From assembly GCF_000178975.2 (NCBI RefSeq), contig NC_015064.1, forward strand, positions 3,906,001 through 3,970,000: a stretch of DNA of 64,000 nt. Direction: 5' to 3'. Source of the DNA: Granulicella tundricola MP5ACTX9 (GTDB taxonomy: Bacteria; Acidobacteriota; Terriglobia; Terriglobales; Acidobacteriaceae). The notes under the pieces were generated by a model. It ran no database searches, had not been told where the DNA came from, and was given only the letters and a program-made list of their open reading frames with translations. Below are positions 1 to 64,000 of the stretch, piece by piece (position 1 is the stretch's first letter; the number at the start of each line of letters is the position of its first letter). The position numbers and the translations under genes are program-made.

Positions 1-343
1 AGGCCGCAGAGATCCGCGTGAACTCCGCAAAGATCCAATCCGCGGCCGCAGTCACCCCGGTGCCCGCCGGCAGATCCTTCACCGTGCTGGAGACCGTCGA
101 CCGGTTGCTGAAGCTCACCAGCTTCGCAATATCGTTGCGCACGTCGTCCGGCGAGATCTTCGCCAGCGCCCCCGCAATCTCCGGGTCCGCCGCCGCAATC
201 GGCAGCGCATCGCCGCTCTCAGGAATGTGAACCGGAGCCTTGACCTGCGCCAGCCCGGCGGAGGCGGTAACGGCAAACACTGCCGAGCAAAGCATCTTCG
301 TGAGTCGCACGCGCTTCAACTTCTTCTTGCCGGTCTCCAACAT
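1..343 (-). CDS. M28-type metallopeptidase, N-terminal fragment
   Basis: This is the first 114 residues of an exported protein that runs off the left edge of the window. The start ATG at 343-341 is followed by Lys/Arg-rich residues and a hydrophobic stretch ending in SAGLAQ, which reads as a signal peptide; an in-frame Met at residue 17 is an alternative start. The following text (LVSFSNRSTVSST, then GTGVTAAADWIFAEF) matches the N-terminal segment that precedes the zinc-peptidase domain in acidobacterial M28 aminopeptidase-like proteins. The catalytic zinc ligands lie outside the window, so the assignment rests on this lead segment only. It is divergent from the LysW-like gene. Confidence 0.6.
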   Translation of the reverse strand, partial: MLETGKKKLKRVRLTKMLCSAVFAVTASAGLAQVKAPVHIPESGDALPIAAADPEIAGALAKISPDDVRNDIAKLVSFSNRSTVSSTVKDLPAGTGVTAAADWIFAEFTRISAA

Positions 344-598
344 TGCTGCATTCTCCTTGAACGATCTGTGAAGGAACATAACTTTATTGAATCAGGAAAC
401 GAAACAATCCCGTCTCTGTCTCCGGAAAACAAAGCGGCAGAAATTCGCACACCGGTGGAAACCCTTTGCGCCCATTTGCCGTAACCTTGTGATTAGCCGT
501 CAACGATGATGAAGAGAACGTTTGCTGATTTGGGCGAACGTCTCAGATGGTTTTATCATCCAACAGCGCGAACCAAAAAAGACCTGGAGGCCGCAACA

Positions 599-802
599 AT
601 GGCAATTGTCTGTCCCGAATGCGATAACCCGCTCGATATCGATGTCGATATGACCGATGAAGGCGAAGTCATTACCTGTGACGAGTGCGGTACCGAACTC
701 GAAGTCGTCACCCTCGATCCACTGCACGTAGCTCCCGTCGATGCCGAAGGCTATGACGACGAAGACCTCACCCGCGACAGCGGTGAAGAGGAAGACGAAT
801 AG
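599..802 (+). CDS. LysW-like zinc-ribbon amino-group carrier protein
   Basis: A 67-residue, very acidic protein. The ATG at 599 was chosen over an in-frame ATG at 506 because GGAGG lies at 586-590, eight bases upstream, and because the family begins at this MAIVCPEC. It has a four-cysteine ribbon (CPEC near residue 5 and CDEC near residue 27) followed by ELEVVTLDPL, the hallmark of LysW, the carrier whose C-terminal Glu is loaded with alpha-aminoadipate or glutamate in lysine or arginine synthesis. Classical LysW ends in EDWGE; this one ends in GEEEDE, so a terminal Glu is kept but the Trp-Gly is not. No lysX, lysZ or argX-like genes lie nearby, so a carrier role is inferred only from the fold. 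Confidence 0.7.
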   Translation: MAIVCPECDNPLDIDVDMTDEGEVITCDECGTELEVVTLDPLHVAPVDAEGYDDEDLTRDSGEEEDE

Positions 803-894
803 TCTTCCTCTTCGGAGTTCATCAGCACACGGTCCGCTCCGGAACTTAGGGATTACAGGTGGGTTACATCCCATAGCCGTATACTGGAGTCATC

Positions 895-1275
895 ATGGCC
901 CGCACAAATTTCACGCAACGCGTCACCGGTTCTCTTGTTCTCTCGTTCGCCCTTTTCACCTCCGCTTCGACAGTAGGGTCAGTTGCCGTTCTCTCTGCGC
1001 AGGCGCGCGGCCCAGTGCAGCGCGTTGTGCAGGGCACCGTCCAGGATAAGAACGGCGTCGCCATCAAGGGCGCGGTCGTCTATCTTCAGGACTCCCGCAC
1101 CAACTCCGTCAAGAGCGCCATCGCTCTCGATAACGGCTCTTACCGCTTCGTGCAACTGACCCAAGGCACCGACTACTCCATCTGGGCCAAGTCTGAAGAC
1201 AAGAAGAGCGCCACCAAGACCATCAGTTCCTTCGACACCAAGAACGAACTGACGATCAACCTCAAAATCGACTAG
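895..1275 (+). CDS. Exported carboxypeptidase-regulatory-like (Ig-fold) protein
   Basis: A 126-residue protein with an N-terminal signal peptide (basic start, hydrophobic core to about residue 36). Residues from about 44 carry the transthyretin-like CarboxypepD_reg pattern: QGTVQDKNGVAIKGAVVYL, then a sampled-value segment and DNGSYRFVQL. The same domain forms the N-terminus of the large TonB receptor in this window, but here it stands alone. Such single-domain proteins are common in acidobacteria and their role is unknown; binding or stabilising an exported partner is a guess. It sits alone between the LysW-like gene and the YiaA/B gene on the same strand. Confidence 0.7.
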   Translation: MARTNFTQRVTGSLVLSFALFTSASTVGSVAVLSAQARGPVQRVVQGTVQDKNGVAIKGAVVYLQDSRTNSVKSAIALDNGSYRFVQLTQGTDYSIWAKSEDKKSATKTISSFDTKNELTINLKID

Positions 1276-1409
1276 GCGCGAAACCGCCCAGCCAGATGCG
1301 ACACAAGTAACACAATTGCGGCATCGCTCCATGGCTGTCCGTTCGCTATCATCGGACCACTGCGCCTTCGCCTCAGATGAGGAAGGGCCAGAGGAGATGA
1401 ACGACCCAC

Positions 1410-1829
1410 ATGGCCACCGTCTACAAGAAGCCCACCTTCGCCTTCATCGCAGCTTCATGGACCGCGCTCTTCGCCGGCTCTCTCGCCTTCATGGTCGGCC
1501 TCTGGAACGCCACCATGGTCCTCAGCGAGAAGAGCTACTTCTTCACCCTGCTCATGTACGGCCTCTTCTCCGCAGTCTCCGTGCAGAAGAGCGTGCGCGA
1601 CCGCATGGAAGGCATTCCGGTGACGAACATCTACTATGGCCTGAGCTGGTTCTCCGTCCTGCTGACAATCCTGCTGCTCGCGGTCGGCCTCTGGAACGCT
1701 ACTCTGACGCCCAGCGAGAAGGGCTTCTACGCCATGTCGTACCTGCTCAGCCTCTTCGCAGCAATTGCCGTCCAGAAGAACACCCGTGACAACGCGGACC
1801 TGACCACCGAACACTCGACCCTAGCATGA
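1410..1829 (+). CDS. YiaA/YiaB-family inner membrane protein
   Basis: A 139-residue membrane protein made of two copies of the YiaA/B two-helix unit. Each copy has a helix ending in VGLWNAT, then an SEK turn, then a second helix (FFTLLMYGLFSAVSVQK and FYAMSYLLSLFAAIAVQK) followed by a charged R/D segment. This internal duplication gives four membrane segments. AGAGGAGA at about 1390-1397 is the likely ribosome site. The family is widespread and has no assigned biochemical function. It is followed by a hairpin and then the oxidoreductase gene. Confidence 0.85.
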   Translation: MATVYKKPTFAFIAASWTALFAGSLAFMVGLWNATMVLSEKSYFFTLLMYGLFSAVSVQKSVRDRMEGIPVTNIYYGLSWFSVLLTILLLAVGLWNATLTPSEKGFYAMSYLLSLFAAIAVQKNTRDNADLTTEHSTLA

Positions 1830-1835
1830 TCCCGT

Positions 1836-1879
1836 CGAGCGATCGTGTGCAAAGGGGCATCCCCTTGCACGATCGCTCG
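1836..1879. terminator. Imperfect hairpin between yiaA/B-like gene and oxidoreductase
   Basis: The arm starting CGAGCGATCGTG (1836 on) pairs with CACGATCGCTCG (ending 1879), and AGGGG pairs with CCCCT around a CAT loop. Two extra bases bulge in the left arm. There is no T-run after it, and the next start codon is 15 bases away, so it may be a weak terminator, an mRNA structure controlling the next gene, or an operator. Confidence 0.4.
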
Positions 1880-1893
1880 CATCCCAGCGGGTC

Positions 1894-3168
1894 ATGAATA
1901 GCGCCGCACTGCAACCTGAAGCACCGCTGAACCGCCGCGACTTCCTGCGCTCCGCCTCTGCCCTCGCCGCATCCGCAGGCTTCGCCGGCACGGCAATCGC
2001 ACAGCAGCCTGAGAAGCCAAACGCGCAGGATAAGGTCGAGCTCTCCCAGATCCACGCCACCACCGAGCAGCCCGAAAAGATCCCCGGCCCCTTCGAATCC
2101 CGCGACCATCGCACCGGCTTTGCCATCGTAGGCCTTGGCCGCCTGGCCCTCGGTGAAATCCTCCCCGCCATGGGCAAGTCGAAGTACTGCAAGCCCACCG
2201 CACTCGTCAGCGGGGACCGCCAGAAGGCCCTGAAGATCGCCGCTCAGTACGGCATCAAGGAGTCGTCTGTCTACGACTACACCACCTACGACCAGCTCGC
2301 CCGGAACCCGGACGTGCAGGTCATCTACATCGTCCTCCCCAACTCCATGCACGCCGACTTCACCGTCCGCGGAGCCAGGGCCGGCAAGCACATCCTCTGT
2401 GAAAAGCCCATGGCCACCACCGCCAAAGACTGCGAGCGCATGATCGCCGCGTGTGAGCAGGCCAAAGTAAAGCTGATGATCGCCTACCGCAGCCAGTATG
2501 AACCTAACGACCTCGCCCTCATCAAGATGATCCGCGCCGGCAAACTCGGCAAGCTCCGCCAGTACATCGCCACCAACAGCCAGAACCAGGGTGACCCCAC
2601 ACAATGGCGGCAGAAGAAAGCCCTGGCTGGCGGAGGCTGCATGCCGGACGTAGGCGTCTACTGCCTCAACGCCGCACGTTTCCTCTCCGACGAAGAACCG
2701 TACGAGGTCCAGGCCACCATCGTTCAGCCCAAGGACGACCCACGCTTCGCAGAAGTCGAAGCAAGCTGCCAGGTCATCGCAAAGTTCCCTTCAGGCTTCG
2801 TAGCAACCTTCAACTCCAGCTACAACGCCCACAAAAGTCAGTTCCTCCGCATAGAAGGCGTAGAAGCCTTCGCCGAACTCAACTCGGCCTTCGCCTATCA
2901 CGGGATCAAGCTCCGCTACTCCAAACTCATCGACGGACAGGAGATCATGCACGAGCCTTCCATCGAAGAGAAGGACCAATTCGCCGAAGAGATGGACCAC
3001 ATGGCCCTCTGTGTTCAGAAGAACCTGAAGCCCCACACCCCGGGCGAAGAGGGCTTACAGGACCAGCGCATCACAGACGCAATTTATGAATCAGCCCGCA
3101 CCGGCAAAGCCGTTAAGCTTTCGCCGCCACACGCACCCACTCGCAGCCCAGACCCGGTGGAGGCGTGA
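1894..3168 (+). CDS. Tat-exported Gfo/Idh/MocA-family oxidoreductase
   Basis: A 424-residue NAD(P)-dependent sugar-type oxidoreductase resembling glucose-fructose oxidoreductase. The N-terminus has a twin-arginine signal (NRRDFLRS at residues 13-20, then an Ala-rich core to AIAQQ), so it should be exported folded with its cofactor bound. The Rossmann segment AIVGLGRLA (77-85) and the family's catalytic-site EKP (170-172) are present. The C-terminal domain contains the GGGCMPDVGVYCLNAARFL segment typical of the GFO/IDH fold, with D and H placed for catalysis. Substrate cannot be read from sequence. The start has only a weak ribosome site behind the preceding hairpin. Confidence 0.85.
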   Translation: MNSAALQPEAPLNRRDFLRSASALAASAGFAGTAIAQQPEKPNAQDKVELSQIHATTEQPEKIPGPFESRDHRTGFAIVGLGRLALGEILPAMGKSKYCKPTALVSGDRQKALKIAAQYGIKESSVYDYTTYDQLARNPDVQVIYIVLPNSMHADFTVRGARAGKHILCEKPMATTAKDCERMIAACEQAKVKLMIAYRSQYEPNDLALIKMIRAGKLGKLRQYIATNSQNQGDPTQWRQKKALAGGGCMPDVGVYCLNAARFLSDEEPYEVQATIVQPKDDPRFAEVEASCQVIAKFPSGFVATFNSSYNAHKSQFLRIEGVEAFAELNSAFAYHGIKLRYSKLIDGQEIMHEPSIEEKDQFAEEMDHMALCVQKNLKPHTPGEEGLQDQRITDAIYESARTGKAVKLSPPHAPTRSPDPVEA

Positions 3169-3173
3169 TGGAC

Positions 3174-3590
3174 CTAACGGATCAAATGTACGGCGCAATC
3201 TAATTGCAGCTTCGACCATGCCTGATCAGCCGTATAAACATCAAGACCTTTTCCAAGAGCGAGCGCCAGGCAGGCTCGATCTCCCAAGGAAAGCCCGAGG
3301 CTTTTAGTGGATGGTCGCAGATCGGCCGCTAGGATCGCTTGAGCCTCGGTGAATGGCTCTACCCGCAGAATAAGATCCAAGACCTCGTTCATGGACGTGA
3401 GTTGCAGCTTACCCAAATCCGAAAGTCGTGTCCTTACCTCCGCCAGATTGACAGCGCTGATGATCGATCTGCCGAGCAAACCCTCCAGATTGTTGAAGGT
3501 CTTATCGTCGACTTCCCTCAGCAGGATCGCCAGCACTGCAGAAGCGTCCACCACGACTTCAATCACGCGCGGCTTCGGCACGTCGCTCAT
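3174..3590 (-). CDS. PIN-domain ribonuclease toxin (VapC-like)
   Basis: A 138-residue PIN-domain protein. The acidic quartet expected of VapC-type RNases is present: Asp15 (VVVDASA), Glu51 (NLAEV), Asp104 (SLGDRACLA) and Asp122 (TADQAW). It should be a Mg-dependent endoribonuclease held in check by the product of the gene in front of it, whose coding region it overlaps by 32 bases, implying coupled translation. The third gene of a hisS-antitoxin-toxin string. The target RNA is unknown. Confidence 0.85.
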   Translation of the reverse strand: MSDVPKPRVIEVVVDASAVLAILLREVDDKTFNNLEGLLGRSIISAVNLAEVRTRLSDLGKLQLTSMNEVLDLILRVEPFTEAQAILAADLRPSTKSLGLSLGDRACLALALGKGLDVYTADQAWSKLQLDCAVHLIR

Positions 3591-3909
3591 CTATGAGTTC
3601 CTGAACTAAATCCCTGCCCTCTGGATTGGCCGCTCGAATGGCTTCACGTGCGGCTCGCAACACAGCCCTGCGACGCGCAGTCTCAGCGGAATCTTCGGCC
3701 ACCGACAAAGCTGGCTCTGCTAGTGTCGAACGAGTGCGTTCGAGAGCACGGCAAAGATAGCCAACGATGTACTCGTGTGACGTCGTCTCAACCAGATCGC
3801 GGTTACCCGCTAGCTCCTGGATCGCGCGGTCGATCACCGGCCATTCAGGAGTAGAGGCAAGACTCTCATAAGGGTGCCGGGGTGACGCTTCGCTCTTACT
3901 GATCGCCAT
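3559..3909 (-). CDS. Probable antitoxin partner of the PIN toxin
   Basis: A 116-residue protein starting MAISKSEASPRHPYESL; the longer reading to 4008 would run far into hisS and is rejected. The start overlaps the end of hisS by 14 bases and the end overlaps the PIN gene by 32. I do not recognise a named family: the middle is a helical HEYIVGYLCRALER segment, and the C-terminus is a charged RRRAVLRAAREAIR / ELIDERRAEA helix that could wrap the toxin. The antitoxin role is inferred from order, size and overlap; no standard AbrB, RHH or Phd DNA-binding motif is evident. Confidence 0.6.
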   Translation of the reverse strand: MAISKSEASPRHPYESLASTPEWPVIDRAIQELAGNRDLVETTSHEYIVGYLCRALERTRSTLAEPALSVAEDSAETARRRAVLRAAREAIRAANPEGRDLVQELIDERRAEAARD

Positions 3910-5194
3910 GAAGATACGCTCCCAACTCCGTACGGCTGACATCGCGCTGCTCGCCGGTAGCGAACCGCTTGACCTTGAGATTACCTGAAGCCACCTCATC
4001 CTCACCAAGAATCACAACAGCCTTCGCCACCTTATCCGCAGCCTCAAAGCTCTTCTTCAATCGGAAGCTTCCATCCCCAACCTCAACCCGCAGCCCATCC
4101 CGCCGCAGCTCCCGAGCCAGCGCCAGCGCAGCCGCATTCTGTTCCACGCCAACCGGAGCAATGTATGCATCCATCTTGCTCTCAGCCTGTTCCGCCGCCT
4201 GCTCCTGCAGGATCAGGATCAGCCGGTCCTCACCGATCGCAAACCCAATCCCCGGCGCCTTCGGCCCTCCGAGCATCTCGCTCAACCCGTCATACCGCCC
4301 ACCGCCCAGCAGCGCATTCTGCGTCCCCAGACCACTGCCATCCGGAACCGTAAACTCAAACGTCGTCCGCGTGTAGTAATCGAGCCCACGCACCAGCCGC
4401 GGGTTCACGTGATACGCCACCCCGCAAGCGTCGAGCGCCTTCAGCACCTGCGCAAAGTGTTCCTTTGAAGCCTCATCCAGGTAGTCCGCGATCTTCGGCA
4501 GCCCATTGATGATCTCCTGATCCTCCGGAGCCTTGGAGTCGAGCACCCGCAGCGGATTCGTCTCTGCCCGCCGCCGATTGTCCTCGCACATCTGATCCTT
4601 CACCGGCTCCAGCGCAGCCCGCAGCGCAGCCACATACCGAGGCCGGTCGGTCGAAGACCCAACCGAGTTCACCTCCAACCGCCAGCCCTTCACGCCCAAC
4701 TCATCCAGCAGTGAGGCGAGCATCTCCAGCACCTCAGCATCCCGTACCGCGCTCTCCGCCCCGGATGAGACCGGCCCCAGCACCTCAGCCCCAATCTGCC
4801 AGAACTGCCGATACCGCCCCCGCTGCGGACGCTCCCGCCGGAACTGTGGCCCGATATAAAACAGCTTGCGCAGCCCCCCCGCCGCATCCATCTTGTGTTC
4901 GATATACGCCCGCACCACGCCCGCCGTATTCTCCGGACGCAACGTCAAGCTCTGCGCCTTTTCACTCGCAGCCCGAGCCCGATCCTCCCACGTGTACATC
5001 TCCTTGGAAACGACATCCGTCTCCTCGCCCACCCCGCGCACAAACAGCTCCGTCGTCTCAAACAGGGGCGTCCGGATCTCCCCAAATCCATACCGCTCAA
5101 AAACCTTCCGCGCCACACCCTCAACCCGGTTCCACAACTCTGTCTCAGGCGGCAATAAATCCCGCGTCCCGCGCACTGCTTTGATCGTTGACAT
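3896..5194 (-). CDS. hisS: Histidyl-tRNA synthetase
   Basis: A 432-residue class II aminoacyl-tRNA synthetase that charges tRNA-His in the cytoplasm. It opens with the typical AVRGTRDLLPPE, has motif 2 as FRRERPQRGRYRQFWQ, and the histidine-specific loop LVRGLDYYTRTTFEF, followed by the GGGRYDGL segment and motif 3 around GIGFAIGEDRL. The C-terminal anticodon-binding domain is complete. Normal length. The antitoxin gene starts inside its 3' end, so this essential gene is transcribed together with the toxin-antitoxin pair. Confidence 0.97.
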   Translation of the reverse strand: MSTIKAVRGTRDLLPPETELWNRVEGVARKVFERYGFGEIRTPLFETTELFVRGVGEETDVVSKEMYTWEDRARAASEKAQSLTLRPENTAGVVRAYIEHKMDAAGGLRKLFYIGPQFRRERPQRGRYRQFWQIGAEVLGPVSSGAESAVRDAEVLEMLASLLDELGVKGWRLEVNSVGSSTDRPRYVAALRAALEPVKDQMCEDNRRRAETNPLRVLDSKAPEDQEIINGLPKIADYLDEASKEHFAQVLKALDACGVAYHVNPRLVRGLDYYTRTTFEFTVPDGSGLGTQNALLGGGRYDGLSEMLGGPKAPGIGFAIGEDRLILILQEQAAEQAESKMDAYIAPVGVEQNAAALALARELRRDGLRVEVGDGSFRLKKSFEAADKVAKAVVILGEDEVASGNLKVKRFATGEQRDVSRTELGAYLHGDQ

Positions 5195-5288
5195 AAGACC
5201 CCTAGTCTATCAACCGGCACCCACCCCGCGCCCACCTGCATCTCATACCCTAGGCACGCCCTAGGGCAAGCCGGGAAAGGATTCACCC

Positions 5289-5615
5289 ATGGCACTCACC
5301 AAGACATCGACCCGTTTCAGACTTCTGGCACCTTACTTCCTCGCACTCAGCTCCATGGCAGTCGCTCAGCAGCCCGCACAAACCCCGCAGGCTCCCGCCA
5401 CCAGCCAAACGCCCGCTGCCCCAGGAGAAGCGACCACCACCACAGCGGCCGCCACTCCCCTTACCAAGAAGGAGCTGAAGGCCCAGAAGAAGCAGCAAAA
5501 GGCCGCAGAGAAGGCTGCCAGCGAGAACGCCCAGGCCCAGAAGGATCAGGCCAACGCCCTCAAGCACCAGGACAAGGCCGCCAACGCAGCCCAGCAGGCC
5601 AATCCCCCAAACTAA
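5289..5615 (+). CDS. Small exported Ala/Lys/Gln-rich protein
   Basis: A 108-residue protein with a signal peptide (hydrophobic core ending SSMAVAQQ), then a Pro/Ala/Thr-rich linker, then a highly charged helix (KKELKAQKKQQKAAEK and repeats of QKDQAN). Composition suggests a periplasmic, coiled or disordered protein. I recognise no family. The stop codon overlaps that of the convergent carbonic-anhydrase-like gene. Confidence 0.6.
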   Translation: MALTKTSTRFRLLAPYFLALSSMAVAQQPAQTPQAPATSQTPAAPGEATTTTAAATPLTKKELKAQKKQQKAAEKAASENAQAQKDQANALKHQDKAANAAQQANPPN

Positions 5616-6142
5616 AGTACCCCTGAAGCCAACTCCTCCAGATAGTTCTTCGTATAGCCCAGGTAGTTATTCGCATACATCAGGATCAGCCTGTGGTCCT
5701 CGTCCGTGATCTCCCGCCGCACCTTGCCCGGAACCCCGGCCACAAGGCTTCGCGGCGGGATTACGGTATGCTCCGGAATCACCGCACCCGCCGCAATAAT
5801 CGACCCCGTTCCAATCCGGGCATCGTTCAGAATCACCGCTCCAATCCCCACTAAAACCTCATCCTCCAGCACACAGCCATGCACCGTGGCGTTATGCCCG
5901 ATTGTGCAGTGTTCCCCAATCAGCACCGGGTATAAGTCCTTCATTCCATGCAGCACAGCGCAGTCCTGCACATTCGATCCCGCCCCGATCCGAATTGCGT
6001 TCACGTCCCCCCGAATCACCGCATTCATCCACACGCTGGCCTGCTCGCCCAGAATCACATCTCCCAACACCTGCGCGCTCACATCTACGTAACAATTTTC
6101 CGGAATAATTGGCTTGACACCGCGATACGAACGAATCATCAT
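5612..6142 (-). CDS. Gamma-carbonic-anhydrase-like left-handed beta-helix protein
   Basis: A 176-residue hexapeptide-repeat protein (YrdA/PaaY group). Repeats of the form V/I-x-G-x-x run from about residue 20 to 150, and the metal-binding histidines sit in LHGM, GHNATVHG as in gamma-class carbonic anhydrases. Family members bind Zn, Fe or Co and may hydrate CO2 or act on thioesters; activity here is not proven. Two adjacent ATG codons follow a clear AGGAG. A trimer is expected. It is convergent with the preceding gene and divergent from rpsU. Confidence 0.85.
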   Translation of the reverse strand: MMIRSYRGVKPIIPENCYVDVSAQVLGDVILGEQASVWMNAVIRGDVNAIRIGAGSNVQDCAVLHGMKDLYPVLIGEHCTIGHNATVHGCVLEDEVLVGIGAVILNDARIGTGSIIAAGAVIPEHTVIPPRSLVAGVPGKVRREITDEDHRLILMYANNYLGYTKNYLEELASGVL

Positions 6143-6323
6143 CTCTCCTGTAAGACAGCTCAGTTTTCTCGGGAAGACAGCAAACCCCGTTGAAACAGTA
6201 ATTTAGCGTTCTATTAGCTCTAGAAATAAGCAAGCGAACTCTGTTTTTTGTGTGCATTCTCCCGAACTTCGGACTATCCTACTTATTAGCCAGTTTAGGC
6301 CCGATTGTGAGGTGTACTCCCCC

Positions 6324-6521
6324 ATGGCAGAGATTCGCGTACAAGAAGGCGAACCCCTCGAGAATGCCCTGCGCCGCTTCAAGCGCAAAGTTCAGACTGA
6401 AGACATTATCAAAGAGGTAAAGCGTCACTCGTTCTATCTGAAACCAGGCGAAAAGAAGCGCGTCAAAGAAGCGCTCGCTCGCAAACGTAATCGCAAGAAG
6501 GTTCGTAAGGAACAGGACTAA
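6324..6521 (+). CDS. rpsU: Ribosomal protein bS21
   Basis: A 65-residue, strongly basic protein. The ATG at 6324 was chosen because it gives the standard bS21 N-terminus (MAEIRVQEGEPLENALRRFK) and has GAGG about a dozen bases upstream; an in-frame upstream extension to 6252 has no family support. The RRFKRK and C-terminal RKRNRKKVRK segments match the small-subunit protein that helps base pairing between mRNA and 16S rRNA. Confidence 0.95.
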   Translation: MAEIRVQEGEPLENALRRFKRKVQTEDIIKEVKRHSFYLKPGEKKRVKEALARKRNRKKVRKEQD

Positions 6522-6546
6522 CTCTCCCTTACCAGCATGACCTGCA

Positions 6547-6579
6547 GTGTGAGCTGTGGCCTCCCGGCTCGGCTCACAC
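6547..6579. terminator. Possible hairpin after rpsU
   Basis: GTGTGAGC (6547-6554) pairs perfectly with GCTCACAC (6572-6579), 26 bases past the rpsU stop. There is no T-run, so this is a stem-loop that may stabilise the message or end transcription with Rho; not a classic intrinsic terminator. Confidence 0.4.
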
Positions 6580-6745
6580 GCAAATCTCCTCCGCGGCTTC
6601 CTTTCTCCGCAATGGTCATGCACGTTTCACTGCAACTCTCAGCGTTTCAGATCCCGGGCCCCAGTCATCCATCTTCAAGAGAAGTCTGATCGGCCTGCGC
6701 GATGCTCCGAGCCATCAGCCTTTTCCGCCCCATGGGAGAAGCGAT

Positions 6746-7363
6746 ATGCAGGAACAATTCATTGACCGCATCCTCAACTGCGTAGACTGTCACGGCGAGT
6801 TCATCTTCACCGCTGGCGAGCAGCTCTTTTTCTTCGATAAGCAGTTCAAAAACGACCCCAAACGCTGCAAACCCTGCAAGAGCCGCCGCTCCGGCCTCAG
6901 CGCCGTCGCCAACGGCACCGGCCCCGTCGCCGCAGGCCTCTCGCGCACGGAGACCCGCACCCTCTGCTCGGATTGCGGTATAGAGACCACCGTGCCCTTC
7001 AAGCCGACCCAGGGCCGCCCCGTCCTCTGTCGGCAATGCTTCCAGTTGAAGGCCCGTTCGGTCACTCCGCTTCGCACCATCGGCACACCTGCCTCGGATG
7101 CAGCGGCGCTCACCCAGGCCTCCGCAACCATAGGGGGTTCAATCTCCGCCGACGCAGCCGTGCTGGCTGCAGCCTCCATGTCCGCGGCCTCGCCCCAGTC
7201 CTCGGTCGCCACCTCCGCAGACCTCGCCTCGATCACTCAACTCGAAGCACCTGTCTCCTTCCCCACAGCAGCGCAGAGAACCGTGCAACTCATCGCCGGC
7301 ACCTCTTCAGACGCCATGGCAGCAGACATCCCTGTTGAGCTGGTCGCCGCTGAAGTCTCTTAG
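6746..7363 (+). CDS. Double zinc-ribbon protein with CxxC-x17-CxxC domain
   Basis: A 205-residue protein with two zinc ribbons in its first half. The first pairs CVDC (12-15) with CKPC (about 41-44) and contains the EFIFTAGEQLFFFDKQF core of the zf-trcl type. The second is CSDC then exactly 17 residues then CRQC, the TIGR04272-type CxxC-x17-CxxC domain. The C-terminal half is an Ala/Ser/Thr-rich, probably disordered tail. Proteins of this architecture are common in acidobacteria and planctomycetes and may bind nucleic acid or act in translation; the role is not known. GGAGAAG precedes the ATG. Confidence 0.75.
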   Translation: MQEQFIDRILNCVDCHGEFIFTAGEQLFFFDKQFKNDPKRCKPCKSRRSGLSAVANGTGPVAAGLSRTETRTLCSDCGIETTVPFKPTQGRPVLCRQCFQLKARSVTPLRTIGTPASDAAALTQASATIGGSISADAAVLAAASMSAASPQSSVATSADLASITQLEAPVSFPTAAQRTVQLIAGTSSDAMAADIPVELVAAEVS

Positions 7364-7440
7364 CCGCACCACCCACTGCGCCCAAGTGCGCTGACCACCT
7401 CCTGTGGCCGCGACACATCCTCCCGCAGTATCCTTCCCCC

Positions 7441-8337
7441 ATGCATCCCGCCGCTCAACCCACTGACGCCGACCTCGTCCGCGGTCGCCTCGCGCTCGGC
7501 GACTTCGAGCTCACCCTCTGCACCGACGGCACCTACCTCCTCGACGGCGGAGCCATGTTCGGCGTTGTCCCCAAGCCTCTCTGGCAGAAGCGCACCCCCG
7601 CCGACGACCAGAACCGCATCCTCCTCGGCCTCAACACCACCGTCATCCGCACCGGCCAGCACGTCGTCCTCATCGAGACCGGCATCGGCAACAAGCAGTC
7701 GGAAAAGATGCAGTCCATCCACCAGAACCAGGCCATCCTGCCGCTATCCCTTGCAGCCGCAGGCATCCGTCCTGAAGAGATCACCCACGTCATCAACACC
7801 CATCTTCACTTCGACCACTGCGGCTGGAACACAACTCTCCACCCCGACGGCTCCGTCACCCCCACCTTCCCCAACGCCCGTTACTTCGCCCACGCCGGCG
7901 AGGTCGCGCACGGTCACCTCCAACTCGACCGCGACCGCGTCTCCTACCTCTCCCCCAACTACGATCCCCTCATCGAATCCGGCCAGATGACCCTCCTCAC
8001 GAGTGACCAGATCCACCTCAACCCCACGATCGCTCCCGGCATCTCAGTCGAGCTCTTCCCCGGCCACACCGCCAACATGCTCGCCGTCCACATGGAGTCA
8101 GCCGGCCAACACGCCTGCTACATCGGCGACCTCATCCCCACCCACCATCATTTAGACCCCACCTGGGTCATGGGCTACGACCTCGATCCCCTCACCTGCA
8201 TCACAGAACGCAAGCGCTTTCTGGCCCGCGCCATCCCGGAGCAATGGCTAGTCCTCTTCACCCATGACCACCAAGTCCCCGCCGCCTACCTGAACCTGGA
8301 CGAAAAGGGAAAGCCCAAAGCCACCCAAGCCCTTTGA
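7441..8337 (+). CDS. Metallo-beta-lactamase-fold hydrolase
   Basis: A 298-residue cytoplasmic MBL-fold enzyme. The dinuclear metal site is intact: HLHFDH at 121-126, a further His in FPGHTANM, an Asp in YIGDLIP and a C-terminal His in FTHDHQ. The arrangement resembles the lactonase/AidC-like or YflN-like subgroup with an N-terminal two-strand extension, but a lactone substrate is only one option. It is a single-gene unit followed by about 300 bases without a gene. Confidence 0.85.
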   Translation: MHPAAQPTDADLVRGRLALGDFELTLCTDGTYLLDGGAMFGVVPKPLWQKRTPADDQNRILLGLNTTVIRTGQHVVLIETGIGNKQSEKMQSIHQNQAILPLSLAAAGIRPEEITHVINTHLHFDHCGWNTTLHPDGSVTPTFPNARYFAHAGEVAHGHLQLDRDRVSYLSPNYDPLIESGQMTLLTSDQIHLNPTIAPGISVELFPGHTANMLAVHMESAGQHACYIGDLIPTHHHLDPTWVMGYDLDPLTCITERKRFLARAIPEQWLVLFTHDHQVPAAYLNLDEKGKPKATQAL

Positions 8338-8635
8338 GGCAAACTAGAAAGAAACAAATACCAGCCGTCGCGAAGGTGCCCGACAAAATTTGCTCTGACC
8401 GCTTTTATAATCTGGGTCCCAGCAAGCAAATCTCGTTTGTTTGAGGGATAGCTGAACTTCTGTGACGATTGGGGTTAACCGGTATTTCGCCATTCGAGGA
8501 TCAGGGAGGCTGGTTTTGGATCCTCGGCGCGGCGTTTCGTCCTGAATCTGACGGCGACTCAGGCGGCTTCCATGACTGAAATCTCTATTCGTTCGGTGAA
8601 CCCGACTTGCTTTCTGACTCCCGAAGTGCAACGGC
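8338..8635. other. Intergenic region, convergent genes
   Basis: The 298 bases between the MBL-fold gene and the end of the stressosome operon hold no convincing gene. A reading frame on the minus strand (8344-8631) has no family resemblance, an unlikely composition and no ribosome site. No clear terminator hairpin was found. Confidence 0.5.
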
Positions 8636-10195
8636 CTAGACGGTGGGTTGGTCGGTGTGGGCGGGTTTTACGGGGAGGGAGACTTCGAAGGTGGTGCCGT
8701 GGTCGTCGCCTTCCGTCCGGCTCATGACTTTGATGGTGCCGCCGTGCTTGGTGACGATGGTGTCCGAGACCCAGAGGCCGAGACCGGTCCCGGTGCCTTC
8801 CTTGGTGGTGAAGAAGGGTTCGAAGATATGGGCGACGACGTTGGGCGGGATGCCGGAGCCGTTATCCGTGACGCGAAGGATGACGAGGTCGGTTAAGCCT
8901 TCTGCATCGGTTGAGGTGTCGGTGGAGACTGTGAGGCAGCCGTTCGTGGGGAGTGCGTCGTAGGCGTTGACGAGGAGGTTCGAGACGACCTGACGGACCT
9001 CGCCTTTGACGGCTGAGAGCTGCAAAGGGCCGGGATGGTAGTGGCGCTCAACGTGGATGTGCTTAGCGTCAAAGCGCTTGAGATAGATGTTGAGGGTATC
9101 GTCTACGGATTCGTTAAGATCGAAGAGGGCTGCACCGGTGAGCTCGCGGTAGAAACCGAGGGACTGGCGCGCGATGTGGGTGAGGCGGGAGAGCTCGCTG
9201 AGGGCCTCCTGGACGTAGCCCTTGAGGGTCGGGGTGATCTCCTCCGAAGTGTCGATGAGGTACATCAGGTTGGTGATGGCTTCGAGTGGATTGTTGATCT
9301 CATGGGCGATGGCTGCGGAGAGACGACCGGCGGCGGCGAGCTTTTCACTCTGGATGAGGGCCTTCTGGGCAGTCTGCTGGGCGGAGTAGAGGGCGGCGTT
9401 CTGAAGCGCGAGCGCGGCGCGATCGGCGAGATCTTCCGCGAGGCTGAGATTGGTTGGGCTGTAGTGGCGGTGATCGGGATCGAGGGTGAAGACCAGCGCG
9501 CCGAGCCGCATGCGGCCAACCTCAAGCGGCACGGCGATGGTGTATCGATTGAGGAAACGGGATTGGCCGTTGTCGATCACTTCTATGGCGACGGCGTGGA
9601 GATCGGCGGGCAGGCCGGGCGTGTCAGGCGGTGCAGTGCGGACATTATCGGTCGCGGCGTGGGCTCCAGCGCTGCGCTGCAGCACGATGAAGCAATGGTC
9701 CGCGAAACGCGGGACGAAGACCTCTTCTACGCAGTTGAAGACCTTCGCATAGTCAAGGGATTCAGAGAGACGGCTGCCGATTTCAGCCTGAAAACGCAGG
9801 GTCTTCTCCGAATCGTGCGAACGGATGAGGGCGTTGACGAGGGAGAGGAGCTCGGCCGGGTGGACGGGCTGGGCGACGTAGGCGTCGGCGCCGCCGGAGA
9901 GACCCTGTGCACGGAGGGTGGGGTCGGCGAAGCTGGCGGAGATCTGGAGGACGGGCATTGCTGCGGTGGCGGGGGAAGACTTGATGCGGCGGCAGACCTC
10001 GTATCCGGACATGTCCGGCAGCTTGACGTCAAGGATGACGGCGAGGATGCCGGGGTGCAGCTTCTGGAGGGCTTCCGTACCGGTGCCGGCTTCGATGACG
10101 GTGAAGCCTGCCTGCTCCAGGATGCGGCGCATGACGTAGCGCTGCTCTTCCGTGTCATCAACGTACAGGAGCTGGCGTTCTTTGGCCTGGATCAT
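8636..10195 (-). CDS. Receiver-GAF-histidine kinase hybrid
   Basis: A 519-residue phosphorelay protein. It begins with a receiver domain (YVDDTEEQ, phospho-acceptor Asp56 in VILDVKLPD), followed by a GAF-like region (about 130-270) and a histidine kinase core with the phospho-His at 298 (AAIAHEINNPLEAI), N box and DNGSGIPP and GTGTGLGLWV ATP-binding boxes. It lacks any membrane segment, so it senses in the cytoplasm. It is the last gene of the stressosome operon, starting four bases inside the upstream kinase. The receiver probably takes phosphate from another kinase and tunes this one; the downstream response regulator is not in the window. Confidence 0.85.
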   Translation of the reverse strand: MIQAKERQLLYVDDTEEQRYVMRRILEQAGFTVIEAGTGTEALQKLHPGILAVILDVKLPDMSGYEVCRRIKSSPATAAMPVLQISASFADPTLRAQGLSGGADAYVAQPVHPAELLSLVNALIRSHDSEKTLRFQAEIGSRLSESLDYAKVFNCVEEVFVPRFADHCFIVLQRSAGAHAATDNVRTAPPDTPGLPADLHAVAIEVIDNGQSRFLNRYTIAVPLEVGRMRLGALVFTLDPDHRHYSPTNLSLAEDLADRAALALQNAALYSAQQTAQKALIQSEKLAAAGRLSAAIAHEINNPLEAITNLMYLIDTSEEITPTLKGYVQEALSELSRLTHIARQSLGFYRELTGAALFDLNESVDDTLNIYLKRFDAKHIHVERHYHPGPLQLSAVKGEVRQVVSNLLVNAYDALPTNGCLTVSTDTSTDAEGLTDLVILRVTDNGSGIPPNVVAHIFEPFFTTKEGTGTGLGLWVSDTIVTKHGGTIKVMSRTEGDDHGTTFEVSLPVKPAHTDQPTV

Positions 10196-12033
10196 GATTT
10201 GCCTTCGTGCATGTTGTGCAAGCCTACCTGAAGCAAGGCGCGTTGCAGTTGGATGCTCTGTTCGTCCGGCGCGTCTGGATCGTCTGTGCCGCCCTGGGTT
10301 TTGCTGCCTTTGGGAATGAGGGTGAGATCGTAGGCTTCGAGCGAACGGGTCTCCTCAGGGCTGAGGGTTTTCGAGGTATGGAGGACGATGGGCAGGTCGG
10401 CTGTGGTGGGGTCCTGGCGGAGCTGGCGAACGACCTCAAAGCCGCTGAGGCCGGGCATGACGAGATCGAGAAAGAGGATGTGGGGGCGGTGACGTCGAAT
10501 GGCGTCAAGCGCCTCCTGGCCGCTGCAGGCTTCCGTGATCTCAGCGGTGGTGTGGGCGGAGAGGCGTCGGCGGAGGAGATAACGGGCGACCTCGTCGTCG
10601 TCCGCCATGATGATGTGGCCTTGATCGAGATCGTTTACGGCAGAAGGTTCAGGTGCCGGCTCCGACACGAGGGCGGGGAGGCTGACCTCAAAGGTGGAAC
10701 CCTGGCCGGGCTCCGAGGTGAAGTGGATGCGTCCGCCGAGAAGCTCTGCGAAGCTGCGGGAGAGCGGCAGGCCGAGGCCGCTGCCTTTCTGTTTGCCGTG
10801 GGCGGCCTGCTGCACATGCTCGACCTGGCCCCACTCCTGCATGACGATCTCGTGATGCTCCGGGGCGATGCCGATGCCGGTATCGACGACGGTGAAGGTG
10901 ACCCAGTCCGGGGAGCCTTCGCGGGGACGGGCGCTGACGGTGACGGTGCCGTGCTCGGTGAACTTGAGGGCGTTGGAGATGAAGTTGCGCAGGATCTGCG
11001 CGAGCTTGCCCTCGTCGGTGTGGAGGCGGAGGGGCTCGCTGGGGATGTCGAAGAGGAGCTTGACGCTGGGGTTGGTGGCGAGGGGGCGGAACATGCCGCG
11101 GAGGCCGGCGTAGAGATCGGCCACGGTGAAGTACGTGAGGTTGGAGATGGCTTTGCCGGCTTCGACGCGGGCGAGATCGAGCAGATCGTTGACGAGCTCA
11201 GTCATGTTCTGGGCGGAACGCAGGATGAAGTTGACCTGCTTTTCCTGCTCCGTGCTGAGGGAGCCGTCCGAGTGCGAGAGCATGAGGCGGGAGAGCGAGA
11301 CGATGGAGTTGAGGGGGGTGCGGAGCTCATGGGTGACGCCGGAGAGGAAGCGGGTTTTGAGCTCGGAGGCGTGCTGGACGGCGCGTGCGCGGTCCTCGAG
11401 TTCGGCGTAGAGGACGAGGACGCCACGGTTGGTTTCGGAGAGTTCTTCGTTGAGGATGTGAAGCTCGGACTCGCGGGCGCGGATCTCGTCGAGGAGGCGG
11501 ATCAGCTCCTGGTTCTGGTCGATGAGAGCGGCTGACTGTAAGGCGCTGGGCTGGCCTACGGTATGGATGGCGAGCTGGGTGGAGAGCTCGGCGATGTCAG
11601 GCGCGCTGACGTTGCGGGGGAGGCGCTTGAGGAGCGAGACGGTGGTGCCTTTGGGGCTGGTTTCGACTTGGAGATCGTCAAGCAGGCGGCGGGAGCCGAT
11701 GAGGCCGAGGCCCATGCCTGTCTGGGAGCGGTAGGCGCCGTTCCAGATCTGGTCGAGCTGGGGGATGCCCTTGCCGTTGTCCGCGACGACGATGCGGAAG
11801 GTTGGGCCGTCCGAGGTATTGATGTCGAGGAAGTACTCGACGCGGCCTCCGCCGGCGTACTCGAATGCGTTGCGTACGATCTCCGAGACGGCGGTGGCGA
11901 TGCGGGTCTGGTCCTGGCGATCGAAGCGCAGGAGGGCGGCGATCTGCTTGGCGCGCTGGCGAGCGAGCAGGAAATCCATATCTCGGGCGACGCTGACTGA
12001 GAGGAGAGGGCGGGGGTTTGCAGTGCTAGCCAT
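10192..12033 (-). CDS. Hybrid histidine kinase with N-terminal RsbT-type ATPase domain
   Basis: A 613-residue protein with an unusual order: an RsbT/RsbW-like GHKL ATPase (residues 10-137, SEIVRNAFEYAG with Asn55, DNGKGIP, GMGLGLIGSRRL), a coiled-coil linker (about 170-225), HisKA with phospho-His235 (GVTHELRTPLNS), HATPase_c (about 330-455, VDTGIGIAP, GSGLGLPLS), and a receiver with Asp523 (ILFLDLVMPG). The N-terminal domain is close in pattern to free RsbT encoded two genes upstream, suggesting it docks on the RsbR-RsbS stressosome and carries its signal into the kinase. Overlaps its neighbours by 8 and 4 bases. Confidence 0.85.
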   Translation of the reverse strand: MASTANPRPLLSVSVARDMDFLLARQRAKQIAALLRFDRQDQTRIATAVSEIVRNAFEYAGGGRVEYFLDINTSDGPTFRIVVADNGKGIPQLDQIWNGAYRSQTGMGLGLIGSRRLLDDLQVETSPKGTTVSLLKRLPRNVSAPDIAELSTQLAIHTVGQPSALQSAALIDQNQELIRLLDEIRARESELHILNEELSETNRGVLVLYAELEDRARAVQHASELKTRFLSGVTHELRTPLNSIVSLSRLMLSHSDGSLSTEQEKQVNFILRSAQNMTELVNDLLDLARVEAGKAISNLTYFTVADLYAGLRGMFRPLATNPSVKLLFDIPSEPLRLHTDEGKLAQILRNFISNALKFTEHGTVTVSARPREGSPDWVTFTVVDTGIGIAPEHHEIVMQEWGQVEHVQQAAHGKQKGSGLGLPLSRSFAELLGGRIHFTSEPGQGSTFEVSLPALVSEPAPEPSAVNDLDQGHIIMADDDEVARYLLRRRLSAHTTAEITEACSGQEALDAIRRHRPHILFLDLVMPGLSGFEVVRQLRQDPTTADLPIVLHTSKTLSPEETRSLEAYDLTLIPKGSKTQGGTDDPDAPDEQSIQLQRALLQVGLHNMHEGKS

Positions 12034-13075
12034 TGAGGACCGCCTGTGCTGACGACGCTCCGAGACGGGAGACCAAGACGGTGGCGTCGTCGCGTCCGCG
12101 GACGGCGTCTCGGTAGATCAGGCCGGCGATGGTCGCGGGAGACTTCTCTTCCAGGCGAGGGTACTGGCCGAAGCGCCACTTGGTGGCGATGCCGTCCGAG
12201 TGCATGATGAGCAGGGTTCCGGGGGTATAGGGGTAGCGGAACTCCTGGATCTTGCGCATGACGTGGCCTACGGTGCCGTTATTGGAGACGAGGGAGCGGT
12301 CGGTACCGTCGGGTGCGTGGAGGCTGCAACTGATATTGCCGACGCCGCAGCAGGTGGCGATATTTTCGCAGACGGAGACGAGCAGGATGGCAGCTCCACG
12401 GGTGGCGTGCATGGGGCCATGCATGCGGTTGATGAGGACGTCGAGGGCGAGGCCGGGCTCAGCGGCGAAGGCCGAGTGGGCGATGCTGACAGCCATGGCG
12501 GCGGCTTCCGAGGCGTGGAGGCCGTGGCCGAGGCCATCGACGACCATGTAGACCTGGCGATGCTCCTGGAAGGTGTGGGAGAGCGCGGGGAAGACGGCCC
12601 AGGAGTCTCCGCAAAGGGTCTCGCCTTCCAGGCTGGTGGAGAGGACTGCGGTTTGCCCGGGGAGGGATGGGTGCTGGGGTCCGACGATGGCGGAGAGGAT
12701 GGTTCCTTTGCCGAGCTGGGTGTAGATATCGACGCCTGCGGCGAGGCGTCCTACGGCTCCGAGGCCGAAGCCGGGGGTTGTAGAGGTGGTGAAGCCGTCC
12801 GCCATGGCTCGTTCCACGTTGGCGATGCCGGGGCCGGAGTCGATGGCGATGATTTGGAGGGCGTCCGCCGTGGGCGTGGAGGAGAGATAGAGACGACCGT
12901 GGCCGGCGTGCTGCAGGATGTTGCCTGCGAGTTCTACTGCGACGAGTTCTGCACGGGCGATGATCTCCGCGCTGAGGCCTATGCGCTGACAGAGGGCTGC
13001 GGTGGTCCTGCGAGCCTCCGCGATGGCGGTCTCCTCGTCGACGGCTACGACCACGGATTGGGCTATCGGCTCCAT
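12026..13075 (-). CDS. RsbT-like ATPase fused to SpoIIE/RsbX-type PP2C phosphatase
   Basis: A 349-residue two-domain protein. Residues 5-135 are a GHKL ATPase of the anti-sigma/RsbT type (ELVAVELAGNILQHAG, DSGPGIANVE, GFGLGAVGRLA). Residues from about 150 form a small PP2C/SpoIIE phosphatase with VVDGLGHGLHASEAA supplying a metal-binding Asp and a C-terminal IMHSDGI. It plays the part of RsbX, which strips phosphate from RsbR and RsbS and resets the stressosome. Fusion of kinase-like and phosphatase domains is known in this family. It overlaps rsbT by 13 bases. Confidence 0.85.
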   Translation of the reverse strand: MEPIAQSVVVAVDEETAIAEARRTTAALCQRIGLSAEIIARAELVAVELAGNILQHAGHGRLYLSSTPTADALQIIAIDSGPGIANVERAMADGFTTSTTPGFGLGAVGRLAAGVDIYTQLGKGTILSAIVGPQHPSLPGQTAVLSTSLEGETLCGDSWAVFPALSHTFQEHRQVYMVVDGLGHGLHASEAAAMAVSIAHSAFAAEPGLALDVLINRMHGPMHATRGAAILLVSVCENIATCCGVGNISCSLHAPDGTDRSLVSNNGTVGHVMRKIQEFRYPYTPGTLLIMHSDGIATKWRFGQYPRLEEKSPATIAGLIYRDAVRGRDDATVLVSRLGASSAQAVLNG

Positions 13076-13485
13076 TTGGTGATCGTGACCGTGGTCCCCT
13101 CTCCGAGCTTGGATGCAAGATCGAAGTCATCCATCAATCGGCGAGTTCCAGTGAGGCCAAGACCCATACCGTTGCCGGAGCTCCACCCGTCGGTGAGTGC
13201 GAGGTCGATGTTGGCGATGCCGGGCCCCTGGTCTTCGAAACGCAGGCGGACGCCGGTCTTCGGGTCTTGCAGGAGCTCAATGGCGACGGTGCCGCCGCCG
13301 CCGTAGTCGAGCGTGTTGCGCGCGATCTCACTGGCTGCGGTTACCAGCTTGGTCTGGTCTACGAGACCGAATTTTATGCCGAGGGCCGCCTTGCGTACCG
13401 CGGTTCGCACGAGGACGATATCTTCCGGCGTACGGATCGGGAGCAGGCTGGACGCAACCTCAGGCCGGCTGCTGTCCATCATCAT
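13063..13485 (-). CDS. rsbT: RsbT-type switch serine kinase
   Basis: A 140-residue serine/threonine kinase of the GHKL ATPase fold. Motifs: ASEIARNTLDYGGGG (N box), FEDQGPGIANI and GNGMGLGLTGTRRLMDDF. In known stressosomes RsbT phosphorylates RsbR and RsbS and is then released to act on an output partner. Three ATG codons at 13485, 13482 and 13479 follow AGAGGT; the first or second is the likely start, and a longer frame to 13563 is rejected because it lies inside rsbS and lacks family resemblance. It overlaps rsbS by 26 bases. Confidence 0.88.
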   Translation of the reverse strand: MMMDSSRPEVASSLLPIRTPEDIVLVRTAVRKAALGIKFGLVDQTKLVTAASEIARNTLDYGGGGTVAIELLQDPKTGVRLRFEDQGPGIANIDLALTDGWSSGNGMGLGLTGTRRLMDDFDLASKLGEGTTVTITKWSR

Positions 13486-13876
13486 CCAAAACCTCTTCCA
13501 GCTCCGGGGCGGGCTGTGAAAGCGCGGATTCCGCGCGAAGGATCTGCATGCCACGCTCCACATTCAACGCCGTGCGAATGCCAGGAAGCGAAAGGCCAAG
13601 CTCTACCAGGGTGATGGCTACTGCGGGCTGCATGCCGACGACGACAGTCTGCGCGTCGAGGACACGGCTCATGGCGGCGATGTTGCCGAGCATGCGGCCA
13701 ATGAAGGAGTCGACAACCTCAAGGGCGGAGATATCGATGAGGACGCCGCGGCTGGCGTAACGCACGACCTGCTCCGTCAGGTCGTCCTGGAGGGTGATGG
13801 CGAGGCGGTCGTGCATGTCCACCTGGATGGTGATCAGGAGTAGATCCCCCATGCGGAGGATGGGTATGTGTTCCAT
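13460..13876 (-). CDS. rsbS: Stressosome STAS protein RsbS
   Basis: A 138-residue STAS-domain protein. The start at 13876 is set by GGGAGG just upstream and by the RsbS-like beginning MEHIPILRMGDLLLITIQ. The kinase target Ser is conserved: EVVDSFIGRMLGN places Ser57 where Bacillus RsbS has Ser59. A C-terminal extension of about 20 residues (Pro/Glu/Asp-rich) goes past the STAS fold. It should form the mixed shell core with RsbR and hold RsbT until phosphorylated. Confidence 0.88.
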   Translation of the reverse strand: MEHIPILRMGDLLLITIQVDMHDRLAITLQDDLTEQVVRYASRGVLIDISALEVVDSFIGRMLGNIAAMSRVLDAQTVVVGMQPAVAITLVELGLSLPGIRTALNVERGMQILRAESALSQPAPELEEVLDDDGQQPA

Positions 13877-13887
13877 GCAGATCCTCC

Positions 13888-14769
13888 CTATTTGGTGGAC
13901 GTGGTGCGTTTGACGATGGTGTAGTTGGTGCGCTGGAGAGCAATCTTGAAGGCATCGGCGAGCGAGGCCTTGGTGATGACGTCGCCAAGCTCTACGCCGA
14001 GATGCACGATGGTCTGGGCGATCTGCGGACGGATGCCGGAGATGATGCACTCCGCGCCCATGAGACGGGCGGCGGTGACGGTCTTGAGGAGATGCTGGGC
14101 GGTGAGGGTGTCGACGGTGGGGACGCCGGTGATGTCAATGATGGCGATCTCACTGCCGGTGGCGACGATGCGCTCCAGGAGAGACTCCATGATGGTCTGG
14201 GCGCGGGAGCTATCGAGCGTGCCGATGATGGGCAGGGCGAGGACGCCGTCCCATAGCTTGACCACGGGTGTGGAGAGCTCCATCATCTCCTGCTGCTGGC
14301 GCAGGATGACGGACTCGCGGACCTTCTGGTGGGCCTCCGTGGTGAGGAGGCCGAGACCGTCGAGGAGGCTGGAGGCGAGGGTGAGCTCTTCGACCTGGGA
14401 GATGGGGTCGAGGTCCGTGGTGCGGATGTGAGCGAAGAGTGCGGGCTTGAACGAGAAGACGAACATCGCGGTCTCGGACGGGGAGAAGCCGAGCTGGGTG
14501 CGGCTGGCGGAGACGGTCTCCAGGAAGCGACGGAGAGGCTTGAAGGCAGGAGAGCTGAGGTCTGAGAAGCCGGTGTTCAGGGAGGTGTGTTCGCCGGCTT
14601 CGGTGACAGCTTGCTGGAAGAGCTCGAGGAATTCACGGGACTGGCTGCGGAGCTCTGCCTCGCTGATGCGGTTGCGGATGTTGGCGGTCTGAGACGGCTC
14701 GGCGAGCCATGCGTTCAGGAGTGCGGCTTCATGGGTGCGGAGAATGGCGGCGAGACTGCTTTTTGCCAA
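13888..14769 (-). CDS. rsbR: Stressosome sensor RsbR
   Basis: A 293-residue protein, first gene of the operon. Residues 1-145 form a helical sensor domain of the RsbR N-terminal type with no visible cofactor-binding motif (not an obvious globin or LOV domain). Residues 160-285 form a STAS domain with DITGVPTVDTLTAQH, where Thr221 matches the RsbT phosphorylation site of Bacillus RsbRA. It should form the sensory turrets of the stressosome. The ligand is unknown. No sigma-B-type sigma factor, RsbU, RsbV or RsbW gene follows; the operon continues into phosphorelay kinases instead. Confidence 0.88.
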   Translation of the reverse strand: MAKSSLAAILRTHEAALLNAWLAEPSQTANIRNRISEAELRSQSREFLELFQQAVTEAGEHTSLNTGFSDLSSPAFKPLRRFLETVSASRTQLGFSPSETAMFVFSFKPALFAHIRTTDLDPISQVEELTLASSLLDGLGLLTTEAHQKVRESVILRQQQEMMELSTPVVKLWDGVLALPIIGTLDSSRAQTIMESLLERIVATGSEIAIIDITGVPTVDTLTAQHLLKTVTAARLMGAECIISGIRPQIAQTIVHLGVELGDVITKASLADAFKIALQRTNYTIVKRTTSTK

Positions 14770-14851
14770 GGTGATTCCTCAATTCTGGTTGGGGTGAGGC
14801 TCCGGAGTCTGATCGCACGAGTCTCGCGGCTGTGTCTACCAACTGAATCTT

Positions 14852-14893
14852 AGCAAAGAAAACCGCCGCCGAGGGTAGCCCTGGGCGGCGGTT
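14852..14893 (-). terminator. Intrinsic terminator of the TonB receptor gene
   Basis: Stem CCGCCGCC / GGCGGCGG (14863-14870 and about 14884-14891) around a 13-base loop; read on the minus strand it is followed by TTTTCTTT. It lies 20 bases past the receptor stop codon, so it should end that transcript before the rsbR promoter region. Confidence 0.85.
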
Positions 14894-14912
14894 CTGGTTT
14901 GCTTTGTTGGGG

Positions 14913-17900
14913 TTAGAACTCGATACGGGCAGCGAGCTGCACGGCACGATTGGTGGGGGAGTTGGTATCGACGGTCAGGGTTCCATAGGAGCTTGTGCCG
15001 AAGGAGGTGAGAGGAGCATTCAGTGCGCTGTACACAAAATGCGTGTGGTTGGTCACGTTGAACATATCCGCTTCAAACGTCAGACGGGTGCCGTCATGAA
15101 GACCGCCGGTTGGGATGGGGAACGACCGGCGAATGCTCATGTCCAACTTATAGTTGGGCGGCTGGAACAGTCCGGAGTAAGGAGCCGTGCGAGCCGTCGT
15201 GTTGAACATGTACGTGGGAGAAGCTGCGGCGGAGAGAAATGCATTCGAGTCAAGATAGATGTTCTTGCTCAGGTTCGCAGCGGTGAACGGAAGCGTGCCA
15301 GCCTTGCGGCCGTTGCCGCTGTAGGCTGGGTTGAGGAACGGGGTGCAGGCGTTGGTGTTGGCAATTGCCGGGTTGGTGGGGCAGGAGTTCTGAATGATCG
15401 ACAGCGGAGCCCCAGAGAAGGCCTGGAAGATGGTGGACAACTTGTACCCGCCGAAGAGAGCGCGGGTGATGAAGTGTCCGCCGCCCAGATCTCCCTTGCC
15501 GAACGGGAGGTCATACGCGCCGGTGATGACGAACTTGTGACGCTGATCGCCAAGCGAGAGGCTCTTATCCAGCGAACGAGCTGCATGGAATTTGCCGTCG
15601 GAGGCGAACTGCGCGGAAATGTCATAACCGGAGCGGAAGGTGCCGTTGTTGTCGATCGAACGCGACCAGGTGTAGTTGGTCATGAACGTCAGGCCGTGAG
15701 CAAGACGCTGCGTGAGATAGACCTGCAGGGCTTCATACCGGCTGTTGCCGACGAAACCGAAGGAGTCTGACACGCTGCTGTACTGAGGGAAGGGCTTCAA
15801 GGCCTGTGAGACAGCCGGATTTCCAATACCGCCGAAGGTTGCGTACGGAAGCGACTTGCCGACAGAGGCCAGGTCTGCCAGACCAGCGGCAGTGGAAGTC
15901 TTATCGTTCAGCTTGGTGTTGAGTGCGAGGTACTGCGGATCCAGAGCATTGGAAGCGGTACCGCGCGCGATGAGGGAGTCAGGCTGTAGGAAGTGACCCT
16001 GGGAACCGACATAGCTGATGGTAAGCGCCATGTTGCTGGTGATCTCACGCTGCAAGCCAAAGGACCAGTTGATGAACTGAGGAGCACGGCCGCCGTAGTA
16101 AGGGTCCGCGTACGTTGGGGTCTGTGGAGACTGCGTGCTGTTGGTGGTGTAGTAGGTGCCAAGCCCTGCATTGAGCGTGGGTGGCAGCGTGTAGCTAGGA
16201 TAAGGATTGTCCAGTTTGTAGTAGGTGGTACCGGTCTGAGCGGCGGTAGGATCGACGACGGTGGTTGTCGGGGTAACGCTGAAACCCTCAAGCCCGGAAC
16301 CCTGGCGAGAGGACGCGCTGCCGCCGTTGTCGTTGCCGTGGGTATAGATGATGGCGTAGCTGCCACGGAAGACGGTCTTGGGGTCAGGCGAGAAGGCCAT
16401 GCCGATACGAGGGCCGAAGTTCTTGAGGTAGTCGTTGACCGGCTGATGGCAGTTACACGTTCCGACACCCGTACCGCCAAAGGCAATCGCGCCCTTGGTA
16501 CCGGTGAGCGGGTTGATGGCGTTAGGATCGAGGAACGAGAAGCGGTCCTTCACTTCCTTATAGGTGGGGTAGTAGTCGTAGCGTAGACCGATATCCAGGG
16601 TGAGCTTGGAGTTGACCTTCCAGTTGTCCTGGATATAAGGCGAGATGGGACGGAAACGCGCACCCGTCTCAGGAACTGACGACTGAGTGAATGAGGCGGA
16701 GTTGGCCGCGCCGAGCATGAAGCTGGCATAGCCGATTCCGCTGGTCGTGACCTGCGTCGTCGAGCTAGGAGTGTAGCCGGCCGTCAGCGAGTTGCTGAAG
16801 GTGAGCTGCAGCGGGTTCACGCCGGTTGCATTGACGAGGTAGTTGTACTGAAGCCATGCAACCTCGCCACCGATGGTGAGTGAGTGCTTGCCGAGGTTCC
16901 ACTGGACGTTATCGACGGCGACATAACCGGACGCGACGGGACGGTTGGAGGAGTAGCCTGCCCAACGGTTGATGTTGGTGTTTCCGCTGAAGGTGACGGT
17001 TGGGAAGGAGTCCGAGGCCTGGCCTGCGGGCAGTCCGGTGATGCCGTTGGCTGCGGCACCGAAGCCGTTGCCTTCATCTTGGTTGTAGCCTGGTCCGTCG
17101 TAGCGGCCGTAACCGTATTTGAACTGGTTGATGACCTTCGGGGTGAAGGTGTAGTCGTGCTCAAAGAGCAGCACCTTGGTCTTGGGTGCGAACTGCTGGG
17201 TGGAGATGTACGGTGGCGGCAGTCCGTTGGTGGTGGTGCCGGAGCTTACGACGACCGCCGAAGGAGCGGTGGTGGACTGGCGTCCGAAGGCAATGACGCC
17301 GGAGATGCTCTGTCGCTCACTGACGTGATAGTCAATGCGGTTGGCGGTGCTCCAGTTGTTTAGACCGGTGTGGTAGTTGACCACGTAGTTGTTAGCAAGG
17401 TCGCCCGTGGTGGGGATGGGCAGGTACTTCTCCAGATTGAGGGCAACCGGTGAGAGCCGTCCGGTGGGGATAACGTTGGCGGTCGGGATACCGTTCTTCA
17501 CGCCCATGAACGGAGTGCGCTGATAGCAGGAAACCTTGGTGTTCGTGGGGCAGGCGGCGAAGAACTGCGTCGAGTTTGGATCGTAGATAGGGTTCGCGGC
17601 AGACTCGGTGAAGTCACCGGTGCGCTGGAGCAGGGTGGGGATCGTCTCCTGCTGCTGGGGAACCAGGCGAGAGTAGCGGTAGCCTTCATAACCACCGAAG
17701 ACGAAGAGCTTGTCCTTGATGATGGGGAAGCCGAAGAAGGCGCCGTACTCATTCTGGTGCTCGACCGGCTTGGTGGCGGGGAGGTTGGGGCTGTACTTGG
17801 CGAGGAAGCCCCAGGTATCGAGCGCGGTGTTGCGGAAGTAGTCGTATACCACGCCATGAAGCTTGTTCGAGCCGCTCTTGACGACGTAGTTCTGAACGCC

Positions 17901-18674
17901 CTGGCCCTCATAAATGGCCGAGTAGCCGATAGTCTGCACCTGGAGCTGATCGATGGAATCAACAGCGAGGGAGGTCCATACGAAACGGGGATCGCCTTCT
18001 CCGGCGACCGAGGTAATGGGCACGCCGTTGATGTAGATGGAGGACGTCGCACCGCGGCTTCCGCCGCCGTTGACGATACCTGCGTTGGTGGTGAGGTTGC
18101 CGTTGCTGACGTTGGCCGAGACGCCGGGGAGCAGGGAGGCGAGGTCGGTGGCGCGGCGCTGGCCGCCGCCATCCTGGATGATGGGCAGGTTGGAGTACTG
18201 CTCCTGCTCAAGCGTGACGCCGAGGGTGGCGTTGGAGGTCTCGAGGGTGGGCGGCGCGTCGGTGACGGTGATCGTCTCGCTGACGTCACCGGTCTGGAGC
18301 TGGGCGTTGACGCCGAAGGTCTGGAGGGCGTCGACCTGAATGTTCTGCTGGACAAAGCTCTTGAATCCGGCGAGCGTCACCGTGACGGTGTACTTGCCGG
18401 GATCGAGCGAGACCTCGTAGTCACCGGCACTGGTGGAGACGAGCGTCTGTTTGGTGTTGGTGGCGATGTTGGTGACGACGATGGTGGCGCCAGGAACTGC
18501 CGCGCCGGTTGAGTCTGTCACTGAGCCGCGGAGCGCGCCCTTACCAGCAAGCTGGGCGCTGGCGACTGCGGTGATCATCAATGCCACGGCGGCGACGGCG
18601 AGGAAGAGGCCATGGATGCGGCGCGTGCGGCGGGGCGCACGGGGGTTCTGCGGATTGAAAGAATCTAACGTCAT
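14913..18674 (-). CDS. Oar-like TonB-dependent outer membrane receptor
   Basis: A 1253-residue outer membrane protein. A signal peptide (hydrophobic core about 22-40, ending ASAQ) precedes a carboxypeptidase-regulatory domain (about 45-130, GSVTDSTGAAVPGATIVV), a plug domain (about 140-270, with DLASLLPGVSANVSNG and GGGSRGATSSIYINGV) and a large beta barrel ending in a phenylalanine (ARIEF), the sorting signal for outer membrane insertion. This architecture is typical of the large Oar-like families of acidobacteria, thought to import polymers or peptides; no ligand can be named. It is monocistronic with its own terminator and two palindromic GGTCTGACC sites upstream. Confidence 0.92.
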   Translation of the reverse strand: MTLDSFNPQNPRAPRRTRRIHGLFLAVAAVALMITAVASAQLAGKGALRGSVTDSTGAAVPGATIVVTNIATNTKQTLVSTSAGDYEVSLDPGKYTVTVTLAGFKSFVQQNIQVDALQTFGVNAQLQTGDVSETITVTDAPPTLETSNATLGVTLEQEQYSNLPIIQDGGGQRRATDLASLLPGVSANVSNGNLTTNAGIVNGGGSRGATSSIYINGVPITSVAGEGDPRFVWTSLAVDSIDQLQVQTIGYSAIYEGQGVQNYVVKSGSNKLHGVVYDYFRNTALDTWGFLAKYSPNLPATKPVEHQNEYGAFFGFPIIKDKLFVFGGYEGYRYSRLVPQQQETIPTLLQRTGDFTESAANPIYDPNSTQFFAACPTNTKVSCYQRTPFMGVKNGIPTANVIPTGRLSPVALNLEKYLPIPTTGDLANNYVVNYHTGLNNWSTANRIDYHVSERQSISGVIAFGRQSTTAPSAVVVSSGTTTNGLPPPYISTQQFAPKTKVLLFEHDYTFTPKVINQFKYGYGRYDGPGYNQDEGNGFGAAANGITGLPAGQASDSFPTVTFSGNTNINRWAGYSSNRPVASGYVAVDNVQWNLGKHSLTIGGEVAWLQYNYLVNATGVNPLQLTFSNSLTAGYTPSSTTQVTTSGIGYASFMLGAANSASFTQSSVPETGARFRPISPYIQDNWKVNSKLTLDIGLRYDYYPTYKEVKDRFSFLDPNAINPLTGTKGAIAFGGTGVGTCNCHQPVNDYLKNFGPRIGMAFSPDPKTVFRGSYAIIYTHGNDNGGSASSRQGSGLEGFSVTPTTTVVDPTAAQTGTTYYKLDNPYPSYTLPPTLNAGLGTYYTTNSTQSPQTPTYADPYYGGRAPQFINWSFGLQREITSNMALTISYVGSQGHFLQPDSLIARGTASNALDPQYLALNTKLNDKTSTAAGLADLASVGKSLPYATFGGIGNPAVSQALKPFPQYSSVSDSFGFVGNSRYEALQVYLTQRLAHGLTFMTNYTWSRSIDNNGTFRSGYDISAQFASDGKFHAARSLDKSLSLGDQRHKFVITGAYDLPFGKGDLGGGHFITRALFGGYKLSTIFQAFSGAPLSIIQNSCPTNPAIANTNACTPFLNPAYSGNGRKAGTLPFTAANLSKNIYLDSNAFLSAAASPTYMFNTTARTAPYSGLFQPPNYKLDMSIRRSFPIPTGGLHDGTRLTFEADMFNVTNHTHFVYSALNAPLTSFGTSSYGTLTVDTNSPTNRAVQLAARIEF

Positions 18675-19080
18675 CTTGATGCCTCACGAATGGTGATGAA
18701 TGGAACGAATTGCCATGGCGCATAGGAGTTGCGCTCTCATTGTTGGGCCCGTAAAGGTCTGACCACTGAGTGCGTTTGCAACTTTCTGCTAAACGAATAA
18801 CGCCTGTCAAGTAAATCCTTACGAATTTTTGCGGTCTGGATTGAAGTGGGGATAAATGATTGATTCTGGGAACAATCAGAGTTGAAACACGCTGTAGGAC
18901 GGCTTACATGGCCACCACAGCAGCTCTGCTCTCGTGTAGGTTGGGGGCTTGAGGATGATGAGGCGGTCTGACCGATTAGGAGGATCGGGCGGTCGCGCTA
19001 AGCTTTAAAACGCAATTCCTCGTGAAGGCGCAGACCTTGGAGGCTGGCACAGCGGAGGAATCGGAAGGCTCAGGTGTGAG
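18675..19080. promoter_or_regulatory. Upstream region of the TonB receptor with two GGTCTGACC palindromes
   Basis: This 406-base stretch contains no gene. GGTCTGACC (GGTC-T-GACC, a perfect dyad around one base) occurs at 18756-18764, about 80 bases before the receptor start, and again at 18965-18973 where it is flanked to CGGTCTGACCG. Two identical nine-base dyads suggest operator sites, perhaps for a GntR- or LacI-type regulator of receptor expression. The regulator is not identified in the window. Confidence 0.4.
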
Positions 19081-19968
19081 TTAGGCTTGGGTTTCGCGAA
19101 GAGCCAGTGGCTCCATCTTCTTGGAGGCGCGGCGCATGATCTCAACTTCAGCCGGGGCGAACATATCCGGGTGGATACCGCCTACCGCGACAAAACCCGG
19201 CTCGTCACCGAGCGCCATGGAGATCTGATTCCAGCGCAGGAAGGGCGAGGTCGTCGGAAGGACGATCATGCGGCGCTTGGGTTCTGGTAGTGCGAAGTAG
19301 GTCATCCAGGTGGAGATGACGATGCAGAACATGATGCTGTTGATGAGATTGAAGGTCGAACTCATCGACGGGGCTTGCGATATCCACGCGGAACCAATGA
19401 GATTCATGGATGCCAGGATGCCCAGACCCAGGCTCACACCGAAGATCTTGCTTTTGAAGGAGAGACCCATTGGGCGGATGGCGAGAGCGACGAAGAGCAG
19501 CAGGCATAGGGTGAGAATGCTTTGAGTCTGCTGCAACTGAGTTACTGCCCGCACAAGGAATCCGTGACTTGAGACATTGGGACCGAAGGCCATGCCGATC
19601 GCGACCGCAACGGCGATTGCCGTTGCCCAGCGGAACATCACCATGCCTAAGGTCTGGAGGCCACGCAGAGGGGCCATCGCCAGCTTGTAGACGTCGTAGA
19701 CCATTCCGAGGCCCAACATGGCCTCAATGGCATAGCTGATCCAGTAAACGAAGAAATAAGAGAGGTAGGAAGCGTGGATGGATATGCGTCCACCAAGACG
19801 ATGAAGGAGTGGAAGCATGATCACAATCGAAAGTATCCGGGTCAAAAGAAAGCCCGACAGATACTTGAAGTGAACAATCTGGCGACGGCGCTGCATAAGA
19901 ATCAATGCAGCCAGACACGCGAGCGGCTCAACATAGCTGATGAGATCGATAATTGCAGTCTTCGTCAA
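19081..19968 (-). CDS. Multi-pass membrane protein of unknown function
   Basis: A 295-residue protein with about seven hydrophobic segments (near residues 8-25, 40-57, 68-90, 112-132, 148-165, 176-193, 208-225) and a 60-residue soluble C-terminal tail with charged residues. I do not recognise a characterised family; the loop pattern resembles hypothetical membrane proteins common in Terriglobia. It stands as a single gene between the TonB receptor and a small exported peptide on the same strand. Confidence 0.65.
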   Translation of the reverse strand: MTKTAIIDLISYVEPLACLAALILMQRRRQIVHFKYLSGFLLTRILSIVIMLPLLHRLGGRISIHASYLSYFFVYWISYAIEAMLGLGMVYDVYKLAMAPLRGLQTLGMVMFRWATAIAVAVAIGMAFGPNVSSHGFLVRAVTQLQQTQSILTLCLLLFVALAIRPMGLSFKSKIFGVSLGLGILASMNLIGSAWISQAPSMSSTFNLINSIMFCIVISTWMTYFALPEPKRRMIVLPTTSPFLRWNQISMALGDEPGFVAVGGIHPDMFAPAEVEIMRRASKKMEPLALRETQA

Positions 19969-20049
19969 CGGAGCCCCTCCACGCCAACAGAATAACGCAT
20001 GGAGGGGGTGGCGGCTAGAAGATTCTTTTACGGCAGGTGAGAGGGAAGG

Positions 20050-20235
20050 TTACTTTCCGCTGAATGCACCGATGCCGCAGCCGTTGGGATCATCGGGGGG
20101 GCAGGTGGGGACGGGCATCGCGCTGGTGCGGGAGGAGACGATGCTCTTGGAGGAGCTTGTGGTGTTGGCGTTGGCGGAAGCGACTGCACCGGTGACGAGG
20201 AGGGCGAGGGCGAGGGTACGGACGATCATCTTCAT
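20050..20235 (-). CDS. Small exported peptide, Cys/Pro C-terminus
   Basis: A 61-residue precursor. An AGGAG precedes the ATG. The signal peptide (MKMIVRTLALALLVTG, cleavage near ASANA) would release a peptide of about 38 residues with a Ser-rich start and the end PTCPPDDPNGCGIGAFSGK, containing two cysteines able to pair. I recognise no family. Coding status is supported by the ribosome site, signal peptide and lack of a competing frame. Confidence 0.55.
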   Translation of the reverse strand: MKMIVRTLALALLVTGAVASANANTTSSSKSIVSSRTSAMPVPTCPPDDPNGCGIGAFSGK

Positions 20236-20628
20236 TGTGGGGCTCCTGTATGGTTCTAAAGTGGTATGGGGTTGTCGAAGTTGCTATCGACAAACTCAAT
20301 AGACAAACCATAGAATGTAAAATGAGATAAGTCTATTGAAATGAGTTACATACGAAAATACTAACTAGCCTCTTATTACTGAGGTAACAATGAGGTTCAT
20401 CCACGAAAGTAGGATTGCTTTCCCGTTTCGGGCTACCTCCAACAAACGATTGACCTTGACTGAGTCACCCGGCTCAGAGCGAATGGAAGCCATCATCACG
20501 AAGTAGGTCAGATGGTGGTTGGAACATTCTTACTTTGGCGCTATTTCGAGCTGCTTTTCCACAGATTTACACTTGTTCCTGCAATCCAAAACGAGACTTT
20601 TTTCGTGCGGAAGGCGATTTGGACCGCA
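20236..20628. promoter_or_regulatory. AT-rich upstream region with two inverted repeats
   Basis: About 390 bases without a gene. TTGTCGA (20272-20278) pairs with TCGACAA (20287-20293), and TCAATAGAC (20296-20304) pairs with GTCTATTGA (20331-20339). Both lie within about 105 bases of the small exported peptide's start and the DNA there is clearly more AT-rich than its surroundings, so these may be promoter-proximal operator sites. The rest, towards mntH, shows nothing I can name. Confidence 0.35.
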
Positions 20629-21981
20629 CTAGAGCCCAATCTGGGATAACAGAAGCCCATTCAGCGCCAGGATAATCACCACCACGATCCACCCTGCGAT
20701 ACGCGTTCGCGTCGAGCTGACGAAGGTCTCCATGACGGAGACACGGTTGGTCAGCAGGAGCAGCGGAATGAGGGCAAAGGGCAGGGCAAAGCTGAGCACA
20801 ACCTGCGAGAGGACGAGGATCTTCAAAGGGTCCAGTCCGATGCCGATCACCAGCAGGGCGGGGATGATCGTGACCAGACGGCGAAGCAGGATTGGGAACT
20901 TGATGTCCAGGAAGCCTTCGATGATGACCTGCCCGGCCATCACGCCAACGGTTGACGACGAAAGACCGGAACACAGCAGCGCGACGGCAAAGATGATGGC
21001 CGCCGACCGGCCGAAGAGCGGTCCGAGCGTTCGGTAGGCGTCCTGAATGGTGGGTTGCAGATTTCCCGTGTGGGCGAAGGCGACGGCTGCCATCAGGATC
21101 ATGGCGGAGTTGATCAACCAAGCTCCGTTCATTGCAAAGAAGACATCGATGAGCTCAAAGTGCAGAAATCGGCTGAGAATCTCCCTGGTTTCGCGGCTAC
21201 GGGAAGCTTCTCCGGTCTGAGCCTGGACCCGAAGGTTCGACGGAACGTCCGAGCCAGTTAATTGCTTCAGGCGGGGCTGAACCAAGGCCGAATGGAGATA
21301 GACGACGTGCGGCATGACGGTTGCGCCGAGCATGGCGACGGCGGCATAGATGGAATCGTGCAGTGCCTTGGGGCTGGATCGGTCGAGTGACGGAAGGATC
21401 GTAGCCAGGAAGGCGCGGTGCCAGTCCGGATGGACCAGGACCACCTCAAAGCCGTAGCAGAGGCCGATGACGGCGACCAGTCCGATGATGCCGCGCTCCA
21501 GCCAGAGATGGCCGGCGAGTTCAAGAGCGAGAATCCCGAAGACGGCGACGGTGGTCACCAGGGCGGCGATGAGCAGCGTGGCCTGTGGGCTGAAGCCGTG
21601 CGCGTACAGCAAGGGGCCAAACAGGAGGTCGAGGCCGATGGCGGCTCCCAGGAACTCGGCCAGATCCGTGGCGATAGCGGCTATCTCGGCCGCTGCCCAG
21701 AGGCAGATCGTTGTTGGCCTGCTGAAGTATTTGCGGCAGTTCTGGGGAAGCGTGAGGCCGGTTACGATGCCGAGCTTGGCCGAGAGGTACTGGACCAGGA
21801 TGGCCATGGCGTTCGACCACAGCAGCACCCAGAGAAGGCGATAGCCGAACTGAGTGCCGCCCTGTATGTTGGTGGCAAAGTTTCCGGGGTCGATGTAAGC
21901 GACCGACGCGACGAAGGCCGGGCCGAAGAACTTCCACATCTCGTGGCGGCGCGGGGTCGAAGCTGTGGAAGACTCATTCAT
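20629..21981 (-). CDS. mntH: Nramp-family divalent metal (Mn/Fe) transporter
   Basis: A 450-residue proton-coupled metal importer with about 11 membrane helices. The metal-binding motif DPGN (31-34) in helix 1 and the helix-6 segment ATVMPHVVYLHSAL are intact, both diagnostic of Nramp. It is divergent from a DtxR/MntR regulator, and two DtxR-type palindromes sit in the 47-base gap, so it should be repressed when Mn (or Fe) is plentiful. Longer internal loop (about 225-250) than in E. coli MntH. Confidence 0.93.
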   Translation of the reverse strand: MNESSTASTPRRHEMWKFFGPAFVASVAYIDPGNFATNIQGGTQFGYRLLWVLLWSNAMAILVQYLSAKLGIVTGLTLPQNCRKYFSRPTTICLWAAAEIAAIATDLAEFLGAAIGLDLLFGPLLYAHGFSPQATLLIAALVTTVAVFGILALELAGHLWLERGIIGLVAVIGLCYGFEVVLVHPDWHRAFLATILPSLDRSSPKALHDSIYAAVAMLGATVMPHVVYLHSALVQPRLKQLTGSDVPSNLRVQAQTGEASRSRETREILSRFLHFELIDVFFAMNGAWLINSAMILMAAVAFAHTGNLQPTIQDAYRTLGPLFGRSAAIIFAVALLCSGLSSSTVGVMAGQVIIEGFLDIKFPILLRRLVTIIPALLVIGIGLDPLKILVLSQVVLSFALPFALIPLLLLTNRVSVMETFVSSTRTRIAGWIVVVIILALNGLLLSQIGL

Positions 21982-21984
21982 AAA

Positions 21985-22019
21985 TTAGGTATACCTAAAC
22001 ATTACTTAGGCTAACCTAA
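21985..22019. promoter_or_regulatory. Tandem DtxR/MntR-type operators between mntH and mntR
   Basis: TTAGGTATACCTAA (21985-21998) is a perfect palindrome and TTAGGCTAACCTAA (22006-22019) is the same box with two centre mismatches. Centres are 21 bases apart, two helical turns, so two dimers could bind the same face. They fill the whole gap between the divergent starts at 21981 and 22029, so binding should block both promoters. This is the classic metalloregulator operator form (TTAGG...CCTAA). Confidence 0.85.
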
Positions 22020-22028
22020 AATAAGGTT

Positions 22029-22571
22029 ATGAACAAGCGCGTACATTCCGCAACGCATCCCCCTCGCCGGTCCAAAGAGAGGATCCGCGAGTCGGTGGAC
22101 GATTATCTGAAGGCGATCTACACGCTGGGCGGAGAAGAGCAGCGGCAGGTGGGCAGCTCGGAACTGGCAGCGAGACTGTGTGTCGCACCTGCCTCCATCA
22201 CCAATATGCTGCAGAAGCTGGCGGCCGAGGCGGACACGATGGTGGTATATGAACGCGGCTACGGGGTTCGGCTGTCTGGCTCCGGCCGACGGCGGGCGCT
22301 GGAGATCGTTCGCCATCATCGGCTGGTCGAGACTTTCCTGTATGAGGTGCTGCACTATCCGATCGAGGAGTTGCACGACGAGGCGGAGCGGCTGGAGCAC
22401 TTTATCTCGGAGAGATTTGAGGAACGGGTCGCGGCCAAGCTTGGGAATCCGCAGACCGATCCACATGGCCACTGCATCCCGGCGCTCGACGGCACGATGC
22501 CGGATTTCCACGGCGTGACGTGCCGTTGCGGGCTTCCCGAACTCCAGTCACAGAGCAGTGCTAGCTTTTAG
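22029..22571 (+). CDS. mntR: DtxR/MntR-family metal-dependent repressor
   Basis: A 180-residue regulator. Residues 19-80 form the winged-helix DNA-binding domain (SVDDYLKAIYTLGG, SSELAARLCVAPASITNMLQKL), followed by the metal-binding dimer domain with E-V-L-H (about 114-117), DEAERLEH and a C-terminal DPHGHCIP ligand set. The extra C-terminal cysteine pair CRC is notable. It likely senses Mn or Fe and represses mntH and itself through the boxes upstream. The purD start follows two bases after its stop, so purD may be co-transcribed. Confidence 0.9.
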   Translation: MNKRVHSATHPPRRSKERIRESVDDYLKAIYTLGGEEQRQVGSSELAARLCVAPASITNMLQKLAAEADTMVVYERGYGVRLSGSGRRRALEIVRHHRLVETFLYEVLHYPIEELHDEAERLEHFISERFEERVAAKLGNPQTDPHGHCIPALDGTMPDFHGVTCRCGLPELQSQSSASF

Positions 22572-22573
22572 AG

Positions 22574-23863
22574 ATGAAGATTCTGGTTTTTGGCGGTGGC
22601 GGAAGAGAGCACGCGCTCATCTGGGCGTTGCGGAAGAGCTCCCGCGTGAGCGAGATTGTGTGTGCTCCGGGGAATGGCGGGATTGCGGCTGTGGCGCGTT
22701 GCGTGCCTGCTGAGATGAACAACCTGGCTTCGATGCTGCAGGTTGTTGAGGCGGAGGTGCCGGATCTGGTGATCGTCGGACCGGAGGTACCGCTTGCGGA
22801 GGGCATCGTTGACGCGCTCGTGGACCGCGGCATCCGGGTCTTTGGTCCGACGAAGAAGGCCGCGCAACTGGAGACGAGCAAGGGTTTTGCCAAGGACTTC
22901 ATGCAGCGCTGGGAGATTCCAACGGCAGCCTACGCGGTCTGCACCACGAAGGAGCAGGTCGAGCAGATTCTGGCGGCGGAAGGGTCAGGCTTTGGCGCGA
23001 GCGTCGTGGTTAAGGCCGATGGGCTGGCGGCTGGCAAGGGCGTTGTCATGTGCGACTCGCATGGCGAAGCGGTCAGCGCGGCAGCCGAGATGTTTTCGGG
23101 CGGCTTGCTGGGTGAGCGGGCCGAGAGCGTTGTGATCGAGGAGACGCTGACCGGCCCGGAGATCTCGTTCTTTGCCATCTGCGATGGCCGGAAGGCCGTA
23201 ACCTTGGCCACGGCACAGGATCATAAGCGTATCGGCGAAGGCGACACGGGCCCGAATACGGGTGGCATGGGAGCTTACTCGACTGACGATCTAATTACGT
23301 CGGAGATGTCGGCGTGGCTGCTGGAGCATGTGGCGCAGCGGGTTGTCGACGGCATGGCAAAGGAGGGTTCGCCCTTCTCTGGCGTGCTGTTCTGCGGCAT
23401 CATGTTGACGCCGGACGGGCCGAAGGTGCTGGAGTTCAACACGCGCTTTGGCGATCCGGAGACCGAGGCGATGATGCTGCGGCTGGAGACGGAGCTTCTG
23501 GACATCATCGAAGCTGCGGTGGATGGGCGGATCGACCAGATTGCCGTGCGGCTGAGGCCGGGAGCCTCTGCGTGCGTGATCGCGGCCAGCGGGGGGTACC
23601 CGGGCAAGATCGTTTCGGGCTACGCCATCCATGGGCTGGATCTGGTGAGGGGTGAGGTGCATGTCTTCCACGCGGGCACGGCGAAGAGCGAGGAAGAGAT
23701 CGTTACAGCCGGAGGACGTGTTCTTGGGGTGTCGGCTGCGGGGAACGATCTCCGGGAGGCTCTGGGCCGTTGCTACGCCGCGCTGGAGGTTCTGCAGTTT
23801 GAAGGGATGCAGTTCCGCCGCGATATCGGCTGGCGGGCGTTGAAGGATCTGTCCCGCAGCTAG
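22574..23863 (+). CDS. purD: Phosphoribosylamine-glycine ligase
   Basis: A 429-residue ATP-grasp enzyme joining glycine to phosphoribosylamine in the second step of purine synthesis. The N-terminal GGGGREHAL, the family signature GPNTGGMGAYS and the C-terminal RFGDPETEAMMLRL are all present. Normal length. It starts two bases after mntR, an odd partner; purine synthesis could thereby be tied to the mntR transcript. The stop overlaps that of the convergent hydrolase gene. Confidence 0.97.
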   Translation: MKILVFGGGGREHALIWALRKSSRVSEIVCAPGNGGIAAVARCVPAEMNNLASMLQVVEAEVPDLVIVGPEVPLAEGIVDALVDRGIRVFGPTKKAAQLETSKGFAKDFMQRWEIPTAAYAVCTTKEQVEQILAAEGSGFGASVVVKADGLAAGKGVVMCDSHGEAVSAAAEMFSGGLLGERAESVVIEETLTGPEISFFAICDGRKAVTLATAQDHKRIGEGDTGPNTGGMGAYSTDDLITSEMSAWLLEHVAQRVVDGMAKEGSPFSGVLFCGIMLTPDGPKVLEFNTRFGDPETEAMMLRLETELLDIIEAAVDGRIDQIAVRLRPGASACVIAASGGYPGKIVSGYAIHGLDLVRGEVHVFHAGTAKSEEEIVTAGGRVLGVSAAGNDLREALGRCYAALEVLQFEGMQFRRDIGWRALKDLSRS

Positions 23864-25089
23864 CGGGGCAGTTCCTTCTGCTGATCTCTTGCTATGGTGG
23901 CGGGCAGCAGGCCAGGGGTGGGTCGGCGACCGGTGTGGACCCAGGTCATCAGCTCGTCGAAGGTACGGCCCACCTCGTCCGCCGTAAAGGTGCAGTGACC
24001 GTCGCGATGGACGTACTGCTGGACGAGATTCTGTGAAAAGCCGGCGACGGCAACCTGCTCGGCGTACACAGTCAGCGTGCTGCCCGGAATACGGGGGTCA
24101 TAGGTGGTGTGGAGTGCGACCATCGGCTTGTTCAGTCGGCCGGTGGGCGTGTAGTGGTGGAGCAGATACTCGCGAGCGTGGGGGTCTGCTGAGTAGCGCT
24201 TTACTCCGTCGTTGAGGGCGTTGTCGGTGGTTGTGGTGGACGGGTTCGTGCCGGTGTAGAGGAAGTTACGGTTGTCGAAGGCGTTGCCGCCAGCGCGGTG
24301 CTGGATGTCCCCGATCACGTAGGTGAAGTAAGGGATTGCGATGGCGACCTCGCGGTCTGTGTGCAGGCCCATCAGGTTACGCATGGCTGCGGCGGAGGCG
24401 GGCGCGGCGGTCAGCGCGGCTTCAATGCGCTGACGGAGTGCAGTACTCTCATGGAACTCGAGCGGGGTGATGACTACCGGCGGCAGCAGGCCCGGGAAGT
24501 AAAAGTCGAAGGCAGCGCGCCAGGCGAATCGGCGTTGAAAGGCAAGGTCCGTGGGGCCGACAGAGCCGCAGATATCCAGGCCGCCTACGTACGGCTTGGG
24601 GTTGAGTTCAAGCGTCGCCACCACCAGCGCGCCGCCCATGGAGCCGCCGGCGACGATGGTCTCCATGCTCTTGGCCGCGGCCTTGCCGGTGGCAGGCTGA
24701 CCGTAGTGCTTGATGAAGTACTGGCGTAGCTGTTCGGTCTCGGGGTAGGCCTCGGCGAGGGCCCAGCCGGCGGTCGAATAGGCCGACTGGATGAGGGCGT
24801 AGCCGCGATCGTAGAGGGGTTGGGTCTGCTCGTTGAGCGGGGCCGTGGCTCGATACAGGAACACACCCTCCGAGTAGCCGTGGTAGTACACGACCAGCGA
24901 GTGGTTCCAGTTGCTGGGGATATCGATGCGGTAGGATGCGCCATTCAGGATGCCGGTCTCCGTCAGGCCGGTCGAGGTGTGAACGACCTCAGGCGGGCTG
25001 TCAGGCCGGTTTCGATCAGCAGCGGCAAAGGCCCGGACAGGCAAGGCGAGAGCGAGAACGCACAGCAGCAAGCGAGCAGATGTCTTCAT
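23860..25089 (-). CDS. Exported alpha/beta hydrolase
   Basis: A 409-residue secreted hydrolase. The start at 25089 gives a clean signal peptide (LLLCVLALALPVRAFAA); the longer frame to 25311 has no such feature. The nucleophile elbow is AGGSMGG with Ser150, and a late His in HRDGHCTF with an Asp nearby would complete the triad. YYHGYSEG supplies the oxyanion-hole region. The substrate may be an ester or peptide-like compound; the sequence does not say. Convergent with purD. Confidence 0.8.
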   Translation of the reverse strand: MKTSARLLLCVLALALPVRAFAAADRNRPDSPPEVVHTSTGLTETGILNGASYRIDIPSNWNHSLVVYYHGYSEGVFLYRATAPLNEQTQPLYDRGYALIQSAYSTAGWALAEAYPETEQLRQYFIKHYGQPATGKAAAKSMETIVAGGSMGGALVVATLELNPKPYVGGLDICGSVGPTDLAFQRRFAWRAAFDFYFPGLLPPVVITPLEFHESTALRQRIEAALTAAPASAAAMRNLMGLHTDREVAIAIPYFTYVIGDIQHRAGGNAFDNRNFLYTGTNPSTTTTDNALNDGVKRYSADPHAREYLLHHYTPTGRLNKPMVALHTTYDPRIPGSTLTVYAEQVAVAGFSQNLVQQYVHRDGHCTFTADEVGRTFDELMTWVHTGRRPTPGLLPATIARDQQKELPR

Positions 25090-25156
25090 GTTTATCCGAA
25101 GTAGCGGTGTGAGAGCGATTTTACGCTGATCGCCGCCCCTCGCTGAAATACGGCAC

Positions 25157-25965
25157 TTAGCGGCCAAATCGATAGCTGACTCCGGTGGACAGGATGGGGT
25201 AGAAGCGCAGAGGGGCCAGGTCGTCTGAGAGCTCCTTGCGCTCTGCCACGATGTTGGCCTGGGTCTCGGGGTCGGTGTCGATGGAGCCGCAGCCGTCCGC
25301 GGAGCAGGCACTGCCGGTGAGGTTCAGGACAACGGTGGGCTCTGCGATGTACTGGAAGCCGACCTCGAACGGGAAGCTCCAATGCTTGTTGCTGCGGGGG
25401 ATCATGTTGCCGAAGCCGACCGTGATGCGGGGGGCGACCTTGTTGCCGAATTTGAGGGCGGCGTTTCCGTGGATGGGGTTGGTGGGGTCTGAGGTGTAGT
25501 CGGTGTCGTTGAGGGTGATGGTCTGGCCGCCGGGACCAGGATGGTGGCGGCGATGTTGTTGTCGTTATAGAGGGTGATGCCGGAGCTGATGCGGAACGAG
25601 CCGTGGAATGGGTACCAGTCCACGCTGGCGGCGGCGTTGCGGAGCTTGAGGTTGCCGTCGATGGGGATGCCGTCGGTGGTGAAGTTGGTCTGGTAGCCGA
25701 AGAAGCTGGCGCCGGCGCGGAGGTTGAAGCGGGTGGAGAGGGGGGTGGCGACGTCGAAGCCGATGCCTGCGACGCCGATCTTGACCGCGACGGCGAGGCT
25801 GGAGAAGGGGCGGGTGTTGCGGAGGACGGTCGGTTCGGCTTGAAAATGGGCGGCTGCGCCGGTGCCGGGGGCTTCGGGCAGGTCGAGGGTGGCGATCGTC
25901 TGCTGGGCGGAGGCGGCGAGGGGGAGGGAGACGAGTGCGGCTAGGGCTAGCGTCTTCACGTTCAC
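25157..25965 (-). pseudogene. Outer-membrane-type protein gene broken by one-base frameshift
   Basis: Two overlapping pieces form one gene. From 25965 the protein starts with a signal peptide (LAALVSLPLAASAQQ) and beta-strand-rich text up to NNIAATILVP. Near 25527-25534 the frame slips: reading on in the next frame gives GGQTITLNDTDYTSD, then GNKVAPRITVGFGN and the second piece ending GVSYRFGR at 25157, a barrel-like C-terminus. Adding one base in the CCCGG run restores about 269 residues. In the slipped frame the protein would continue as a Pro/Thr-rich nonsense tail. It is either a recent pseudogene or a sequencing error in a GC run. Likely a periplasmic or outer membrane protein of unknown function. 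Confidence 0.65.
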
Positions 25966-26188
25966 GACTGCTCCTGGTAGTTCTGGGTTGGCTGCGGATC
26001 GAGTGCTGAGTCAACGAGAGGAGGCAGGGTCGTGATCAAGGGTTCAGGTGAGGCTGTGGACTGCGATGCGAGCGGGGGCCGCTGGGTTTCTTCCTGCGGT
26101 GTGTTTCGCTTGCAGATGAGGGTATCCCCCACCCCCGGCGGTTTGTTCTAAAGTATTCATTCTATTCGGTTTAGGTCTGGACCAGGTT

Positions 26189-26247
26189 TGCAAAGCATTC
26201 ATTCGCAAAGACTTAGGCGCAAAGTATTCATATCAAATGACTTATAT
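26189..26247 (+). repeat. GCAAAGTATTCAT-type intergenic repeat, copy A
   Basis: Two half-units GCAAAG(C/T)ATTCAT separated by a GACTTA block: GCAAAGCATTCATTC, CAAAGACTTAGG, GCAAAGTATTCATATC, AAATGACTTA. A further half-unit, AAAGTATTCATT, lies at 26149-26160. A close match occurs in inverse orientation at 38741-38794, also between genes, so this is a dispersed repeat rather than a local accident. Confidence 0.6.
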
Positions 26248-26718
26248 GCCGAGTTGAGGAGATTTTCACCCTGATCTCCTGCTTTAATTGTACGCGTTTG
26301 GGGTGGGTGAATACCCCATCTTTATTTCCTTTGGAATGAAAGAGTTAGGTCGTTTTGGGGCTTGACACGTGAATTTGCTGGTGTTTTTGAGGGTGTTTTT
26401 GAAAGATTTCTTTCGGTTTGTTGGTGGGGCTTTCCTGATTTGGGAATGGTGGCCGATCTGTCCTATGAAGCTCCGACTGCGGTATCTGTGGGGTTCGGCA
26501 CATTCCTGGGGTTGGAAGGGCGCGCGGACCTGAGCTTCTATCTGCGGGATTTTCTGGAGTGCCGGTGGCAGAAGAGCGAGAAGGCAACTTCGTCCGCATT
26601 CTTCTGGTTGGGTAATTTCGTCTAGTTCTGGAGTGATGGTCGGGAAGGCGTGAGGGGTGAGTGCCCCGAAGTTTTGAGGCTTGGAGAAGGTGGCTCGTTC
26701 ACAGCGGTGGCTAAGACG

Positions 26719-26762
26719 CACTCACCAGGATGAGACTGTGATGAATGGGGCACCGGTTTGTG
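26719..26762 (+). repeat. Direct repeat related to 27076-27118
   Basis: Starts CACTCACCAGGATGAGACT and goes on GTGATGAATGGGGCACCGG, TTTGTG. The segment at 27076-27118 shares CACTCA, TGAGAC, ATGATGAATGGG-CAC and GG-TTGTG in the same order, about 357 bases apart. Probably two decayed copies of a larger intergenic repeat. Confidence 0.5.
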
Positions 26763-27075
26763 ATGGTCCTGGGCGAAGACAATGAGTGGGTGCCCGCCGG
26801 GTCTTTCGGGTTTGTGGGGCGGAGGGAGACCTCGCCGCGCACGGTTCAGGTGGCTCTTGAGCCGAGCTGGACGGCTGGGTACTCGCCGAGTTCGTAGCGG
26901 GTTCCTCGGAGTGAAGCTTTGCCGATCGACTTTATGGCGCGGACGATGTCCGCGATCTCGCTGGGGCGTGATCGGATGGAGTGTGCCGTAGACGAAGATG
27001 AGGTCGGGCGAGGCTAGGCCCCGTTGATGTGAATGTACCCCGTAAGGCCGCCTCGTTGACAGCCGTTGTTAGGGC

Positions 27076-27118
27076 CACTCATTACCGTGAGACCATGATG
27101 AATGGGCACGGGCTTGTG
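27076..27118 (+). repeat. Direct repeat related to 26719-26762
   Basis: Second copy of the element above: CACTCATTACCGTGAGACC, then ATGATGAATGGGCACGGG and CTTGTG. It lies about 165 bases before the start of the IS-interrupted gene. Confidence 0.5.
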
Positions 27119-27456
27119 CCTCATCGAGCAACGTGCGATGACCGGGCCACCGGTCCAATGATGAGTTTGCTGATGACTTAAAATGAGTGAACAGGCGGAG
27201 TTCGTTGGACAAATGAAATAATGTTCGATATAGGCAGATGACCACCCAGAGCGTAAGGTAGACCACAAGGAGGTCTTGGGGCTTGGATCGTTTAGGAGAT
27301 GAGTACAAGATTCTTCAAGACAAAATCGACAAGATCGGTGCGTTCCGGGTAACGATCAAAGGATTTTCCGCCACCGCTCTAGGAGGTGGTCTTGTAGCTG
27401 TTTCGACGGGAAAAGGACCAAGTCCTATCACCATTACGCTCGCACTGAGTATTCTT

Positions 27457-27460
27457 CTAG
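27457..27460 (+). repeat. Left target-site duplication CTAG
   Basis: CTAG immediately outside the left end of the IS element, matching CTAG at 28631-28634 on the other side. IS5-group elements duplicate four bases of the form CTAR/YTAR, so this fits. Confidence 0.85.
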
Positions 27461-28630
27461 GGAGCCTCTGCGCAGGCGGCCGATTTGACGATGTCGGTGT
27501 GTGACTTGAGTCGGCGGCCAAGTTTTTCTGCGGGGGGGCCGTGCTTTGCTTGTTCTGGCTGGGGTTTGTGCGGAGTCGAAGACTCATAGCCCGTCTCCCG
27601 GCGCTAGGCGGCGGTTCCCGCCAGGTGCTTGCGGTGGAGGTAGAGGTTGATGAGGGCGAAGTTGGCGCATAGCCGGTGATGGTTCTTGGCGATGCCTCTG
27701 TAGCGTACCTTGTCGAAGCCGAAGACGCGCTTCAGGATACGGAAGACGTGTTCTACTTTCGCTCTTACTTTTGATTTCGTCGTATTCTTCTTCTTTGCCG
27801 CTTCATCGACATAGTTCTTGAACCTGGTTCGCTTGCAGGTCATGTCCTGGGCCTTGGGCGCGGCCTGCCGGATGGCCTTGGTCTGGCCTTGATAGCCGCC
27901 GTCGCCCCACACCTTGCGCTCCTCCCCATGTAGCAGATCCGGCAGCATGTGTACGTCGGAGACGTTGGCCGCCGACGTTGCCACTGAGTGCACGTGACCT
28001 TCTTTTGCATCAACGCCGATGTGCGCCTTCAGTCCGAAGTACCACTGCTTGCCCTTACGAGTCTGACGCATCGCCGGATCACGCTCTTTCTTCTCGTTCT
28101 TGGTCGAAGAAGGCGCATGAATAATGGTCGCATCCACGATCGTGCCGGTCTCGATGCGGATGCCCCTGGCCGCCAGATGCAGGTTCACCGCGTCGAGCAT
28201 GGCACCGCCAAGGTCATGCTTTTCGAGCAGGTGGCGGAAGCGCAGCACTGTCGTTTCATCCGGTGCCGGAGCCACGCCCAGGTCAACACCAGCGAACCGC
28301 CGCAGCGTGAAGGACTCATAAAACGCCTCTTCGACGCCGGGGTCGGACAAGTTGAACCACTGTTGCATAAAGTACGTCCGAAGCATGATCGCAAGCCCGA
28401 CAGGACGACGGCCGTTGCCGGCCTTCGGGTAGTGCGGTTCGACCAGAGCCTGTAACTCGGGCCACGGAACAACCACTTCCATCTCATCCAAAAACAGCTC
28501 CCGCCGAGACTTCCGCCCATACTTCTCAAAGATCGACTGGGACGCAAACGTCTGCTGCTTCATCGCCATCCACCCCTAACCATCAGATTAATCCATCAGG
28601 CCGCGGACGCAGAACTTGTGCAGAGTTTCC
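27461..28630 (-). mobile_element. IS5-group insertion sequence, complete, 1170 bp
   Basis: The ends are defined by the in-frame host gene on both sides, by CTAG duplications, and by imperfect inverted ends: left GGAGCCTCTGCGCAGG (27461-27476) and right, read inward, GGAAACTCTGCACAAG (28630-28615), 11 of 16 identical. It carries one intact transposase on the minus strand, opposite to the gene it disrupts. Intact open frame and exact target duplication suggest a recent insertion. A 143-base non-coding tail lies between the transposase stop and the left end. Confidence 0.88.
27604..28569 (-). CDS. IS5-group DDE transposase
   Basis: A 321-residue transposase. It aligns by eye with E. coli InsH: PKAGNGRRP, DATIIHAPSSTKN, KGKQWYFGLKAHIGVDAK and GYQG. 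The catalytic triad is Asp146 (TIVDATII), Asp223 (WGDGGYQG) and Glu273 (AKVEHVFR). Full length and unbroken, so probably active. Its expression would run against the interrupted membrane protein gene. Confidence 0.95.
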   Translation of the reverse strand: MAMKQQTFASQSIFEKYGRKSRRELFLDEMEVVVPWPELQALVEPHYPKAGNGRRPVGLAIMLRTYFMQQWFNLSDPGVEEAFYESFTLRRFAGVDLGVAPAPDETTVLRFRHLLEKHDLGGAMLDAVNLHLAARGIRIETGTIVDATIIHAPSSTKNEKKERDPAMRQTRKGKQWYFGLKAHIGVDAKEGHVHSVATSAANVSDVHMLPDLLHGEERKVWGDGGYQGQTKAIRQAAPKAQDMTCKRTRFKNYVDEAAKKKNTTKSKVRAKVEHVFRILKRVFGFDKVRYRGIAKNHHRLCANFALINLYLHRKHLAGTAA

Positions 28631-28634
28631 CTAG
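28631..28634 (+). repeat. Right target-site duplication CTAG
   Basis: CTAG directly outside the right inverted end; the copy at 27457-27460 flanks the left end. Dropping one copy with the element restores the reading frame of the host gene. Confidence 0.85.
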
Positions 28635-29089
28635 GCTTCTTTTTCTGGTTTGAACGTGAACAAGTCTTGCTGCAACGCATCTTCGGGACACGGGCAAGAG
28701 CAATAGAAGTTCGTATTGACGAGCGACGACAAAAAAACCACCCCAAAAGCTATTTCTCGTCTCCTAACATAGCAAGAACATTATTGAGCATGAAATCTCC
28801 ATCTGCCCTGATCTCATATAAGTTTAAGTCGCGTTTCTTAGAAAAGCGCCGACTCCGGTTCAACAAACAGTTCCGAATAGCCGAGAGCGCCGACGGGTTG
28901 TTTTATTTGGGACTTATATATGCGGCTTGGCTTCCCTTCATTATCCCGATAGTTCCAGGGCAACCTACAGCGCAGCATATCGTCATAGAGCCGGCGTCAC
29001 CAAATCTACAAAAGCATGTCTGTGGTGAGCATTGCGACACAAGGCAACTTTTCAAGTAATCCCACGCTGCTTAGACACCAAGGAATTCA

Positions 29090-29503
29090 GTGAAATCGGA
29101 CAAAACAAATCGGCATGCTATAAAAACTCTTCGACTGATCCTTGAAGAACTTAGAGGTATCAGCGACCTCCTGCCTGCAGCATATCAATTAGTGGGAAAG
29201 ATCGATGAAGATGGAGAAATCGATTTGCCAGAATCGAGCATCGAGTCAGAAGACGTTGAAATTGCAGTCTCCGCCTTGGTATCAACTGTAGCGGAAACAT
29301 GCGATATCAATGACGAACCATCCTCGATATCTGAATTATTTACTTTAATTCTTTCATCTGGAGATGACTTGGTCAGTTTGGCAGTCAACTTTGAGGACTG
29401 CATAAATGGGTATTCTGGGGAACTCTTTGGGGAAAATCTGAAGCTTGCACAATCTTATCTCGACAGCATCATCACTGTTATCGAAGAAAGGCTAGCTAAA
29501 TGA
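29090..29503 (+). CDS. Acidic helical protein of the nucleotidyltransferase cassette
   Basis: A 137-residue acidic, helix-rich protein starting at GTG (29090) behind AAGGA. No membrane segment, no cysteine motif beyond two scattered Cys, and no HEPN R-x4-6-H motif that I can see. I recognise no family. It begins 30 bases after the interrupted two-TM gene and its stop overlaps the ATG of the nucleotidyltransferase (ATGA), so the three are one coupled operon. Base composition is markedly more AT-rich than the flanking genes, suggesting transfer from elsewhere. It could be an adaptor or regulator between membrane protein and enzyme. Confidence 0.65.
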   Translation: MKSDKTNRHAIKTLRLILEELRGISDLLPAAYQLVGKIDEDGEIDLPESSIESEDVEIAVSALVSTVAETCDINDEPSSISELFTLILSSGDDLVSLAVNFEDCINGYSGELFGENLKLAQSYLDSIITVIEERLAK

Positions 29504-30132
29504 TCGCTGCACAGAGTCTCGCTGCGGTTATGCAAAATCGCCTACAGACTTCTTCTGAAGAAGTCAGACGGCTTCTTCAGAATTGTGAAGAGATAATCGT
29601 TTTTGGTTCGTACGCTGCTGGGCTTTCCACTTCGGCGTCGGATCTTGACATATTTTGCATTGGCAACGAACGTAAACACCTTAAAAGTAAGGCCATCGAT
29701 CTTTTGGTTTTGAGAAAAGAGGATGTTCGGCTGCCCTTGTGGCTAGGCAGCGAACTAGCTTCCCATATAAAAGAGTTTGGAGTCCCTCTCACCGGAGAAC
29801 ATGATTGGTTGAAAGATGTAACCCAATCTTTGGTTGCAATCACCAAGAAAGAAAATAGAATAAATGCTTATTCAAGATCTTTGAATAAGCATTGGATGGC
29901 TCTTAATGGATCTTCTAAGAAGAAATACAGCCTCAAGGTAAGGCGAGAATTGCAACGGTTATCGATATTGGTCGCGAAGCACCCTGTCCCACCAACGAAA
30001 ATCCTAGATCAACTGTGGTCTTCTCCAAATACAAGAGTTAGTGAAGAATTAAGAGTTTTCTCAATCGCAAAAAGATTGGCATTAAGTGACACATCTTTCC
30101 TAGAACCGGAACTCTATGATTCCATTAAATAG
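29500..30132 (+). CDS. MNT-like nucleotidyltransferase
   Basis: A 210-residue protein with a minimal nucleotidyltransferase core: FGSYAAGLSTSASDLD places the Gly36-Ser37 motif and metal-binding Asp48 and Asp50, and Asp67 (KAIDLLVL) is the likely third acid. This is the GSxxxG...SDxD pattern of MNT and related Pol-beta-fold enzymes. Residues 85-205 are a basic helical domain (KKKYSLKVRRELQRL). It could transfer a nucleotide to a protein, tRNA or small molecule. Coupled to the gene before it by a four-base overlap; the AT-rich composition matches its partners. The setting resembles defence or toxin-antitoxin cassettes. Confidence 0.75.
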   Translation: MIAAQSLAAVMQNRLQTSSEEVRRLLQNCEEIIVFGSYAAGLSTSASDLDIFCIGNERKHLKSKAIDLLVLRKEDVRLPLWLGSELASHIKEFGVPLTGEHDWLKDVTQSLVAITKKENRINAYSRSLNKHWMALNGSSKKKYSLKVRRELQRLSILVAKHPVPPTKILDQLWSSPNTRVSEELRVFSIAKRLALSDTSFLEPELYDSIK

Positions 30133-30248
30133 AAAGCTATGTTTGCTTAGACACTCTTTTATGTTCCACTTTTGTCTATGCCGTAGCATTTAGGCTAAAG
30201 CAATGGGCGCGCGCTTGATCGATCCACGTCTCTCAATGCGTTGGAAAT

Positions 30249-30325
30249 TGGTCGGGACGACTAGATTCGAACTAGCGACCTCACCCACCCCAAGGGTGCG
30301 CTCTACCAGGCTGAGCCACGTCCCG
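30249..30325 (-). tRNA. tRNA-Pro (anticodon GGG)
   Basis: A 77-base cloverleaf on the minus strand. Acceptor CGGGACG pairs with CGTCCCG; D arm GCTC/GAGC; anticodon stem CACCC/GGGTG closes the loop TTGGGGT with anticodon GGG; T arm GCTAG/CTAGT with loop TTCGAAT; discriminator A and an encoded CCA at 30251-30249. It lies about 115 bases past the AT-rich cassette with its 3' end facing it, the geometry of a possible island insertion site, but I see no repeat of its 3' end on the far side. Confidence 0.93.
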
Positions 30326-30428
30326 ACTTGTTGCATAACGCCTCTGCCTACAGCCAGACGCGTGGGGTGTCACCAGTTTACAACAGAAAACGCCCCATCC
30401 CGGCGTTCGTTGATCGTTTAGGGAGTGT

Positions 30429-30707
30429 TTAGTGGGTGGGAGGGACGAATTCCTTGGGGAGCTCGCCGCCTTCGCCCTCGTTGAAGAAGAAGCCGTTCAT
30501 CTGCTCGACGAGGAAGGACTGGGCTTCCGCGGTCCAGGGCTGGAGGCGGTACTCGTTGAGGAGCATCTTCTGGCGCTCGACCCACTCGCCCCATGCCTTT
30601 TTGCTGACGTTTTTGTAGATCTTCTGACCGAAGTCTGAGTCGAAGGGTGGCTCGTCCAGGCCTTCCAGCTCTGCTTTGTATTTGCTGCAAAAAACCATGT
30701 GGGGCAT
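30429..30707 (-). CDS. yggX: YggX-family Fe(II) trafficking / oxidative damage protein
   Basis: A 92-residue protein of the YggX family, linked to protecting Fe-S clusters from superoxide. Family features: FCSKYKAELEGLDEPPF with the conserved Cys near the start, GQKIYKNVSKKAWGEWVERQKMLLNEYRLQPW and FFFNEG. An AAAGGAGA ribosome site precedes the first ATG. It is followed at some distance by rnr on the same strand. Confidence 0.9.
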   Translation of the reverse strand: MPHMVFCSKYKAELEGLDEPPFDSDFGQKIYKNVSKKAWGEWVERQKMLLNEYRLQPWTAEAQSFLVEQMNGFFFNEGEGGELPKEFVPPTH

Positions 30708-30847
30708 TGTTGGGGAATCTCCTTTGAGTATTGTAAATGGCGGTGGGACAGCGAATCACAGAGGGCACGGAGGGAAAGAGGGAGAACAGGCAACGGCGAC
30801 GGCAGACGCAGGTTCCCTTCGGGAATGACAACAAGAAAAGCCAAGGG

Positions 30848-33733
30848 TTAGTGGCGCTTGCCTTTGCCCTTGGCCTTTTTGTCGCGGAGGCGGGTTTTGG
30901 ATTTGGTTTTGGTGCGGCTGGGTTTGCCGGTGCGGGTTGGAGATGAAAACGTCTCCCTGCGGGCGGGTGTGGCTTTGGGTTTGCGGAGGCTTCGGGGGGA
31001 CTCGCCCTGGGGGGTGCGGGAAGGGACCAGGGCGAACTGGAGGCGGCGGTTGGGGCGGTCGATGCGGTCAAGGAGGACGTGGACGCGCTGGCCGAGCTTG
31101 AAGACGCGGCCGGAGTGGGAGGCGACGATGACGCGGTCGGTGTCGCGGAAGAAGAAACGGTCGGGGTCGCCGAAGGGGAGGGATTCCGAGAGGCTCTGGA
31201 TGGGGACCATGCCTTCGATGAAGAGGTCGTCGAGCTCAACGTAGAAGCCGTACTTGGTGCAGGAGAGGACGGTGGCGTGGAACTCCTCGCCGACGCGGTC
31301 CTGCATGAACTTTATTTTTTTCCACTCCATGAGCTCGCGCTCTGCGTCGTCGGCTCGGCGTTCTGATTGGGAGGATTCGAGGGAGATGGCGGCGAGTTCT
31401 TCCGGGGGGAGGGTGGTGGAAACCCACGTCTCAGAAGCGAGACGTGGGGCACCCGGTTTTGTGCTGCTCCGCTTTGAGGACCAGGGTTGGGGGTCGGTGG
31501 AGAAGATGGGTTGGCCGTTGGGGTTGGCGTTGGCGTGGAGGGCGGCGCGGATGAGGCGGTGGACGATGAGGTCAGGGTAGCGGCGGATGGGGCTGGTGAA
31601 GTGGGTGTAGCTGGGGCTGGCGAGGGCGAAGTGGCCTTCGTTCTTTTCGCTGTAGCGGGCCTGCTTGAGGGAGCGGAGCATCAGGTACGACAGGATGCGC
31701 TCTTCCGGGGTGCCGGCGATCTTTGCGGTCAGCTTCTGGTACATCAGTGGGGTGACTGGGATGGATTCCGGGATCTCGTGGGATTGGGCCTGGCGGGTGC
31801 GGCCTCCGTGGCGTTCGGATGCGGCACGGTTGGAGCGGCGGTCGGACTTCATTGTGAGTTTTTTGACGGGTAAGGACGAGAAGCCGAGGGTCTGGCCGTA
31901 GGTTGCGGCAACCTCTTCGAAGTCGAGGATGCGCTTGGCGTCGGGGAGCTCGTGGATGCGGTAGATGCTGGGGCCGAGGGCTTCGAGCCAATGCGCGACG
32001 CACTCGTTGGCGGTGAGCATGAACTCTTCGATGAGGCGATTCGCCCAACCGCGTTCCGACCGGGTGATGGCGGCCATGTTGCCCTGGGGGTCGAAGCGGA
32101 TGACGGGCTCGGGGAGGTCGAAGTCGATGGAGCCGCGGCGGTGGCGCTTGCGGTTGAGCTTCAGGGCGAGGTCGTACATCTGCTCGAAGGCGGGGGCGAG
32201 GTCGAGGAATTGGAGGCGGGTTTCCAGGTCGCGGGTGTGTTTTTCGGATTCGGCGGGGGAGAGGTCTGTGGAGAGGTACGCGGAAACCCACGTCCCAGAG
32301 TCGGGACGTGGGGCACCCGGCGGGGGTGTGGTGGAGGAGGTGTCGAGGATGGATTGGACCTGGGTGTAGGTCATGCGGCGGGCGCTGCGGATGATGCCTT
32401 CGCAGAGCTGGTAATCGACGACCTCGCCGTGGTTATCGATCTCGGCGATGCAGGAGAGGACGAGGCGGTCCTCGTCGGGGCGGAGGGAGCACATGTTCGA
32501 CGAGAGGGACGGGGGGAGCATGGGGACGGAGCGGTCGGGGAAGTAGACGCTGGTGCCTCTTAGCCGGGCCTCCAAATCCAAATCTGTTCCGGGGCGGACG
32601 TAGTGGCTGACGTCGGCGATGTGGACCTGGAGCTGCCAGTTGCCGTTGGGGAGGGGCTGGACGAGGATGGCATCGTCGAAGTCGCGGGCGGTTTCGCCGT
32701 CGATGGTGACGATGGGCAGGCCGCGGAAGTCGTGGCGGAGGGAGAGGTCTTCCGGGGTGAGGGTGTCTACGGTTTGGTCAGCGCTGGCGGCAGCCTCTGC
32801 GAGGACGTTGGCGGGGAAGGCGTAGGGCAGATGGTGCTTGCGGATGACGATCTCGACGTCTACGCCGAAGGCATCGGGGTGGCCGAGGATCTCCAGGATG
32901 CGGCCCTGGGCGGGGCGGGATTCAGTGGGGAAGGAGGTGACTTCGACGTCTACGGCCAGGCCTTCGAGGAAGTGGGGGAGCGAGGGGTCGAAGCTGAGTT
33001 CGCGCCTGGCCTCTTCGCCCAGGACTCGGTGCTGGGACTCTGCGGGCGTGGCGGGGAGGGTGGGTTGGCCGTCTGGGGCGGACTCGATGAGGATGGGCTG
33101 GGTCATGCGCTCGTCGAGCGGGACGATGTAGTGGAAGTTGGCGGTGTTGTAGGAGTCTGGGGTGGTGCCTCGGCTGCCGCGGCCGCGCGCATAGTGGAAG
33201 ATGCCGACGACGGTGGTGTTGCGGCGGGTGAGGATGCGGGCGATACGGCCGGAGCGGCGACCATCGACGGCCGGGGGGGCTTCGTCGACGAGGACTTCGT
33301 CGCCTTGCATGGCTCCGTTGAGCTCGTGCGGCGGGATGAAGAGGTCGTCCTCGCGCTTGGAGGAGCCGTTGGGGCGGACGAAGCCGAAGCCGTCGCGGTG
33401 GAGGTCCAGCTTGCCGGCTACGAGGTTTTCCCGGGTGATGCGGCCGTGTGGACGAGTACCCCTATCCCACGTCCCAGAATCGGGACGTGGGGCACCCGGA
33501 CGTTCTGTTTTGTCTGGCGTGGCGCGGGGGAGGGCCCACTGGCCGTCGTCGATCTTGACGAGGTCTCCGCGAAGGGTGATGCGGGCGAGCTGCTCCAGCA
33601 GCAGCCGGCGCTCGCGTCCGCCGCCGAGGCCGAGCTCGCGGATGAGCTGCTTGTAGCCGGCGCGGTGGGAGGGGCTGCGCTCGATGAAGCGGATAAGATC
33701 GCGGTCGGATTGGGGGTACGGGGAGTTCGGCAT
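30848..33733 (-). CDS. rnr: Ribonuclease R, with three palindrome-encoded insertions
   Basis: A 961-residue 3'-5' exoribonuclease that degrades structured RNA, longer than the roughly 810 of E. coli RNase R. Order: winged helix (about 8-70), cold-shock domains (100-260), RNB catalytic domain with DGETARDFDDAIL (about 345) and HRRGSIDFDLPEPVI, S1 domain (about 825-905) and a Lys/Arg-rich tail. Three 11-residue insertions with the pattern PGAPR-x-x-S-x-TW lie at residues 79-89, 472-482 and 760-770, each coded by the same 34-base palindromic element in the same frame. All three fall in expected variable loops or linkers, so the enzyme should still work. Confidence 0.95.
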   Translation of the reverse strand: MPNSPYPQSDRDLIRFIERSPSHRAGYKQLIRELGLGGGRERRLLLEQLARITLRGDLVKIDDGQWALPRATPDKTERPGAPRPDSGTWDRGTRPHGRITRENLVAGKLDLHRDGFGFVRPNGSSKREDDLFIPPHELNGAMQGDEVLVDEAPPAVDGRRSGRIARILTRRNTTVVGIFHYARGRGSRGTTPDSYNTANFHYIVPLDERMTQPILIESAPDGQPTLPATPAESQHRVLGEEARRELSFDPSLPHFLEGLAVDVEVTSFPTESRPAQGRILEILGHPDAFGVDVEIVIRKHHLPYAFPANVLAEAAASADQTVDTLTPEDLSLRHDFRGLPIVTIDGETARDFDDAILVQPLPNGNWQLQVHIADVSHYVRPGTDLDLEARLRGTSVYFPDRSVPMLPPSLSSNMCSLRPDEDRLVLSCIAEIDNHGEVVDYQLCEGIIRSARRMTYTQVQSILDTSSTTPPPGAPRPDSGTWVSAYLSTDLSPAESEKHTRDLETRLQFLDLAPAFEQMYDLALKLNRKRHRRGSIDFDLPEPVIRFDPQGNMAAITRSERGWANRLIEEFMLTANECVAHWLEALGPSIYRIHELPDAKRILDFEEVAATYGQTLGFSSLPVKKLTMKSDRRSNRAASERHGGRTRQAQSHEIPESIPVTPLMYQKLTAKIAGTPEERILSYLMLRSLKQARYSEKNEGHFALASPSYTHFTSPIRRYPDLIVHRLIRAALHANANPNGQPIFSTDPQPWSSKRSSTKPGAPRLASETWVSTTLPPEELAAISLESSQSERRADDAERELMEWKKIKFMQDRVGEEFHATVLSCTKYGFYVELDDLFIEGMVPIQSLSESLPFGDPDRFFFRDTDRVIVASHSGRVFKLGQRVHVLLDRIDRPNRRLQFALVPSRTPQGESPRSLRKPKATPARRETFSSPTRTGKPSRTKTKSKTRLRDKKAKGKGKRH
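31423..31456 (-). repeat. Coding palindromic element, copy 3 (in rnr)
   Basis: 34 bases, plus strand CCCACGTCTCAGAAGCGAG then ACGTGGGGCACCCGG. Arms CCCACGTCTC / GAGACGTGGG form a perfect 10-base dyad. The stem changes are compensated relative to the other two copies (CTC/GAG instead of CCC/GGG), evidence for selection or spread of the paired form. Codes PGAPRLASETW in RNase R. The bases GGAAA just to the left are shared with copy 2. Confidence 0.85.
32287..32320 (-). repeat. Coding palindromic element, copy 2 (in rnr)
   Basis: 34 bases, plus strand CCCACGTCCCAGAGTCGGG then ACGTGGGGCACCCGG. Arms CCCACGTCCC / GGGACGTGGG. Codes PGAPRPDSGTW in a variable loop within the RNB region. Preceded by GGAAA as in copy 3. 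Confidence 0.85.
33466..33499 (-). repeat. Coding palindromic element, copy 1 (in rnr)
   Basis: 34 bases, differing from copy 2 at one loop position (AGAATC against AGAGTC). Codes PGAPRPDSGTW in the linker between the winged helix and the first cold-shock domain. Same orientation and same reading frame as the other two copies. Confidence 0.85.
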
Positions 33734-33781
33734 CGTCAGGGTCGATTGTAGGCTGATGGCTCTGGGCTGGGTTGGCGGTTT

Positions 33782-34228
33782 TTAGATGAGCCGCGGATCG
33801 AAAGGCCGGTTGTAAATCTTGGTAATCCGAAGCTCCGGCGCTTGTGGGTGTAGCGGGTTGACGATCAGGTTCCAGGTTTCAGGCAGGAGGGCGCTGGGAA
33901 CTTCGAGCAGTAGAGTGCGTCGAGAGGCCAGCCATGCGTCGCCCTGCCGCTGGGTCGCGGTGGGATCTGCACGCCAGTTGGCTGGGAGCCCTGACTCTTC
34001 GAGACGTTCAAGCGAGAGGCCTTTAGGGGATTCGATGCGGAGGAGTTGAAAGTTGGCCGGACGATCTTCCGCGTCGATCTCCAGGTGGACAAGCGTTTCA
34101 AGCAGCGCGGTGGACGGGTGCCATGTGCAGTAGACGACCGGACGTCCGCGCGTGTGCCACCGGCCGGAGACATAGAGGCCGCCGGCACCATCGAGCGTGG
34201 CGTAGTTGCTGATGCGCCAGAAAAGCAT
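33782..34228 (-). CDS. RES-domain toxin (NAD+-degrading type)
   Basis: A 148-residue RES-domain protein. The conserved polar residues of the family are visible in FWRISNY (Arg near residue 5), the GGLYVSGRWHTRGRPVVYC segment with Arg and Tyr, and a late Ser/Glu region. Characterised members deplete NAD+ by phosphorolysis. The antitoxin gene sits two bases upstream, antitoxin first, the usual order for this pair. Confidence 0.9.
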   Translation of the reverse strand: MLFWRISNYATLDGAGGLYVSGRWHTRGRPVVYCTWHPSTALLETLVHLEIDAEDRPANFQLLRIESPKGLSLERLEESGLPANWRADPTATQRQGDAWLASRRTLLLEVPSALLPETWNLIVNPLHPQAPELRITKIYNRPFDPRLI

Positions 34229-34230
34229 GG

Positions 34231-34683
34231 CTAGGCGGCGAAGCCAAAATCGAGTTGGAGCAGCATCTCTTCGATCAGGCGTGCGCCGGCCTCGGTACGC
34301 AGGAGCTCCAGGGGTGTTCTTCCTTCAAAGCGGGTTTTGGGCTTACGAAGCCAGCGTGCGGCCTTTGCATCTTCTCCGAAGACCTCCTCAGCCAGGGAAG
34401 CGATGCGTGCCAGACGGACGGCCCGGTCCGATTCCTCATGCGTGAGGGCCTCATGGCGGGTGCGGCGATGCACGAGGGTTCGGCGTGGGAGGATGTAGTC
34501 GTAAATCTCCTCCGTGGTGATGCCATGGCTGGAGAGTGCGTCGACCGAGGTCAGGGGCAGGCGGGCCTCGACGAAGCGGGCAATATCCCGATCTGAGTCC
34601 AGCGGACTGACGCCCAGCTTGGACTCCAGGCGGCGATAGAAGACGGCGGGCTGGCGCTGCGGAATGGCTTGGACGGTCATCAT
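34231..34683 (-). CDS. ParS/Xre-type antitoxin (DUF2384)
   Basis: A 150-residue antitoxin of the Xre-MbcA-ParS kind. The start was set at one of two adjacent ATGs (34683, 34680) because AGAGGT lies just upstream; a longer frame to 34737 has no such site. The helical N-terminus ends in the RHEALTHEESDRAVRLARI segment and the C-terminal toxin-binding domain shows AEEVFGEDAKAARWL and GRTPLELLRTEAGARL, diagnostic of the family. It should bind the RES toxin and repress the operon. Confidence 0.88.
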   Translation of the reverse strand: MMTVQAIPQRQPAVFYRRLESKLGVSPLDSDRDIARFVEARLPLTSVDALSSHGITTEEIYDYILPRRTLVHRRTRHEALTHEESDRAVRLARIASLAEEVFGEDAKAARWLRKPKTRFEGRTPLELLRTEAGARLIEEMLLQLDFGFAA

Positions 34684-34751
34684 GGACCTCTGCGAGCAAC
34701 CTGCCATTACTTTACGGGCAATCTGCTCTAGCTGCAACGAAAATGAAATGG

Positions 34752-35927
34752 CTAGGCCGGTGGGCGGGCTCCGCGGAGTTTTCTGTTCAGGGGTTCGAAG
34801 AAGAAGTGTGAAACCAGCCAGCCTAACGGGACGGTCAGGAGCAGGATGCCGAGGTACCAGAGGGTGATGGGGCCCTTTTTGTAGTGGAGGTAAAGACTGA
34901 CGCCCCCGATGACGAGGAACTCGTGCGTGAGGTAAACCTCATAGCTGTGGCGGCCGAACCAACGGATGGGTGCGGTGAAGAGGCTGCCGCCGGTGCCCAG
35001 CAGGACGCTGCACAGCATAACCAGGCAGGTGCCGAGCATGAGGACGTCGTTATCCAGCGCACTGCGGCCGAGAAAACGCATGGCGGGGTGGAGCCAATGC
35101 CAGCGCGGCGCAAGAGCGATGAAAAGGATGAGGAGTGCGCCGAAGGTCTGGATCGCCAGAAGCGTTTTGTCTCCCACCTTGCGGCGGCCCAGCAGGTGGT
35201 TTGTGAGCAGAGCAGTCAGGCAGCCGAGGGCTATCGCGTCTGTGCCGCCGAGATAGGTCTTCTCCTGCCAGATGGGGTTGTAGGCGCTCCAGATTGCGCG
35301 GGCGAACGGGCCGATCACGACGAAACAGGTCAGCATCGCGATAAAGACGCACATGCCGTGCTTCCAGCGGAGCAGCAGCAGGCAGGCCAGCGGAAAGAAG
35401 AGATAGAACATCTCCTCCACGGAGAGCGACCAGAGGACGTCCCAGCAGGCGGGCAGATAGCCGTGGACGGCCTCGTACCAGTTGAGGTGGAAGGTCAGCG
35501 CGGAGAAGACTGCTCCGAGGAGTGAGGCCTTCTTGTGATTGATCTCAAACCCAGGGACGTGCAGGACGGCGAAGACGCTGAGAATGGCAAGGAGCAGCAT
35601 CAGCAAGGGCGCAATGCGGGCGAAGCGGATGCGGTAAAAGATGGCGGCTTTCATCTGCGCGAGCGAGCCGAAGCGCTTCAGCGACGTGAACGTGATGAGG
35701 AAGCCGGAGATGCAGAAGAAGACGGTGACGCCATAGTCGCCGTTATGGAAGAGCAGGTGGGCGAGCCAGGGTGGGACGGGCGGCTGGACCTTGATGTCAT
35801 TGAGCCAGAAGCGCAGCCAGGTGTGGAGTAGGACGACGGCGAGGATGGAAAGACCGCGAAGCAGGTCGATCGTGTCAAAGCGAGGTGTGGCGGCTCGGGT
35901 GGTTTCAGCGCGGGTGGTTTCAGCCAT
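34752..35927 (-). CDS. Acyltransferase-3 family membrane protein
   Basis: A 391-residue integral membrane O-acyltransferase (OafA/YrhL type) with about ten helices. The core motif at the start, DLLRGLSILAVVLLHTWLRF, carries the His likely to activate the acceptor; the SVEEMFYLFFP segment is typical. It probably acetylates a sugar of surface polysaccharide or lipid; substrate unknown. The first residues repeat AETTRAETTRA, a small tandem duplication of 15 bases. Confidence 0.88.
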   Translation of the reverse strand: MAETTRAETTRAATPRFDTIDLLRGLSILAVVLLHTWLRFWLNDIKVQPPVPPWLAHLLFHNGDYGVTVFFCISGFLITFTSLKRFGSLAQMKAAIFYRIRFARIAPLLMLLLAILSVFAVLHVPGFEINHKKASLLGAVFSALTFHLNWYEAVHGYLPACWDVLWSLSVEEMFYLFFPLACLLLLRWKHGMCVFIAMLTCFVVIGPFARAIWSAYNPIWQEKTYLGGTDAIALGCLTALLTNHLLGRRKVGDKTLLAIQTFGALLILFIALAPRWHWLHPAMRFLGRSALDNDVLMLGTCLVMLCSVLLGTGGSLFTAPIRWFGRHSYEVYLTHEFLVIGGVSLYLHYKKGPITLWYLGILLLTVPLGWLVSHFFFEPLNRKLRGARPPA

Positions 35928-35974
35928 GCCCCGATGCTACCGGGGCGATGGAGGCAGAGGAATAACGGAGCGGG

Positions 35975-36808
35975 TTACTTTGCGCTCTGTTTCAGGATCT
36001 CGTCGGCCTGCTTCAGGGTCTCGGCCGGGCTGATGCGGAAGTCGGTCTTGATCTCGTCTTCCTGGTCTCCGATGTTCTTGAAGAAGAGCGCGTGGCCGCT
36101 GAGGTGGACGCGCGATTCGGTCACCTGCCAGTGGCGCGGTGCGACCTCACGCCGCTCCACCTGGAAGCTGCCGCCCTTGTGCAGGCGGCCAAAGAGGCCA
36201 TAGCCGAACTTGACGTCGTCCACCAGCGCGCCCTTGATGGTGCGGATGCGCTTCTGCGGCAGCGAGATCACGATCTGCCCGGCGAGTGCGGAGAGCACAC
36301 GCTGCTCAAGTGTGGAAGGGTTGTAGTTGGGGTCGGGCTTGAAGTTGAGGTAGACCAGTTCGCCCTGCTCATGATCCAGCGTCCAGATAAATGCGACCGG
36401 CAGGAGCTTGAGGAAGTCTTCGGCCTGCTGGTCATCGTGGACGGAGTCTTTTTTTCGCTTGCGTTGGAGGTCCACGTTGGCCAGCAGAGCGTTGATGTTG
36501 GCGTCGTCCGCGCGGCGTTCATCCGGGTTCAGGGGGTGGCCGTTGTTTTCCAGGCGGCGCTGCAGCAGGCCTTCGGGGGTCTCGACGACGAGGTTCAGGG
36601 TGTCGTGATCGGGCGTGGTGTCGTGATCGCGGTAGATGAAGGCGGTGTGGTCGGTGCGGTTGGCGTTGAGCTCAGACTGGACGGCGGCGGAGACAAGACC
36701 CTTGGGGTCTTTGAGATCCTGCGCCTGCGCGCCGGCGGTGAGGAGGCTCAGGAGCAGGGGCAGAAGGGCTGCGGTGCGGCGCAGTGTGCGGATTGCGTCT
36801 GGCATCAA
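35975..36808 (-). CDS. Exported protein of unknown function
   Basis: A 277-residue protein with a signal peptide (LLPLLLSLLTAGAQAQ). The mature part has mixed alpha/beta text with a tract of charged residues (QRKRKKDSVHDDQQAEDF) and a conserved-looking end EIKTDFRISPAETLKQADEIL. I recognise it only as a type of hypothetical protein frequent in acidobacteria. It sits between the acyltransferase and an FAD oxidoreductase on the same strand, with room for its own promoter. Confidence 0.65.
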   Translation of the reverse strand: MMPDAIRTLRRTAALLPLLLSLLTAGAQAQDLKDPKGLVSAAVQSELNANRTDHTAFIYRDHDTTPDHDTLNLVVETPEGLLQRRLENNGHPLNPDERRADDANINALLANVDLQRKRKKDSVHDDQQAEDFLKLLPVAFIWTLDHEQGELVYLNFKPDPNYNPSTLEQRVLSALAGQIVISLPQKRIRTIKGALVDDVKFGYGLFGRLHKGGSFQVERREVAPRHWQVTESRVHLSGHALFFKNIGDQEDEIKTDFRISPAETLKQADEILKQSAK

Positions 36809-36882
36809 GTTCCTCTGGGTCCCCTTGGCTGCAAGGGAGTCAACTACGACTGGTTTAGACGCAATTCTATCGGGTCCGGGTG

Positions 36883-38301
36883 TCAGGACCGAGAGCGGGG
36901 GTGGTTAGCAGTTTGAGACCTCAGGGCAGCGCGCGCGGCGTGGAAGCCGGCCATGCCGTGGACGCCGCCGCCGGGAGGCGTGGAGGCGCCGCAGAGGAAG
37001 AGGTTCGGCAGCGGCGTGCCGTAGAGACTCGGGGTGGGGCGGAAGAGAAGTTGTGACGGGGTCATGGCGCCGCCGGAGAGATCGCCGCCGATCAGGTTGG
37101 GGTTCCAGCGCTCGAGCGCCGCAGGTGGTGAGACGGTGCGGGCTAGGACGACATCCTGGAACTCCGGGGCGAAGCGGGTGATCTGGGCTTCAAGCGCGGC
37201 CAGATGGTCGGCTGTACTGCCGTTAGGGACGTGGCAATACGCCCAGGCGGTGTGCTTGCCCTCCGGTGCGCGGGTGGGATCGAAGAGGGATGGCTGGACC
37301 AAGAGAACAAAGGGCTTGTCAGCATTGAAACCGCGTTCGGAGGCGGCGATCTCTTCCAGCGTGCCGCCCAGATGGACGGTGGCGGAGCGGAGACATTCCT
37401 TCGCGGTCCAAGGGATGGGCGCGCTGAGGGCGTAGTCGACCTTGAACGCGCCTGCGCCGTACCGGAAGGACTCGAGTTGGGTCCGGTAGGCGTGGGGCAG
37501 CGTCGGGCCGGCGATCTGGAGGAGCTGGCGGGGGGTGATGTCGGCCAGGGTCAGGGTGTCGGGAAGCTGGGTGAGGGTGTTGATCTCGTGGTTGAGTTCC
37601 ACGCGGCCGCTGAGCGATTGCAGGTGCGCGATCAGCGCGTCGGTCAGGGTCTGGGCTCCTCCGGCCAGGATGGGCCAGCCCACGGCGTGACCCGCTGCCA
37701 TCAGGACCAGCGCCACGGCGGCGGTGCCGGGCATCTCGAGTGGCTGGACGGAGTGCGCGGCCATGCCGGCGAAGAGTGCTCGGGCGCGGGGACCCTTGAA
37801 GCGGGAACGGGCCAGCGAGGCGGCGGGCAGGGGGGCGCTGAGTCCGAAACGTGCGAGGAGAAGCGGGTGCTTCGGGATGTGCTGGATGGGGCCGAGGAGG
37901 TCTACAATCAGGCGCGGAAAGGCGTCGGCGATGGGCTCGATCAGCGAGCGATACTTGCGGGCGTCGGCGGCGTCCAGGTTCTCGATGGTGTCGGCGAGTG
38001 AACGCTCGAGCAGGACGGCGGTGCCGTCGTCCAGCGGGTGGGCGCAGGCGGCGGGTGGTTGGACCCACGGAATGGGGACCTCAAAGGGCAGCGAGTTGAA
38101 GAAGGGGCTGGCGATGCCGAGTGGATAAGCCGAGGAGCCGAGATCGTGGCGGAAGCCGGGCAGGGTGATCTCGCCGGTGGAGCAGCCGCCGCCGGCCTGC
38201 GCGTTGCGCTCGTAGACCGTGGTTTCAAGCCCCGCCTGTGCCAGAGTGATGGCGGCAGAGAGGCCGTTGGGTCCGGAGCCGATGATGGAGGCGGTGGGCA
38301 T
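36883..38301 (-). CDS. FAD-dependent oxidoreductase, phytoene-dehydrogenase-like
   Basis: A 472-residue COG1233-type flavoprotein. The start at 38301 places the dinucleotide-binding motif SIIGSGPNGLSAAITLAQAG at once after the Met, as in the family; the longer frame to 38544 would add a low-complexity extension. The second flavin motif is near the C-terminus (FLCGASTPPGGGVHGMAG). Related enzymes desaturate carotenoids, retinoids or other isoprenoids; no carotenoid genes are nearby, so the substrate is open. Confidence 0.88.
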   Translation of the reverse strand: MPTASIIGSGPNGLSAAITLAQAGLETTVYERNAQAGGGCSTGEITLPGFRHDLGSSAYPLGIASPFFNSLPFEVPIPWVQPPAACAHPLDDGTAVLLERSLADTIENLDAADARKYRSLIEPIADAFPRLIVDLLGPIQHIPKHPLLLARFGLSAPLPAASLARSRFKGPRARALFAGMAAHSVQPLEMPGTAAVALVLMAAGHAVGWPILAGGAQTLTDALIAHLQSLSGRVELNHEINTLTQLPDTLTLADITPRQLLQIAGPTLPHAYRTQLESFRYGAGAFKVDYALSAPIPWTAKECLRSATVHLGGTLEEIAASERGFNADKPFVLLVQPSLFDPTRAPEGKHTAWAYCHVPNGSTADHLAALEAQITRFAPEFQDVVLARTVSPPAALERWNPNLIGGDLSGGAMTPSQLLFRPTPSLYGTPLPNLFLCGASTPPGGGVHGMAGFHAARAALRSQTANHPRSRS

Positions 38302-38376
38302 ACTGGGCTGGAGAGATTGTAGAAGGTTGAGAGTTGTCGTGGAGCGAAGAGGCGCTGGGGCCGTCAGCCGCATCTC

Positions 38377-38583
38377 ATGGGCATGCGTCTGCTCCCCCGC
38401 AAACCCAGCCTTGCTTTCGGTGCCCTCGCCACCGGTGCTCTGGCCATCGGTGCCACGGCTATCGGTGCGTTGGCCATCGGCACGCTCGCCATCCGCCGTC
38501 TGCGCCTGATGGAAGCGCGCATCGACCATCTGCACATCGACCACCTCACCGTGGACACGCTGGAGGTCCGGAACTCGGATTAG
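38377..38583 (+). CDS. Small A-I-G repeat protein
   Basis: A 68-residue protein built of short repeats: GALATGALAIGATAIGALAIG then TLAIRRLRL, then a second half with hydrophobic residues every few positions (IDHLHIDHLTVDTLEV). This looks like a tiny membrane-inserting or solenoid-like segment with a five-residue period and an alternating polar end. Similar small AIG/ALG-repeat proteins occur in many proteobacteria and have no known role. No strong ribosome site, so the start is uncertain; divergent from the flavoprotein gene. Confidence 0.5.
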   Translation: MGMRLLPRKPSLAFGALATGALAIGATAIGALAIGTLAIRRLRLMEARIDHLHIDHLTVDTLEVRNSD

Positions 38584-38878
38584 CTCGAAATCTTGTCAAG
38601 CCCCCAACTCATCAAAAATTCGCTTATCTCCTTCAATCGAAAAGAGATAAAAGTTGAAAATAGTTGGCATATTCACTCCACGCAAAAGCCTACAATGGAA
38701 GTAGGGATTAAAAGCAAAGCATCGCCGGGGTATACTTCTAACTCGTTTTGAATGAATACTTTGCGTATAAGTCGTTTGCTTCAAATACTTTGCGAACGTC
38801 CACGATCTAAACATAATCGAATCAAGACTTTAGATAAAAACATACGGGAGTGGGGAGACCCATCTCGCAGGAACCTGA
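38584..38878. promoter_or_regulatory. AT-rich upstream region of hemH
   Basis: The 295 bases before hemH hold no gene and are AT-rich. They contain an inverse copy of the GCAAAGTATTCAT repeat (38741-38794) and should hold the hemH promoter; AGGA at about 38869 is the ribosome site. I could not fix a -35/-10 pair with confidence. Confidence 0.45.
38741..38794 (-). repeat. GCAAAGTATTCAT-type intergenic repeat, copy B
   Basis: Read on the minus strand: GCAAAGTATTTGAAGC, AAACGACTTATAC, GCAAAGTATTCATTC, AAAACGAGTTA. It follows the same order of half-units as copy A (26189-26247). It ends about 85 bases before the hemH start codon. Confidence 0.6.
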
Positions 38879-39934
38879 ATGTCTCAGCCTGACGCCATCC
38901 TCCTTCTCGCCCATGGAACCCCGGACGTGCTCTCCGAGATGGCCGAGTATCTGTCCAAGGTCACCAATGGCCGCCCGCTTCCGGCCGCCGTCGTAGAAGA
39001 GCTGCAACACCGTTACGCGGAGATCGGCCTGCAGGAGACGCCGCTACCGGACGGGCCGCCGCTCACCCGGCTGACCCTCCAGCAGAGCCGCATGCTCGCG
39101 GACGAGCTTGAAATTCCGGTCTACGTCGGCATGCGCAACTGGCACCCGTACATCGCGGACGTCGTGACGCAGATGCGTGCCGATGGCGTCCGCCACTTCA
39201 AGGCCATCTGCCTGGCGCCGCAGAACAGCCGCACTTCGGTCGGGCTCTACCGCTCCGTTACCGCGAAGGCCGCGGCGGAAGAACCGGCAATGCAGATGGA
39301 CTTCGTCGCCGGTTGGGCCGAGCATCCGCTCCTCGCAGCAGCCTTCGCTGAGCGCCTCTGGCCCGCATGGGCCGAAGCCTGCGCCACCACAGGCAGACGT
39401 GTCCCCGTCCTCTTCACCGCCCACTCCGTTCCCTGCCGCACCATCATGATGGGCACGGTCCAGAGCGCCACCAGCCCCAGCGCGGAGCCGGGCCGCCCCG
39501 TTCCGGCTGAGGGCATCCAGAACTACGGCGCACGCACCGAGCCCGACCCCTACCCGGTCGAGGCCAAGCGCACCGCCGCCTTGGTCGCGCAGGCGTTGGC
39601 CCCCGTCGGCATGACGGACCGGGACTGGTACTTCGCCTTCCAGAGCCAGGGTGTGGCCGGGGGGCCGTGGATCGGCCCGACCGTCGAAGACACCTTCAAG
39701 GCGCTGGTGGCGGAGGGTCATACGGCAGTCGTCATGCAGCCCATCGGCTTTCTCTGCGATCACGTCGAGATCTTGTACGACATCGACATCGCGTTCGCGG
39801 AGACGGGCCGGGAACTGGGGCTGAAGGTCTCCCGCGCCGAAAGTCTCAACGCCTCAGAGCCACTGATCCGCGCCTTGAAGACGATCGCCGAAGGCACGTA
39901 CAAGGCTGACGTGGAAGAGCTCGCGGGCGCATGA
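38879..39934 (+). CDS. hemH: Ferrochelatase
   Basis: A 351-residue ferrochelatase that inserts iron into a porphyrin or coproporphyrin at the end of haem synthesis. The catalytic His lies in FTAHSVP, and the second signature is WIGPTVEDTFKAL followed by PIGFLCDHVEILYDID. Its stop overlaps the ATG of the porphyrinogen oxidase gene (ATGA), so the two are translated as a pair, which suits the coproporphyrin-dependent route used by several phyla; the substrate choice is inferred. Confidence 0.93.
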   Translation: MSQPDAILLLAHGTPDVLSEMAEYLSKVTNGRPLPAAVVEELQHRYAEIGLQETPLPDGPPLTRLTLQQSRMLADELEIPVYVGMRNWHPYIADVVTQMRADGVRHFKAICLAPQNSRTSVGLYRSVTAKAAAEEPAMQMDFVAGWAEHPLLAAAFAERLWPAWAEACATTGRRVPVLFTAHSVPCRTIMMGTVQSATSPSAEPGRPVPAEGIQNYGARTEPDPYPVEAKRTAALVAQALAPVGMTDRDWYFAFQSQGVAGGPWIGPTVEDTFKALVAEGHTAVVMQPIGFLCDHVEILYDIDIAFAETGRELGLKVSRAESLNASEPLIRALKTIAEGTYKADVEELAGA

Positions 39935-41238
39935 AGCGGATCGCCATCATCGGCGGCGGTATCGCTGGGCTGACCTGCGCGTGGCAGCTCCACCAGCTCG
40001 GCCAGCCGTTTACGCTGTACGAGGCCACCCCTCGCCTGGGCGGAACCGTCCGCACCCTCCACCGCGACGGGTTCACGATCGAGCAGGGGCCGGATGGGTG
40101 GGTCACGGAAAAACCGTGGGCCGCGGAGCTCGCGCGCGATCTTGGCCTGGGAGATGAGCTCACGCCATCGAACGACGCCGGCCGGGTCACCTGGATCGTC
40201 CGCGATAACAAACTGATGGCGATGCCCGACGGCATGCGCATGATGGTCCCCACGGACCTGCTTGCACTGGAAGGCTCACCGCTCTTCAGCGATGAAGCTC
40301 GCGCAGCCTACGCCGCCGAGCCAGCCCGCGCAGAAGAGCTACGCGCTGCCGCACCGGACCAGGACGAGTCCATCGCAGCCTTCGTGCTGCGCCACTACGG
40401 CCACGAGGTCCTGAATGCGGTGGCCGCGCCGCTGCTGGCCGGGGTCTTCGGCGGAGACGTCTGGAAGCTGAGCGTACGGGCTGTGATGCCGCGCTTCGTT
40501 GAGATGGAGCGGCAGCACGGCTCGCTGATCACGGCTCTGCAATCGCTTGTCCGGCGCGATAGTCCGAGTATCTTTACGACTCTGGCCTCGGGTCTCGGGA
40601 CGTTGATTGACCGCATGGCGGCGGCTTTGCCTGCCGGCTCGGTCCGGATGAGTGCGCCGATCAACTCGATCCCGGACAGCGATCACATCATCCTGGCCAC
40701 GCCGGCACACGTGATTCGAACGCTGCTGCGCGGGCTGGCTCCGGAGCGCGCGGTCGAGTTGCTGCCTGCGGAGGCGTCGTCCGCGGTGCTGGTGGCGCTG
40801 GCCTTTGACGAGGAGTTTGCGCTGCCCGCAGGCTTCGGCTTTCTGGTGCCGCACTCCGAGCCCTCGCAGTTGCTGGCCGCGACGTTCGTGGACCAGAAGT
40901 TTCCCGGGCGAGTGCCTCCGGGCAAGCGCCTTCTCCGCGCCTTCTTCGGCGGTGCAAATGGTCTGGCGCTGACGTCGCTCGATGATGGAGCGCTTGCTGC
41001 GCTGGCTCATGCGGAGCTGGTCAGGATTCTCGGGCCGCTGCCTGTGCCGGCTTTCTCAACCGTGCAGCGTTGGCCGTTGAGCCTGCCGCAGTATGAGGTC
41101 GGCCACCTGGACCGGATGACTGAGTTGGCGGGGCTGCTGCCGTCGAACGTCCACTTGCTCGGGAATGCATATCGAGGCGTCGGCTTGCCGGACCTGATCC
41201 GCGATGCCCGCGCACTGGCGCGTCAGCTTACGAGCTGA
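39931..41238 (+). CDS. hemY: Protoporphyrinogen/coproporphyrinogen III oxidase (HemY/HemG-type)
   Basis: A 435-residue FAD-dependent, oxygen-using oxidase. FAD motif AIIGGGIAGLTCAWQL at the start, RLGGTVRTL and EQGPDGWVTEKP early, and the C-terminal flavin motif around HLLGNAYRGVGLPDLI. It makes the porphyrin that the preceding ferrochelatase uses. Overlaps hemH by four bases; its 3' end overlaps the convergent 2H phosphoesterase gene by 11. Confidence 0.93.
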   Translation: MKRIAIIGGGIAGLTCAWQLHQLGQPFTLYEATPRLGGTVRTLHRDGFTIEQGPDGWVTEKPWAAELARDLGLGDELTPSNDAGRVTWIVRDNKLMAMPDGMRMMVPTDLLALEGSPLFSDEARAAYAAEPARAEELRAAAPDQDESIAAFVLRHYGHEVLNAVAAPLLAGVFGGDVWKLSVRAVMPRFVEMERQHGSLITALQSLVRRDSPSIFTTLASGLGTLIDRMAAALPAGSVRMSAPINSIPDSDHIILATPAHVIRTLLRGLAPERAVELLPAEASSAVLVALAFDEEFALPAGFGFLVPHSEPSQLLAATFVDQKFPGRVPPGKRLLRAFFGGANGLALTSLDDGALAALAHAELVRILGPLPVPAFSTVQRWPLSLPQYEVGHLDRMTELAGLLPSNVHLLGNAYRGVGLPDLIRDARALARQLTS

Positions 41239-41749
41239 AGGTATAGGTGGCGGCGAGCTCCCATGGGCCGCCGAGGTATCGCCAAAGCTGCAAGCCGGTC
41301 GCCTGCACGTCGAACTCGCGGAATTCAAGTTCGAGCTTTAATTTGAGCTCGCGTGCTTCTTCACCGGAGGCCTTGTTCTGCACGACGACGTGCGGCCAGA
41401 ACTTCTGCTTGTCTTGCGCGGTCAGGTGTTCCGCAAAGCCGGTGGAAAGCTGGCGATGAATCGCCTGTAATTCATCAGAGTGAAGGCTGTACGCGACGCC
41501 TCGGCCAAGCGAACGAAGACCGGTGACTCGCATGGTGAAGCTCTCTTGGACAGCCGCGCTCGCCACGTAGGCCTGGACCGCTTCAGTCTGCGGGAGCTTG
41601 TGGAACAGCGTGAGATGAGCCGCGATCTGGTTGAGCTTCGGTGGGTAGTGCGCCTTGCGGAGACGGTCGAAGAGATCCTGTGACGCTGGATCGAGCGCAA
41701 GCGTGAGGATGTAGGAAGCGTTGGAGTGCGCGGCTACTTGCGCTTCCAA
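41228..41749 (-). CDS. 2H-phosphoesterase-like (LigT/2'-5' RNA ligase) protein
   Basis: A 173-residue protein of the two-histidine phosphoesterase fold. The first motif, His45-Leu-Thr (AAHLTLFHKL), is standard. The second, His120-Val-Val (WPHVVVQNK), keeps the His but has Val where Thr is usual. It may open or close cyclic phosphates on RNA or nucleotides. It overlaps the end of cysS by 16 bases, so it is translated with cysS, a possible hint at tRNA-related work. Confidence 0.75.
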   Translation of the reverse strand: MEAQVAAHSNASYILTLALDPASQDLFDRLRKAHYPPKLNQIAAHLTLFHKLPQTEAVQAYVASAAVQESFTMRVTGLRSLGRGVAYSLHSDELQAIHRQLSTGFAEHLTAQDKQKFWPHVVVQNKASGEEARELKLKLELEFREFDVQATGLQLWRYLGGPWELAATYTFSS

Positions 41750-43212
41750 CGCACTCCATCCTTGGTGTCCTCAAGCAGGATGCCTTTGGCGAGCAGCTCA
41801 TTGCGTACGGCGTCTGCGCGCGCGAAGTTGCGAGTCTTCTTCGCATGGGTGCGCTCTGCGACCAGCGCGTCGATGTCCGCATCGCTGAATGACAGGGTTG
41901 CGACCAGTTCAGGCGCGGCCTCATCCATGCGGCCGTCCTTCTCTGCCCAGTCCAGCGCGGCGCGTGTGATCTCCGCGTCACGGTCGACGAGGACCGCAAA
42001 GACACCGTCGAAGCGCTCCAGCACCTTCAAAATCTCTGCGGCGTTGCCGGACTTGACGGTGCCGGCATCGGCCGCGGAGTTGCCGGCACGGACCAGGTCG
42101 AAGATGGCCGCGCGCGCTTCTGCCGTGTTGAGATCGTTGCTGAGAGCCGCGTCATAGCCTGCGAGGGCCTTGGCGGTGGCTGCTGCAAGGTCTTCGTTCA
42201 GGCCTTCCGGGAAGCTGCCCTTGCGCATGCGATCGGCGAAGGTGCGAAGGCGCTCGACAGCGTTCGTGGACTCGATCAGCCCGTCGAAGGTGAAGTTGAG
42301 TTGATGCCGGTAAGGTACGCTCATCAGAAGGAAGCGAATGGCGGAGGCGCGATGGCCCTTGAGCAGGAGGTCGCGGAGGGTGTAAAAGTTGCCCTCGGAC
42401 TTCGACATCTTGCGGCCTTCCACGAGCAGGAATCGGACGTGCATCCAGTGGCGAGCGAAGGCCGTGCCGCTGGCTGATTCGGACTGTGCGATCTCGTTCT
42501 CATGGTGGGGGAAGGTGAGGTCTTCGCCGCCTGCATGGAGATCGAAGCCGTCTCCGAGAAACTTGGTTGCCATGGCGGAGCATTCGATATGCCAGCCAGG
42601 CCTGCCGGGGCCGAGGCGTGTCTCCCAGGCGTGCTCACCCGGCTTCACAGCCTTCCAGAGGGCGAAGTCGCGGGCGGCATCCTTCTCATACTCATCGACG
42701 TCGACTCGTGCGCCGTCTTCAATGCCTTCAAAGTCTTTCTTGGAGAGCTTGCCGTAGTCGGCGAAGCGAGCGATGCGGAAGTACCAGCTTCCGTCCTCGG
42801 CCTGATAGGCGATGTCTTTCTCGGCAAGCCGCTCGATGAGCGCGACCATCTCTTCGATGTTCTCGGTGGCGCGGGGCAGGACTTCGGGGCGTTCGACGCC
42901 AAGGGCGGCCATGTCCTCAAAGAACGCATCCTCATACTTGCGGGTGTAGTCCTCGATGGGCATCTTCAGGAGCGCGGCGTTGCGGATGATCTTGTCATCC
43001 ACGTCCGTGATGTTCATGACGTGTTTCACTTCAATGCCGGTCTGCTTCAGATAGCGGCGGAGCACGTCGACATGGATGAAGGTGCGGAAGTTGCCGATGT
43101 GGCCGTAGTCGTAGACCGTGGGACCGCAGGCATACATTCGGAGAACAGCGCCGTCTGCCGGGGTGAGCGATTCCACTCGCCCGCCAAGTGTGTTGAAGAG
43201 TTCCAAAGCCAC
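41734..43212 (-). CDS. cysS: Cysteinyl-tRNA synthetase
   Basis: A 492-residue class I synthetase. The HIGH-type motif reads YGHIGNFRTF, with the zinc Cys in CGPTVYDY, CSAMATKFLG and HHENEIAQSE; KMSKS is intact (KMSKSEGNF). The C-terminal DALR-like and anticodon domains are complete. Charges tRNA-Cys in the cytoplasm. Starts a small minus-strand unit with the 2H phosphoesterase-like gene and lies 95 bases downstream of tsaD, possibly in one transcript. Confidence 0.97.
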   Translation of the reverse strand: MALELFNTLGGRVESLTPADGAVLRMYACGPTVYDYGHIGNFRTFIHVDVLRRYLKQTGIEVKHVMNITDVDDKIIRNAALLKMPIEDYTRKYEDAFFEDMAALGVERPEVLPRATENIEEMVALIERLAEKDIAYQAEDGSWYFRIARFADYGKLSKKDFEGIEDGARVDVDEYEKDAARDFALWKAVKPGEHAWETRLGPGRPGWHIECSAMATKFLGDGFDLHAGGEDLTFPHHENEIAQSESASGTAFARHWMHVRFLLVEGRKMSKSEGNFYTLRDLLLKGHRASAIRFLLMSVPYRHQLNFTFDGLIESTNAVERLRTFADRMRKGSFPEGLNEDLAAATAKALAGYDAALSNDLNTAEARAAIFDLVRAGNSAADAGTVKSGNAAEILKVLERFDGVFAVLVDRDAEITRAALDWAEKDGRMDEAAPELVATLSFSDADIDALVAERTHAKKTRNFARADAVRNELLAKGILLEDTKDGVRWKRK

Positions 43213-43307
43213 GTCTTTTCAGCCCGCCGCAGCCGCCGAAAGCAGGCGTGGTGCAGTCTTTTCCTTAGGATTTCCGCTGAGGTCGATTCTAGCCGATTGG
43301 CTGCGGA

Positions 43308-44420
43308 TCAAGCGCCCAGGCGGAGTTGCGGCATCGCGCTCATGGACTCTGGCGCGACTTCGTTGGCCAACAGCCTGGGCCAAGCGGCAGCGGCGATCAT
43401 CGCGGCGTTGTCCGTGGAGAGGGCGAGCGACGGGAATGCCACGGAGAGGCCGCGGGACTCCGATTCTTTGTGGAAGCGCTCGCGGAGTTCGCGATTGGCG
43501 GCGACACCGCCGGAGACGACAATGGATTTTGCGCCGAAGGCCTCCGCCGCAGCGAGGGTCTGGCGGATGAGAACGCCTACGACTGAGGCCTGGAAGGAGG
43601 CGATCAGGTCCAGGGTTTGTTGATTGCAAAGGGCTGCGGCGTCTTTGGGCGGGAGATCCGGGGTGAGGGCCAAGGCTGAGCGGCGGGCTTCGATTTCCGG
43701 CTGCATCGCGTGAGCCTGGATGTAACGGAGGACGGCGGTCTTGATGCCGCTGAAGGAGAAGTTGAAGCGTAAGTCCTTTTCTTTTGTATCGATTGGGCCG
43801 AAGCGGAAGGAGATGGCTGCAGGATTACCGAAGGGGGCGAGGGCGTCGATCCAGGGGCCGCCGGGGTAGCCCAGGCCGAGGAGTTTGGCTACTTTGTCAT
43901 AGGCCTCGCCGGCGGCGTCGTCTACGGTTTTGCCTACGTTGCGGTAAGTCCATGTGTTGGAGGGGGTTAGGGTAGCCAGGTAAAGGTGGGTGTGGCCGCC
44001 GGAGACGACGAGGGCCAGGAGGGGGCCGTCGGTTCTGGGGGCGGATTGCATGAGGACGGCGTGGATGTGCCCCTCTAAGTGATTGATTGCTATGAGGGGT
44101 TTATCGAGGCCGAAGGAGAGGGATTTGGCATAGAGGATGCCTACGAGGAGGGCGCCTGGGAGGCCGGGGCCTTCGGTGACGGCGATGGCGTCTAAATCAC
44201 TGAAAACAATGCCTGCTTCCGCAATGGCGGAGCGGACTACGGGGACGATGTTGCGGAGGTGCTCGCGAGAGGCTAGTTCGGGGACGACTCCGCCGTAGGC
44301 TGCGTGCAGGGCTATTTGCGAAGCTACAACATTCGAAAGGACTTGCGTGCCGTTTTTGACGACGGAGGCGGCGGTTTCGTCGCAACTGCTTTCGATTCCT
44401 AAGATGAGGCCGGAGGGCAT
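43308..44420 (-). CDS. tsaD: tRNA N6-threonylcarbamoyladenosine synthase subunit TsaD
   Basis: A 370-residue ASKHA-fold protein that, with TsaB and TsaE, transfers threonylcarbamoyl to A37 of ANN-decoding tRNAs. Signatures: GIESSCDETAASVV, the metal-binding INHLEGHIHAVLM (His114 and His118), VVSGGHTHLYL and VVSGGVAANRELR. Normal length, about 25 residues longer than E. coli owing to the C-terminus. Upstream of cysS on the same strand. Confidence 0.97.
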   Translation of the reverse strand: MPSGLILGIESSCDETAASVVKNGTQVLSNVVASQIALHAAYGGVVPELASREHLRNIVPVVRSAIAEAGIVFSDLDAIAVTEGPGLPGALLVGILYAKSLSFGLDKPLIAINHLEGHIHAVLMQSAPRTDGPLLALVVSGGHTHLYLATLTPSNTWTYRNVGKTVDDAAGEAYDKVAKLLGLGYPGGPWIDALAPFGNPAAISFRFGPIDTKEKDLRFNFSFSGIKTAVLRYIQAHAMQPEIEARRSALALTPDLPPKDAAALCNQQTLDLIASFQASVVGVLIRQTLAAAEAFGAKSIVVSGGVAANRELRERFHKESESRGLSVAFPSLALSTDNAAMIAAAAWPRLLANEVAPESMSAMPQLRLGA

Positions 44421-44502
44421 GGAACCATTCTAGTTGCTGACCCGTTTGGGGGATTTGCGGGGGTTCGGGGCGCGGGTAGCCTTGGGGACAAGGAGTTGGG
44501 TC

Positions 44503-44724
44503 ATGTCGCAACGAGCTGTTTCCTCACACGGATTGTTTCTTGTGCCTAAGCGGCGTTTGGAATGTGTTACTTCCGAGGTTGCGGCTAAAGGTCCGGTGCT
44601 GGTGACGTGGACGGCGCCCGCACCGAAGCAAAAGACGGCTTCGGCGTTCTATATTTTGATGACCGCGCTGGCCGCTCCGCTGGTCTGGGTCGGGCACGCG
44701 TTATTTACGGGCCATCGCGGGTAA
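44503..44724 (+). CDS. Small single-pass membrane protein, unknown
   Basis: A 73-residue protein. The ATG at 44503 has AAGGAG at 44490-44495, seven bases upstream, which decides it over an in-frame ATG at 44434. The N-terminal half is polar and slightly basic (FLVPKRRLECVTSEV); the C-terminal end is one membrane helix (FYILMTALAAPLVWVGHALF) with a short basic tail. No family recognised. Divergent from tsaD. Confidence 0.6.
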   Translation: MSQRAVSSHGLFLVPKRRLECVTSEVAAKGPVLVTWTAPAPKQKTASAFYILMTALAAPLVWVGHALFTGHRG

Positions 44725-44757
44725 AGTTCGCGTTGTGCTGGTTATGCGCGGTAAGTG

Positions 44758-44829
44758 ACCACAAATCACCACAAATGCACCACAAATTGCAGGTCGAGTT
44801 TGTGGTGAGACCCCTGTCAATACGGGGGT
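44758..44829. repeat. ACCACAAAT direct repeats with hairpin and terminator-like stem
   Basis: ACCACAAAT occurs three times in a row (44758, 44768, 44779). The third, as CACCACAAA (44778-44786), pairs with TTTGTGGTG (44799-44807). A second stem ACCCC / GGGGT (44810-44814 and 44825-44829) is followed by TTCG. The block lies between the small membrane protein gene and the convergent CCA-adding enzyme and probably serves as a terminator region for one or both. Confidence 0.45.
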
Positions 44830-44898
44830 TTCGTCGTTTAAGTGCGGAAAAACATGTGATTGCACCAAGAGTTGTGCATACCTGCCGGACGAATTGGG

Positions 44899-46269
44899 TT
44901 ACCGGCTTGGCGGGGGTGCGCCGAACTCTTTTATAATGAGGTGGATAGCGTCTTCAAGCGAGTGCAGAATGCCCTCCAGTTGGGCGTCTTCCGCGCGTTC
45001 CAGCATGGACTTGAACTGCGGGCTGGGGCGGTAGCCGGCGGCGATGAGATCACGGCCGGTGAGGAGGAGCGTGGGGCGGATCTGCTCGGGATCGTGGGAC
45101 TCGTACTGGGTTTTGGCGAAGTCGTAGAGCTCCAGGCGGGCGTGGGAGCTGAGGCAGTCGGCTCGGTGGAGAGCGAGGTGCTCCTCGAAGTGGGGGAGGC
45201 GGAGGAAGCGTTTGAGGGTGCTTTGCTTCATGTGGAGGATGTCGCCGAAGCGCATGTGGTTCTGGATGAGGGCGAGGATCTGGGCGGTGTCGTCGTTGGA
45301 GAAGCGGAGGCGCGCGAGGATGGACTCTGCGATGCGGACGCCGGTTTCTACGTGGCCGTTGAAACGGATGCGGTCGCCGGGCTTGGCGGGGTTGGGGGGC
45401 TGGAAGGTGGCGGGTTTGCCGATGTCGTGGAGGAGCATGCCCCAGGCTAGGGTAGGCGAGGCTCCGGCGAACAGGTGGTCGAGCAGGAGCAGGGTGTGGA
45501 CCCAGACGTCGCCCTCCGGGTGGTACTGCGGGGGTTGCTGGACGCCGATCATGCGTTCGGCCTCCGGGAGGATGTGGTGGAGGAGGCCGGTCTGGTAGAG
45601 GAGTTCGAAGGCTCGGTGGGCGTTGCCTTCGGTGAGCATGAGGGTGAGTTCGTCGCGGATGCGCTCGTTCGAGACCTGGAAGATTTCGGCTGCGTGGCGG
45701 GTGATGGCGGCTGCGGTGTTGGGGTCTATGGCGAAGCTGAGGCGGGCGGCGAAGCGAACGGCCCGGAGCATGCGGAGCTTGTCTTCCTCAAAGCGGGTGT
45801 CCGGGGAGCCGATGGTGCGGATGATCTTCACGGCCAGGTCGTTGCGACCACCGACGAAGTCCAGGATGGCGTTGTCTGAACCTTCAGCGAACGGGTCCAG
45901 CAACATTCCGTTGATGGTGAAGTCGCGCCGGAGGACGTCTTCGCGGGGATCGGTGGAGAAGCGGACGGCGTCTGGGCGGCGGCCGTCGGAGTAGGCTCCG
46001 TCGTGGCGGAAGGTGGCGACTTCAGTGGAGGTGGGCTCGCCTTCAACGTCCATTTGGACGAGGATGACGCCGAAGTGGGCTCCGACCTGGAGGGTGCGGG
46101 GGAAGAGCGCGGTGATCTGATCCGGCGTGGCGCTGGTGGCTACGTCGAAGTCCTTGGGCGTCTTGCCGAGGAGGAGGTCGCGGACGCAGCCGCCGGCGAA
46201 GAAGGCTTGATGGCCTGCGGAGCGGAGGGTCTGGACGATCTTTCGGGCTGCGGTTTCAGTGCGAGGCAT
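44899..46269 (-). CDS. cca: CCA-adding tRNA nucleotidyltransferase with HD domain
   Basis: A 456-residue class II polymerase-like enzyme. The catalytic head has AGGCVRDLLLG and DFDVATSA (Asp40 and Asp42), then RRDFTINGMLLDPF and the template-like EDKLRMLRAVRFAARL. An HD phosphohydrolase domain follows (LLHDIGKPATF). It builds or repairs tRNA 3' ends. Poly(A) polymerase (PcnB) proteins share this head and cannot be fully excluded, but the HD domain favours a tRNA-repair enzyme. The tRNA-Pro in this window encodes its own CCA. Confidence 0.88.
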   Translation of the reverse strand: MPRTETAARKIVQTLRSAGHQAFFAGGCVRDLLLGKTPKDFDVATSATPDQITALFPRTLQVGAHFGVILVQMDVEGEPTSTEVATFRHDGAYSDGRRPDAVRFSTDPREDVLRRDFTINGMLLDPFAEGSDNAILDFVGGRNDLAVKIIRTIGSPDTRFEEDKLRMLRAVRFAARLSFAIDPNTAAAITRHAAEIFQVSNERIRDELTLMLTEGNAHRAFELLYQTGLLHHILPEAERMIGVQQPPQYHPEGDVWVHTLLLLDHLFAGASPTLAWGMLLHDIGKPATFQPPNPAKPGDRIRFNGHVETGVRIAESILARLRFSNDDTAQILALIQNHMRFGDILHMKQSTLKRFLRLPHFEEHLALHRADCLSSHARLELYDFAKTQYESHDPEQIRPTLLLTGRDLIAAGYRPSPQFKSMLERAEDAQLEGILHSLEDAIHLIIKEFGAPPPSR

Positions 46270-46429
46270 AAAGGAGTAGTTATTGCTCAGGTGTCAGTTC
46301 CCAGTTTATTGGGGTAACGGATGGTTCGGGGCCATACCCTTTCTCTTGTCTGGATTGACTGGTCGTTCAGATGCTCAGAGGAGATGGATTTGTTTCAGGT
46401 TTTCCAGTCGGAACAGTAAGGGGAGAGGG

Positions 46430-47176
46430 ATGATGGACGGTCGGACTCGTAGGGTAGCTCTCGCTGCGGCTTTTGTTGTTTTGGGATCGAGGTACGGGCT
46501 CGGGCAGGTGGCACCCGCGGTGGGGTTCGAGGTGGTTTCTCTGCGGCAGTCCCCGCCCGGGACGATGTCCAACCTTACGCCGCCTGAGGGCTCTCGCGTG
46601 CATGAGGCGGGCATCAGCCTGACGATCCTGATCCAGCTTGCGTTTGGAGTGGAACGGGACCAGGTGCGGGGTCCTGAGTGGCTTGATTCCCAAATGTATG
46701 ACCTGAATGCGACGACCCAAGGTGGCGTATCGCTGACGCGCCAGCAGATGATGCCGCTGCTGCAACAGATGTTAACTGAGCGGTTGAAGCTGACGTGGCA
46801 CCACGAGACGAAGGATGTGCCGGGCTATGGACTGCTGGTGGCCAAGGGCGGAGCGAAGCTCGAAGCGAGCACGGGGGCAACCGAAGGGAGCGGAAACTAC
46901 ATTCTCAGCAACGAGATTCGGTTGCAGAGCGCGTCGATGCTAAGCTTTGCGGCTGCCTTGCGGATTCCTCTCCATCAGCCTGTGATCGATAAGACGGGAT
47001 TGACGGGCGAGTTTCATATCAACCTGAGCTATGCGCCGGAGGGCTCGGAGGATTCCACGCTGCCCTCAATCTTTAAGGCGATCGAGGAACAGTTAGGGCT
47101 CAAACTGCAGGCGCAAAGGGTCCCGGTGGAGGTGGTTGTGGTGGACCATGTGGAGAGGCAGCCAACTGAAAACTAA
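46430..47176 (+). CDS. TIGR03435-type soil-associated exported protein
   Basis: A 248-residue exported protein of a family greatly expanded in acidobacteria. Two adjacent ATGs (46430, 46433) follow AGGGGAGAGGG. The signal peptide ends near YGLGQ. Family signatures are clear: FEVVSLRQSPPG, then VRGPEWLDSQMYDLNATT, MLTERLKLTWHHETKDVPGY, PVIDKTGLTGEFHINL and EEQLGLKLQAQRVPVEVVVV. The function is unknown; some family members sit next to BlaR1-type sensors, but none is here. A strong terminator follows. Confidence 0.9.
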   Translation: MMDGRTRRVALAAAFVVLGSRYGLGQVAPAVGFEVVSLRQSPPGTMSNLTPPEGSRVHEAGISLTILIQLAFGVERDQVRGPEWLDSQMYDLNATTQGGVSLTRQQMMPLLQQMLTERLKLTWHHETKDVPGYGLLVAKGGAKLEASTGATEGSGNYILSNEIRLQSASMLSFAAALRIPLHQPVIDKTGLTGEFHINLSYAPEGSEDSTLPSIFKAIEEQLGLKLQAQRVPVEVVVVDHVERQPTEN

Positions 47177-47229
47177 TGCCCGAAAGTAGCCCATAGGTTG
47201 CTGTTCTTGTTAGCGAATTCAGCAATAAA

Positions 47230-47256
47230 AAGGGCCGGCAAACTCCGCCGGCCCTT
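47230..47256. terminator. Bidirectional intrinsic terminator
   Basis: Perfect ten-base stem AAGGGCCGGC (47230-47239) / GCCGGCCCTT (47247-47256) with a seven-base loop, flanked by AATAAAA on the left and TTCTGTTGTTTT on the right. It can end both the TIGR03435 gene (plus) and the glycine-rich gene (minus), which converge here. Confidence 0.88.
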
Positions 47257-47277
47257 CTGTTGTTTTCAGACTACCGA

Positions 47278-47772
47278 TTACCGGTGTCCACCGCCGCCGC
47301 CGCCGTGGAATCCACCACCCCCGCCACGCCCGCCACCGCCGCCAAATCCACCGCGTGCCGCGCCACCGCCGCCGAAGCCACCACGGCCTCCGCCGCCGGC
47401 AAATCCACGTGCGCCGCCGCCGTAGCCACCACGGTATCCGCCGCCATAGCCGCCGCGGCCATATCCGCCGTAGCCACCACGGTAGCCGTAGCCACCGCGA
47501 TATCCGTAGCCGCCGTAGCCGTATCCGCCACGATAGCCATATCCACCACGGAACCAAGGACCAGCACCGATGAAGATGCCGTCATTGAAGTAGCTGGGGC
47601 CATAGTAGCCATAGGGCGCACAGGAGTAAGGCGCATAGCCGTAGTAGCCGTAGCTGCAGGAAGGCGCGTTGTAGTATCCGCCAATGCCGATGCCGATCCC
47701 GATCTGCGCGTGAGCCACGCCGAAGGGAATAACGAAGATGCTGAGAAGTGCGAGATAACGAAGAATTTTCAT
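47278..47772 (-). CDS. Exported glycine/tyrosine-rich repeat protein
   Basis: A 164-residue protein with a signal peptide (LLSIFVIPFGVAHAQ). The mature part has a Cys/Tyr-rich segment (CSYGYYGYAPYSC), then GGYGYR and GGYGG repeats and a final Gly-rich block ending in GGGGGGHR. Low-complexity Gly/Tyr proteins of this kind are common in acidobacteria and are probably cell-surface or matrix proteins. The tail is coded by GCC/ACC-rich DNA prone to slippage, so copy number may vary between strains. Confidence 0.75.
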   Translation of the reverse strand: MKILRYLALLSIFVIPFGVAHAQIGIGIGIGGYYNAPSCSYGYYGYAPYSCAPYGYYGPSYFNDGIFIGAGPWFRGGYGYRGGYGYGGYGYRGGYGYRGGYGGYGRGGYGGGYRGGYGGGARGFAGGGGRGGFGGGGAARGGFGGGGGRGGGGGFHGGGGGGHR

Positions 47773-47980
47773 AGCCCCTCCTAACAGGGCGAATCAGCCA
47801 TCTGGCCAGATTCTGGGCCGTTCGCCGATCCGCCAATCTTTTGGCTGCCCGGTACAAGTGCCTTGGTAATAAGAACTCATCTATCCCCTAAAAGTTGCGC
47901 GAACATCCGAATGCGCACCAAATTCACCGGAACCACGACGAAGTTGCGAGAAATACCCCGGTGGGGGTTACCCATCGCAT

Positions 47981-48568
47981 TTGACCTCAGGCCCCGGCAG
48001 TCCTACGCTGGAAGATGTGCTGATCACCCCGTTCGACCTCCAGAAAGAACCGCTCGTCTTCACCCAGACCATCGCGCCCGGCACGATCGAGTATGCGGCG
48101 GACACCTCGCAGATCGGCCCGCTGCCCGTTGAGGGCAAGGCGGACCTCATCGTCGAGCACCGTGGCCCAAGTGAAGAAGTAGAAGATATCCGTGTCCGCG
48201 CCAGCTATGACGGCCGCTTTGAAGTGCTATGCGCCCGCTGCCTGGATCCCGTCGACGTGCCCCTCAAGGGCAGCTTCGACCTGCTCTTCCGCCCCGAAGA
48301 GGCCGACGCCGAATCCGGCGAGCGAGCAATTACGGAAGACGAGACGGAAATAGGGTATTATGGAAAGAACGGTCTTCTGCTAGAGGACGTCGTGCGGGAG
48401 CAGGTGCTGCTTACCCTGCCCGGACGGACGCTCTGTACGCAGGACTGCAAGGGTCTTTGCGCGAATTGTGGGCAAAACCTGAATACCAACCCCTGCAAAT
48501 GCGCTGAAACCGCGGTCGATCCGCGGTGGAATGCGTTGCAAGGACTGGCCGGCAGCCTGAAGCAGTAA
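47981..48568 (+). CDS. yceD: YceD family (DUF177) protein
   Basis: A protein of up to 195 residues of the YceD family, almost always next to rpmF and plsX and linked to 23S rRNA or ribosome assembly. Cys pairs are seen at CARC and in the C-terminal CTQDCKGLCANCGQNLN signature. The start is unclear: TTG at 47981 gives the full frame, while GTG at 48017 (MLITPFDLQKEPLVF) better matches the usual N-terminus but has a GGAAG only two bases away. The order yceD-rpmF-plsX is the standard one. Confidence 0.85.
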   Translation: MTSGPGSPTLEDVLITPFDLQKEPLVFTQTIAPGTIEYAADTSQIGPLPVEGKADLIVEHRGPSEEVEDIRVRASYDGRFEVLCARCLDPVDVPLKGSFDLLFRPEEADAESGERAITEDETEIGYYGKNGLLLEDVVREQVLLTLPGRTLCTQDCKGLCANCGQNLNTNPCKCAETAVDPRWNALQGLAGSLKQ

Positions 48569-48644
48569 GTAGTAGCAGATCGAATGACACGAGTTTCGCC
48601 CGCTTCGAGCCTCGGCTCACGGGCACTTTGAAGGGATACCAGCA

Positions 48645-48833
48645 ATGCCTAATCCGAAACGGCGCCATTCCAAACAGCGCACCGCCAAGCGCCGCAGCCA
48701 CGACTTCCTTACGCCCGTCAACAGCGGCGCCTGCCCCAACTGCGGAGAGCGTAAGCTCTCTCACCGTGCCTGCCCCAAGTGCGGCGAGTACAAGGGCCGT
48801 GCCGTTCTTGCCAAGGCCGAAACCGCCAGCTAA
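48645..48833 (+). CDS. rpmF: Ribosomal protein bL32
   Basis: A 62-residue basic protein with the bL32 start MPNPKRRHSKQRTAKRRSHD and a zinc-ribbon form CPNC / CPKC. Presence of all four cysteines marks the zinc-binding (C+) type. Sits between yceD and plsX. Confidence 0.95.
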   Translation: MPNPKRRHSKQRTAKRRSHDFLTPVNSGACPNCGERKLSHRACPKCGEYKGRAVLAKAETAS

Positions 48834-48884
48834 GCGGCGCGCAGCAAACGCAACAGAACAGGAAAGCTGAGCCAGACCAGACTG

Positions 48885-49901
48885 ATGCCGGTTGAGATCG
48901 TCGTCGACGCAATGGGTTCGGATAAGGCCCCGGAATCGGAGATTCGCGGGGCCATTCTTGCGTGCCGTACGCTGGATGTCCATGTGGCCCTCACGGGCCC
49001 TGAAGATATCCTCGCGCCCGCGCTCGAAACCGCGTTGGGCGGACGGCGCTTCGGCGCAAGATTGCCCATCCGCATCGTCCACGCCTCCGAATGGATCACC
49101 ATGGACGACAAGGCGGCCTCGGCCGTCCGGTCCAAGCGTGACTCCAGCATGCGCGTCGGACTAAAGCTGGTCCGCGAAGGCAAGGCCGACGGCTTCTTCA
49201 CCGCAGGCAATACCGGCGCAGCCATGGCCACGGCCAAGATGGTGCTCGGCGGCCTCAGCGGCGTAGACCGACCTGCCCTGGCCACCATTATGCCCAGCAT
49301 GTATGGCCAGCCAGCGCTTCTGCTGGACGTCGGTGCCAATGTGGATTCGGACCCGGAAAACCTTGTGCAATTTGCCGTCATGGGCTCCATGTACGCGCGC
49401 AATGTGCTTAAGGTCTCGAACCCGCGCGTGGGGCTGCTGTCGATCGGCGAAGAGGACTCCAAAGGCAATTCCCTTACCCGGGATACGCTGCCCATCCTCC
49501 GCACCATCAAGGGCATCAACTTCATCGGCAACGTGGAAGGCCGCGACCTCTTCAACGGCACTGCCGACGTCATCGTCTGCGATGGTTTCGTGGGTAATGT
49601 GGCGCTCAAAACGTCTGAAGGCGTCGCCAAGCTGGTGAGCTTTACGCTGCGCGAGTCGCTGAAGTCTACCGTGACCTCACAGGTGGGGGCTCTGCTTTCG
49701 AGGACGGCCTTCAACGCCTTCAAGAAGCGGCTGGATTACTCAGAGTATGGGGGAGCGCCGATGTTAGGTGTACGCGGCGTCTGCATCGTTGGACACGGCT
49801 CGTCGAACGACAAGGCCGTCATGAACGGTATCCGGGTCGCCGCCGAGTTCGCCCAGGCCGAGGTCAACTCCGGCATCGAAGCGGCGCTCGTCAAGCTCTA
49901 A
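48885..49901 (+). CDS. plsX: Phosphate acyltransferase PlsX
   Basis: A 338-residue enzyme making acyl-phosphate from acyl-ACP for phospholipid synthesis. Signatures: [11 protein letters not shown] at the start, SGNTGA-like [13 protein letters not shown], and VVCDGFVGN-like [14 protein letters not shown]. Third gene of yceD-rpmF-plsX; fabH is not the next gene. Its stop overlaps that of the convergent dehydrogenase. Confidence 0.96.
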
Positions 49902-50863
49902 GCCAGCTTCGTATCGGTCTCTTCCACGCAGATCTCCCAAAGCCGCTTCTGCGCCTTCTGATCCAGGGCCTGTGGAGCGATCTTCGCCGGCCCCACATCG
50001 CCGCCGCGCATCTCCATGAAGCCCTGCGGCCCGTAGTAGGCGCCCGGCTCGGCTGAATCCGCCGTTGCCGCATAGAGGGTGGGAAGTGCGCCGCCCTGCT
50101 CTGAGTTCAGGAACAGGTCGAAGAGCGTTCCCATGAACTTGCGTCCCAGCTTCTCGGCGGCGGAGACCTCGCCTGCGTGGAATAGGTTCGTATTCGCCAC
50201 GCCGGGGTGCGCGGCCAGGCTGACGACCCCAAGATTCTTCTCGCGCAGGCACCGCTCCAGCTCAAAGGAGAACATCAGGTCCGCGAGTTTGGACTGCTGG
50301 TACGCGCCCATCGGCGAGTAGCTCCGTTCCGACTCGAGATCGTCGAAGTTGATCTTGCCGCTCTTGTGGGCGATCGACGCCAGCGTCACCACGCGGGAGG
50401 CATCCTCAGGCCGCGAGGCACGCCCGCGCTCCAGCAACGGCATCAGCAGGCAGGTCAATGCAAAATGCCCGAGCACATTGGTGCCGAACTGAAGTTCATA
50501 GCCATCCCTGGTCTCCAGCCGCTGCTTCGGCGCCATGACGCCAGCGTTGTTGATCAGGCAGTGCAAGGGTAGATTTCGGGTGCATTCGGCGGTCGCAGCG
50601 GCCCGCACTGAGGCCAGGGAGGCCAGATCCAGCACTACAAGCTCCGCCTCGGACGCGGCTGATTCCGGCCCGGTCGCCTCCCGTTTCAGGCGCTCCAATG
50701 CGGCCTGCCCGCGTGCCTGGTCGCGGCACGCCATCACGACGATCCCACCTCGCTTCGCAAGCTCCAGCGCAGCGTAGTAGCCGATACCGCTATTGGCCCC
50801 CGTGATGAAGAACCGTTTCCCTGCCTGCGTGGGCATATCCGAAAGCTTCCAGCGTGTCGTCAT
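49898..50863 (-). CDS. Short-chain dehydrogenase/reductase
   Basis: A 321-residue SDR of the retinol-dehydrogenase/WWOX-like classical group. NAD(P) motif TGANSGIG (21-28), NNAGVMAP, and the active site Ser ([12 protein letters not shown]) with YQQSK. The Arg in ACRD after the second strand favours NADP. Substrate not evident. Convergent with plsX. Confidence 0.88.
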
Positions 50864-51045
50864 AGTTCATAGGATGCTAGAGCTCGACCCGCGATTAAAT
50901 CAATACTTCGTGGGACCAACAACGCGTAGCTGCGCGCATCACACGAGATCTGAACGGAGGGGCAGGAAAAGGTGAGGGCGGAGCCGCTCTGCCAGGCCTG
51001 CGGCCTGTAGCGCGAACTCCACCCTTTAGTTCATAGCCTAAAGGT

Positions 51046-53946
51046 CTACGCCTTACCCGCCAACTGCCGCAGCACGTACTGCAGGATGCCTCCGTGCTGG
51101 TAGTAGAGGATCTCCTGCGGCGTATCGATGCGTACGGTCACGGGGAACTCCATGGTCGTGCCGGTCTGGTTCTCGGCCTTCACGGTGATGTTCTTGCCCG
51201 CCGCAAACTTTGAGTCCAGCATCTCCTTCAGGCCGGTGATTTCGAAGATCTCTTCGCCCGTCAGACCGAGCGACTCAGCCGATTCGCCATGCTCGAACTG
51301 CAGCGGCAGAATCCCCATCCCCACCAAGTTCGAACGGTGAATGCGCTCGTAGCTCTCCGCGATGACGAAGCGGATGCCCAGCAGCCGCGGCCCCTTCGCC
51401 GCCCAGTCGCGTGAAGAGCCCGAGCCGTACTCCTTGCCGGCCAGGATCGCCAGCGGAGTCCCGCGCCGCGCATACTCGACCGAGGCGTCATAGATCGACA
51501 TCTCCGTCATCTCCGGCAGCAGACGAGTCACGCCGCCTTCGGTGCCCGGAGCCATCTTGTTACGCAGCCGAACGTTCGCAAACGTCCCGCGCACCATCAC
51601 CTCATGGTTGCCTCTGCGGCTGCCGTAGCTGTTGAAGTCCGCCGCTTCCACGCCGTGCTCCATGAGGTACTTGCCCGCCGGACCGTTCTTCTTGATCGAG
51701 CCAGCCGGAGAGATGTGATCTGTCGTGACCGAGTCCCCCAGCACGGCAAGACAGCGTGCCGCGCGGATATCTTCGACATCGACCGGGGTCGCCGGCATCC
51801 CGTCAAAGTACGGAGCCTTGCGGATGTAGGTGGAATCCGGCTCCCAGCCATAGGTATCGCCTGAAGGGAAGCTCAGGTTCTGCCAGTTCTGGTCTCCGTC
51901 GCTCACGGTCGAGTACTGCTTGCGGAACATCTCGGAGTTGATCGACGAGTTCACCGTGTCGATGACCTCCTGCTGGGTCGGCCAGATGTCCTTCAGGAAG
52001 ACGGGCTGCCGCGCTGGATCGTAGCCGATCGGCTCCTTCTCAAAGTCGTGATGGATCGTCCCGGCGAGCGCATATGCGACCACCAGCGGCGGGCTCATCA
52101 GGTAGTTTGCCCGAACCTCAGGCGAGATGCGGCCCTCAAAGTTCCGATTTCCAGAAAGCACGGAGACAGCCACCAGTCCATGCTCTTCGATCGACTTGCT
52201 CACATCGGTCGGCAGCGGGCCGGAGTTGCCAATGCACGTCGTGCAGCCATACCCCACTACCTGGAAGCGCAGCGCGTCCAGATACTGCATCAGCCCGGCC
52301 TTCACGTAGTAGTCCGTCACCACGCGGCTGCCCGGCGCAAGCGAGGTCTTCACCCACGGCGGCGTACGCAGGCCCTTCTCGACTGCCTTCTTGGCCAGCA
52401 GGCCGGCCGCCATCATCACGTAGGGGTTAGAGGTGTTCGTGCAGCTTGTAATCGCAGCAATCACGATGCTGCCGTGATCCAGATACTGGTCCACGTCAAC
52501 GCCGTACCGGCCCTTCACGCTGGTGACCGGTGCGTCGATATGCACCGCATGAGGCCCGGCCGTCAGTGTGGAGACAGGAACCAACCCGTCTGCGATCGGC
52601 AGATGGGTATCCGTGCCGGGCGAGGGCGCTCCCACTGAGCTCGTCACATCGCCCGATTCCGACATGTGTCCGCCCTCACCCTCCCAGCGCACCATCTGCC
52701 TCACCGCACCCTTGTTTCCGACAGGTCCAAGCAGATTTGGAAGCTGCTGGGCGAAGCTTGCGGGTGCATTGGAGAGCAGCACGCGATCCTGAGGACGCTT
52801 CGGCCCAGCCACGGACGGCTCCACCGTCGAAAGATCCAGCGACATCGTTGCCGAGTACTCAGCCTCCGGAGCATCCGGCGTATGAAATAGACCCTGCGCC
52901 CGCATGTACTCCTCGACCAGCTTGATCTGGTCATCCGTGCGCCCCGTCAGCCGCAGATAAGCCAGCGTCTCGTGGTCGACCGGGAAGATTCCGCAGGTCG
53001 CACCGTATTCGGGTGCCATATTTGCGATGGTCGCGCGATCCGCCAGAGGCAGTTCACTGATGCCTGGGCCGTAGAACTCTACAAACTTGCCGACAACGCC
53101 CAGCTTCCGCAGCGCCTCCGTCACCGTCAGGACCAGGTCGGTCGCGGTGGTGCCTTCCTTCAGCTTGCCCGTCAGCTTGAAGCCGACCACCTGCGGGACC
53201 AGCATGGAGACCGGCTGCCCCAGCATTGCGGCCTCCGCCTCAATGCCGCCGACGCCCCAGCCCAGCACGCCCAGCCCGTTCACCATGGTCGTATGCGAGT
53301 CGGTTCCGACGAGCGTATCCGGATACGCCAGAATCTCACCCGCCGCGTCCGCTTGCGTCGTGAACACCACCCGCGCGAGGTACTCGAGATTGACCTGGTG
53401 GCAGATCCCCATGCCCGGCGGTACGGCGGAGAAGTTGTTGAACGCAGACTGCCCCCACTTTAGGAACGCGTAGCGCTCGCGATTGCGCTGAAACTCCAGC
53501 GCCGCGTTCATGTCATAGGCGTTGGTCGTGCCGAACTCGTCCACCTGCACGGAGTGGTCGATCACCAGCTCCGCCGGCTGCAGCGGGTTGATCTTTTCGG
53601 GGTCACCGCCCAAGGCTCGCATTGCGTCACGCATGGCTGCCAGATCCACGATCGCAGGGACGCCGGTGAAGTCCTGCATCAGCACCCGCGCCGGCATGTA
53701 TGCAATCTCGCGCGAGGGCTCGGCCTTGGGGTTCCAACTCGCCAGGAAGCGGATGTCGTCGGCGGTGACGGTGCGGCCATCCTCATGCCGCAGCAGGTTT
53801 TCAAGCAGAATCCTCAGGGAAAACGGCAGCTTCGCCAGGTCGAAGCCCTTCAGCGCGTCGAGCGCGAAGTAGGTCACCTTCTGGCTGCCGCTGGTCAGGG
53901 TGGTTTTGGAACCGAAGGAGTTGGGATGGGGGGTCACGAGGCTCAT
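51046..53946 (-). CDS. acnA: Aconitate hydratase A
   Basis: A 966-residue [4Fe-4S] enzyme interconverting citrate and isocitrate in the TCA cycle. The cluster cysteines are in ITSCTNTSNP and GCTTCIGNSGPL. The protein is about 60-70 residues longer than E. coli AcnA; the extra residues lie around 400-460 (GDVTSSVGAPSPGTDTHL) between domains. AcnA-type enzymes can act as iron-responsive RNA binders when the cluster is lost. Single gene with about 300 bases of upstream sequence. Confidence 0.96.
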   Translation of the reverse strand: MSLVTPHPNSFGSKTTLTSGSQKVTYFALDALKGFDLAKLPFSLRILLENLLRHEDGRTVTADDIRFLASWNPKAEPSREIAYMPARVLMQDFTGVPAIVDLAAMRDAMRALGGDPEKINPLQPAELVIDHSVQVDEFGTTNAYDMNAALEFQRNRERYAFLKWGQSAFNNFSAVPPGMGICHQVNLEYLARVVFTTQADAAGEILAYPDTLVGTDSHTTMVNGLGVLGWGVGGIEAEAAMLGQPVSMLVPQVVGFKLTGKLKEGTTATDLVLTVTEALRKLGVVGKFVEFYGPGISELPLADRATIANMAPEYGATCGIFPVDHETLAYLRLTGRTDDQIKLVEEYMRAQGLFHTPDAPEAEYSATMSLDLSTVEPSVAGPKRPQDRVLLSNAPASFAQQLPNLLGPVGNKGAVRQMVRWEGEGGHMSESGDVTSSVGAPSPGTDTHLPIADGLVPVSTLTAGPHAVHIDAPVTSVKGRYGVDVDQYLDHGSIVIAAITSCTNTSNPYVMMAAGLLAKKAVEKGLRTPPWVKTSLAPGSRVVTDYYVKAGLMQYLDALRFQVVGYGCTTCIGNSGPLPTDVSKSIEEHGLVAVSVLSGNRNFEGRISPEVRANYLMSPPLVVAYALAGTIHHDFEKEPIGYDPARQPVFLKDIWPTQQEVIDTVNSSINSEMFRKQYSTVSDGDQNWQNLSFPSGDTYGWEPDSTYIRKAPYFDGMPATPVDVEDIRAARCLAVLGDSVTTDHISPAGSIKKNGPAGKYLMEHGVEAADFNSYGSRRGNHEVMVRGTFANVRLRNKMAPGTEGGVTRLLPEMTEMSIYDASVEYARRGTPLAILAGKEYGSGSSRDWAAKGPRLLGIRFVIAESYERIHRSNLVGMGILPLQFEHGESAESLGLTGEEIFEITGLKEMLDSKFAAGKNITVKAENQTGTTMEFPVTVRIDTPQEILYYQHGGILQYVLRQLAGKA

Positions 53947-54263
53947 GGAATTTCTCCGTAGGGAATGCAGGCCACAAAAGGCGGCGGATCAGGGATAGAA
54001 CGGACGATCAGGAAATAAGGGGCGGAAAGGTCCGCTAGCAGCGTCCGCGGTCAGGGCGACCGTGGTGAAAGCGCTTCGTCGAAAGTAGGCAGGTCGACAG
54101 GCAGGTTGCCATCGCCCTCATTTTACGCCCGCCGGATGCTCCCTGGAGAACGTTTTTTCTTCTGTGCCGCGCCATAGAGTGCATCTGAACAATTCAGGGT
54201 TACAAGTAATCGTTGGTAAGACTTATGACAGGTGCACCGATGAAAGATCAGACGAGAAATCAC
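53947..54263. promoter_or_regulatory. Divergent promoter region of acnA and the Gln-rich lipoprotein
   Basis: The 317 bases between divergent starts contain no gene. The right-hand 100 bases are AT-rich and probably hold the lipoprotein promoter. No palindrome or riboswitch structure was found. Confidence 0.4.
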
Positions 54264-56030
54264 ATGAAAACGAAGCTCGCATTTGCAGCACATGGAATTC
54301 TCCTGTTAAGCCTGGCCGCGGGGATGAGCGGCTGCAAACAGAACCCGGCAACCGTCGCCAACGGAGGCGATCCCGCCGCAGGAAACCTTGCGCCGATCGA
54401 TCCCAACGCGCCGCAGCAGTTTGCCGGAACCTCTTCCGTCAGCAACACGGCTCCGCAGGGACAGCCTGCGCGGGTGCTTGGCCAGCGTGTCGAAGGGCCG
54501 ACCGGAACCGCGAGCGGTGAGGCTTACAACCAGACCTACGGCCAGTCCGCCCAGCAGAACGAGGCCTACAACTACAATCAGGCTCCGCCGGCCGGCACCG
54601 TCGACGACCAGAACTATGCCTACAACGCCCAGTACGACGACCAGGTCAACGCCGGGCAGGATGCACTCGACTCCCAGGCTGTGTACGCCGATCAGGCGCC
54701 CCCGCCGCTTCCCGTTTATGACCAGCCCGTGCTCACCGATCCGGGCGACCAATGGACCCCCGGCTATTGGGCGTACGCCAACACGGGCTATTACTGGGTC
54801 CCTGGCGCATGGGTCGCGCCACCTTACAGCGGCGCTCTGTGGACGCCGCCCTACTGGGGCTACTACAACCGCCGCTATGGCTTCCATCATGGCTTCTGGG
54901 GCCGTTACATCGGCTTCTACGGCGGCATTCCGTACGGCTTTGGATATACCGGCGTCGGCTACTACGGCGGCTACTGGCGTGGGCGCGATTTTTACTACAA
55001 CCGCGAGGTCAATCGCGTGAACGTGAACATCGTCCGCAACGTTTATATCCATGACGTGCCGCGCTACAACACCAACGTCCGCGTCAGCTTCAACGGGCCG
55101 GGCGGCTGGAACGCGCGTCCCCAGGCCAACGAGATCGCGGCCTATCGCGAGCAGCGCTTCCCTGCCATGCAGTCCCAGATCGCCAATCGCCGTGCGGCCG
55201 AGGGAAATCGCCAGCAGTTCTTCGCGGAAAACCACGGCCGGCCGGCCGAGGCCGTGGCCCAGCAGCGCCTCGTCGCGGACCATGCGCCTGCGCAGGCGCT
55301 CCGCACCGGCTTCGGACAGCAGGGAGCGCAGCAACGTGGCTTGCAGCAGGGTCAGCAGCAGCAGCGCGGGTTTGAGGCGGGCCAGCAGCAGCAGAGAGGC
55401 TTCGTCCAGGGCCAGCAAGCTCAGCCAGGTCAGCAGCAGCGCGGCTTTGAGCAGGGACAGCAGCGTGGCGTCGTCCCCAACCAGCAGGCCGAGCAACTGC
55501 GCAACCAGCAACTTCAGAACCAGCAGCACGGCATCCAGAACGAGCAGGTTCGCAACCAGCAGCTTCAGCAGCACAACGAGGAGATCCAGAATCAGCAGCA
55601 CAACCAGTTGAGAAATCAGCAGCAAGTGACGGAGCAGCGCAACCAGCAAAACCAGCAGGTCGAGCAGCAGCGCAATGTGCAAAATCAGCAGATGGAGCAG
55701 CAGCGCAACCAGCAAGTTGAGCAACAGCGGAATGTCCAGAATCAGGCTCGCGAGCAGCAGCAGAACCAGCAGCGCGTCCAACAACAGCAGGTACAGAACC
55801 AGCGTGCGATCCAGCAGCAACAGCAGGTGCAGGGGCGCCAGCAGATCGAACAGCAGCATGTCCAGCAACAGCACGTCGAGCAGCCGCGCGTGCAGCAGCC
55901 TCAGCAGCACGTTGAGCAGCCCCGTCCGCAACCCCCGCAGCAGCATGTTGAGCAGCCGCACCCTCAGGCGGCACCCCATCCGCAAGGCGGCGGCGGGGAA
56001 CCTCACGGCGAGGGCGAACATCACCACTAG
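54264..56030 (+). CDS. YXWGXW-repeat lipoprotein with long glutamine-rich tail
   Basis: A 588-residue putative lipoprotein. The start at 54264 places a signal ending MSGC with the lipid-bearing Cys at 24; in-frame starts at 54213, 54225 and 54240 are possible. After a Gln/Asn/Tyr-rich linker comes a YXWGXW-type domain (about 163-260: WTPGYWAYANTGYYWVPGAW, then Gly/Tyr-rich strands). From about residue 351 to 560 the chain is mostly Gln with Arg, Asn, Val and Glu (QQQRGF, QRNQQ, VEQQRN, VQNQ repeats), then a Pro/His-rich end EGEHHH. The tail looks disordered or coiled and prion-like. Function unknown; probably cell-envelope. Confidence 0.75.
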   Translation: MKTKLAFAAHGILLLSLAAGMSGCKQNPATVANGGDPAAGNLAPIDPNAPQQFAGTSSVSNTAPQGQPARVLGQRVEGPTGTASGEAYNQTYGQSAQQNEAYNYNQAPPAGTVDDQNYAYNAQYDDQVNAGQDALDSQAVYADQAPPPLPVYDQPVLTDPGDQWTPGYWAYANTGYYWVPGAWVAPPYSGALWTPPYWGYYNRRYGFHHGFWGRYIGFYGGIPYGFGYTGVGYYGGYWRGRDFYYNREVNRVNVNIVRNVYIHDVPRYNTNVRVSFNGPGGWNARPQANEIAAYREQRFPAMQSQIANRRAAEGNRQQFFAENHGRPAEAVAQQRLVADHAPAQALRTGFGQQGAQQRGLQQGQQQQRGFEAGQQQQRGFVQGQQAQPGQQQRGFEQGQQRGVVPNQQAEQLRNQQLQNQQHGIQNEQVRNQQLQQHNEEIQNQQHNQLRNQQQVTEQRNQQNQQVEQQRNVQNQQMEQQRNQQVEQQRNVQNQAREQQQNQQRVQQQQVQNQRAIQQQQQVQGRQQIEQQHVQQQHVEQPRVQQPQQHVEQPRPQPPQQHVEQPHPQAAPHPQGGGGEPHGEGEHHH

Positions 56031-56111
56031 CCCTAACGCTTCTGCCCTTCTTGCAAGAGGGATCGAAGAAGCGAGGCGTTAGATCTTCTGTGACGTTCGA
56101 GCAAAGAAAGA

Positions 56112-56147
56112 TGAGGGCGCTCCCGCAAGGGGCGCCTTCTCTCTTGA
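56112..56147 (+). terminator. Probable terminator of the Gln-rich lipoprotein gene
   Basis: GGGCGC (from 56114) pairs with GCGCCT about ten bases on, followed by TCTCTCTT, some 85 bases past the stop codon. One G-T pair; a fair intrinsic terminator. Confidence 0.55.
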
Positions 56148-56274
56148 TGGGTCAGGCGGCTGGCGTATGCTGATCCACGCGCTTGTCGCTGACCTTGCAT
56201 CCGGTAGGTCACGGTCAATCTTCCCGCTCAGGCGAAGCCGCGCTTTCCTGATGGATGCGGTTACTTCAAAGCAA

Positions 56275-56306
56275 AAAGATGCCCTCGCAGGAGCGAGGGC
56301 ATCTTT
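56275..56306 (-). terminator. Strong intrinsic terminator of the TPR lipoprotein gene
   Basis: Perfect 14-base stem AAAGATGCCCTCGC (56275-56288) / GCGAGGGCATCTTT (56293-56306) with a four-base loop; on the minus strand it is followed by a T-run. It lies 35 bases beyond the TPR gene stop. Confidence 0.9.
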
Positions 56307-56341
56307 CTAAATCGATACTGCAGGTGCAATCGTGTGAAGGA

Positions 56342-57157
56342 CTAGGAGACGCCGTGCGACTTCTCTTCCTTGATGCGCTCATTTTCCTTGCGGGCTCCCA
56401 TGGACTTCTGGGCGTACATGTCTGCGGCCTGCAGGTCAGCCTTGCGGGCTGCGTCATTCCCGCACTCCAGGTCAGCCTTGCGGCGGGACATGAGGCTGAG
56501 GTAGGTGTAGGCCTCTTCGTAGTTGGGGTTGATGCCGACGGCCTTGTTCAGATACTCGAGACCCTCGGTGACGAGTGGGCCGTTCTTGGCTGCCAGAGCC
56601 GCACAGTTGGGCTTGGAGAGCTTGGTGTTGCCTTCACCGTCGTCGCCGGGCAGGCCCTGCGTCTTGACGGCGATGGTGGCGTTATCGAAGGCTTCCTTCC
56701 AATCCACCTGGCCGATGGTGTAGTTGGCCTCGGCGTTGTTGGGCTGGACGGCGATGACCTTACGCTCATCTTCCTTGGCTTCCTTGATGTGGCCGGTGAT
56801 GCGATCGATGTAGGCGATCTGGCTCAGCGCGGTGACATCGCTGGGGTCCTTGGCAATGACTTCCTTGAAACCGGCCAAAGCGTTGTTCGCGAGCTTCAAG
56901 TTCTCTGGGGTGTTGAGGTTCGGAACGACCTGCGAGCTGTAGGTCGTCGCAAGGTAAAGCTTGGCCATATCGTAGTTCGGGTCAATGTTGACCGCGTTCT
57001 GGAAGTAGTTGGTCGCGTCTTCATACTTTGCGTTTTTGAAAGCGGCAACGCCCTTGTTCAGCTGGTCCGCGGCACGGAGCCGGTTGCACCCGGTGGCGGA
57101 CATCAACGATAGGGCCAAGAGGCCGGCGGTTACCGGAACTCGTGCAATCAGTTTCAT
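56342..57157 (-). CDS. Tetratricopeptide-repeat lipoprotein
   Basis: A 271-residue lipoprotein. The signal ends LMSATGC with the lipid Cys at 24. TPR units follow: DQLNKGVAAFKNAKYEDATN, YFQNAVNIDPNYDMAKLYLA, then PENLKLANNALAGFKEVIAKDP, and a last unit EGLEYLNKAVGINPNYEEAY. Probably a periplasm-facing scaffold. It is the next gene after the radical SAM protein on the same strand, 200 bases away with a terminator between, so separately transcribed. Confidence 0.85.
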   Translation of the reverse strand: MKLIARVPVTAGLLALSLMSATGCNRLRAADQLNKGVAAFKNAKYEDATNYFQNAVNIDPNYDMAKLYLATTYSSQVVPNLNTPENLKLANNALAGFKEVIAKDPSDVTALSQIAYIDRITGHIKEAKEDERKVIAVQPNNAEANYTIGQVDWKEAFDNATIAVKTQGLPGDDGEGNTKLSKPNCAALAAKNGPLVTEGLEYLNKAVGINPNYEEAYTYLSLMSRRKADLECGNDAARKADLQAADMYAQKSMGARKENERIKEEKSHGVS

Positions 57158-57288
57158 CAGGCGTTGTTCTCCTTGGAAGAGGCGGGTCTTACACTGGGAC
57201 GTTCTTACAGGGCTTCAGGTTTCCCCTTGACCGCTTGATTGTAACGTCTGAATTGGGAATCTGACTAGAGCGTACTACGAAGAAGGAG

Positions 57289-57312
57289 AAGGCCGCCATT
57301 GCTGGCGGCCTT
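57289..57312 (-). terminator. Intrinsic terminator of the radical SAM gene
   Basis: AAGGCCGCC (57289-57297) pairs with GGCGGCCTT (57304-57312) around ATTGCT; minus-strand reading continues TCTCCTTCTT. Lies about 45 bases past the stop. Confidence 0.8.
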
Positions 57313-57355
57313 CCGAGTTGAATTCAGTAAGAAATAGAGCGAAAAGTTACCAGAG

Positions 57356-59491
<2,136 letters not shown>

Positions 59492-59841
59492 CGGTGTTTA
59501 TCTCCTGAGATTCGCCGCCACGGGGACGGGCGTAATGCTTTCTATCAAGCTTAGTGCCCCGCAGACGTTCGGCGAGGTATGTCTTCTGATGCCGGCCTAA
59601 CCTGAATGGCCCATGTTTACTGCAACATCCGGCAGGCTCAGCCAAGAACAAGGCTATGCCTTGTGTCGCGCAAAATGAAGAATGGAACGGCGAATGGGAT
59701 GTTGGTGCATTGAATGGGGATTCTGAGGTGGTGAATGGGGCAAATGTTGTAGACCCTAAAAGAGAAGGAGGACGCTCAGAACGCATAGGGCGCACCCGTT
59801 TACCTTCTGGATGCGCCTTCTCTGCAAAGATACGGGGGCGA
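59492..59841. other. Intergenic region upstream of the radical SAM gene
   Basis: 350 bases without a supported gene. A stem GGGCGCACCC / GGATGCGCC (about 59788-59817) with one mismatch, followed by TTCTCT on the plus strand and lying 25 bases past the stop of the CocE-type gene, is a possible terminator for the latter. The left part should contain the radical SAM gene promoter. Confidence 0.4.
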
Positions 59842-61785
59842 TTATTGGAGGGCCTGAAACTCAATCCCGCTGGGCAGGTCGGCGGAGTGGAAGACGCGCT
59901 CCGTGGCGGGCTTGAAGTCCTCCGGTTTGGCGTTCGAGATGTCCACGAAGGTCTGGGGGTTGAGGTCGACCAGGGGGAACCAGGAGCTCTGCACCTGCAC
60001 CATGATGCGGTGACCCTTGAGGAAGGTGTGGTTGACCTGCACGAGCGAGAAGTCGACCGACTCCGGTTTGTTGGGGGTGAAAGGCTCCGGCTTGGCGAGC
60101 GATTTGCGGAACTTGCCGCGCATGGGCTCGCCGCGGACCAGCTGCTCGTATCCGGGGGTGAGGACCGGCGGCAGGAGGACGTCTACCGGGCGTTCGCCGC
60201 CGCGGCCTCTGCGCTGGGGCGGGGTGGGCTCCTGCTGGGGGTAGACGTCGATCAGCTTGACGACGAAGTCGGAGTCGGTGCCGCTGGTCGAGACGTGCAG
60301 CCTGGCGCGGAGGGGGCCGGCGAAGGTAATGTCCTCGGTCAGCGGCTCGGTCTGGTAGACGAGGACGTCGGGGCGGGTGGCTGCAAAGCGCTGGTCGGCG
60401 ACCATGTAGTCGCGGCTGGGGCCGGGCTCGGCGGTGTAGGAGAGCTCGGGGACGGGGTGGGTAGGGTCGGAGACGTACTCGTCATAAGCCCCGGAGCCGG
60501 ATGCTGCGGGAGATGGTGTGAGCGAGAGGGTTCCGTGGGGGCCGAAGTACATCATGCGCGGCTTCGATCCGGCAGGGGGCCATGCTGTGTAGGTCTTCCA
60601 GGTGTTGGAGCCGGTTTCGAAGACGGTGGCGACGGCGAGGTTGGGATCGGGTGCGTCCTTGAGGTAGTGCTCAAAGAACGGGAACTGGAGTTTGTCGCGG
60701 AAGTAGTCGCCGGTTTTGCTGCCGAAGTGGACGTCGCCGATGCGTTCTCCGTCCAGAACGGACCAGCCGCCGTGGACCCAGGGGCCGATGACGAGCTTGT
60801 TGGAGGCGTCGGGGCTCTGTTTGGCGATGCTCTGGAAGGTCTTGTGCGGGCCGCTGAGGTCTTCGGCGTCAAACCAGCCGCCAACGGTCAGGACTGCGGC
60901 ATGGATGTTGTGAAGGTGGCGGCTGATGTCACGGACGTCCCAGTAGCTGTCGTAGTTGGGATGGTTGGACTGGTCGTCGAAGTAAGGGTTGGCGACGAAG
61001 GCGCGGGCCTTGGAGAGCGGCTCCCACTGCTTGAGGTAAGCGGTGTAGGCGTCGGCGTAGTCGAAGGGTGTGTTGTCCGGGCGCGGCGGCTCCGGGATGG
61101 GATTCTTCTGGGGACGGAAGCTGCGGTAGAAGTCGTTGGCCTCCAGCATGAAGGCGCCATTGTGGTAGGCGTCGTCGTTATCGTGGAGGTCGGTGACGGG
61201 GGCCTGGGGGCTGGCGGCCTTGATGGCGGGGTGGCCGTCGATGATGGAGGCGGAGGTGTAGAAGCCGGGGTAGGAGATGCCGTAGATGCCGACCTTGCCG
61301 TTGTTGTGGGGGATAGTTTTGAGGAGCCACTCTACGGTGTCGTACATGTCCGTGGACTCGTCATGCTGGGTGCCGGTGGGGTGATCGATATGCGGCGTCA
61401 TCTCCAGCCACTCACCCTCTGAGCCGTAGCGTCCGCGCACGTCCTGGTAGACGAAGATGTAGCCGGATTCCGCGAAGGCGCGGGATGGGCCGAGAGACGG
61501 GCGGTACTTGTCGGGACCATAAGGCGCGACGGAGTAACAGGTGCGCGAGACCAGGAAGGGGTAGGTCTTTGACGTGTCTTTGGGGGCGTAGACGGAGGTG
61601 AAGAGCGTCACACCGTCTCGCATCTTCACGTGGTATTCGGTCTTGGTGTAGTTGGCCTTGACGTCGTACGGCGCGGCCGGCTGGGCGGGCGGGGCCTGGC
61701 TGGGTGCCTGGGCTGGAGCGGCGAAGGGCACCAGCGCAGAGGTGCAGGCGAGTGCGAGGGGGAGTAGGACTCTCTGGGGACGCAT
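59842..61785 (-). CDS. Exported CocE/NonD-family hydrolase
   Basis: A 647-residue secreted alpha/beta hydrolase of the X-Pro dipeptidyl-peptidase (S15)/cocaine-esterase group. Signal peptide to about residue 26, then a Pro/Ala-rich linker. The nucleophile is Ser171 in YGISYPGF; YQDVRGRYGSEGEW is a family signature in the oxyanion region, and the C-terminal jelly-roll domain is complete (RLHVSTSGTDSDFVVKLIDV). Related enzymes include glutaryl-7-ACA acylase and alpha-amino acid ester hydrolase, so an acylase or peptidase role is likely. Confidence 0.9.
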   Translation of the reverse strand: MRPQRVLLPLALACTSALVPFAAPAQAPSQAPPAQPAAPYDVKANYTKTEYHVKMRDGVTLFTSVYAPKDTSKTYPFLVSRTCYSVAPYGPDKYRPSLGPSRAFAESGYIFVYQDVRGRYGSEGEWLEMTPHIDHPTGTQHDESTDMYDTVEWLLKTIPHNNGKVGIYGISYPGFYTSASIIDGHPAIKAASPQAPVTDLHDNDDAYHNGAFMLEANDFYRSFRPQKNPIPEPPRPDNTPFDYADAYTAYLKQWEPLSKARAFVANPYFDDQSNHPNYDSYWDVRDISRHLHNIHAAVLTVGGWFDAEDLSGPHKTFQSIAKQSPDASNKLVIGPWVHGGWSVLDGERIGDVHFGSKTGDYFRDKLQFPFFEHYLKDAPDPNLAVATVFETGSNTWKTYTAWPPAGSKPRMMYFGPHGTLSLTPSPAASGSGAYDEYVSDPTHPVPELSYTAEPGPSRDYMVADQRFAATRPDVLVYQTEPLTEDITFAGPLRARLHVSTSGTDSDFVVKLIDVYPQQEPTPPQRRGRGGERPVDVLLPPVLTPGYEQLVRGEPMRGKFRKSLAKPEPFTPNKPESVDFSLVQVNHTFLKGHRIMVQVQSSWFPLVDLNPQTFVDISNAKPEDFKPATERVFHSADLPSGIEFQALQ

Positions 61786-61839
61786 CGATTCAGTCTACAA
61801 GTGAGGGAGCCGTTCCGAGAAAAACCCTTGAGATAGACG

Positions 61840-62787
61840 TTATAACTGCTGTCCGCTGGCGATCTGGTTCAGAATCTGCTGCGCAAAGACAACGCGGATG
61901 TGGACGTGGCGTGCGAAGTCCGGGAGGAACTCCGTGATGATGTTGTTGACGGGGTCCGTGGCGAGACCGGTGGCGATGCGCTCAACGGTGGAGACACCGT
62001 CTCCATGCACGCCGGGGACGTACAGGTTAGCGAGTTCGGCGGAGATGGGATAGGTCAGTAGCGTTTCAATGTTGAGCATGGGGCGGCCGTCGTCCTTCTG
62101 GGCGACGAAGGTGCGGCTGACTGCGTGATAAAGGCGGCGCATGGGGGTGGCCTGCGGCAGACGGTGGTAGTGCGGGTCTTCATGAGCAAGGGAGCAGATG
62201 AGAAAGGTACCGATGAACTCGCCGTTGACGTCCTGCGAGAGGCTGTAGCCGATATTCCTGCCGAAGCCCTTCAGGCCAGGGCCGTAGGCGGAGTGCGAAT
62301 CGATGCCGACGGTGAAGGCGGCGTTCGCGCCGATGGTCAGGAGGTTGAAGGGGTCGATCACGTCGTGAATGGCGAGATAGCCCTTCTGGCGCGGGCTCAG
62401 AGGAATGGGCTGGGTGCTGTTGAGGAAGCGCTCATACGGGTTGAGTCCCTGTGGGCAGGGCACCAGATCCTTCTTCTTAGCGTTGGCTGGTGGAGGGGTC
62501 AGGGCTGGATTGGGGTTGGCGACGCAGGGCGTGGGAGTACGAGGCTTGCGCTCACTCGTCTGTCCGTTGGTCTGGACGCTGATCTGGCCTGCTTGTGCGG
62601 GATCGAAGAATGTGGGAGTGCTGCTGGAGGCTGACTCGTATGCGGCAGGCTCAAAAAATATGGAGCCGGGCGAATCCGGGAGGTACGCGCCGACTACAGC
62701 CGTGCCCGGTCCGGGGAGCGGCCCGTTGGAAATCTGGGCCAGCATCCCGATTGGACTCATCACAGCTGCCAGTAAAACCCACCGCAT
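61840..62787 (-). CDS. Exported protein, HEDPRYYRL-type paralogue 2
   Basis: A 315-residue exported protein. After the signal peptide and a Pro/Thr-rich low-complexity region (to about 130), the conserved part shares a pattern with the next gene: AYGPGLKGFGRNIGYSL, then HEDPHYHRL, a segment with YHAVSRTFVAQKDDGRPMLN, and TEFLPDFARHV. The pair looks like a tandem duplication that has diverged. Its role is unknown; the second half is strand-rich, perhaps an outer membrane protein. Confidence 0.7.
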   Translation of the reverse strand: MRWVLLAAVMSPIGMLAQISNGPLPGPGTAVVGAYLPDSPGSIFFEPAAYESASSSTPTFFDPAQAGQISVQTNGQTSERKPRTPTPCVANPNPALTPPPANAKKKDLVPCPQGLNPYERFLNSTQPIPLSPRQKGYLAIHDVIDPFNLLTIGANAAFTVGIDSHSAYGPGLKGFGRNIGYSLSQDVNGEFIGTFLICSLAHEDPHYHRLPQATPMRRLYHAVSRTFVAQKDDGRPMLNIETLLTYPISAELANLYVPGVHGDGVSTVERIATGLATDPVNNIITEFLPDFARHVHIRVVFAQQILNQIASGQQL

Positions 62788-62833
62788 GAAACCAACCTCA
62801 TTATGAAAGTAACCCGCGGTGGGTAGGACGCTT

Positions 62834-63748
62834 CTAGTTTGAGTGGCCGAAGTGCAGTATGCCGCGGGGAAAGAACTCGTTTGCGACGTTTCTTACTGCA
62901 TCGCCGCCAAGGGATGATCCCCACGTTTGCATGACCTGGCTGACGTTTCGGTTGAGCGGCGGGTAGTACCACTGGGTCAGTGCGGCACCGCCCAAGTTAC
63001 CGCCGATGTCGGCGAAGTTGATCGTACGGGCTCCGCTGTCCGATCTGGTGATCAACTCGCGGGTTCCGGCATAGAAGAACCGCGCGACGAAGTTGTGGCC
63101 GGGACCCAGGCGGTAGTAGCGGGGATCTTCGTGCAGGATCGGCGCGAGAACTGAGTCGGAGAATATGTTGTCCGAAGCGGAACGAGCCGCGGCTGCGCCC
63201 AGGCGCTGGGCGAAGCCCTTGCCCGTCTGTCCGTAGTTGGGAGCTCCATTGACAACCTGCTCATACGCTGCGCTGACAACCCAACCCGCCATATAGGTAT
63301 AGGTAGCGTTCGCGCGGAGACCGATCAAAATCTTGTCGCCGACGGTCAGGCGTGGAGCGATCTCCCCGGGCTGAATGATCTTATCCAGATGACCCGCCTC
63401 ATGTGGTTTGGCGGCGCGTGGCTGCCCCCCGAACCCACCTGTCCCCTCTTCACCGTCTGCGGGGGCCTTGCTGGAACTGAAGCTGGGGGCATCGGGTAGG
63501 GCTGTGGTGTCGGACTTTACGGGCTCAACCTCTAGGGGCTCGGCGGTGGCGGTGAGAGTGCCTTCCGCAGCGGAGGAGCTTGAGACGAGTTGGAGCGAAG
63601 CGGGTTGTGCTTCTGCCTGGGCGAAGCTAACGGCCGGAAGCAGGCCGCAGGCCAGTACGGCTACTGCTGCAGAGATGCCGCGAATTTTATTGGAGCGTGA
63701 GGGCGACAACTCTTCCGTACGGGCGTGCGTTGAATAGGTTTTATGCAA
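62834..63748 (-). CDS. Exported protein, HEDPRYYRL-type paralogue 1
   Basis: A 304-residue exported protein (signal core AVAVLACGLLPAVSFAQ). A Ser/Ala/Glu-rich region to about residue 110 is followed by the conserved domain: GDKILIGLRANATYTYMAG, NYGQTGKGFAQRLG, LHEDPRYYRLG, FYAGTRELITRSDSGARTIN, YYPPLNRNVS and VANEFFPRGI. I know this only as a family of acidobacterial hypothetical proteins. Followed 46 bases on by its paralogue, likely one operon. Confidence 0.72.
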   Translation of the reverse strand: MHKTYSTHARTEELSPSRSNKIRGISAAVAVLACGLLPAVSFAQAEAQPASLQLVSSSSAAEGTLTATAEPLEVEPVKSDTTALPDAPSFSSSKAPADGEEGTGGFGGQPRAAKPHEAGHLDKIIQPGEIAPRLTVGDKILIGLRANATYTYMAGWVVSAAYEQVVNGAPNYGQTGKGFAQRLGAAAARSASDNIFSDSVLAPILHEDPRYYRLGPGHNFVARFFYAGTRELITRSDSGARTINFADIGGNLGGAALTQWYYPPLNRNVSQVMQTWGSSLGGDAVRNVANEFFPRGILHFGHSN

Positions 63749-64000
63749 TCGTTCTTCCTCTTTCGGCGACCGAACCGGGTATCTTACGGCGCGCTGCCTG
63801 GCCCTGCTCCTTCAAAACACCGGGGCTCCTCAGCTTGAGGACTCGGGAAGAAGGCAGAGTGTCTATAAGCATCCGACGCGCGGCTTCCTGTCTAAGTTGT
63901 ACCGTGTTCCCTTGGCTCGTTGAGGGGGAACTCCTTTGGAACCGTGACCAATACGGCACCAGGGGTGCAATAAGCATCGCTAAACGGGCCTTTTCACGCG
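63749..64000. other. Right-edge intergenic sequence
   Basis: No supported gene in the final 252 bases; a minus-strand frame at 63741-63977 overlaps the start of the exported protein and has no family resemblance. It probably contains the promoter of the paralogue operon. Confidence 0.4.

Follow-up and report, generated by a model that had tools for sequence, protein, structure and literature searches.

Why should the RNase R gene in this 64,000-nucleotide stretch of the Granulicella tundricola MP5ACTX9 genome (the window) carry three near-identical palindromes within its coding sequence? The gene is intact, a single minus-strand ORF of 961 aa whose product has RNB (aa 333-733), CSD2, OB_RNB, and S1 domains (Pfam), and the conserved RNB aspartates D345, D351, D353, and D354 are invariant across a 32-row alignment. 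The 34-base segments lie on the same strand and in one shared frame of the ORF (Table 1). A first-pass annotation had drawn attention to them, and we confirm both their in-frame placement and the differences it described: copies 1 and 2 differ by a single loop base, and copy 3 departs from copy 1 by a stem-preserving C-to-T / G-to-A pair plus one loop base. The three copies fold as RNA into hairpins whose energies run from -21.9 to -26.2 kcal/mol (z -2.4 to -3.8), with equally stable folds in 3, 0, and 1 of 200 shuffles for copies 1, 2, and 3; an Rfam search of positions 30800-33800 up to E = 1 found no match. The sites had also been assigned to linkers or variable loops, and the predicted structure agrees, as all three are mostly low-confidence coil: aa 73-99 around copy 1 and aa 753-771 around copy 3 are modeled as coil with pLDDT below 50, and the copy 2 block (pLDDT 56) is modeled as coil up to aa 481 followed by a short predicted helix at 482-486, residues 465-501 (37 in all) standing opposite the single residue 312 of chain 5xgu. 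The enzyme would simply be a host that tolerates inserts, and their presence needs no new function as its explanation.

Table 1. Features of the window discussed in the text.
Feature	Position	Strand	Remarks
RNase R gene	30848..33733	-	TIGR02063, 619.1 bits vs cut-off 597.85
REP-type copy 1	33466..33499	-	PGAPRPDSGTW, aa 79-89; linker ahead of first OB/cold-shock domain (OB_RNB from aa 107)
REP-type copy 2	32287..32320	-	PGAPRPDSGTW, aa 472-482
REP-type copy 3	31423..31456	-	PGAPRLASETW, aa 760-770; loop past RNB core
Probable decayed copy, second stem type (GGTGCCCCATTCATC...GGTGAGTG), outside RNase R	26719..26754	-	Recognized by eye against the intact L149 copy at 1994

The segments are not a chance likeness, since the genome holds 33 strict matches to the C-type pattern and 0 to the reversed pattern. 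A T-type pattern gave 52 matches and 0 reversed controls, one T-type site matching on both strands, and the element pattern recurs in 97 of the 100 family genomes that were sampled. The set examined in G. tundricola comprises 102 hits at 101 sites, 100 of them single-footed; the double-footed copy is L210. The foot, GGGTGC, is constant and the stems are variable but covarying; GGG precedes T in 92/92 aligned 32-base copies, giving ends GGGTGC and GGG(TT), all from a search headed by the GGTGC foot. By a two-model codon score 34 of the 102 copies are genic and 68 are not; REPs in general lie mainly outside genes. A codon model trained on the window was discarded: it called 22/102 copies genic, all of them sense, an artefact of its C-rich training set.

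A probable mobilizer is encoded in the same genome. Its RAYT matches NF047646 (REP-associated tyrosine transposase) at 95.7 bits against a cut-off of 80, has TnpA_REP (4er8) as its best solved relative, and is matched in 85 of the 100 family genomes. The RAYT gene (C5:1793542-1794078) has its 3′ end within a hairpin that agrees with RNase R copy 3 letter for letter (the same GGGTG...GGG sequence). Among the best-scoring 30 loci of this RAYT group, G. tundricola included, i) a hairpin lies within 400 bp of RAYT in 29, compared with 5 hairpins in 57.7 kb farther out at the same loci (the background density of hairpins is 17 per 599 kb); ii) most hairpins face the gene, those on the 5′ side being 30 in the same and 4 in the opposite orientation, and those on the 3′ side 6 and 29 (Fisher 1.7e-9); iii) 19 loci have an inward-facing pair, often sharing one stem; and iv) the stem flanking RAYT is repeated across the G. 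tundricola genome, as also happens within G067 and G090. The G. tundricola locus itself has the cognate type only on its 3′ flank; the hairpin before the start has a different stem type and is oriented in the less usual way. Three further Y1_Tnp genes of this genome showed no such hairpin by eye in the stretches taken; 4 of 5 Y1 loci of relatives that match this RAYT are unflanked; and at E 0.001 several genomes rich in the pattern (161 in G054, 61 in G055, 45 in G072, 24 in G108, and 22 in G064) lack any match to the RAYT. PADLOC gave no match for a phage-defence role of RAYT.

From these sequences we conclude that the three segments are very probably copies of an acidobacterial REP-type element family (REPs are repetitive palindromes) that its cognate RAYT/TnpA_REP mobilizes. 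That the element works like a REP/RAYT system follows from the 68 of 102 copies that are not genic and the attached REP-type transposase, and of the earlier proposal of a "mobile or templated coding repeat" we therefore retain a dispersed, probably mobile palindrome but not a templated or special coding repeat. In the mechanism we envisage, RAYT would recognize the GGTGC-footed hairpin and cut and join it as single-stranded DNA, most likely while the DNA replicates, so that only one strand orientation would be used; the locked orientation described below is an indirect pointer to such movement. Insertions would fall both within and between genes, and the genic survivors would be in-frame copies that sit in a permissive loop and whose reading frame yields a small hydrophilic peptide.

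The orientation of the copies is strict. By local GC skew, GGGTG is carried on the C-rich strand at 100/100 single-footed sites (101/102 hits), and elsewhere at 17/18 sites in G051, 22/28 in G086, and 16/17 in the named loci; whether a genic copy reads sense or antisense follows local GC skew by way of this orientation. Base composition of the motif was rejected as the cause, as 38/74 similar motifs that form no hairpin are on the C-rich strand, and so was transcription, given the 12 antisense genic copies. Orientation is tied to the fork less tightly than to local skew: by a half-chromosome rule for contig C5 (dnaA at its start, terminus assumed), of the 80 copies of C- and T-type 59 oppose the fork and 21 follow it, and skew is positive at both C5 ends, contrary to a simple two-replichore picture. 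We regard as evenly balanced the proposal that this is a strand-locked REP, in which RAYT insertion would use one strand set by replication, each copy would be a fossil arrow of replication direction at the time of its insertion, and replication would likewise decide whether proteins, RNase R with its repeated insertions among them, are decorated in sense or in antisense, with protein tolerance filtering afterwards. We found no earlier report of strand-locked REP orientation in the literature.

Could the hairpins instead have been recruited in RNase R mRNA for regulation, tying the level of RNase R to its activity? E. coli RNase R degrades structured, REP-bearing RNA, and three stable hairpins within one message would suit such a role, as would the element found in another G. 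tundricola ORF for an RNB exonuclease (L205). Across 79 other RNase R loci, moreover, 11 of 17 hairpins fall in the RNase R genes, which make up 35% of the bases (p 0.019). Three of those 11, however, form one tandem array in L142, and the hairpin in L137 is marginal, so the enrichment is diluted and RNase R as an insertion hot spot is no more than hinted at. No such hairpin occurs at sites 1 and 2 in the 79 loci (76 of which cover site 1), the site 3 loop has hairpins with other stems in 4 of the 79 (L078, L121, L122, and the marginal L137), and none was found anywhere in the RNase R gene in 27 usable loci of the genus. Sites, stems, and orientation are not constant between species, and the same element sits in unrelated genes; we consider regulation improbable, and insertion by RAYT the better account of the three copies.

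The genic copies as a whole bear on a second alternative, a coding-adapted palindrome of the Rickettsia kind, whose spread would depend on in-frame translation. Of the 34 genic copies, 29 are in ORFs with a Pfam match, and the hosts include four aminoacyl-tRNA synthetases, SMC, UvrA (twice), and MutS2; several hosts, namely the aminoacyl-tRNA synthetases, GlmS, and SMC, are essential in most bacteria. The presence of three copies in one gene had been called striking, and it is indeed the maximum in this survey, but two each are carried in this genome by UvrA, a helicase of the Lhr type, and a copper ATPase, and uvrA genes with two insertions are already on record. In LysRS, MetRS, and UvrA the copies lie within inserts that each correspond to one junction in a solved structure, and genic inserts are 33-54 residues long against the 11-12 coded by the element itself. 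Pfam recognized known proteins in eight of ten long ORFs that had been skipped (seven antisense and one sense, the latter being L020, where the element is upstream of the domain and was not scored genic later) and none in the other two; ten more long ORFs gave no match. A coding adaptation would be consistent with the few frames used (18 + 4 sense copies and 6 + 5 antisense, with 1 marginal), with the complete lack of cysteine in the coded peptides (0/34), and with the higher genic share of C/G stem variants (22/39) than of T variants (11/52; Fisher 8e-4, superseding a value of 2.7e-6 from the window-trained model). Yet most copies are non-genic, both orientations and five frames in all are occupied, orientation tracks strand skew instead of coding sense, and a REP-type transposase is attached, all of which make dependence on translation very unlikely; the frame limits would arise because tolerated peptides survive.

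That the segments are ancient conserved parts of RNase R, or a chance likeness of proline-rich linkers, is scarcely credible: linker 1 and the site 3 loop do vary in length among relatives, which makes the insertion ends at sites 1 and 3 only approximate, but the same hairpin is abundant genome-wide and the segment is absent from all three sites in the orthologs, the closest of which are 77% identical. The outcome named in the first-pass annotation as refuting its reading, with the segments shared by all relatives and confined to RNase R, is therefore not what is seen.

Although REP/RAYT systems are widespread, their movement is seldom easy to observe, and the strict orientation described here makes strand choice by RAYT testable. 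Some 30 natural in-frame insertions also map where proteins tolerate inserts, and annotators should be aware that repeat DNA accounts for some of the odd Pro/Gly-rich insertions in proteins of acidobacteria. A literature search for GTGCCCCA gave no title on bacterial repeats among the matches listed.

The orientation of IS608 and ISDra2 tracks replication direction. These elements are autonomous, whereas ours is a non-autonomous hairpin whose GGGTG strand is C-rich and whose link to the fork is partial. Their related Y1 transposase (IS200/IS605) uses single-stranded DNA of the lagging-strand template (PMC6006769). The first-pass comparison with Rickettsia palindromic elements is a fair analogy, in that both are palindromic and in frame within genes (as cited in PMC3733652), but those elements end in CGTC and belong to a group reported to have no dedicated transposase, whereas this one ends in GGGTGC and GGG(TT) and has a RAYT attached. 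That CGTC-tagged group, in the same paper, includes RPE-4 and RPE-6; GTAG repeats are reported from Proteobacteria, Cyanobacteria, Chloroflexi, and PVC; and RAYT-like genes flanked by inverted repeats (TIRYT/TIRtrons) are described from T. saanensis, K. versatilis, A. capsulatum, and G. mallensis, the repeats being treated as TIRs, not REPs. The GGGGWSAS motif given there for TIRtrons is absent from our element by eye, and the acidobacterial TIRYT transposases and this RAYT are possibly the same group. For Granulicella aggregans, the text consulted in PMC12306157 gives only palindrome counts.

In-frame REPs in genes are already known (PMC3733652); the element here is new in its GGTGC foot, which replaces GT[AG]G. 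REPs are described there inside DNA repair and translation genes (uvrA twice, tRNA synthetases, photoreactivating enzyme, and DNA polymerases), with flexible linkers or loops considered their likely location; the gene classes are the same as ours, but our element has neither the GTAG nor the CGTC tag, and the main text contains none of the words "RNase", "ribonuclease", or "exoribonuclease". A close likeness is to REP/RAYT systems or REPtrons (PMC3116915 and PMC6006769; see also PMC2817692). The two share a short hairpin with a one-sided conserved foot, about 100 copies, inverted copies flanking the RAYT gene, and HuH and Y motifs, and double-footed copies like L210 are described for subclass 2.4. 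They differ in that the foot is GT[AG]G there and GGTGC here, that one third of our copies are genic by codon score, that the EHVH and YIHRNP motifs of this RAYT find no counterpart in the rows consulted of the published class table, and that orientation here is locked to GC skew.

The three 34-base segments reported in the first-pass annotation were found where it placed them, on the minus strand and all in one frame of the 961-aa RNase R, an enzyme that in E. coli takes part in decay of REP-bearing RNA; folding predicts a hairpin for each. Among the best RNase R matches, the named loci come mostly from Granulicella, Edaphobacter, or Acidobacteriaceae without a genus name, which makes Acidobacteriaceae the probable family of the host. 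In a predicted structure built from 32 sequences (mean pLDDT 73, pTM 0.65), the sites map to low-pLDDT stretches (block values of about 40, 56, and 44 around copies 1, 2, and 3) modeled as coil save for the end of copy 2, consistent with the loops and linkers first proposed. The second insert is 37 residues opposite one in 5xgu, and 38 opposite three in 8cdu. A second, distinct RNB exonuclease ORF in this genome bears the element, which may precede its true start.

A genome-wide scan (5.5 Mb, 6 contigs), suggested at the outset, revealed many copies beyond those in RNase R; the window itself corresponds to C5:3906001-3970000. GGGTGCCCCACGTC-N8-16-GACGTGGG (the C-type stem) had 33 matches versus 0 for the reversed control, a pattern search for the T-type stem gave 52, and GGTGCCCCA-N10-30-TGGG gave at least 153, nested double matches counted. 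The hairpin finder, run on fetched stretches, returned 102 hits at 101 sites, 52 T-type, 33 C-type, 6 G-type, and 11 with other stems, a set complete by number for C and T types and incomplete for the rest; one double-footed element was entered once per strand. Across 92 equal-length copies, conservation spans about six bases 5′ of GGG to two or three past the final GGG.

Among the new findings, the locking of element orientation to one strand stands out most. With about 3 kb of flank, the strand on which the element reads GGGTG is the C-rich strand for 101 of 102 hits, and the one hit that departs from this is the other face of the double-footed element; counting one hit per locus the figure is 87/87, versus 38/74 for control motifs. 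Mean flank skew is −0.27 for non-genic and −0.31 for genic copies (classes by the first codon model); in 80 sampled 3-kb background windows mean absolute skew is 0.17, exceeding 0.1 in 66%. Genic copies are sense in 22/22 cases where the coding strand is C-rich and antisense in 12/12 where it is G-rich, a split that the two gene models, trained on C-rich and G-rich classes, may favor. Among relatives, the GGGTG strand is C-rich in 17/18 cases in one genome (G051), more weakly in another (G086, 22/28, from 18 loci out of its 69 matches), in 16/17 at named RNase R loci, and in 46/75 at loci of the REP-associated tyrosine transposase (RAYT), as expected because both orientations flank the RAYT gene. 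A half-chromosome rule for fork direction gives 59 opposing and 21 following. In sampled stretches of this genome (L248-L267) and in the window, GC skew is strong and uneven, reaching about 0.4 over 3 kb, and it neither simply tracks gene direction nor flips at dnaA. Insertion may be strand-specific and tied to replication, and later inversions would have moved blocks of the genome.

A codon score that combines two models classes 34 of the 102 hits as genic (22 sense, 12 antisense; L035 marginally), 29 of them in ORFs with a Pfam match; L035, L056, and L215 are genic by codon score alone, the Pfam scan having covered other frames, and the genic frames of L001 and L014 had no Pfam match. Host names more specific than the Pfam name are our own assignments. 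In L205, L057, and L152 the element lies N-terminal of the recognized domain, which makes the position of the true start relevant. Against solved structures, the element-bearing stretch is 54 residues opposite none in LysRS, 33 opposite four in MetRS, and 40 and 43, each opposite four, in UvrA. The element lies in the linker of the beta-lactamase/NamZ ORF and may mark the point of a gene fusion. A second repeat, of GTCATTCTGAGCGAAGCGAAGAATC type and resembling published CGTC REPs, likewise lies in frame within proteins, yielding ERSEESQ, HPERSEG, or VILSEAQNL; at L112 and L121 it sits in RNase R, in the loop of site 3.

None of the 34 genic copies codes for Cys, the average expectation being 25% of the six frames (product probability 4e-5, assuming equal frames). 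C and G stems are more often genic than T stems (22/39 vs 11/52, p 8e-4), and in the RNase R frame, where a T stem would code for Cys, T-type accounts for 0/18 copies.

In the RNase R of relatives, whose comparison was also proposed initially, the hairpin finder gives nothing at site 1 (covered by 76 of 79 loci) or site 2 (covered by all 79); at site 3 (77 loci) L078, L121, L122, and L137 hold other-stem hairpins in the same loop. In all, the 79 loci contain 11 hairpins within RNase R, its frame staying open across every one; L078, L079, L081, and L142 share another common place near residue 329, L135 holds a degenerate copy, and L103 ends in a pattern head that has no hairpin and was left out of counts. 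Within the genus, RNase R was found in 41/41 genomes; of 29 loci aligned from relatives, 27 were kept (L238 and L246, translated in the wrong frame, were excluded), and none of these has a hairpin within the gene; most are at least 30 residues shorter at site 2, some have a shorter extension, and sites 1 and 3 vary in length.

Element-related features (L, fetched stretches; C, contigs; G, sampled family genomes)
Feature	Location	Strand	Basis
Copies 1, 2, 3 in RNase R	window 33466-33499, 32287-32320, 31423-31456	-	
RNB exonuclease ORFs bearing element	window 30848-33733; L205 (element at 1485)		
Probable decayed relative of second stem type, same kind of element	window 26719-26754	-	by eye
Double-footed element GGTGCCCCATGTC...GACATGGGGCACC	L210:1506-1541	both	hairpin finder
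Pair of matches resembling it	G086 C2:355442-355477		
Own RAYT	C5:1793542-1794078		
Hairpins within RNase R	L078 (2), L079, L081, L121, L122, L137 (marginal), L142 (3), L144		hairpin finder, 79 loci
Three in-frame hairpins, 78-bp (26-residue) tandem spacing	L142:3977-4163	antisense	
GTCATTCTGAGCGAAGCGAAGAATC-type repeat	L112:5174, L121:5192, L005:485, L200:1190, L018 near its start		
Single ORF, beta-lactamase and NamZ domains	L018:2-2914		
Hosts, RNA-related: RNase R (3), second RNB exonuclease, Lhr-type helicase (2), another DEAD helicase, RNA methyltransferase			Pfam
Hosts, tRNA synthetases: LysRS, ValRS, MetRS, AlaRS			Pfam
Hosts, DNA/chromosome: UvrA (2), MutS2-like, SMC hinge protein, ScpB, photolyase-related protein			Pfam
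Hosts, enzymes: GlmS-like, GH20, beta-lactamase/NamZ, PMT_2, aminotransferase, amidase			Pfam
Hosts, remaining: copper ATPase (2), nickel-insertion protein, WD40-like, Clp ATPase			Pfam

Of four Y1_Tnp genes in this genome, one is a RAYT, with HVH and YIHRNP motifs (by eye) and matches to NF047646 and the TnpA_REP structure 4er8; its reading frame stops within a hairpin of the same sequence as RNase R copy 3, and 5′ of its start lies an element with a second stem type. No such hairpin was seen in 5-kb stretches around the other three. Among the 30 loci best matching this RAYT, a hairpin lies no more than 400 bp away in 29 (L197 has none) and 19 have an inward-pointing pair, hairpin directions being 30 same and 4 opposite on the 5′ side and 6 same and 29 opposite on the 3′ side. 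Of eight Y1 loci from relatives five match our RAYT, and only one of these (L065) is flanked by a hairpin; the link is therefore with the subfamily of this RAYT rather than with Y1 genes in general. The RAYT-flank stem recurs repeatedly elsewhere in the respective genome in both G067 and G090. The RAYT protein has a match, in part weak, in 85 of 100 sampled family genomes, and GGTGCCCCA-N14-30-TGGG matched in 97 of the 100, this genome included (reversed control, at most 4 matches per strand), with stems varying between and within genomes among the matches listed; in G022, G063, G079, and G091 matches were no higher than the control. No RAYT match was found in G054, G055, G064, G072, and G108 despite 161, 61, 22, 45, and 24 pattern matches.

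Earlier work describes REPs within repair and translation genes, uvrA having double insertions, together with RAYT-like genes of acidobacteria that have TIRs (PMC3733652). REPs with a GT[AG]G foot or with two feet, and REPs lying in frame inside RAYT genes, are also on record (PMC6006769), as are REPINs (PMC3116915). Abstract openings and passages of the literature searched yielded no report of GGTGC-footed REPs or of REP orientation tracking GC skew. The element is of a known kind, a REP, and differs as a GGTGC-footed form.
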